Assembly: GCA_015485435.1 (NCBI GenBank)
Contig: WFTO01000003.1
Location: 1 to 32,831 of the forward strand
Origin: Anaerolineae bacterium
GTDB taxonomy: Bacteria; Chloroflexota; Anaerolineae; J102
Reading direction: 5' to 3'
DNA length: 32,831 nucleotides
Shown: positions 1 to 32,831 of the stretch, piece after piece
How the letters are laid out: the number at the start of each line of letters is the position of its first letter
Position numbering within the stretch: position 1 is the first letter of the stretch
The notes under the pieces: generated by a model
Database searches by the model: none
Told to the model about the DNA's origin: nothing
The model's input: only the letters and a program-made list of their open reading frames with translations
Made by a program: the position numbers and the translations under genes

Positions 1-168
1 CTGCTGATGAGCAACCCGGCCATCATGATCGGGTCGCGGGCGATAAGTTGGAATTCTCGCAATCGCCTTACCAGCGTTTTATTCCATCCGGTATTCATAG
101 GAAAAGTTTATGGGAGGAGTTGCATGCGAGTTGGGGGTCAGGATGGATGGGAGTGATGCCATGACAAA

Positions 169-234
169 GGCACGAAGAACACGAAGGCTTTTGCGAGTTT
201 GTCGTTCTCGTCGAGGCCTTCGTGTCTTCGTGCC
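169..234. other. Long stem-loop downstream of the SBP gene
   Basis: GGCACGAAGAACACGAAGGC / GCCTTCGTGTCTTCGTGCC, ~19 bp with a 1-nt bulge. Confidence 0.6.
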
Positions 235-271
235 AGGTTCGCTTTCAGGTCAAAGCATGGTTGAAATCCGA

Positions 272-1324
272 TTACTTCTTAAGGTTCTCAGCGCCGGCGA
301 TCTCATTGGTAAAGCGGTCCACGAATTCTTTCTTGTGTTGACCGCACCATTCAAAGTCGTAATCGATGAGCTTGACTTTCAACAGTTCGGGCTTGGAAGG
401 TTTGGCGCCTTCAACGGTGGGTGCTTGATACGCACCGTATTTGGGGCCAAGCTCCTGGGTTTCGGGCTGCAGCGCCCAGTCATACCATAGTTTGGCGTTT
501 TCTAGGTTCTTGGCGCCCTTGATGATGCCCATGCCTCCGATCTCGTAACCGGTGCCCTCTTCGGGGAAGGAGAGAATCAAGGGCAGGCCATTTTCAATCT
601 GTTTCACAATATCGTGTGAAAACACAATGCCCACCGCGGCTTCGCCCGCGCCCACAAAGCGTGCAGGGGCAGAACCGCTTTTGGTGAATTGGTTAACCTG
701 AGCCGCGTATTTCTTCAGGTATTCCCAGCCCTGGTCTTCACCTTTCACCTGGAGAATGGTGCAGAGAGCAGTGTAGGACGTACCGGAACTGGAGGGGTGC
801 GCCACCATTAACTGGCCTTTCAGTTTAGGATCCAAGAGATCATCCCAAGACTTTGGCACCCATCCACCATTTTCCTCTGACCAATTTTTGTTTGTTGCAA
901 ATCCCAGCGATCCCACATAAATTCCGGCCCAGTATTTGTCAGGATCGAGCATTAATTTCTTGTTGATGATCTTGTCTTGCGCCGGGGTTTCGTACTGTTC
1001 CAAAAGTCCTTCTTGTTTTGCGGCAATAAAGCTATCTACCGGGCCTCCCCACCAGATGTCGAACTGAGGGTTGTCTCTTTCGTTGCGAAGGCGAGTCAAA
1101 CTTTCACCACTGGACATGCGCACAAAATTTACGGTGATGTTGGGGTATTTTTTCTCGAATTCTGCTTTCATCCCCTCACACCATTCAACTTGTGGCGTGC
1201 ATAGTAGGTTTAACTCACCACTGGCTTCTTTTTCGCCACCGCCAGGAGGCGCGCAGGCCGCCAGCAGGATCAAAAGAAGCAGGGAGCCAAGCACTATCCA
1301 AAAGATTCGCCGTCGTAACATCAT
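272..1324 (-). CDS. ABC transporter substrate-binding lipoprotein (Fe3+/spermidine-putrescine type, SBP_bac family)
   Basis: Signal peptide plus lipobox LLLLILLAACAPP; SBP-like body (FDIWWGGPVDSFIAAKQEGLL, MGIIKGAKNLENAKLWYDWAL); SD cctcct (rev) just upstream. Confidence 0.88.
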   Translation of the reverse strand: MMLRRRIFWIVLGSLLLLILLAACAPPGGGEKEASGELNLLCTPQVEWCEGMKAEFEKKYPNITVNFVRMSSGESLTRLRNERDNPQFDIWWGGPVDSFIAAKQEGLLEQYETPAQDKIINKKLMLDPDKYWAGIYVGSLGFATNKNWSEENGGWVPKSWDDLLDPKLKGQLMVAHPSSSGTSYTALCTILQVKGEDQGWEYLKKYAAQVNQFTKSGSAPARFVGAGEAAVGIVFSHDIVKQIENGLPLILSFPEEGTGYEIGGMGIIKGAKNLENAKLWYDWALQPETQELGPKYGAYQAPTVEGAKPSKPELLKVKLIDYDFEWCGQHKKEFVDRFTNEIAGAENLKK

Positions 1325-1497
1325 TTTTCCTCCTAATGTTGGGAAAGCGGGAAAAAATTATGACTCCCGAGACAACGCCGTCACGGGATTTTGGAGTTTT
1401 GATTATAAAGCAAAGTGAAATTGTAAGCAACCTGCCCTAGGATTGAAATAAACTCTGAAACGTTTCAAAATTCGCTGGATGACGCCATGCTTAAGGA

Positions 1498-2157
1498 TTA
1501 GGTCATTTTGGCGGCAAGGGTAATGCCGAGTTGGCCTAACCAGTATGTGATGATCACGATAAAACTTGCCAATGGCAGTGCGTAGACAAAAAGCGTAATC
1601 GCTAGTAATGAGTCGCTGACGAGAAATAAAAGTGCACCGATAATAGCCGCTTTCGCCGATGTTTCGGGGATGCCAGGGGCATGAAAGCGTGCGAATGCCC
1701 GCCATACCATGGTCGTGATGACCAATAGATAGATGAGCACCGGCAATGCCATTTCTCCCATATCGCCCATCTCCAGAAAACTATACATGACAATGCCAAA
1801 CAGATATACAAAGATGGCTATTCCCCATGCCGGACGGCGGCAGTCGCTGGTGAAAGCGGCGATGTAAAGGAGATGCCCGATTAAAAAGGCGATCAATCCA
1901 AACAAAAATGTTTCTGGTGCATATTCCAGGAGAATATCGCCAACGGCGCCGAAGAGGAGGCCACCGATGACGAGCCATTGAAAGCGATTTTTGTCTGGCA
2001 AAAGCAGCAAGTAAAACGCCATTACAACCACGGGCAGCGGCTTTGTTATCAGGCGCAACGCTTCTAGGTTGAGAAGGCGTCCGGTAAGGAAGGCTAGGGC
2101 CGTGAGAAGCCCAAGGATTATAAGGACTTTGGTACGTGTGGAGAGTTGGATGGTCAT
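1498..2157 (-). CDS. YhhN-family (lysoplasmalogenase-like) membrane protein
   Basis: Multi-TM; KPLPVVVMAFYLLL, GLLFGAVGDILLEY, FLIGHLLYIAAF and VSDSLLAI resemble YhhN/TMEM86. Start taken at the internal ATG 2157 (MTIQLSTRTK) of the longer ORF. Confidence 0.8.
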   Translation of the reverse strand: MTIQLSTRTKVLIILGLLTALAFLTGRLLNLEALRLITKPLPVVVMAFYLLLLPDKNRFQWLVIGGLLFGAVGDILLEYAPETFLFGLIAFLIGHLLYIAAFTSDCRRPAWGIAIFVYLFGIVMYSFLEMGDMGEMALPVLIYLLVITTMVWRAFARFHAPGIPETSAKAAIIGALLFLVSDSLLAITLFVYALPLASFIVIITYWLGQLGITLAAKMT

Positions 2158-2194
2158 GATTTGCCTCGCTGAGAAGTGGAATGAAGCGATTTTC

Positions 2195-2929
2195 TCATGA
2201 CCCGGATCGGATGGCAATTTCCCATAATCGTCCCAGGGTTTCTTCCAACCGTTGGCCCAGTTCCGGACCACGAGGCGTGGTCACGTCGTCTTCATTTTCA
2301 AAGACTACATAGGGCACGCGAACGCCTTTGATGGTGATGAACTCGGGGTCTTCGGCAGAGAATGTTTCCCAGTCGTTTTCTTTGTACAGGCGTTCCAGTT
2401 TTTCGTCTGGTAGTCCATGTTCGAGGATGCTATCGGGGCGTTCGGGGTTGAATCGGCGACGATTCTTGCGCAGCGATTCCTCCCACGACACGCGAATGTA
2501 AAGGATTGCGCCACGTTGTAACGTGTCTTCGGAAAAGTGCTGAAAAGCTTCGCTGAACCCGCCATGTTCGCTTCCCCGGGCGAATTCGATGATTGTTGTG
2601 CGGCAGGCGTGGTAATTGGGATGGTCTCGTAAGAGTTTGTGGTAATCCAGGTCCAATCGCTCGATGAGGAGATGCCAGAGGTAGGTATGAAGGAAATAAC
2701 CTTCCGCATCGGTATGAAGGCGTGGTTTCCCCATCCGCGCAAGGATAGCGTCCTCTTCGAACCAGGTCCAGAGCATGGGAAAATCGTCAAGCTCGTCGAA
2801 GGGGCCGATGTGAAAACGTCGGTAACGTTCAGCTTCAGGGGTGCGTTTGAGGTAGTCGATGATTTCGCTTTTTCCTGCCGCGGGGCGGGCGATGAGGAAA
2901 ATGACGTCGAATGTGTTATTGGTAGGCAT
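2195..2929 (-). CDS. P-loop ATP-binding protein of unknown function (kinase-like)
   Basis: N-terminal FLIARPAAGKSEI Walker-A-like motif; soluble protein; start at ATG 2929 preceded by GGAG. Confidence 0.6.
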   Translation of the reverse strand: MPTNNTFDVIFLIARPAAGKSEIIDYLKRTPEAERYRRFHIGPFDELDDFPMLWTWFEEDAILARMGKPRLHTDAEGYFLHTYLWHLLIERLDLDYHKLLRDHPNYHACRTTIIEFARGSEHGGFSEAFQHFSEDTLQRGAILYIRVSWEESLRKNRRRFNPERPDSILEHGLPDEKLERLYKENDWETFSAEDPEFITIKGVRVPYVVFENEDDVTTPRGPELGQRLEETLGRLWEIAIRSGS

Positions 2930-3458
2930 TGTCAACTCCACGGTCTTTCGAAAGGAGGAAGGAGGGATATCGAACCATGATGAAAGCGGTTAACGATTGC
3001 GTAACACCTGCCAGGGAAAGAAGTAGATCAAGTGGACTAATGTTGCACGGTTGCGATCCATGCCGTGATCACAAAGGAAAGGATGGGTATCCAGATGGAA
3101 CGAAGGGGTGTGTGGGTTTGCATGATTCGTTCGTCAGCAAAAAAAGAATGAATCCAATGCACCTGTGGCGTTGTTCAGGCATCTCAGTGCCATAGAAAAC
3201 TGTGCATTGGGGAGTCTGTTGTCACTTCTAGCAACCTGTTACGAAGTTAATTTCCGTCCCGTTGTCGATTGAATTCAGGTCTGCGGGCCAACGGCCGCGT
3301 GCCGATCGTTGTTGACTGGCCTTCGTCCTCCCAAGAAACAGACTAAAACTGAGATGGAAAACCGTTGCCGAAGGGAGACGGGCTGCGGAACGTCCTCAGA
3401 ACCGAATTCATGTAGCCAAGGATGATAAACAGGGCGGTTTGTGTCAGGTTGCCAATTT

Positions 3459-4316
3459 TTACTTCAGACCTGAATGCACAAAGCTTTGAATGAATTGCCG
3501 TTGGAAGATAAGGAACAGGATGAACAAAGGGGCGACAACCAGGAGGGTGGCTGCAGTCAGCAATGACCATTGCGCCCCAATTTCCCCTAGCTGCGTAAAT
3601 CGCACGAGCCCCGCGGTAAGGGGGCGGCTTTTATCGCTGTTTGTCACCACCAGGGGCCACAGGAATTCATTCCAGTGCCAAACGACCGAAGAGAGCCCAA
3701 AGGCGACCAACATGGATTTGGATGGCGGCAAGTAAACATGCCGTAGCAATTGCAGCCAGTTGCATCCATCGATGATCCCGGCATCCACCAGATCTCTGGG
3801 CACTTCTAGAAAGGCTTGTCGCATCAGAAATGTGCCAAACGCTGAACCAAAATAAGGGATGGCGATGGCTAGGCGGGTGTCGAACAGGCCCAGCGCGCGA
3901 ATGGTGCTGAAGTTCGGAGCCAACAGTGCGGTTGTGGGAATCATCAATTGCAGGAGGATGAAAAATAAAAGCAATTTTTTGCCCATGAACCGGAAATGAG
4001 CAAACGCAAATCCAGCTAAGGTGATGGTAATGAGCTGCACCCCCAAAATCATGAGCACGATGACAATGGTGTTGATGTAGTACAGCTTGAATGGAGCCAA
4101 TGACATGGCTCTGGTATAATTCTCCAGGGTGAGATAGCTACCGAACCATACGTCCCCCCGCCCTAAAGGTTCTGAAGGTGGGCGGGTGGAAGCAACGAAC
4201 GCCCAAATGACCGGCACCGCCCACAACAGGGCCAGCAAGGCTGTGACCAGCAGCAACAGCCAAAACATCAATCGAGACCAAAAGCCACGTGGGGTCACGG
4301 CATCAGGCATAAGCAT
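3459..4316 (-). CDS. Sugar ABC transporter permease, MalG/UgpE-like
   Basis: Binding-protein-dependent permease signature region (DAGIIDGCNWLQLLRHVYLPPSKSMLVAFGL); 6 TM; overlaps the upstream permease. Confidence 0.92.
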   Translation of the reverse strand: MLMPDAVTPRGFWSRLMFWLLLLVTALLALLWAVPVIWAFVASTRPPSEPLGRGDVWFGSYLTLENYTRAMSLAPFKLYYINTIVIVLMILGVQLITITLAGFAFAHFRFMGKKLLLFFILLQLMIPTTALLAPNFSTIRALGLFDTRLAIAIPYFGSAFGTFLMRQAFLEVPRDLVDAGIIDGCNWLQLLRHVYLPPSKSMLVAFGLSSVVWHWNEFLWPLVVTNSDKSRPLTAGLVRFTQLGEIGAQWSLLTAATLLVVAPLFILFLIFQRQFIQSFVHSGLK

Positions 4317-5220
4317 CCTCCTTGCGTTCGGAAAGCGCGAAGTTTGTGACCGTGAAAAGAAGCAAGAAAATAATGAGGATGATAGTTAGCGCAGCGGCTT
4401 TGCCGACATCTTGGTTTTCAAAACGCATTTGCCAGAGATAATAAAGGAGGACCGTACTGGCACGACTGGGGCCCCCTTTGGTCAATACAAAGATGTGGTC
4501 GACCAGCTGAAATGCGCCGATAAAAGCGATGGTGGAGACAAAGAGGGTGGTGCGTCGAAGCAGAGGCAGGGTGATGTACCACATCATTTGCCAGGCATTG
4601 GCGCCATCCAGCACCGCGGCTTCATACACATCGGTTGGCAAGCTCTGCATGCCCGCCAGATAAAAGATCATGTAATAGCCCGCGTTTTTCCAGATGGCCA
4701 CGATCATGATGGCGATCAGCGCCAGATCGGGGTTGCCAGTCCAGTTTTGGGGGCCGTTGTAACCCAAATATTGAAGAAAAGTGTTCCAAAGTCCATAGTC
4801 TGGCGTAAAAAAGAACATCCAAATGGTGGCGGCGCTGACCATGGGTAAGATGGTAGGCTGAAAGAAAGCCAGACGGGCCAGCCCGATCCCCTTGATGGTT
4901 CGGTTAATAAGGACGGCAAATAGAAACCCCAGAATGATGCTGATCGGCGCGGTGACTACCACGTAAATGAGCGTATTTTTCAGGACCAAAAGAAAACGGT
5001 CGTCGCTGAAGAGCGCTGTGTAATTCCCCAATCCAATGAATGTCGGCTCACGGAAGCGGGCGATATTCAAGCGTTGGCGAAAGAAACTTTGATATAACGC
5101 CAGCAAGGTTGGCCATGCCGTGAACATGGCCACAAAGATGAAGGTGGGTAAGATGAGCAAATAGGGAAGGATGGGCTCTCGACGTTTGCGTTTGCGAGTA
5201 GTAACAATTGTCGGTGCCAT
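4303..5220 (-). CDS. Sugar ABC transporter permease, MalF/UgpA-like
   Basis: EAAVLDGANAWQMMWYITLPLLRRTTLFV EAA motif; 6 TM. Confidence 0.92.
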   Translation of the reverse strand: MAPTIVTTRKRKRREPILPYLLILPTFIFVAMFTAWPTLLALYQSFFRQRLNIARFREPTFIGLGNYTALFSDDRFLLVLKNTLIYVVVTAPISIILGFLFAVLINRTIKGIGLARLAFFQPTILPMVSAATIWMFFFTPDYGLWNTFLQYLGYNGPQNWTGNPDLALIAIMIVAIWKNAGYYMIFYLAGMQSLPTDVYEAAVLDGANAWQMMWYITLPLLRRTTLFVSTIAFIGAFQLVDHIFVLTKGGPSRASTVLLYYLWQMRFENQDVGKAAALTIILIIFLLLFTVTNFALSERKEDAYA

Positions 5221-5242
5221 GAACGACTCCTGCGTGGGTAGA

Positions 5243-5268
5243 GGCCTTTACGCCCAGGCGTAAGGGCC
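5243..5268. other. Near-perfect inverted repeat in the SBP-permease intergenic region
   Basis: GGCCTTTACGCC-ca-GGCGTAAGGGCC, 12-bp arms with one G.T. Confidence 0.6.
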
Positions 5269-5294
5269 AAAGGTGGGGAGATCTCCCGACCAAG

Positions 5295-5348
5295 ATGAAA
5301 AAAGTGCGACGCATCCATCGCTCCCTTAGGGCGAGTGCGTCGCACTTT
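5295..5348 (-). terminator. Intrinsic terminator/attenuator between SBP and permease genes
   Basis: Perfect 13-bp arms AAAGTGCGACGCA / TGCGTCGCACTTT; followed on the minus strand by TTTTTT. Confidence 0.8.
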
Positions 5349-5363
5349 GTTGTGTTGGCATCA

Positions 5364-6770
5364 TCAGTCGCGGAATGGCGCCAGCGCTTCGTCAGCTGCC
5401 TTTTGGGCGGCCGCCATGGCTTCGGCTGGGCTCATCTCGCCATTATAGGCTTTTTGCAGGTAGTCGTGGAAGATGTTTCGCACTTCGCCCAGGTTTTGGA
5501 CGGAGAATTCTTTGCCGGCATATTGCAGCGCATCACGCGTGGCCGCGGCCTGCGGGGTCTTGGCGATATAATCTTTCATGGCCTGGGTTTCGTAGGCGCT
5601 CTGGCGGGTGGCGATGTAGCCGGTATTGATGCTAAAGTCGGCGGCGTTTTCGGGGCGACTCAGGAATTCAATGAACTTCCAGGCCGCATCCTGTTGCTCT
5701 TTGGGCACATCTTTGAAGATGTAAAGGTTGCCGCCGCCAGGCACGGTGGCGTAAGTGCCCGGCTGATGGCCAGGGATGGGCATAACGCCAACTTCAAAGT
5801 CCGCCTGTTCCAAAATGCCGCGCAGGCTGCCTGTGGAGTGGACGATCATGGCGGTTTGGCCGCTGGCCAGGTCGCTGGGCGCCTGACCCCAAACCGCCTG
5901 GACGCCCTCGGGCATGGCCTTGTATTCATGCGAGAGGTCAATGTAATACTGAACAGCCTCGATGACCTTGGGGTTATCGAAATACACCTCGGTGGACGAA
6001 TCCCCAACGATGTTTTGGCCGTTGCCGATGGCCAGGGGTTGGAACAGCCAATAGGGCCAGCCAGAAGGCCATTCGATGCCCCAGCGCGTGACCTTGTCGC
6101 CATCGCGCACCGCCAACTTTTGGCCCGCCTGACCTAATGCCTCCCAGCTGTCTGGCGGCTCAATGCCATTCTCTTTGAATAGATCGGCATTGTAATACAG
6201 CACCACTGCACTGCGCTGGAAGGGAATGCTCCAAATTGAGCCATCTTCGGTGCGTGAGTTCTCAAGGAATGCAGGGAAAAAGTCATTCAGATAAGCCTCG
6301 CCATCTTTCATGCTTTGAATGTAGTCGTCAAGCGGGATGATGTAGTCCGCGTTGATGAGATCGTAGACATCCACAGCCAGCATGACAGCCAGGGCGGGAG
6401 GCTTTCCTCCACCATCAATGGTGGTCTGGATGGCGGTCTTGACGTCGCCATAACCGCCAGAGAAGACCGGCTCAACGGTGATGTTGGGGTTTTCCTTTTG
6501 AAATGCATCGATGTAGCCCTTGAGGATGTCCGCAATGGGGGCATCCACAGCCACAGGATAGAAGACCTGGATGGTCACGGGTTCAGCAGAGGGGGCTTCC
6601 GTGGGTTTTGGAGCCTCCGTCGGTTGGGCAGGCGCTTCGGTTGCTTGTGCTGGGGCTTGTGTGGGCGCCGGTGGAGCAGCCTCTTCCGTTGCTGGGGCCC
6701 CACAGCCACTCAAAACCAGTCCCATAAGCAACAAAACCGCAATCCAAACAACAATCGTGTGCTTCTTCAT
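5364..6770 (-). CDS. Sugar ABC transporter substrate-binding lipoprotein (UgpB/MalE-like, SBP_bac_1)
   Basis: Lipobox LVLSGCGAP, Pro/Ala/Glu-rich linker, then SBP_bac_1 body (ITVEPVFSGGYGDVKTAIQTTI, GGGNLYIFKDVPKEQQDAAWKFIEFLSRPENAADFSINTGYIATR). Start at ATG 6770 with SD GGAGG. Confidence 0.92.
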   Translation of the reverse strand: MKKHTIVVWIAVLLLMGLVLSGCGAPATEEAAPPAPTQAPAQATEAPAQPTEAPKPTEAPSAEPVTIQVFYPVAVDAPIADILKGYIDAFQKENPNITVEPVFSGGYGDVKTAIQTTIDGGGKPPALAVMLAVDVYDLINADYIIPLDDYIQSMKDGEAYLNDFFPAFLENSRTEDGSIWSIPFQRSAVVLYYNADLFKENGIEPPDSWEALGQAGQKLAVRDGDKVTRWGIEWPSGWPYWLFQPLAIGNGQNIVGDSSTEVYFDNPKVIEAVQYYIDLSHEYKAMPEGVQAVWGQAPSDLASGQTAMIVHSTGSLRGILEQADFEVGVMPIPGHQPGTYATVPGGGNLYIFKDVPKEQQDAAWKFIEFLSRPENAADFSINTGYIATRQSAYETQAMKDYIAKTPQAAATRDALQYAGKEFSVQNLGEVRNIFHDYLQKAYNGEMSPAEAMAAAQKAADEALAPFRD

Positions 6771-6817
6771 GTTTTCCTCCATTGGAAACAAATGTATTGA
6801 GGATGGACAATCTCTTC

Positions 6818-6833
6818 ACACTAAAATAAGTGT
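6818..6833. promoter_or_regulatory. Palindromic operator candidate ACACT-N6-AGTGT
   Basis: ACACTaaaataAGTGT in the divergent region between the sugar SBP gene and cofG. Confidence 0.4.
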
Positions 6834-6840
6834 AATCCAA

Positions 6841-6858
6841 TTTCCGAAGATTCGGAAA
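6841..6858. promoter_or_regulatory. Palindromic operator candidate TTTCCGAA-ga-TTCGGAAA
   Basis: Perfect 8+8 bp inverted repeat in the same divergent intergenic region. Confidence 0.5.
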
Positions 6859-6969
6859 CTCCTTTACGTTTGTTTTCTTGCCAAAACAAAAAACTGGTCT
6901 CACAATTATTCTCTGGCCTCATCACATCCATTTTGATAGCCTATCTTTCTCTCCACTGGATTTTGTTTC

Positions 6970-8106
6970 ATGGATTCCCTTTCGCGTTCAGAAGCCTATT
7001 CCCTGATCCATGCTAGCGGCCGCGATCTGGTGGCCTTGATGCACCGTGCCTCCGCACTTCGAGAAGATGCTTGGGGACGCGTGGTGACTTATTCACGCAA
7101 GGTATTCATTCCCCTCACCAATCTCTGTCGAGATAAATGCGCTTATTGCACCTTTGCTCGGGCGCCGCTTGATCCAAAGGCGAAGACCTTGACGCCCGAT
7201 GAAGTGCTTGCTATTGCTCGCGCTGGAGAGCGGGCGGGGTGTAAGGAGGCCCTCTTTTCGTTGGGTGAACGTCCCGAAGAGGCCCATGCAATGGCTCGAA
7301 TGCATTTGACCAAACTGGGGCATTCGACCACGGTCTCTTATCTTGCGGCAATGGTTCAGCAGGTTTTTCAAGAGACCGGTCTGATACCCCATCCCAATCC
7401 GGGCGCGCTCACTGAGGTGGAGTTGCGCATGTTAAAACCCTATTCAGGTAGTATGGGTATGATGTTGGAGTCGGTTTCGGAACGGCTTATGCAGAAAGGA
7501 CAGGCCCATTTCGGGTGTCCCGATAAAGCGCCGTCCCGCCGGCTCGCTACGCTCGAAGCTGCTGGACGGTTACATATTCCTTTCACGACGGGCATCCTCA
7601 TCGGCATTGGCGAGACCCGTGAAGAGCGGGTGGATAGTTTGTTTGCTATTGCGGACATGCACCGACAGTATGGACATATCCAGGAGGTAATTGTTCAAAA
7701 CTTTCGGCGCAAACCAGACATTCGGTTCCGTGATAACGATGAGCCCAGCGCCCTGGAGATGGCTCGCACTATCGCTGTGGCAAGATTAATCCTTCCACCA
7801 GAGATCAGTCTGCAAGCGCCTCCGAACCTTACGCCCGACGCCTACAGTCTTTATCTGTTGGCGGGCATCAATGACTGGGGTGGAATTTCCCCCGTGACGC
7901 GAGATCATATTCACCCAGAAGCCCCCTGGCCCGGCGTTGCCGAGCTGGCCGCCGTAAGCGCGGATGCAGGCTTTGAGTTGCGCGAACGTCTCTCCATTTA
8001 TCCACGATTTCTGTCAGGAGAATGGCTGTCGCCTCCGGTGCTAGAAAGAGCATCGGCATTGGTAGACGCATCGGGCCTTGTACCGCAGACAGCCTCCTCA
8101 ACATGA
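6970..8106 (+). CDS. cofG: 7,8-didemethyl-8-hydroxy-5-deazariboflavin synthase subunit CofG (F420 biosynthesis, radical SAM)
   Basis: Radical SAM motif CRDKCAYCTF after YSRKVFIPLTNL; NFRRKPDIRF; ISLQAPPNLTPDAYSLYLLAGINDWGGISPVTRDHIHPEAPWP is typical of CofG. Confidence 0.93.
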   Translation: MDSLSRSEAYSLIHASGRDLVALMHRASALREDAWGRVVTYSRKVFIPLTNLCRDKCAYCTFARAPLDPKAKTLTPDEVLAIARAGERAGCKEALFSLGERPEEAHAMARMHLTKLGHSTTVSYLAAMVQQVFQETGLIPHPNPGALTEVELRMLKPYSGSMGMMLESVSERLMQKGQAHFGCPDKAPSRRLATLEAAGRLHIPFTTGILIGIGETREERVDSLFAIADMHRQYGHIQEVIVQNFRRKPDIRFRDNDEPSALEMARTIAVARLILPPEISLQAPPNLTPDAYSLYLLAGINDWGGISPVTRDHIHPEAPWPGVAELAAVSADAGFELRERLSIYPRFLSGEWLSPPVLERASALVDASGLVPQTASST

Positions 8107-8339
8107 GTTTGTGTGTCGGCGTATGTAATGCCCAGGCCTTTTGAGAATGTTTGCATTTGGCGGCGACCTGGCAAAGCAAAGCGTCGCTGATGATCGATGT
8201 TATTGATAGGCCTGGATGTAGTCCGGGTCCTATCCAATCTTATTGAAATGGCGATGTTTCTTTCGTGCAAAAGGAGTGGTTCTATGGTAGAATAAAAGGC
8301 AAATAAGACAACGTGGTCGTTCACCTGCACTTATGTATT

Positions 8340-9032
8340 ATGGTCTTTCAACATCCCACCCTTTCCCTCCTCGTTGCAGTCTTCGGGAACATCCCCGCTG
8401 TCCATTTGGCGCGACTGCAAGAAATTTTTTATGAGCGAAAATATCGCGCGGGTGAAGCGATCTTTCTGCAAGGAGATATTGCGAAATCCATCTATCTTGT
8501 TGCGGAAGGACGCGTCAAGATCGATCGTGTAACACCAGATGGCAATCATTGCATCCTTTGTATGCGAGGACCGGGAGATGTGTTTTGTCCGGTGCCTTTG
8601 TTGGATTGTGGTTGTCAATTGGGAACCGCGTGGGCGATGACTGATGTCACGCTTTTATGGGCCGACAGGGATGAATTTGGTGAAGTGGCGGCGGCGTGTC
8701 CTAATTTGCTTGCCGAGGTGCAAAAAGATTGTTTGCTTGAGGTGCGCCGTTTGTTGGGACGCATGGAATCTTTCGCATTTCATAGTGTGAAGGACCGGGT
8801 TGCCATTACGTTGCTTGATGAAAGCCAGCGGCAAGCGCAATTTGGCGGCTCTTTGAACGAGTTGCGTATAACGCAACAGGAGCTTGCTGGACTGGTGGGT
8901 GCTTCGCGCGAAAGCGTCTCTCGGACACTCTCGAAAATGGAAGATGAAGGGATTGTTGAAACATTGCGGGGAAGAATATTGATTCGAGATCGCCAAAAGT
9001 TGCAGATGCTGGTGGGACGTAAACCTGCCTGA
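8340..9032 (+). CDS. Crp/Fnr family transcriptional regulator with a Cys-rich sensor domain
   Basis: cNMP-type domain (KYRAGEAIFLQGDIAKSIYLVAEGRVKI) and C-terminal HTH (ELRITQQELAGLVGASRESVSRTLSKMEDEGIV). Start chosen at ATG 8340; an upstream GTG at 8313 is also possible. Confidence 0.92.
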   Translation: MVFQHPTLSLLVAVFGNIPAVHLARLQEIFYERKYRAGEAIFLQGDIAKSIYLVAEGRVKIDRVTPDGNHCILCMRGPGDVFCPVPLLDCGCQLGTAWAMTDVTLLWADRDEFGEVAAACPNLLAEVQKDCLLEVRRLLGRMESFAFHSVKDRVAITLLDESQRQAQFGGSLNELRITQQELAGLVGASRESVSRTLSKMEDEGIVETLRGRILIRDRQKLQMLVGRKPA

Positions 9033-9169
9033 AATTGATAAATTTCCCTAACAATCAACCATGCTGAAAAAATAATCAGCTTTTAAGCCCGAGGAATTCA
9101 TCGAACCCTCCTCCGGTGCGGGTGTTGATGGGGCGTATAACGCGATATCGCTTCATCCAAGCGACTTTT

Positions 9170-9179
9170 CTGTGAAAAA
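9170..9179. repeat. CTGTGAAAAA direct repeat copy 1
   Basis: Second copy at 9222-9231, exact match, 52 bp apart. Confidence 0.45.
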
Positions 9180-9200
9180 TTCTACAAGTTTTTCGAGTTG

Positions 9201-9216
9201 TGTGATGGATGTCATA
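9201..9216. promoter_or_regulatory. Crp/Fnr-type site TGTGA-N6-TCATA
   Basis: TGTGAtggatgTCATA; a matching site with strong flanking identity lies upstream of nirS at 14268-14283. Confidence 0.6.
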
Positions 9217-9221
9217 TGACT

Positions 9222-9231
9222 CTGTGAAAAA
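9222..9231. repeat. CTGTGAAAAA direct repeat copy 2
   Basis: Exact match to 9170-9179. Confidence 0.45.
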
Positions 9232-9332
9232 ATATGCAAAAATGAATGCATCCCCAAAGCATTTCTCTTTCATGTTGCCCGGTCTTCGACTGGTAGCGAC
9301 ACGTTCAGAACATTGAAAAAGGAGGACTTCCC

Positions 9333-9989
9333 ATGACCGTACTCGATCGCGTTGTTCTTTTACTTACAGGGCTCACGGCCTTGTATCTGATTTGGCGGTT
9401 TGTGCAGGCTTATCGCCAAACCAAAGCTGCGCATGATGTGTATTATATCATTTCATTCGCGGTCTTGTTGGTGGCGGGGTTGTTGCTCATTGCTTTTGGT
9501 TACGGGATTTTGGCTTCACCCTGGGTGGTGATTGTTTCGGTGCTGATTCCGGCAGGGCTTTCTTTGGGGTTAATCTTTGAGTTTTATGGGAAATATGGGA
9601 AATTGTATTTGGCGTTTGCAGTGGTGGGGCTGGTGGCCATTGCCATTACGCGATTTACGGGGCCAGAAACCGTGGCCACCATCGTGCTCGTGCTCGTGCA
9701 TGGCGTCGCGGGGCTCATTATTGTGTTTACACCTATTTTGACTGTGAAGAAAGGGTTGGCTCCTGGTGGTTTTGTAGCGGTCACTATCGGCGGCCTCTTG
9801 ATTGATTTGGGTGGGATCGCGCTCGCTTTTCTCAAGTTGGGCAAGCAATTTCTTTTCTTCAGCGAAGATGTAGTGTTCGCCATCCTCGCTCCCTTACTGT
9901 TGTTGATGACTCTCTTTTTTGCCTGGGGCTTTGTGAAGAAGATGAAAGCGCCAGGTTCACAGAAGCCGGAATTGCAATCGGCATCTTAA
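9333..9989 (+). CDS. Uncharacterised integral membrane protein (~7 TM)
   Basis: Long hydrophobic ORF; SD aaaggagg upstream; positioned directly before the nir-locus genes. Confidence 0.8.
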   Translation: MTVLDRVVLLLTGLTALYLIWRFVQAYRQTKAAHDVYYIISFAVLLVAGLLLIAFGYGILASPWVVIVSVLIPAGLSLGLIFEFYGKYGKLYLAFAVVGLVAIAITRFTGPETVATIVLVLVHGVAGLIIVFTPILTVKKGLAPGGFVAVTIGGLLIDLGGIALAFLKLGKQFLFFSEDVVFAILAPLLLLMTLFFAWGFVKKMKAPGSQKPELQSAS

Positions 9990-10013
9990 ACAAAGTTTCT
10001 TGTTAAAAGGGTG

Positions 10014-10053
10014 GGCTGGGTAGCAGGATGGGGCTATATGGCCCTACCCGGCC
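10014..10053. other. Intergenic stem-loop (possible weak terminator)
   Basis: GGCTGGGTAG / CTACCCGGCC 10-bp arms with one G.T pair; no clear T-run. Confidence 0.4.
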
Positions 10054-10162
10054 TATCCAACTTTTCAACCATCAAATGTTTAAATCAAAGTCGGCATAAT
10101 GTGCCGTGCTAGCAGGTCCTTCTAGCAAGCATTTTATGCCCAAGCTCAAGTACGGAGGCGCA

Positions 10163-11659
10163 ATGGAAGCGTTGAAGGCCCGTTATCAATACCTATTCCA
10201 ATCAACCAAAGGGCTGGTTTTGGTGGCCATCGCCCTGATATCCCTGGAAACTGTATTTTTTGGCATGCTCTCAGGTCCCATGGCTGAAATGGGAGTGCGC
10301 GATGTTTGGGTGCGCTGGACTGGCATGCAGTTGGATCCTATGGAACGTGAGGGACGGATCATCATCCTCTATCACACCATCGCTTTGGCTGTGGTGGCGA
10401 TCGAGGTTTATTTTATCACTGGCCTGGTAAAGATGAGTGAGCGCCAAAGGGCGAATATCAATGCTACTATCACGGTCGGTTATCTCACATCGATGATCTT
10501 TGGCCTCTGGTTCGCCTACTTTGGACATAACTATATCTGGCATGGATTGTTCATTTTTGGGCAGTCCCTGGTCTTCTTTGCTGGGGTCATGCTGACCGTC
10601 GCCTTATGGCCATGGCGGAAGGAATATCGCCTGCCGCCAGACTCCCCGTATGCCCATACGCGAGGTGGACTTGATCTGGAGCGATTGGCCTTTTTCGTGA
10701 TGGCTGTGGCCACGCTGGGGTCTGCCGTTTATGGCGCTGTGGCCGGGGCGAATTTTGGCAACGGCTTTGAGCTATTTTTGGCAGAGGATGAAGTTCGGGA
10801 GGTGACCAAGACCACGTTGCAATTGGCGGTGATCGGCCATCTGCATATTATGCTGACGCTTATTGCCATCGCTTTGACCCTGATCATCGGCCGATGGGTG
10901 GACTTCAAAGGCCGGATTCATACGGTGGCAATGGTGTTCATGATTATTGGAACGATAATTATCACCTCAGGTGTGTGGATCATCGTGGTGTATCGTTCCA
11001 TAGCGCATATCATCATTAACGTGGGCTCGACGCCAGTTCTCCTGGCATCTGTCTTATTGACGATTTACACCTGGCGGAGACAGGTGCGGATTGGTCTGGC
11101 TAAAAAGGGGCTGACGCCGAAAGAGGCCGGCTTTGGCAAAAAACTGGCTGCGCTTTTACACGATCCTATGCCTTTTGGCGCCACCTGGCAAATGATGTAC
11201 ATGAACCTAGTGGTGACCGCGGTCGGCATCTTTCTGGCCATCAAGCTCGAGCTGGTTCGAGAATGGCCCTGGCGCGAAGAGCGAATCACCTTAACCGGTC
11301 ACTGGCATATCCTGGCCGGCATTATCGCCACCATTATTTTGCTGTATTATGCCGATCTGGCAGGACTCAAAGGTCGGGCGCGACGATGGTTTGGCTGGAT
11401 TGTGATCATTGGTTCAGATGCCGCATTTGCAGCAGTGACACTCTTCAGCACGAAACGTCTCTATGTCAGCGAGTCAGCGCAACAACCTCTGGTCAATATG
11501 ACGATATGGATTGCCGATATCGGTCTGCTATTGGTGCTGGTTATGCTGGGCCTGCTAATGGCGTGGCGACTTGTCGATTTGTTTAAAGGGAATGGTCGCT
11601 GGAAGGAGGAGTTGGCCAACCCAGAGTTAGATGTTGTCGGAAAGGAGGTGGATTCATGA
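10163..11659 (+). CDS. 12-TM putative heme-binding membrane protein, possible divergent heme-copper-oxidase-like fold
   Basis: About 12 TM; His in TM2 (ILYHTIAL), TM6 (IGHLHIMLTL) and TM10 (TGHWHILAGIIATIILLYYADLAGL). Start at ATG 10163 with SD GGAGG. ATGA overlap with the next gene. Confidence 0.75.
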   Translation: MEALKARYQYLFQSTKGLVLVAIALISLETVFFGMLSGPMAEMGVRDVWVRWTGMQLDPMEREGRIIILYHTIALAVVAIEVYFITGLVKMSERQRANINATITVGYLTSMIFGLWFAYFGHNYIWHGLFIFGQSLVFFAGVMLTVALWPWRKEYRLPPDSPYAHTRGGLDLERLAFFVMAVATLGSAVYGAVAGANFGNGFELFLAEDEVREVTKTTLQLAVIGHLHIMLTLIAIALTLIIGRWVDFKGRIHTVAMVFMIIGTIIITSGVWIIVVYRSIAHIIINVGSTPVLLASVLLTIYTWRRQVRIGLAKKGLTPKEAGFGKKLAALLHDPMPFGATWQMMYMNLVVTAVGIFLAIKLELVREWPWREERITLTGHWHILAGIIATIILLYYADLAGLKGRARRWFGWIVIIGSDAAFAAVTLFSTKRLYVSESAQQPLVNMTIWIADIGLLLVLVMLGLLMAWRLVDLFKGNGRWKEELANPELDVVGKEVDS

Positions 11660-12570
11660 CACGGTTGCATTTCCACTCCGGAAAAATGATATTGTTCGGA
11701 CTTCTCGTCCTGTTGTTGGTGGCTGGATGCAATGCCCAGCCCGCTACCACCGAGCCCCCACCCGTATTCGATACGGGCATCGATCCCAACGCCTGGGCCC
11801 AGGTCCCTGCCGGCAGCTTTTTCATGGGATTGCACAATCATGAGAAAACCATCGATTACGATTTCGAGATGATGGTCACCGACGTGACGAACGAACAGTT
11901 CGCCGCCTTCCTGAATGACGCCATCGCTGATGGCTCCATTACATTGGGAGAAGAAGGTGTGTTGGGCTACTATCCTGGCGACAAATTCTCAGGATACAAG
12001 CATGAAAAAGAGATCAAGGCTGGCGATTGGCTATTGTTCCCCGTGGATCATCCTGACGCTCGGATTCAAAAGGAGGGCGATACGTTTGTGGTCAAACCGG
12101 GTTATGAAAATCATCCGGCCACCATGGTAACCTGGTTTGGCGCCTGGGCCTACTGTCGCTACTACGGCTGGCGGTTGCCCTTGGAAGAGGAGTGGGAAAA
12201 AGCTGCCCGCGGCCCTGATGGACGCGCCTTCCCATGGGGGAACGACGTTGACAAAAGCAACGCCAACTACTACAAGAGCCACGATCCTTTTGAACGCCCT
12301 AATACCGTTGGTGACACCACGCCAGTGGGCTTCTACAACGGGAAGATTTATAACGGCTTCCAGACCATGAATTCCCCCAGCCCCTATGGCTTGTATGATA
12401 TGGCGGGCAATGTATGGCAATGGACAGGAGGCGTCTATGAAAAGACCCATCTTCGTTACTTGAAGGGAGGGAGCTTCATGGATTACGCGTATAACCTGCG
12501 TAGCTGGACTCGAAACAGCGCCACTCCCGAATATTTCAGTATTGCAGTTGGTTTCCGCTGCGTGCGTTAG
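11656..12570 (+). CDS. SUMF1/formylglycine-generating-enzyme-like lipoprotein, NirV-like
   Basis: Lipobox LLLLVAGCNAQP; FGE-sulfatase signatures (VPAGSFFMG, VTDVTNEQFAAFL, RLPLEEEWEKAARGPDGRAFPWG, SPYGLYDMAGNVWQWTGG, LKGGSFMD, VGFRCVR). Confidence 0.9.
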   Translation: MTRLHFHSGKMILFGLLVLLLVAGCNAQPATTEPPPVFDTGIDPNAWAQVPAGSFFMGLHNHEKTIDYDFEMMVTDVTNEQFAAFLNDAIADGSITLGEEGVLGYYPGDKFSGYKHEKEIKAGDWLLFPVDHPDARIQKEGDTFVVKPGYENHPATMVTWFGAWAYCRYYGWRLPLEEEWEKAARGPDGRAFPWGNDVDKSNANYYKSHDPFERPNTVGDTTPVGFYNGKIYNGFQTMNSPSPYGLYDMAGNVWQWTGGVYEKTHLRYLKGGSFMDYAYNLRSWTRNSATPEYFSIAVGFRCVR

Positions 12571-12580
12571 CGAGGTGGAT

Positions 12581-13492
12581 ATGATGAAAGAGAGAAGAAG
12601 TCACCGAAGTGCTGAACAACCACATCGGCCTGCAATTCTCGCCATGTTTGCTAGACTGCGACTCTATTGGTCTTTGATAAAGAGTATGCAAACCACTCTC
12701 CTGCTGATTACTGGGATGGTGGGATATCTCAGTGTTGGACACGAGCTCGCAGGACATGCCAGAGAATTGTGGTCCGTAGCGGGAAGTTTATTTCTAGCCA
12801 TCAGCGGAAGCACCGTGTTAAACATGTGGTACGATCGGGATATCGACGCCAGGATGGTACGGACATGTTGGCGTCCCCTTCCTTCTGGTTCCATCTCCCC
12901 CACGGAAGCCTTTTTCCTGGGCACGCTTCTGACTGTGGTTGGGGTCGGATGGGCCCTATTGCTTGATCCCCTTTACGGATGGATCGTCTTTGGTGGCTTC
13001 TTCTTCGATGTCGTCGTCTACACCTTGTGGTTGAAAAGACGCTCGCCATGGTCCATCGCCTGGGGAGGCGTCTCGGGCGCGATGCCATTGCTGGCGGGGC
13101 GAACCTTAGCGCTCGGCCACATCGATGCCATCGGTTTGTTGTTAGCCGCCGCGATCATCTTTTGGATTCCCACCCATATTCTCACCTTCGCCATGCGTTA
13201 CGCGGACGATTACGCCCGGGCGGGCATTCCCACGATTCCCGGCGTGTACGGGTTTCGCTTTGCCAGAGCAGTCATCGCCATTTCGAGCGTCGTTGCCGCC
13301 TCCGCGATGATTGTAGCTGCATGGGGACTGGGGGTAACCGTTGGCGGCATGTCGGTGATCCTGGTGCTATCCGCAGCCCTTCTGTTGTTGGCCTTAACCA
13401 GCGTGCTTCGTCCTTCCCAAAAGCGGAACTTCCTGCTGTTCAAGTTTGCTTCTGTCTACATGCTCATCAGCATGATTATCATCGCTTTTTGA
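12581..13492 (+). CDS. UbiA-superfamily prenyltransferase, heme O synthase (CtaB/CyoE)-like
   Basis: NMWYDRDIDARMVRTCWRPLPSG (NxxxD-x-D motif region) and FWIPTHILTFAMRYADDYARAGIPTIPGV; multi-TM; SD gaggtg. Confidence 0.85.
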   Translation: MMKERRSHRSAEQPHRPAILAMFARLRLYWSLIKSMQTTLLLITGMVGYLSVGHELAGHARELWSVAGSLFLAISGSTVLNMWYDRDIDARMVRTCWRPLPSGSISPTEAFFLGTLLTVVGVGWALLLDPLYGWIVFGGFFFDVVVYTLWLKRRSPWSIAWGGVSGAMPLLAGRTLALGHIDAIGLLLAAAIIFWIPTHILTFAMRYADDYARAGIPTIPGVYGFRFARAVIAISSVVAASAMIVAAWGLGVTVGGMSVILVLSAALLLLALTSVLRPSQKRNFLLFKFASVYMLISMIIIAF

Positions 13493-13506
13493 TTAAGCCT
13501 GCCTGC

Positions 13507-13534
13507 TGACGCCTTTGCTTTGGCAAGGGCGTCA
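13507..13534 (+). terminator. Stem-loop between the ctaB-like gene and the downstream membrane gene (possible terminator/attenuator)
   Basis: TGACGCCTTTGC-tttg-GCAAGGGCGTCA (one G.T), followed by ttcatttt. Confidence 0.5.
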
Positions 13535-13558
13535 TTCATTTTATAAGGAGACCATGCC

Positions 13559-14242
13559 ATGCTGGGAAAATTCTTACGCATCCTTGCAATCATCCTTATG
13601 GGGCTCACTGCCGCGCTGATGGTGCTCGGCGGCATCGGCACCATCTGCATCGCCTTCTGGCCAGAAAAATATGAGTCTCTGGCGATGATGATTCCCTACA
13701 AACCTGTTTATCAGGTGGCCGCCATCCTTACCATCCTTGGTGGACTGGCCGGCATTTGGACTACCATCGCATTACGGCGGTTCAATCAGCGCCATTACAC
13801 GTATGCCGTGTTGATATTATTGCTCAGCCTGGCGACAGCCGGGGTCAAAATGTACTTCTCCAGCAGATTGCGCGGGAGCGTGGCTCCCACCAACATCCGC
13901 TTTGATTTCACCCTGGCGGTGCTCCTCTACTTCCTGTTTTTGCGAGTTCCCGGAATATGGGAGAAAGTCAAATCGGCGCAACCAAGGTCAGACGCCAATC
14001 ATACAGGCGCAGCCATTGCCGCAATCATCGGGGGCGCACTGACGCTTACCGTGCAATATTGGGCAGGTCCCGCTCATACATTCCAGGGGATCAACTACGC
14101 CGATGCGTGGCACACTCAACTGGCGATCCTTGGTTGGATGTTGATTGCAGGGGGCGTCGTTCAAATCGTGCGAGTCCTTTTACATCACGCCCAGCGGCTT
14201 CAGCCCGAGAAAAGACGAAAACGCTATCACCCCATCGGGTGA
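13559..14242 (+). CDS. Uncharacterised integral membrane protein (~6 TM)
   Basis: Hydrophobic ORF with TM-type segments; SD aaggag; lies between the ctaB-like gene and nirS. Confidence 0.78.
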   Translation: MLGKFLRILAIILMGLTAALMVLGGIGTICIAFWPEKYESLAMMIPYKPVYQVAAILTILGGLAGIWTTIALRRFNQRHYTYAVLILLLSLATAGVKMYFSSRLRGSVAPTNIRFDFTLAVLLYFLFLRVPGIWEKVKSAQPRSDANHTGAAIAAIIGGALTLTVQYWAGPAHTFQGINYADAWHTQLAILGWMLIAGGVVQIVRVLLHHAQRLQPEKRRKRYHPIG

Positions 14243-14267
14243 TTTTTCTCACAAACTTTGGCCGTAG

Positions 14268-14283
14268 TGTGACCGCTGTCATA
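14268..14283. promoter_or_regulatory. Crp/Fnr-type site TGTGA-N6-TCATA upstream of nirS
   Basis: TGTGAccgctgTCATA; extended 24-nt match (19/24 identical) to the region at 9196-9219. Confidence 0.6.
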
Positions 14284-14580
14284 TAACCTAACGTGCGGTT
14301 CTGATAGTCTTGTGATGAAACGCCTGGTTGTCGTCAGCCTCTCATACCAAAAAACGCCATCCCATCGAAATCGTTTGCTCGATCCGTGCACGAGAAAGAA
14401 AAAAGCATCACGAAACCCAGTTTTCTCGCCTTAGCGCAAATTCGATGGATTCGGAGTTTGATGGTATAATATCGGGCTGAAGGAACCAGGTGGAAAAATG
14501 ACTCCTTTACCAAGCGTCCTGTGACAAAAGGTCATAGGGACATGATCATCAAATCACGGTTTTCTCAGGAGGAGAAAAAC

Positions 14581-16755
14581 ATGAAACGAACCCTTATCGT
14601 GTTAACGCTGTTGGTGTTTGTTGTCGCGTTAGCTGCTTGCGGCGGACAACAGACGCCCGAAGTGGATGTGGACGCCACGGTTGCAGCGGTGCAGTCTTCT
14701 GCGGATGCGACGGTAGCGGCTGCCCAGAAAGCTGCTGACGCCACCGTAGAGGCCGCACAAAAAGCAGTACAGGAGGCGGAACAAAAAGCAGAAGAGGCTC
14801 AAAAGGCCGCAGAGGAGGCCCAAAAAGCAGCTGAGGAAGCTCAACAAACCGCCGAGCAGCCCAAAGCAGATCCTGTTGCCGCGATCAAGAAAGCCGGTTG
14901 CACCGCTTGTCATGTGGTGCCAGGATTCGAAGAAGGCGGCAACCTGGGTCCAGACCTGACCAATATCGCCGATCATGCCGATAAGGACTTCATCATTGAG
15001 TCCATGGTGGATCCGGAAGCCCAAAAGCCGGACACCTGCCCTGCAGGCCCCTGCACCGCGATGCCGCCTATGCTGGGCATCCTTTCGGAGCAGGAAATCG
15101 ATGCCGTGGCTGACTATCTGTTGAGCGGCGGCAAAGTCTCTGGCGAAGTGGCCACCACCCCCACCGAGACGCCAGCAGAAACCAAGCCCGCGGCCGAAGG
15201 CGCTTTGCTTACCGATGAGGAATTTGAACAAGCCAAAGCCATCTTCTTCGATCGCTGCGCTGGTTGCCATGGCGTGCTTCGCAAAGGCGCCACCGGCAAA
15301 AACATCACGCCCGAAGCGTTGGCTGAGCGTGGCCGTGATCTGGCATTCATCAAAAACATCATCACCAACGGCTTCGGCGGCATGCCTGCGTGGGGCAAGC
15401 TTGGCATCCTTTCCGATAAAGAAATCGACCTGATGGCGCGCTACGTCCTGTCGCCCGTGCCTGAACCCCCAGAATGGACATTCCAGGATGTGAAGGATTC
15501 CTGGGTCGTGCATGTGCCTGTCGAAGACCGTCCCAAAGAACCAGTGACCGATCGTGACTGGGAGAACTACTTCGGCGTCATTTTGCGAGATGTTGGCAAG
15601 GTCGCCATCATCGACGGTGACAAAAAAGAGCTGGTCACCATCTTGCCCACGGGGTATGCCAGCCATATCCTCCGTTCTTCTAAAGATGGCCGCTACTTCT
15701 ATGTCATTGGTCGCGATGGCAAACTCAGCCTGATTGACCTCTGGCCCGAAGAACCCACCGTGGTGGCCGAAGCGCGCACCTGCCTCGACGCCCGCTCCGT
15801 GGATACCAGCAAATTCGAAGGATTCGAGGGCAAATACGCTATTGTAGGCTGCTACTGGCCGAGCGCTATGATTGTCGTAGATGGCCAGACCCTGGAGCCT
15901 CTGAAGATGGTCTCCACCCAAGGGTACGACCGCAGCCAGGGCGAATTCATCCGTGAGAATCGCGTGGCCGCCATTGTCAGTTCTCACTTCAGCCCCGAGT
16001 GGATTGTGAATATCAAGGAAGCTGGTCAGATCTGGCTGGTCGATTACTCCCAGTTGCAGAAGAATGGCCGTCCGTTGGGCGTCAAGATGATCGACACCGA
16101 ACGCTATCTGCATGACGGCGGCTGGGATGGCAGCAAACGGTACTTCCTCGAGGCAGCCAACACCTCCAAGAAGATCGTGGTCATCGATGCAAAAGAAGGC
16201 GAGTTTGTGGCCTCCATCGATGTCGGCGACAAGCCTCATCCTGGCCGTGGCGCAAACTGGGTCCATCCTGAATATGGTCCGGTATGGGCGACAGGCCACA
16301 TCAAAGACAACAAGATCGCGGTCATCGGCACCGACCCCGAAGGGCATCCTGACAGCGCCTGGAAAGTCGTGAAGATGCTCGAAACCCCCTCCATGGGTAA
16401 CCTCTTTATCAAGACCCACCCCAACAGCCCATGGCTCATCGCTGACTTCACCGTCGCCCCCACACCGGAGATGAACCGCACTCTCTGTGCATGGGATAAG
16501 AACGACCTTGAGAAGGATCCGGTTTGCTGGGAGATCGAAGGCGCTGCCGACTTAAGCGCACGAGCCGTTCATATCGAATTCAACAAGGATGGCACCGAAT
16601 TCTGGGTCTCCCTTTGGGGCAACGTCGATACGCCAACGGCCCTCGTCATCTACGACTCGCAGACCCTGGAAGAGGTCGGACGGATCACCGGCGATTGGCT
16701 CATCACCCCCACAGGCAAGTTTAACGTCTACAACACCGCACACGACATCTACTAA
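14581..16755 (+). CDS. nirS: Cytochrome cd1 nitrite reductase NirS, lipoprotein form with extra N-terminal cytochrome c domain
   Basis: Lipobox VVALAACGG; Ala-rich coiled coil; CTACH (14899-14913) and CAGCH (15256-15270) heme-c motifs; cyt d1 signatures (DVGKVAIIDGD, SSHFSPEWIVNIKEAGQIWLVDY, LHDGGWDGSKRYFLEAANTS, KPHPGRGANWVHPEYGPVWATGH). SD aggagg. Confidence 0.95.
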   Translation: MKRTLIVLTLLVFVVALAACGGQQTPEVDVDATVAAVQSSADATVAAAQKAADATVEAAQKAVQEAEQKAEEAQKAAEEAQKAAEEAQQTAEQPKADPVAAIKKAGCTACHVVPGFEEGGNLGPDLTNIADHADKDFIIESMVDPEAQKPDTCPAGPCTAMPPMLGILSEQEIDAVADYLLSGGKVSGEVATTPTETPAETKPAAEGALLTDEEFEQAKAIFFDRCAGCHGVLRKGATGKNITPEALAERGRDLAFIKNIITNGFGGMPAWGKLGILSDKEIDLMARYVLSPVPEPPEWTFQDVKDSWVVHVPVEDRPKEPVTDRDWENYFGVILRDVGKVAIIDGDKKELVTILPTGYASHILRSSKDGRYFYVIGRDGKLSLIDLWPEEPTVVAEARTCLDARSVDTSKFEGFEGKYAIVGCYWPSAMIVVDGQTLEPLKMVSTQGYDRSQGEFIRENRVAAIVSSHFSPEWIVNIKEAGQIWLVDYSQLQKNGRPLGVKMIDTERYLHDGGWDGSKRYFLEAANTSKKIVVIDAKEGEFVASIDVGDKPHPGRGANWVHPEYGPVWATGHIKDNKIAVIGTDPEGHPDSAWKVVKMLETPSMGNLFIKTHPNSPWLIADFTVAPTPEMNRTLCAWDKNDLEKDPVCWEIEGAADLSARAVHIEFNKDGTEFWVSLWGNVDTPTALVIYDSQTLEEVGRITGDWLITPTGKFNVYNTAHDIY

Positions 16756-16783
16756 GCTTGCCTTTACTCAAACACGCATCACC

Positions 16784-16821
16784 AAAAACAGCCATCCTCA
16801 ACTCGGGGATGGCTGTTTTTT
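16784..16821 (+). terminator. Intrinsic terminator after nirS
   Basis: AAAAACAGCCATCC...GGATGGCTGTTTTTT, perfect 14-bp arms plus T-run. Confidence 0.9.
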
Positions 16822-17098
16822 CATGCCCGTTCCAGGTTGCCAGAAGTCGTTGCTTGTGGGACTCAAAGCAGTCCAACGGCGGGCCTGCCCGCGCCGATAC
16901 GGTTGAACATGGGTACGCGGATGACGCGGATGCTTTGCAACGCCGATCAGCGCAGATATTGAATCATCTATCATTGTCACTGCTTACGCCTGCGTTCATC
17001 CCGCCACAACGAACGTGACGCGGATGGCGTGATGTCTTCAAACGTCATGCGTCAAATATCACATTTCGCATGAAAACGAGGCGAAGGATGCCAAATCA

Positions 17099-17124
17099 TG
17101 ACGTTTTACGCTTGACGTTTTACG
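17099..17124. repeat. Tandem TGACGTTTTACG direct repeat
   Basis: TGACGTTTTACGCT TGACGTTTTACGTC, 14-bp period. Confidence 0.5.
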
Positions 17125-17144
17125 TCCATTGAGAGCTCAGTCAA

Positions 17145-17181
17145 CGTTGCCGTCAGGCGTTTTTCGCAAACGACGGCAACG
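17145..17181. other. Stem-loop downstream of the Nramp gene
   Basis: CGTTGCCGTC...GACGGCAACG, perfect 10-bp arms, no T-run. Confidence 0.5.
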
Positions 17182-17187
17182 CTATGT

Positions 17188-19149
17188 TCAGAGCAGGTGC
17201 GAACTGCGCTCAGGGTTCTCGGCGTCACCCAAGCGGACCACCAATACATTGGCCTGGGTGCGATGGCGCAAGCTGTTGACCGTGGCGCCATGAACCAGGT
17301 CTGACACCCCCGAATGTCCATGCGCGCCAACGATGATGATCTCCACCTGCAAAGCCTCTGCTAAACGTGCCAGTTCCGCAGCAGGATCCCCCGCACCCAA
17401 ATGCACCTCCACTGTCATGCCCGGTCGTTGAATCATTTCCGCCAGGGTGCGCAACCTTTCTAAATCCCTCTTGACCTCGATATCCTCCGCATCAAGGCGG
17501 AGCATGCGCGCAGCTGGACTTTCCACCACATGCAACAAGTGGATCGTGGCTTTTTCTCGGTCTGCAATACGTAACCCTTCGGCGAGCAACTTCTCCTCTT
17601 CCCCGCCAAAATCCAGTGCGATCGCAACTCGGCGATAAGGTCTGGGATCAGGAATAGGAGCCGTTTCAATCCCGGGAGCGCCATGAACATCCTTTACGCC
17701 TGGTGGAGTGGGAAGAAAAGCAAATCGTTTCGGTAACCAGGGACGGAATGTGACATAAAATAATAGGATACCAATGACCAAAATGAAGGGAATCACCATG
17801 GCTTCCAACAGCCATCGTCGTTCTCCGGCGGTGGCAAGCGCTTGCCCCACCTCCTCGCGAACCAGGTTGGCGTTAAGGAGTATAATAATGATAGCAATGA
17901 GCCAGGCTAACGTCTGAATCCATGGTTTGATGGCGAAGTGACCCATGCGGCGTTTGTCAGCCACAAAATGAATCAAGGGAATCACGGCAAAGGGCAATTG
18001 CAACGACAACACCACCTGACTGAGAACGAGCAGCTGCCCGGTGGAATCCTCCCCGAAATACAGGATGGTGAATATGGCCGGGGTGATGGCCAGAGTGCGG
18101 GTAATCAGTCGGCGCAGCCAGGGGCGAATGCGAAGATTGAGGTATCCCTCCATAACAATCTGCCCCGCCAATGTCCCCGTAATTGTCGAGCTTTGTCCTG
18201 ACGCCAGTAATGCGATGGCAAAAGCGATGGGCGCAATCGATGCGCCCACCAGAGGTTCAAGCAAACGATATGCATCCTGGATTTCGGCAACCTGATAGAG
18301 CCCATGGCGATAAAATACGGCAGCCGCCATGATCAGGATAGCGGCGTTGATAAAAAATGCCAGGTTCAGAGCCACCGCGGAATCGATGGTATTCCAGCGA
18401 ATCGCGTCTTTGATAGCTGCCCGGTCGCGACCAATCTTTCTGGTTTGCACTAAGGCTGAATGCAGATAGAGATTATGGGGCATCACCGTGGCCCCGAGCA
18501 TGCCCACCGCAATGTAAAGCGCGGTGGCGTCGGGAATACTGGGAACAAATCCTTGGGCGATTCCATGCCAGTCGGGTTGAGAGAGAAAGATTTCGATCAC
18601 AAACGCGGCGCCAATGGTGCCCACCAGGGCCAGCACAACGGCCTCCAATTTTCGGATGCCGAAATGCGATAGCAACAGCAATAGCAGCGTGTCTAATGCG
18701 GTCAAAAGCACGCCATAAATGAGTGGTAAGCCAAACAGTAAATTCAGTGCGATGGCGGAACCGAGCACTTCGGCCAGGTCGGTGGCGGTGATGGCAATTT
18801 CGGCAAGTATGTAAAGCGGAATGTTGACGATCTGTGGGTACGATTCGTGGCTGGCTTGCGCCAGGTCGCGGCGCGCAACAATGCCCAACCTGGCCGAAAG
18901 GCTTTGCAACAAAATCGCCATCAGGTTAGACATTAACAGCACCCAGATCAGGGTGTAATTATACCTGCTGCCCGCCGCCAGATCTGTGGCCCAGTTTCCT
19001 GGATCCATGTAGCCCACTGCAGCCATCAGCGCCGGCCCCGTGACGGCGAACCAGCGACGCCACCATGTTGCATAGCGTGGGATGGCTACGGTTTCATGCA
19101 CCTCGGCCAAAGAATGGTTTTGGGCATTCTTATCATTTGGCTTGGCCAT
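17188..19149 (-). CDS. Nramp-family divalent metal transporter with C-terminal UspA domain
   Basis: Nramp motifs DPGNWATDLAAGSRY and MPHNLYLHSALVQTRK; C-terminal Usp domain YRRVAIALDFGGEEEKLLAEGLRIA...IIIVGAHGHSGVSDLVHGATVNSLRHRTQANVLVV. Confidence 0.93.
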   Translation of the reverse strand: MAKPNDKNAQNHSLAEVHETVAIPRYATWWRRWFAVTGPALMAAVGYMDPGNWATDLAAGSRYNYTLIWVLLMSNLMAILLQSLSARLGIVARRDLAQASHESYPQIVNIPLYILAEIAITATDLAEVLGSAIALNLLFGLPLIYGVLLTALDTLLLLLLSHFGIRKLEAVVLALVGTIGAAFVIEIFLSQPDWHGIAQGFVPSIPDATALYIAVGMLGATVMPHNLYLHSALVQTRKIGRDRAAIKDAIRWNTIDSAVALNLAFFINAAILIMAAAVFYRHGLYQVAEIQDAYRLLEPLVGASIAPIAFAIALLASGQSSTITGTLAGQIVMEGYLNLRIRPWLRRLITRTLAITPAIFTILYFGEDSTGQLLVLSQVVLSLQLPFAVIPLIHFVADKRRMGHFAIKPWIQTLAWLIAIIIILLNANLVREEVGQALATAGERRWLLEAMVIPFILVIGILLFYVTFRPWLPKRFAFLPTPPGVKDVHGAPGIETAPIPDPRPYRRVAIALDFGGEEEKLLAEGLRIADREKATIHLLHVVESPAARMLRLDAEDIEVKRDLERLRTLAEMIQRPGMTVEVHLGAGDPAAELARLAEALQVEIIIVGAHGHSGVSDLVHGATVNSLRHRTQANVLVVRLGDAENPERSSHLL

Positions 19150-19388
19150 GACACACTCGATATTGGCTCCCTGAAAAACGGCTCACAAGGTGCGAAGGAG
19201 GACAAAGAAAGGTTTTCAGAGCTTTTTGATGGGGGAAAGCTTATTTTTCTCTGCATCCTGCGCGTTTTTGTGAGGTCGTAACTTTTTGATCATGGAGCCA
19301 ACAGGAAAAGGATGGAGATGAGATCGCTGTTATCGGTAGAGAATGCGGTTTCCATCAGGGAGAGTGAGGCAACGTCAGGGAATGCGAG

Positions 19389-20510
19389 TTAATTCCGCAG
19401 CGGCAGCGTGAACCCAAATTCACTGCCCTGGCCGACTCCTTTACTTTTGGCCCAGATCTTTCCACCGTGGGCTTCTACGATATGTTTCGAGATGGTTAAA
19501 CCGATGCCGCTGCCGCCGCTTGTCCTTGCACGCGATTTATCAACACGGTAGAAGCGTTCAAAAATATGGGGTAGATCTTCGGGGGGGATGCCTCGACCCG
19601 AATCTTTGACCACAAAACGGAGTTCATCTCCTATCCGACGCACGCTAATCCAGACCTCTCCGCCAGCGGGCGTGTATTGCAACGCGTTTCCCAGGATATT
19701 GACCAATACTTGGGTGATGCGGGCAGGGTCAACGTAAATTTTCGGTAAATCAGAAGCCATATTGACATGCAACGCCACTCCTTTGTCATGGAACTGCAAA
19801 GCCAGGCGATCCACTACGCTGGAAACGAGCTCGCCTGCGTCTGTCCATTCGGGAAACATGGCCATCTCTCCCGCTTCCGCTCGAGAAAGCTCCTGAAGGT
19901 CCTGCACCAGTCGTTGCAACCGCAAAACCTCATTGTTCATGGTCTGGAACGTGGAAGGCTCAGGAGTGAGGACGCCATCGGTCAGCGCTTCTAACATGGT
20001 CCGCAGGTTGGTCAGAGGCGTACGCAATTCGTGGGCAACATCACCGATGAGGTGTAGTCTTCTTTGCTCGGTCAACTCCAATTCCTCGGCCATCTGATTG
20101 AAACTGTCGGCCAACGCGCCCAATTCATCCTCGCTGATCACAGTGACCCGTCGATTGAAATGCCCGGCAGCGATCTCGCGGCTGGCTTGCATCATGGCGC
20201 GAATAGGCTGCACGATGCGTTGTGAGGTAAATAGACTAACGGCAATCGCCGCGATCAACGAGACGATGACCGCGGTGGTGGTGATTTCGTTAATCGCGCG
20301 AATGAAATTAATGCGGAGGTCTTCTGCAAGACCAGGATCGCTGCCAAGATGCGCCTCCATCCGTTCGATATGTCGTTGGATGGCTGCGGGCGTCTGAATT
20401 TGCACCGCGCCGGCAAGCACCACCACCCCCACCAATATCACAATCAAATAGGAAAGAAAGAGTTTGGCTTTGAGGCTACTGCGGAAGAATCGCAAAGGAT
20501 GTTTCATCAC
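19389..20510 (-). CDS. HAMP-containing sensor histidine kinase
   Basis: HAMP; DVAHELRTPLTNLRTMLEAL H-box; NALQYTPAGGEVWISV N-box; GRGIPPEDLPHIFERFYRVD; overlaps the response regulator gene by ATGA. Confidence 0.95.
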   Translation of the reverse strand: MMKHPLRFFRSSLKAKLFLSYLIVILVGVVVLAGAVQIQTPAAIQRHIERMEAHLGSDPGLAEDLRINFIRAINEITTTAVIVSLIAAIAVSLFTSQRIVQPIRAMMQASREIAAGHFNRRVTVISEDELGALADSFNQMAEELELTEQRRLHLIGDVAHELRTPLTNLRTMLEALTDGVLTPEPSTFQTMNNEVLRLQRLVQDLQELSRAEAGEMAMFPEWTDAGELVSSVVDRLALQFHDKGVALHVNMASDLPKIYVDPARITQVLVNILGNALQYTPAGGEVWISVRRIGDELRFVVKDSGRGIPPEDLPHIFERFYRVDKSRARTSGGSGIGLTISKHIVEAHGGKIWAKSKGVGQGSEFGFTLPLRN

Positions 20511-21196
20511 GACATATCCTCAAAACGATATCCCACTCCGCGAACGGTGGCGATGCGTTTGCCCAGATCGCCTGCGCTATCCAGCTTTTTGCGCAGACGC
20601 CCGATATGCACATCGACCACCCGATCATCACCATAGTAGTCGTATCCCCAGACTTGTTCAATAAGTTGCTCGCGGCTGAGGACGCGACCATGATGACGGG
20701 CCAGGGCCAATAAGAGATCGAACTCAATGGGCGTCAGCTCCACATCTCGGCCATCAATCTCAACGCGGCGAGCAGCCGGGTCGATGCGCAGGTCCGCGAA
20801 CACCAGGGGCGTCTCTCCTGAATTGGTTCCCGCTCGACGAAGCATCGCTTCCACGCGCGCCACCAACTCTCGAGGACTAAATGGTTTTGTCAGATAATCG
20901 TCCGCACCCATTTTCAGACCTAATATTTTGTCCATCTCCTCGGTGCGAGCGGACAACATCAACACCCAGGCATTGGATTCCTGACGAAGACGACGCAACA
21001 CTTCCAGCCCATCGACTTCGGGCAGCATGATATCAAGTACGATAACATCGGGTTTGAACGCGCGTATTGATTGCAAGGCTGCATTGCCGTCGGCCGCCGT
21101 GAAAACCGTATAACCTTCCTTCTCTAGATACGCGCGTACAGTCTCACGCACCGGGGCCTCATCATCTACGACAAGCACAGTCGCTTTTTTGTTCAT
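20507..21196 (-). CDS. OmpR/PhoB-family response regulator
   Basis: VLVVDDEAPVRETVRAYLEKEGY; DVIVLDIMLPEVDGLEVLRRLR; winged-helix DNA-binding domain. Start at ATG 21196 (MNKKATVLVVDDE). Confidence 0.95.
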   Translation of the reverse strand: MNKKATVLVVDDEAPVRETVRAYLEKEGYTVFTAADGNAALQSIRAFKPDVIVLDIMLPEVDGLEVLRRLRQESNAWVLMLSARTEEMDKILGLKMGADDYLTKPFSPRELVARVEAMLRRAGTNSGETPLVFADLRIDPAARRVEIDGRDVELTPIEFDLLLALARHHGRVLSREQLIEQVWGYDYYGDDRVVDVHIGRLRKKLDSAGDLGKRIATVRGVGYRFEDMS

Positions 21197-21419
21197 AGGC
21201 TTGTAGTCACCTTCATATATTGTGATGTTTTGTTCAATTTCATCATACAGCAAATGACCTTTGCAAGCAAATGTCTCGAATACGCCAATTTCACAGAATT
21301 GTCATCAAGGCTTCAATGTCCTGACATAAATAAAGGGTACACTATGAATGAATCGAATGATAGTTCGATGCTCAATTTGTTAAAACACACATTCCTTACA
21401 CTCAATGGAGGTACCTATC

Positions 21420-21662
21420 ATGATGGGATTTGGCTTCGGCTTTCCGTTCATGTTTCTTTTCTGGATTTTGATCATCGGCCTGGTGGTATGGGCCATTGTG
21501 CAGCTTGCTTCACGGAGCAACGGCAGCACGACCAATCATCAAGGCGTTGGGCGCACGTCCACGCAGGACACGGCGCTTGAGGTTTTAAAGCAACGCTATG
21601 CACGTGGTGAGATTACCAAAAGCGAATTTGATGAGATGCGTCGCGATTTAATCGCTTCTTAA
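21420..21662 (+). CDS. Small membrane protein with C-terminal SHOCT domain
   Basis: One TM, then ALEVLKQRYARGEITKSEFDEMRRDL; SD ggagg. Confidence 0.85.
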   Translation: MMGFGFGFPFMFLFWILIIGLVVWAIVQLASRSNGSTTNHQGVGRTSTQDTALEVLKQRYARGEITKSEFDEMRRDLIAS

Positions 21663-21702
21663 TCCCTTTTCATTCACTCACTCCAGCTCAGGGAGGTGAC
21701 CA

Positions 21703-21966
21703 ATGATGTATGATTTCTTCTGCAATGGCTATGGATTTGGCAATGGATTCTGGTTTATGACCGTTTTTTGGATTTTGTTGCTGGCAGTAGTCATTGGCTT
21801 GGTGGTTTGGCTGGTGATTCGTGCCAGTAAGCCGTCAGTTGCAGGTAGTAGTGCATTGCAATCAGGATCAGGCGTGAATGCTCTAGATATTTTGAAAGAG
21901 CGTTACGCCCGGGGTGAGATCACCCGCGAAGAATTCGAAAGCATGCGGAAAGACATCCTCGCGTAA
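21703..21966 (+). CDS. Small membrane protein with C-terminal SHOCT domain (paralogue)
   Basis: One TM, then ALDILKERYARGEITREEFESMRKDIL; SD ggaggtg. Confidence 0.85.
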   Translation: MMYDFFCNGYGFGNGFWFMTVFWILLLAVVIGLVVWLVIRASKPSVAGSSALQSGSGVNALDILKERYARGEITREEFESMRKDILA

Positions 21967-21987
21967 ATGTACGGTTACAGAAAGCAT

Positions 21988-22019
21988 AAAAAAGGACCAG
22001 GTCGTTCATGGCCTGGTCC
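21988..22019 (-). terminator. Intrinsic terminator for the WYL regulator gene, possibly bidirectional
   Basis: GGACCAGG...CCTGGTCC arms with TTTTTT after the stem on the minus strand. Confidence 0.75.
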
Positions 22020-22046
22020 ATCAATATATGGGGCATCTCTCGACGA

Positions 22047-23075
22047 TTAAATTTCGATGAATTCTTCCATGATTGGCGCTGCGATCACCGGGCTGCGATT
22101 GACATACCAGCCGTACTGTTGCGCAAGCGCTTTCGCTTCGTGAGTGAGCTGTTCACGCAATGCGACCGGGGCCAACACTTCGCAATCTGGGCCCCAGCCG
22201 CGTATCCATGGCAGCATTTCTGTAGGGTCAGCGACCCGGCCCCGCCAGATCAAGCCGCCATCGCTCTGCTCTTCCAGCTTTTGCGAGGCGTGCCAGATAG
22301 TCTCTCTCACGCGCGAGGCCACGCGAGGATGGAATCGCAGGATGACTTCCACCGGTTCTGAATTGGTGTACTGAATCCCCCATGCGTCTTTCAACAATTC
22401 GGTGGGATCGAAGTCCTCAGGGATTTCGTAAGTCTCATTCAGTAATTTGATTCGTTCAATGCGTTCCAGCTTGATGGTTCGCAACGTTTTCGCAGGGCAC
22501 ACTGCACCGATCACGTGGGTGGTGCGCCCGGTGCCGTAAGGCTCGATGAAGTATGGGGCGAAGGTGCATTCTTGAATCAATCCTTCGCCATCGCGATGCC
22601 AAAGATGCACCTTGCGACCATCTGACCATGCTCTGGTGAGCGTTTCCAACACGTCGGTGAAACGAGGATCGGCGCGCACGGCCGCTCGATCCATGACTTC
22701 GGCCGAAAGTAACAGATGACGCGCGATCTGTGGTGCGAATTTTTCAAGGGCATGTCCTAATTTTCGTAGCGCAGAAGCCGCATGAGGATTGTGTTTATCG
22801 GTGCAGGTGGTCATTAAACGCGCGGCCAGGTGCACGGCCATGCTTTCATGAACCGTTAATCGAATATGGCTGAGATAGTGATCTCTATCAATCCCTACCC
22901 GATGCCCATCCTCCCAAATGGGAAGGTGCTTAGAAAGCTCCGCGATGTCGCGAGAGATGGTGGACCGATGCACATGGAGACGCCGGGCGATTTCCGCCCT
23001 GGTAATCCCTTGCGGATGAGATAGCAAAATATGTTCGATACGAATGAGCCGTTCCGCTTTTTTATGTTCGGACAT
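22047..23075 (-). CDS. HTH-WYL domain transcriptional regulator
   Basis: N-terminal HTH (RIEHILLSHPQGITRAEIARRLHVHRSTISRDIAELSKHLPIWED), WYL-like middle region and C-terminal WCX-like segment. Confidence 0.85.
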   Translation of the reverse strand: MSEHKKAERLIRIEHILLSHPQGITRAEIARRLHVHRSTISRDIAELSKHLPIWEDGHRVGIDRDHYLSHIRLTVHESMAVHLAARLMTTCTDKHNPHAASALRKLGHALEKFAPQIARHLLLSAEVMDRAAVRADPRFTDVLETLTRAWSDGRKVHLWHRDGEGLIQECTFAPYFIEPYGTGRTTHVIGAVCPAKTLRTIKLERIERIKLLNETYEIPEDFDPTELLKDAWGIQYTNSEPVEVILRFHPRVASRVRETIWHASQKLEEQSDGGLIWRGRVADPTEMLPWIRGWGPDCEVLAPVALREQLTHEAKALAQQYGWYVNRSPVIAAPIMEEFIEI

Positions 23076-23279
23076 GATAAATTATAAAAAGAAGTGCGTT
23101 TATGGTATGATTAGTTCAGTTGTTTAATGGTTTGTTCGTCACCACCAATTTCATAAATGGATTGCGAGGTCATCGAATTCGATGCATGCCGGTCGATGCA
23201 GGTTTGGCTTTGTTGAACATGGGGTTGCTCCTTGAAAGTTGGGTCGAAATGGAGTAACCTATGATGCTAAAATAGGAAT

Positions 23280-23357
23280 AAAAAATGGGGGGATGCATCT
23301 CGCCACGCATCCCCCCACAGGTCCCCTCAAAGCCTCTCGCCCGGAATGACACCACCT
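23280..23357 (-). ncRNA. Candidate small RNA ending in an intrinsic terminator
   Basis: TATAAT on minus strand at 23369-23364; terminator stem TGGGGGGATGC/GCATCCCCCCA (23286-23317) followed by TTTTTT; no gene on this strand immediately upstream. Confidence 0.4.
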
Positions 23358-23437
23358 GGCTTTATTATACAGCAAGTTTCTTTTCATGATTTTTCGTCAG
23401 CATATCAAACCTTTTCATTTTGGTGTATACTAGAACT

Positions 23438-24853
23438 ATGGAACGCGCGGAAACTTACCCGCCAGAATTTTTCAATGCTGTCACCACATTGTTACAGCAT
23501 GAAGGGCGCGTTTTGCCCGCAGGCTGGGATTCTATGCAATTCATGCGGGATGTGGAGCAACTGGCACATGAGCGGGGCGAGTTGCCAACCATCATCCTCC
23601 TTGAAGATGCGATGGCGCAATTGGAGATGGAGGATCCCTCGTTGGCCGAAATCTTGCGCCTTCGCTATTGGGAAGGGGAAACTTTACAGGAAGTTGGTCA
23701 AAAAGCCCACCGCTCGCCAGCTTCAGTGCATCGCGATCTGAAGACCGGTCAGGAGAAACTGACGCAGATTTTATGGACGCGTGAACAGGAAGCTCGGAAG
23801 GCGTTTCGAGATAAACAATTGCAACGACTGGAGACGCTTCATTATGATCGACTGTTTGGTATTGAAAATTCTCTGAGCTTGCTGAAAGAGGTCCTGCTCG
23901 ATCCCGAAGGCCCGCACATTCTTATGGTGACAGGGATGGGGGGCATCGGGAAAACGTCAATGGCTGATTATTTGAGCCGGAATCTGATAGATGAAAGAGC
24001 GTTTGCCAATTTTGGTTGGGTGAGTCTGCGTCCTACGATTTCTTTGTGGGACGACCGACCCTTTTTTCAGCCGCTCTCTGAAACCCAGGTGCTTGAGCAG
24101 ATATTTGAGCGTCTGGGAAGGCAACTACTGGGTGAAGGTGCGATTTCGGCGCCTTTTTCGTTGCAAAAGTTGTTGGAGCGCCTTGAATATCACCTCAAAC
24201 AATCTCCACATTTCATCGTTGTAGACAACCTGGAGATTCTTTCCGATCTGGCGCCATTGATGTCTGAATTGAAACGTTTGGCCGGTCCCAGTCGCTTTTT
24301 AGTGACTTCTCGTGTAAGCCATTTCGTGGATCCCAACGTCTATCATTTCAAAGCGCCGCCAATGACATTGGAATCCGCAAAAGCGCTATTGCGACATGAA
24401 GGGCGGAAACGCAATATCCGCGTCTTGCAAGAGGCCGATGATGCAGTGTTGGAGGATATTTATCATCGGATCGGCGGGAATCCTTTGGCTTTGCGTTTGG
24501 TGGCTGGGCAACTACACACTCACGCCCTCAAAACCGTGCTTGATGATCTGGCGCAGGCCCGTGGTCGCAGCGTGGCTCGCTTATTTGAATATATTTACCG
24601 ACGAGGTTGGGAAAATCTAGACGAAACCGCCCAGCGCGTGCTATTGGCCATGCCTTTGCTCCCACCAGAGGGGGGCGTGGCCGAGCAGATCGTCGCCATC
24701 ACTGGGTTGAATGATGAGCAAGTGCATGACGCTCTTGAGGTCTTGGTGCAACTGAATCTGGTTGACCATCATCCTGGCCTGTCAGAAAGTCGCTATGCCA
24801 TCCACAGCCTTACCCGTACCTTCCTACAGCAGCAAGCTGCTCGCTGGGGTTGA
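23438..24853 (+). CDS. STAND/NB-ARC-type NTPase with N-terminal sigma-region-4-like HTH
   Basis: LRLRYWEGETLQEVGQKAHRSPASVHRDLKTGQEKL HTH; Walker A VTGMGGIGKTSMADYL; HFIVVDNLEI Walker B; FLVTSRVSH; GGNPLALRLVAGQL. Confidence 0.9.
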   Translation: MERAETYPPEFFNAVTTLLQHEGRVLPAGWDSMQFMRDVEQLAHERGELPTIILLEDAMAQLEMEDPSLAEILRLRYWEGETLQEVGQKAHRSPASVHRDLKTGQEKLTQILWTREQEARKAFRDKQLQRLETLHYDRLFGIENSLSLLKEVLLDPEGPHILMVTGMGGIGKTSMADYLSRNLIDERAFANFGWVSLRPTISLWDDRPFFQPLSETQVLEQIFERLGRQLLGEGAISAPFSLQKLLERLEYHLKQSPHFIVVDNLEILSDLAPLMSELKRLAGPSRFLVTSRVSHFVDPNVYHFKAPPMTLESAKALLRHEGRKRNIRVLQEADDAVLEDIYHRIGGNPLALRLVAGQLHTHALKTVLDDLAQARGRSVARLFEYIYRRGWENLDETAQRVLLAMPLLPPEGGVAEQIVAITGLNDEQVHDALEVLVQLNLVDHHPGLSESRYAIHSLTRTFLQQQAARWG

Positions 24854-24869
24854 AGAGGTTAGTGAGTCG

Positions 24870-26069
24870 ATGGATACCATGAACATGACAACGGCCTTCA
24901 ACCCGCCAGCGACCTTTCGCGCCTATATTCTGCGTAATGCTGAATATGCCTTAACCCTGGTTTCGCGGCCATTAACCACCGAAAACCTGAAGGTTGTGTT
25001 ACAGGCACTGCAGTATGTGTTGCAATTGGGCGAGGGCTGGCAGATAGCCAAGGCATTGATTACTCAGCTTGGTCCGCAAATGGATCGACTAGGCGCGTTT
25101 AGTGTCTGGCTGCCACTACTAGAACAGGCGTTGATCCAGGCGATCCGGCTGAAGGATCGCGAGTCCGAAATGGTCTTCCGCTTTTACATCGGCAGGCTAT
25201 TGATGCAAATGGCGCGTTTTGAGGAAAGCCTCTTGCATCACGAGACGGGACTTGAGATCGCCGATGAACTTGAGGATACCTACTGGCGTATCCGCTTTTA
25301 CAATCGCCTGGGCTTTTTATTGAGACGAAAGAGAAAGCTCGCTGAAGCTGAACAGATGGTGATGTATGCCCAATACCTCATGTCGGAACAGGACATCGAT
25401 GAGCAAGGCTATGCGTGTTTGGTTTTAGGCGCAATTCGTTATGACCAACGGCGCTGGCAAGAAGCCTACCAGCATTTTCAATGCAGTCTTGAGAAATGGT
25501 ATCGCGGCAGTGATGAACGTAAGGTCGCCCACGCACTAAGCAATTTGGGCCTGGCCGCCATGAAGCTGGAGCGGCTCACAGAGGGAGAAATGTATTTTCT
25601 CCGCGCTATTGAATTGTTGGAGCACCTCGGCGATCCCCACTCTTTGGGAATAGTTTGTTTAAATTTAGGCCTCTTGCTCAGCGAGGACGATCGCCCCATT
25701 GAATCCCTCCCCTATCTACGTCGAGCTGATACCCTGTTTCGCATGTCTCAAGACCGCTGGCATCTTGCCATGGTCGCTACCAATCTCGGACGCACCTACT
25801 ATGAATTGGAACACTGGTCGGATGCTGTGAATGCTTTCGAGGTTAGCCTTGCCCTCTGGAGGGAGCTGGAGCAGTTGTCCAAAGAATTGAATGCCTATGT
25901 TGGACTTGCTGCCGCATTGGCGCAGGTCGGTGAGATCGACCGGTCTCGTGAACTGGTGGCAGAAGGAACTTCCAAGCTGCCCCAGCTCCCAGAGGATGAT
26001 CGGGCGTTTCTGACTGACGCTTTTGAGCGTGTACTGCAGGTGGTGTCAGAGAGAGCGAAAGAAATCTAA
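24870..26069 (+). CDS. TPR-repeat protein, partner of the STAND NTPase
   Basis: Repeated TPR-like units (AHALSNLGLAAMKLERLTEGEMYFLRAIELLEHLGD, AMVATNLGRTYYELEHWSDAVNAFEVSLALWREL); starts 17 nt after the STAND stop codon. Confidence 0.85.
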   Translation: MDTMNMTTAFNPPATFRAYILRNAEYALTLVSRPLTTENLKVVLQALQYVLQLGEGWQIAKALITQLGPQMDRLGAFSVWLPLLEQALIQAIRLKDRESEMVFRFYIGRLLMQMARFEESLLHHETGLEIADELEDTYWRIRFYNRLGFLLRRKRKLAEAEQMVMYAQYLMSEQDIDEQGYACLVLGAIRYDQRRWQEAYQHFQCSLEKWYRGSDERKVAHALSNLGLAAMKLERLTEGEMYFLRAIELLEHLGDPHSLGIVCLNLGLLLSEDDRPIESLPYLRRADTLFRMSQDRWHLAMVATNLGRTYYELEHWSDAVNAFEVSLALWRELEQLSKELNAYVGLAAALAQVGEIDRSRELVAEGTSKLPQLPEDDRAFLTDAFERVLQVVSERAKEI

Positions 26070-26091
26070 TCCGGGCGTGTTATCGCTTACG

Positions 26092-26274
26092 TCAGTCAAG
26101 GAAATCGCCTTCACCTTCAGCAGGGCAGGTAGGTCCACAGAGGGGGGCGGGGGTCAGTTCAGTGTTGGTCAAAATGGACAGCAAGGGGGCAAATTGGGCG
26201 GCCTGCACCATGATGGTCACGGTGAGCAGAATCGCCAGACTGAGGTGTCGGGTTGAATTGAACAGACGTTTCAT
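26092..26274 (-). CDS. Small (60 aa) secreted/membrane-anchored peptide with a C-x3-C motif
   Basis: MKRLFNSTRHLSLAILLTVTIMVQAAQFAPLLSILTNTELTPAPLCGPTCPAEGEGDFLD; near-ideal SD AGGAGGT 8 nt upstream; signal-peptide-like N-terminus. Confidence 0.6.
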   Translation of the reverse strand: MKRLFNSTRHLSLAILLTVTIMVQAAQFAPLLSILTNTELTPAPLCGPTCPAEGEGDFLD

Positions 26275-26352
26275 TTGAAAAGACCTCCTGATGGGACTGG
26301 GGGAGTAGAAGCACAAGGTTCAAGTTGGCTACCCTGTGCATTTGGCCATTGA

Positions 26353-26374
26353 TTGTTGCATCATAGATGCAAAA
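26353..26374. promoter_or_regulatory. Inverted-repeat operator candidate, site 1
   Basis: TTGTTGCATCATAGATGCAAAA containing TTGCATC-ata-GATGCAA; shares half-site TTGTTGCA with site 2. Confidence 0.4.
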
Positions 26375-26415
26375 AAATACGTAAATGTTTGCTTCACAGT
26401 TATTTTTGCACACCG

Positions 26416-26436
26416 TTGTTGCAACTACTGCAACAA
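26416..26436. promoter_or_regulatory. Inverted-repeat operator candidate, site 2
   Basis: TTGTTGCA-actac-TGCAACAA, perfect 8-bp arms. Confidence 0.45.
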
Positions 26437-26607
26437 ATTGGTCGAATTGACGCGATTTTGAAATTTTGCTCAATAGAATTGAAAGAATCGAAAAGTAATG
26501 AACGCGTTATAGAGTAATGGATTGATGGCCGCATGTGGGAATAGCCTCCATAGCCGCATATTTTCATGGGTTGGCGTCAGCCGCTTCAGATGCGATAAAA
26601 TGATGGC

Positions 26608-28818
26608 ATGAACCGATTATTTTCCCTCAGGCTTCTTTCCTTCCTGCTTGTTGCTGGCTTGCTTGCCGCCTGTAGCGGCGCAACGGATGAGATTCCCACA
26701 GTCGCTCCAGAGGTGATTATTACGCCTACGCGCTTTTCCTCGCCAGCCCCTCCTCCTGTGGCCCTGACAACGACGCCGACTCCACAAGAAGGTCAGGGTG
26801 GCGTTGCATCTGTTGTGACGGAGGATGCATGGGAGCGCATTCAGCAGCGAGGGGTGATGATTGTAGGAACCTCGGCCGATTATCCTCCCTTTGAGTATTA
26901 CAACCAACGTTTCAAGATCGATGGTTTCGACATCGCGCTGATCCACGAAGTCGCTCGCCAGCTTGGGGTTAACGTCGAGGTCATGGATATTGCCTTTCAA
27001 GGACTGGATGACGCGCTGAGTTTAGGCCAGATCGATGTCGCCATTGCCGCCATTTCGATTACACCGGAACGAGAAGCGATCTTTGATTTCAGTCAGGTCT
27101 ATTTTGTTTCTGAGGACGCCTTTGTCGCCCAGTCGCCAGAACGCATACCGCCCATTACCCAGGTGCGTGACCTGGCGACATTGCGGGTTGGAGTCCAAAA
27201 GGGTTCGGTGTTTCAAGATTGGTTGGAAGATGAATTGGTGCGGACGGGGTTGATGCCTGAAACCAATCTATTTATTTATGGCGATGTGAAAGAGGCTGTG
27301 CCCGATCTCGAAAGCGGCCGAGTGGATATATTGGTCTTGGATAAACCCGCCGCCGAATTACTGGTCCAGGAAAAGGGCCTGATACTGGTCGCTTCAGGCC
27401 TACATCGAGAATTATACGGCATTGCCATGGCGAAGGGCCAACAGCCCCTTCGCAAGCAAATCAATCAGGCGTTGAGCGATATGTTGCGTAATCACGTGGT
27501 CGATGAGTTGGCCCGTGAATATATGAGCCTGGGAGATGACGATTTGCTTCCGGTGCCAACGCCTACTCCTCTTCCACCACAGCCTCTTCCTTCGCCTACG
27601 CCACCCCAGGGCTGCTACGATGGTCTTATCTATGTAGAAGACCTGACTTACGATGATCAAAACATGACGAATCCTCCCATTCTGGCGCCGGGAGAAGCCT
27701 TTCGCAAAGGATGGCGGGTGCAAAATTCGGGCACATGCATCTGGGACAATCGTTATATATTGGACTTTGTTTACGGCAATGTCCCTGGCGCGCGCATGGG
27801 CGGCAAGCCAGTGTTGGTGCAGGGGCCGGTGCTTCCGGGGCAAACGTACGATATCTATGTAGACTTGACCGCACCAGTGAAGCCGGGCATGTATCAGAGC
27901 TTCTGGCAGATGCATGATGCGGATGGTCAGCCTTTTGGTCAGCGGATTTATGCCGGGATTCGCGTTCCTGCCCAACCTGTGCCTACCCCCAGACCTACGG
28001 CTACGCCCTCAGCCGCGGTCAACTTCTGGACCGACAAGGTATCCCTGTTGCAGGGAGAGTGCACGGTCAATCACTGGCGCACCCAGAATGTGCAGGCGGT
28101 TTATTATTATCGCGACGGCCAGGCCTGGCAGGATCATGGGGTGACGGGCGACGGCGATGTGCAGGAATGTCCCGATCAGTCCATGACATATTATTTACGA
28201 GTCGTTCAGCGTGATGGCGCGGTGGAGCAGCGAGCCATCTTTGTGGACGTGACGCCTGCTGTCAATGCGCCCTGGATCAATTATTTTGTTGCAGATCCGC
28301 CAGGACAGATCGGCGTGGGACAATGCATGACGTTGCGATGGGATGTGCTGGGCAATGTAGCCCGCGTGAAGATCTCCAGCAACGACCGCGTTCTCTGGGA
28401 GCAGGCGCCTTTCCGGGGCTCATTGCAAGATTGTCCGGGCAACGAAGGCACATACCAATACCTGCTCGAGGCCGAGGGGCCAGGCGGCGTTAGTCGAGCC
28501 ACGCATCTGACGGTGGTCAGCGCACAGGCTGTGGTCACCCCAACCCCGCCAGATGCTGCTCTGCCCATCATCTACGCTTTTGTGGTGGAGCCCACAAATA
28601 TCGCAGCAGGGATGTGTGTGACGATTGGTTGGCAGATAGGAGGCAACGCCACCAATGTGCAAATTGTTCGCAATGGTCAGATGATCTTGGATGGCGTTCA
28701 GCTCGTGGGCATGCAACAAGATTGCCTGACCGACCCGGGCACTTATCGCTACGAGTTGCGGGCCAGCAATGCTCACAACCAACAAGCGACTGCAACGGTC
28801 GTCATCCAGGTGGATTGA
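26608..28818 (+). CDS. Lipoprotein: SBP_bac_3 domain fused to an NBR1-like domain and two further Ig-like domains
   Basis: Lipobox VAGLLAACSG; SBP3 motifs (VMIVGTSADYPPFEYYN, IDGFDIALIHEVARQLG, FDFSQVYFVSEDAFVA); NBR1-type region (LAPGEAFRKGWRVQNSGTCIWDN...LVQGPVLPGQTYDIYVDLTAPVKPGMYQSFWQMHDADGQPFG); Pro-Thr linkers. Confidence 0.88.
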   Translation: MNRLFSLRLLSFLLVAGLLAACSGATDEIPTVAPEVIITPTRFSSPAPPPVALTTTPTPQEGQGGVASVVTEDAWERIQQRGVMIVGTSADYPPFEYYNQRFKIDGFDIALIHEVARQLGVNVEVMDIAFQGLDDALSLGQIDVAIAAISITPEREAIFDFSQVYFVSEDAFVAQSPERIPPITQVRDLATLRVGVQKGSVFQDWLEDELVRTGLMPETNLFIYGDVKEAVPDLESGRVDILVLDKPAAELLVQEKGLILVASGLHRELYGIAMAKGQQPLRKQINQALSDMLRNHVVDELAREYMSLGDDDLLPVPTPTPLPPQPLPSPTPPQGCYDGLIYVEDLTYDDQNMTNPPILAPGEAFRKGWRVQNSGTCIWDNRYILDFVYGNVPGARMGGKPVLVQGPVLPGQTYDIYVDLTAPVKPGMYQSFWQMHDADGQPFGQRIYAGIRVPAQPVPTPRPTATPSAAVNFWTDKVSLLQGECTVNHWRTQNVQAVYYYRDGQAWQDHGVTGDGDVQECPDQSMTYYLRVVQRDGAVEQRAIFVDVTPAVNAPWINYFVADPPGQIGVGQCMTLRWDVLGNVARVKISSNDRVLWEQAPFRGSLQDCPGNEGTYQYLLEAEGPGGVSRATHLTVVSAQAVVTPTPPDAALPIIYAFVVEPTNIAAGMCVTIGWQIGGNATNVQIVRNGQMILDGVQLVGMQQDCLTDPGTYRYELRASNAHNQQATATVVIQVD

Positions 28819-28851
28819 CGGAGCCGTCCCAGTGAAATCCTTGTGTGGAAT

Positions 28852-28890
28852 ACACCCCGCGACTGAGGCCCCCCTCTGCCCGCGGGGTGT
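28852..28890. terminator. Stem-loop between convergent genes, likely bidirectional terminator
   Basis: ACACCCCGCG...CGCGGGGTGT, perfect 10-bp arms; no strong T-run. Confidence 0.5.
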
Positions 28891-28905
28891 CGCGTCGCAG
28901 AGAGG

Positions 28906-29433
28906 CTACGCGCTCGAGATGGCGGCAATTAGCTCACGATTAAAATCAGGGATGTCGGCTACCACGCGCCCCCACACCAGGTTGCCATCCCGAAAAGCGG
29001 GGAGGTCCACCCAGGTGGCGCCCGCATTTTCCAGATCATCTTTAATGCCCAGAGATCCCGTAGCGCGATGCCCGGCAACGATCTTCGCCGAGATGCCCAC
29101 CAATCCGCCGTGGCATATCATGCCAATGATGCCGCCGCGATCGTAAACACCTTTCACGAGACGCTTCACGCCTTCATAACGACGAATTTTGTCAGGCGCC
29201 CAGCCGCCAGGAACGACCACAGCGTCAAACTCCTGGGGATGAACATCCTCTTCTCCGACATCCGCTCGGGCCTTCAAACAACCATGTTTGCTCGAGTACA
29301 CATCTCCAGCGCGGATGCCCACCGTGATCACCTCGGCGCCCTCCTCTTGCAGACGCATGTAGGGCACCCAGAATTCCAAATCTTCAAAACCCGGACCCAC
29401 CAGAAAGGCTATCCGTTTTCCTTGTAGCGTCAT
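28906..29433 (-). CDS. DJ-1/PfpI family protein
   Basis: KRIAFLVGPGFEDLEFWVPYMRLQEEGAEVITVG; FDAVVVPGGWAPDKIRR; GMICHGGLVGISAKIVAGHRATG nucleophile-elbow Cys. Confidence 0.9.
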   Translation of the reverse strand: MTLQGKRIAFLVGPGFEDLEFWVPYMRLQEEGAEVITVGIRAGDVYSSKHGCLKARADVGEEDVHPQEFDAVVVPGGWAPDKIRRYEGVKRLVKGVYDRGGIIGMICHGGLVGISAKIVAGHRATGSLGIKDDLENAGATWVDLPAFRDGNLVWGRVVADIPDFNRELIAAISSA

Positions 29434-29448
29434 TGTGAACCTCCGAAT

Positions 29449-30732
29449 CTATGAAGTGATGGCGTGTTTTGGATTTCGCAAGCTGCGATGCTCCAGATCA
29501 TACAGGCCGTAGGCGGCAGCCAATACTTCAATGGGATGGCGACTCGCCTGGCCCGTGCCATGTTCGATTTGCCAACGACATGTTTCTGAATCGCAAGCAT
29601 TGAACTCGGTATGGTGATGCGTCTCTTCTTCAAGAATAAATGTGAAAAGCTCCTCGCCCACCTTCATGGCTATGTCGTACTTCTCTTTTTTGTACCCATA
29701 GGTGCCAGCGATACCACAACAACGTGCGCCACTTTCGTGAATGGTTACGCCAGGGATGCGTCGCAGGATATCGACCGAAGGCCTGCCCACGCGATGCGCC
29801 CGGTATTGGCAGGGTTGATGATAGGGAATGGTGAGAGAAAGGTCGATAAAGTCTTGAGGCAACTCCTCTTCATGTTCCCGTATCCACTCGAAAATGTCCC
29901 AGACAGCGCCTGTCAGGGTTCGCGAGATCACCTCATGGCGGTCCAAAAGGTGCGGCGCCTCTTCTTTCAAGGTCAACGTGCAACTCGTGCTGGTGCCCAC
30001 GATATCGTAACCATCCTGAGCGTAGGGCCCTAGCTTTTCAAGGTTCTGGTCATAAAGCTTTTCCGCGGCCCTGAACTCACCATTGCTGAGCATGGGCAGC
30101 CCGCAGCAGCGTTGTGGAGGGACGATGACTTCGTACCCCATGTGTTCCAGGACGGCCACCGCGGCCATGCCGATAAATGGCTCGTAATACATGGTGGCGC
30201 ATCCATGGAAATAGACCACCTTTTTGTGTGATCGCTTGCGATGGGGATAGTGCTGCTCCCACCAGTCCAGAAAGGTGCCTGTAGTGCTCCAGGTTGGCAG
30301 GGGAGCTTCTCGGGCAATGCCGAAAATGGCGCTTGCCGCCAAGCGGCTGACAGGGTGATGCAGTGCGAAATTCGCCAATCGGGGCGCATAGCTGCCGATC
30401 TTCCCCATAAGCTCATTTCGTCCCAACAGCCGATTGCGCAATGGCATCCCTTGTTCTGCCACCAACGCGGCCCGGGCCTTCGCGTTCATTTCCATGATTG
30501 ACACATCGTTGGGACAAATTTCATTGCACACCCGGCACCCAGAGCAATAATCCACCGAACGATCGGGCGAGGGTTGATGCGGCATGCGAAAGCGTTGCGC
30601 CTGAGGTCCCGCATATTTGGGGCCTGGAAAGCGATCCGTGACCTGCGCAACCGGACAATGCGCCACACAGATATTGCATTTGATGCACTGATCCAGGGTG
30701 AATTCTGGAGGAATCCAGTCGAAAGTCGACAT
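29449..30732 (-). CDS. glpC: Anaerobic glycerol-3-phosphate dehydrogenase subunit C (Fe-S, CCG domains)
   Basis: CIKCNICVAHCPV and CSGCRVCNEICPN 4Fe-4S motifs; CCG-type segments PPQRCCGLPMLSNGEF and ESGARCCGIAGTYGYKKEKYD; adjacent to glpB/glpA. Confidence 0.9.
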   Translation of the reverse strand: MSTFDWIPPEFTLDQCIKCNICVAHCPVAQVTDRFPGPKYAGPQAQRFRMPHQPSPDRSVDYCSGCRVCNEICPNDVSIMEMNAKARAALVAEQGMPLRNRLLGRNELMGKIGSYAPRLANFALHHPVSRLAASAIFGIAREAPLPTWSTTGTFLDWWEQHYPHRKRSHKKVVYFHGCATMYYEPFIGMAAVAVLEHMGYEVIVPPQRCCGLPMLSNGEFRAAEKLYDQNLEKLGPYAQDGYDIVGTSTSCTLTLKEEAPHLLDRHEVISRTLTGAVWDIFEWIREHEEELPQDFIDLSLTIPYHQPCQYRAHRVGRPSVDILRRIPGVTIHESGARCCGIAGTYGYKKEKYDIAMKVGEELFTFILEEETHHHTEFNACDSETCRWQIEHGTGQASRHPIEVLAAAYGLYDLEHRSLRNPKHAITS

Positions 30733-30738
30733 AAGAAA

Positions 30739-32007
30739 TTAGCGTGAAGAGAAAAGATGGTCGATGGAGGCTTTGGCGGTGGCGATAGCAATGCCTTCCA
30801 AACTGCGCTCCGCGATGCCATCGCTATCGGTGAGTAGGTTGCCAGCTGCGTAAAGATTGCGGTAGAGAACGCGCCCCTCATCGTCAATGGGATGAAAGCC
30901 AGCATCGACGCGGATGCCGCCGCGAAAAACTGGATGGCCTTCTGGGGCTAAGAAGGTGGGGCGAAACCATTGACTGCGGTTTTGGGGAATGGCTAACGGC
31001 AAATCAAAGATGCTCTCCCAAACGCGTCCGGAGTGATCGCTATGAAAACCCCCTCCTAAAATGCCGCCAGTAGCCAGCAAAAAGGCGCTGGCCCGATGTT
31101 TGACAGCGCGGGCGCTGGCTTGGGACCAAACCCATGTCACCATGTCATTGTGAGTTTGGAAGCCGGACACGGTCATGCCCAGGTCGACCTGCCCTTGCAG
31201 ATCATGTTCAAAATGACGACGTAGAGCTTGCGCAAGCCGCATGCCGGGAACACTGGGAGGCAGCGTGGGAATCTCGAAAATAGGGGCGCCGAGTTCGGCT
31301 TCGAGCAGTTGAAACACCTCTGGATGCCGTTCGAGGCCCAAGACCGCGGGCAAACCCACCCGTTCTCCCGGCCTCAGCAGCGGTTTCAGGGCGGCAGCCA
31401 ATCGTTGAGCCACCACGCGATCGTCCAACGCTTGAGCCAACTGCACCACGTTGACATCGCTGCGATCGGTGAGGATGTCTGGGGAAAGCCATGCAGCCCG
31501 GGCGTGGTGACCGAGTTTTGAGAGGTTTTCCGCAATCACCGTGGGATAAAAATCTCGCATGGAGTGGAAGCCTACGATAAGATACGGTTCAGAACGGCGC
31601 ATGTCTCCAGCCGCCTGAGCTTGGGGCGCGAGCAATACCGGCCGTGGCGCACCGACCGGTGATGGGAGAAAAAGGTTTTCTTCTGCCCTCATGGCGCCCT
31701 GATAGGGCAATTCGGAGCGGGCGACCACTTGCTGGAAAGCTGTCAATCCCGCGCGCAGCGCGGATGGCTCAACCAGCCTGTAAGGATGGTGGGGCCGATG
31801 CGTGAACAATCGCTCCATGGCTTCGAATGGGCGCTTTACGGGCTGTGGGTCTCCGGGAAGATACCCCAACACCTCGATCGTTCCCGGCGTCCAGTGCAGC
31901 GCACCGTGACCTGTGGCAATAATACGGGTGCGCAAGCCTTTTTGGCCAGCGAGGATGCCGGCCCATAAGCCCGTCAGACCTGCGCCAATGATCAAAAGAT
32001 CAATCAT
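30739..32007 (-). CDS. glpB: Anaerobic glycerol-3-phosphate dehydrogenase subunit B
   Basis: MIDLLIIGAGLTGLWAGILAGQKGLRTRIIATGHGALHWTPGTIEVLGY FAD-binding N-terminus typical of GlpB; start at ATG 32007 overlapping the glpA end. Confidence 0.88.
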   Translation of the reverse strand: MIDLLIIGAGLTGLWAGILAGQKGLRTRIIATGHGALHWTPGTIEVLGYLPGDPQPVKRPFEAMERLFTHRPHHPYRLVEPSALRAGLTAFQQVVARSELPYQGAMRAEENLFLPSPVGAPRPVLLAPQAQAAGDMRRSEPYLIVGFHSMRDFYPTVIAENLSKLGHHARAAWLSPDILTDRSDVNVVQLAQALDDRVVAQRLAAALKPLLRPGERVGLPAVLGLERHPEVFQLLEAELGAPIFEIPTLPPSVPGMRLAQALRRHFEHDLQGQVDLGMTVSGFQTHNDMVTWVWSQASARAVKHRASAFLLATGGILGGGFHSDHSGRVWESIFDLPLAIPQNRSQWFRPTFLAPEGHPVFRGGIRVDAGFHPIDDEGRVLYRNLYAAGNLLTDSDGIAERSLEGIAIATAKASIDHLFSSR

Positions 32008-32831
32008 GAGGCTCCTCCCGAGCGTCGTTGGGCCTGACATCGGCGCGATAAAAATCGGTCATCGGGCTTTTGAGCTCGGCATCGGGCAAATGGTCTGCGT
32101 TCAAAATGCTTAGATAGATCAGGCGATCCAGTTGTTCTTGCTTGAGTTGCTGGCCCCAGACGATGGGAACCACGCCTTTCCATCGTTCTTGGAGAAAATC
32201 GCGCATTAACAGGTTTGGGTTAAAGAGATCGACAGGGTTTTTCGTTGATGAGGCGTGTTCAATCTGCGGCTTGTCTATGCGGGGGCGTAAGGAGCGCATT
32301 TTTGCGGCTGCGTGGGGGGAGTGCAACCCCGCGACCTGCCAGGGAACGGGACCATCGGGCGCAGGTATCGTCTGATCATGGCGCAATTCGTGGATAATGC
32401 CAACCGCCCGATAGGTGCAAAAGCCTCCCTGACAGGGGCCCATGCCCAGCCGTACATCCCTCCTGAGGTCATCAAGGGTGGTGGTTGGATTGTGTTGGAT
32501 GGCCTGTATCAACATGTCCCGCGTGACGAGCTCGCATTCGCAAATGAGTTGTCCTTGCAAATGGTCGACTTCTATCTCTTGTAGTCGGTGGCCCAGCCAG
32601 TGGGAGCCATGGGCTGCGCCTGGAACGGTGGTATGGGCGGTGGCGCAGGGGGATCGTTCTCCCAGGTAAGAGGCGGCCAGGTCCACAGCCTTTTCCGCCA
32701 TCAGCCGGAAGGTGGTCAGCTTGCCGCCGGTAATGGTGATGAACCCGCTGACGCCATCACGCTTGGCGTGGTCCAGCAGTGTAAATTTACGGCTGATATC
32801 GCGATCGTCCGTGACCGCGGATTCTCGGTAA
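32000..32831 (-). CDS. glpA: Anaerobic glycerol-3-phosphate dehydrogenase subunit A, 5'-truncated by the window edge
   Basis: Open frame extends through the window end (...DDRDISRKFTLLDHAKRDGVSGFITITGGKLTTFRLMAEKAVDLAASYLG); C-terminal BFD-like Cys motifs (ICECELVTRD...GMGPCQGGFC). Confidence 0.88.
   Translation of the reverse strand, partial: YRESAVTDDRDISRKFTLLDHAKRDGVSGFITITGGKLTTFRLMAEKAVDLAASYLGERSPCATAHTTVPGAAHGSHWLGHRLQEIEVDHLQGQLICECELVTRDMLIQAIQHNPTTTLDDLRRDVRLGMGPCQGGFCTYRAVGIIHELRHDQTIPAPDGPVPWQVAGLHSPHAAAKMRSLRPRIDKPQIEHASSTKNPVDLFNPNLLMRDFLQERWKGVVPIVWGQQLKQEQLDRLIYLSILNADHLPDAELKSPMTDFYRADVRPNDAREEPHD

Follow-up and report, generated by a model that had tools for sequence, protein, structure and literature searches.

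A divergent membrane protein family with a predicted heme-copper oxidase fold, linked to heme o synthase genes

Subunit I proteins of the heme-copper oxidases (HCOs; A, B and C types) have a 12-transmembrane (TM) fold, with a His in TM2 and an HxH pair in TM10. Their active site includes a TM6 HPEVY motif with its Tyr and an HH after TM7. The NO reductases cNOR and qNOR (NorB) have the HCO fold without the cross-linked Tyr and carry a TM6 Glu ligand set; we know of no NorB genes with a dedicated heme o synthase (CtaB). NnrS is a 12-TM heme/Cu protein of NO stress. In Chloroflexi, the eNOR can be recognised as an HCO from its sequence, has a diagnostic Gln and a cupredoxin subunit, and comes from a genome with C1-C2-NirS, a nitrite reductase architecture described in the same work (PMC8756737). 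Schwartz et al. found most Chloroflexi genomes with C1-C2-NirS to be without a recognisable NO reductase (PMC8756737).

The window, the whole stretch of DNA analysed here, is 32,831 nucleotides of an Anaerolineae bacterium of the phylum Chloroflexota (assembly GCA_015485435.1, contig WFTO01000003.1, positions 1 to 32,831). It encodes a 498-aa protein, here called HCOx, that is best read as belonging to a deeply divergent family with a predicted HCO subunit I fold, not described before. A literature search, with most subscription journals outside its coverage, found no description of the family. The gene and its neighbours, in order, are as follows.

8313..9032, + strand: CRP/FNR-family regulator, upstream (profile searches)
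9333..9989, + strand: TM6a, a small polytopic membrane protein outside known families; one His (H123) is invariant
10163..11659, + strand: HCOx, 498 aa, predicted 12-TM HCO-fold protein (ORF, conservation, AlphaFold2, Foldseek)
11656..12570, + strand: FGE/SUMF1-fold lipoprotein (PF03781, E 2.4e-40), conserved partner of HCOx
12542..13492, + strand: CtaB/CyoE heme o synthase (TIGR01473, 213.8 bits against a cut-off of 210.3), conserved partner
13559..14242, + strand: TM6b, second small membrane protein, with homologues in 55 of 120 loci
14521..16755, + strand: NirS (cytochrome cd1) of the C1-C2-NirS type, with two cytochrome c domains (two CxxCH) and a full Cytochrom_D1 domain (E 3.7e-119)

HCOx sequence and predicted fold

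The HCOx ORF begins with ATG at 10163, and its stop codon, which ends at 11659, is overlapped by the start of the lipoprotein gene. An AlphaFold2 model was built from a 52-sequence alignment and has a pLDDT of 88.5 and a pTM of 0.91. The roughly 12 hydrophobic segments seen in an earlier note on this DNA appear in the model as 12 long helices, at residues 15–37, 59–88, 93–120, 124–147, 172–196, 218–245, 251–275, 278–314, 335–360, 370–399, 404–429 and 437–474. Among 96 distinct sequences, seven His are invariant (H71, H127, H226, H228, H282, H380 and H382), as are R65, Y70, Y119, R174, E208, R212, D334, E373, W381 and W412. The earlier note had pointed to His in TM2, TM6 and TM10; these are H71, H226/H228 and H380/H382, and their invariance in both 53 aligned and 96 distinct homologues indicates that they are not there by chance. 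H127 and H282 are two further invariant His that it had not listed. It had also seen no HPEVY and no TM7 HH, and both motifs are indeed absent.

10373..10375, + strand: H71 codon, TM2 (helix 59–88), invariant in 96 of 96; predicted low-spin heme ligand
10541..10543, + strand: H127 codon, start of TM4, invariant; without counterpart among HCO ligands
10838..10846, + strand: H226-L-H228 codons, TM6; H226 falls on the CuB/FeB His in an hhalign alignment whose overall score is not significant
11006..11008, + strand: H282 codon, TM7–TM8 junction or start of TM8, invariant; pseudo-symmetry mate of H127
11300..11308, + strand: H380-W-H382 codons, TM10, invariant; in the register of the HxH heme-ligand pair of HCOs

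The model was compared with the PDB using Foldseek. HCO or qNOR subunit I proteins (Thermus ba3, Pseudomonas cbb3, aa3 oxidases and Neisseria qNOR) occupy all of ranks 1–18 at probabilities of 0.99–1.00, with nearly full-length alignments and query-normalised TM-scores of 0.46–0.62. Thermus ba3 is the best match (3s3b and 4g7s), and qNOR 8zgp_A is among the others. Non-HCO matches among those listed score 0.25 or below. No match reached E<=0.001, the best being 1.7e-3, so the case for an HCO fold rests on consistency, with one fold family on top over nearly the full length. The predicted core is a 12-TM bundle in three 4-TM arcs.

By sequence, HCOx is far from known HCOs. Searches of Pfam, NCBIfam and PDB sequences (phmmer, hmmsearch) gave nothing significant. 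The window protein matches no Pfam family, PF00115 included, nor does PF00115 appear in the family listing for 52 members. Identity to subunit I proteins is 11–14% over the listed matches. Alignment by hhalign to 25 HCO sequences or profiles gave no significant match; the best path, not significant overall, places GHWH of TM10 on GHFH/HGH in three templates. In the same register, the TM7 HH positions of HCOs are non-His in HCOx, and H282 lies about seven residues later. Other hhalign runs against HCOs were set aside, because their high probabilities came from short segments that are not plausible.

The heme-His pattern of HCOs is present as H71 in TM2 and H380/H382 in TM10, where binding is predicted. 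The CuB/FeB set is incomplete: H226 and H228 are found in TM6, the HH after TM7 is absent, and H282 stands alone. The HPEVY Tyr position is occupied by the invariant M230, four residues after H226, and a cross-linked Tyr elsewhere in the protein is possible. The TM6 motif HLHIML contains no Glu, so that HCOx differs from cNOR and qNOR in this ligand set as well as in the missing HH. H127 and H228 are invariant additions relative to HCOs. Since HCOx lacks an HCO profile match and the CuB His set and has the predicted fold and the heme His, it is better regarded as an HCO-related variant than as a plain member. Unlike eNOR, it is not recognisable by sequence. NnrS is also polytopic and tied to NO metabolism; its family, PF05940, was not matched by HCOx in Pfam scans.

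An internal repeat is detectable, with TM5–8 aligning to TM9–12 at 94.7% probability and H226/H228 pairing with H380/H382. In the alignment of TM1–4 to TM5–8, which is not significant, H71 falls opposite H228 and H127 opposite H282. The spacing is 155 residues from H127 to H282, 155 from H71 to H226 and 157 from H71 to H228. From this repeat we infer that the pseudo-threefold axis of HCOs may relate as many as three sites.

The structure prediction and Foldseek search that the earlier note had proposed thus returned a 3x4-TM HCO-like arrangement, and no close homologue with an unrelated known function was found. Its suggestion of a divergent HCO-fold member with an altered active site finds support in the model and its fold matches, the TM2/TM10 ligand pattern and the dedicated heme o synthase.

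Gene unit and distribution

In the survey of 120 HCOx loci, some of which are one place retrieved twice, the FGE-fold lipoprotein gene is found in 105, CtaB in 104 and TM6a homologues in 77. The lipobox Cys of the lipoprotein is kept in 74 of 79. Its FGE fold, that of the superfamily of NirV, is assigned from sequence with certainty. Identity as NirV itself was considered and not established; the best plasmid matches are about 30% identical, and the two inspected adjoin sulfatases. TM6a matches no Pfam family, and its fold search was uninformative, giving no clear match (rhodopsins and GPCRs at TM about 0.4–0.6). Relatives of TM6a are encoded in L116 and L102, among other loci, and the family often has a second paralogue downstream of CtaB. 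A linked heme o synthase is a feature that HCOx shares with HCOs, but its core unit has no subunit II gene, in which it differs from them. The genome has a second HCOx copy, 62% identical to the first, which lies on a different contig with lipoprotein and CtaB genes of its own.

Beyond the core unit, no common denitrification gene was found among neighbour families. Of the 112 neighbour genes scanned, 7 code for TetR-type regulators whose C-terminal domain is YsiA-like (L086:571-1230 is an example), and a TetR-type cluster occurs in 10 loci.

HCOx matches were found in 65 of 396 genomes of the class, which we split into a close branch of 49 and a divergent branch of 16 (about 29–45% identity). 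Across GTDB species genomes, 318 stretches in several phyla are related to HCOx. Going by record titles, sources among the best 80 of these include Chloroflexota, Aminicenantes, Calditrichota, Neomarinimicrobiota, KSB1, Melioribacteraceae, Ignavibacteria, Eisenbacteria and Bacteroidales. A plasmid search found no HCOx.

Three divergent-branch loci (L039, L040 and L036; 36–41% identity) have, upstream of HCOx, an HCO gene in which the TM6 His is replaced (WWGLDMVADGNV), and in L040 this gene comes after a cupredoxin-like ORF. CtaB lies 3′ of HCOx in L042–L044 and L035. The upstream genes (L040:6073-7686, L039:9319-10944 and L036:1866-3476) encode HCO-like subunit I proteins in which the TM6 metal His is replaced (WWGLDMVADGNVLIY) and the HH and the TM10 HAH are kept.

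Heme o, nitrite and NO

Seven close-branch Chloroflexota genomes (G164, G174, G366, G091, G054, G177 and G310) have HCOx and no COX1 match at E<=1e-20; possible gaps in the MAGs are a caveat for this absence, although G164 is 99% complete. Each has a single good CtaB homologue, and it adjoins HCOx, which suggests heme o use by HCOx itself. The most economical reading is that the CtaB of the unit serves HCOx. G039, an eighth genome with no COX1 match, carries a second CtaB. None of the eight gave a CtaA match. Five of them (G174, G091, G054, G177 and G310; completeness 73–95%) have neither a COX1 match at that threshold nor a bd oxidase match. Outside Chloroflexota, 9 of 20 member genomes, of unstated completeness, have no COX1 match at E<=1e-5. 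G213, G027 and G111 each carry two good CtaB copies; of these genomes, G213 and G027 have one copy near a canonical COX1 and one next to HCOx. Counting against the heme o argument, heme a, which is made from heme o, is reported to be in use outside HCOs in some archaea (PMC12808453).

The neighbour that the earlier note took for nirS (14521..16755) is indeed nirS. HCOx shares nirS linkage with cNOR and qNOR for part of the family, and shares with eNOR its phylum and an origin in a genome with C1-C2-NirS. Full NirS (over 400 bits) is commoner in HCOx members, being found in 12 of 49 close-branch genomes against 26 of the 396 of the class (odds ratio 7.7, p about 9e-6, kinship ignored). It adjoins HCOx in the genus of the window, and also in L091 and L099, which belong to a different clade and have a different arrangement. 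However, most member genomes are without nirS. Among 44 checked, NirK (above the curated cut-off) is found in 13, nirS or nirK in 20, and neither in 24. All eight COX1-less members have neither gene. An obligate partnership with NirS or NirK as a general rule was therefore rejected. The partner role for NirS proposed earlier finds partial support in the enrichment and in the adjacency in two clades, but does not fit the 24 genomes with neither gene; the association is real, but it is not the rule.

The NirS proteins of L091 (5493-7241) and L099 (232-1974), both from Chloroflexota, have one cytochrome c domain with a single CxxCH and are encoded upstream of TM6a and HCOx. No C2-NirS without C1 was reported in Chloroflexi by PMC8756737.

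HCOx is a candidate for the missing NO reductase activity of some C1-C2-NirS Chloroflexi. The host genome of the window also has a NorB-like HCO and a bd oxidase, so reduction of NO or O2 by HCOx is not required there.

Candidate function

A bis-His low-spin heme is predicted between H71 of TM2 and H382 of TM10, and H380 would hold a second, gas-binding heme. Another metal or heme site is perhaps formed by H226 and H228 with H282. The adjoining CtaB probably supplies heme o for one or more of the hemes. Electrons would probably come from quinol or another donor, because the core unit contains no cytochrome c or cupredoxin subunit. The most likely reaction would be reduction of a small gas, with NO favoured over O2 because the TM6 position of the Tyr that oxidases use in O2 chemistry holds no Tyr, and because nirS is enriched. 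That HCOx is a heme-o-bearing redox protein with the HCO fold we judge fairly probable. NO as its substrate is plausible, at somewhat less than an even chance. The full proposal is offered tentatively: HCOx may be a new class of HCO-fold enzyme, invisible to sequence models, that receives heme o from a dedicated synthase, has up to three heme or metal sites (H71/H382, H380 with H228/H282, and H226/H127) and reduces NO or O2 in several phyla, some seemingly without a canonical oxidase.

Should this hold, an entire branch escapes surveys in which aerobic respiration and denitrification are traced with HCO sequence models. HCOx would be one answer to the NO reductase gap in most C1-C2-NirS Chloroflexi (PMC8756737), the window host itself having a NorB-like gene. 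It would also serve as an outlier when the early history of the HCO fold is studied, since the repeat between TM5–8 and TM9–12 is still detectable by sequence.

HCOx could instead work apart from denitrification, as a heme-o quinol:O2 reductase or oxygen scavenger in microaerobes and anaerobes; we think this unlikely while giving it more weight than the other alternatives. The five genomes without COX1 and bd oxidase matches keep HCOx and CtaB, and most members have no nir genes. Heme o serves oxidases, and NorB-type NO reductases use heme b. However, the Tyr at the HPEVY position and the full CuB His triad of O2-reducing HCOs are missing, and the enrichment and linkage of nirS would be left unexplained.

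A slightly less likely role is that of a heme-only, quinol-oxidising electron-transfer protein, its hemes a wire to periplasmic acceptors such as NirS. By the pseudo-threefold repeat the seven invariant His could hold up to three hemes, the motifs of gas-reducing HCOs are missing, and NirS adjoins HCOx in two separate clades. NirS is missing from most members, however, and to our knowledge electron-transfer hemes of this kind do not need a dedicated heme o synthase.

An assembly factor for canonical HCOs, or one like heme a synthase, is improbable. CtaA often adjoins CtaB, as HCOx does, and the paired His of CtaA/Cox15 in even-numbered helices (TM2, TM4, TM6 and TM8) are resembled by those of HCOx; divergent HCOx also follows an HCO gene, with the cupredoxin-like gene before it in L040. 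However, CtaA/Cox15 has 8 TM helices against 12, HCOx has no PF02628 match, and no CtaA is among its 50 best fold matches. The distributions of CtaA and COX1 disfavour this reading, since CtaA is matched separately in many member genomes (30 of 49 in the close branch) and eight genomes with HCOx have no COX1 match at E<=1e-20.

Least probable of all is that HCOx is an unrelated 12-TM protein and the HCO match a false positive of membrane-protein fold searching, for although no E-value fell below 0.001, sequence-level support is absent and TM6a, treated alike, gave similarly loose matches to rhodopsins and GPCRs, a single family fills ranks 1–18 over nearly the full length far above the other listed matches, and the His pattern and CtaB linkage independently agree with the HCO fold.

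Two further genes of the host were noted. At 17188-19149 on the − strand, the window encodes a fusion of an Nramp-type metal transporter with a universal stress protein domain. Another contig of the host genome (C182; L154:1336-2919) encodes an A-type-like HCO paralogue with a PF00115 match and relatives in L181–L184. Its motifs are degraded, with QSFWIFAQTSVY in TM6 and no HH, and related genomes carry similar genes.
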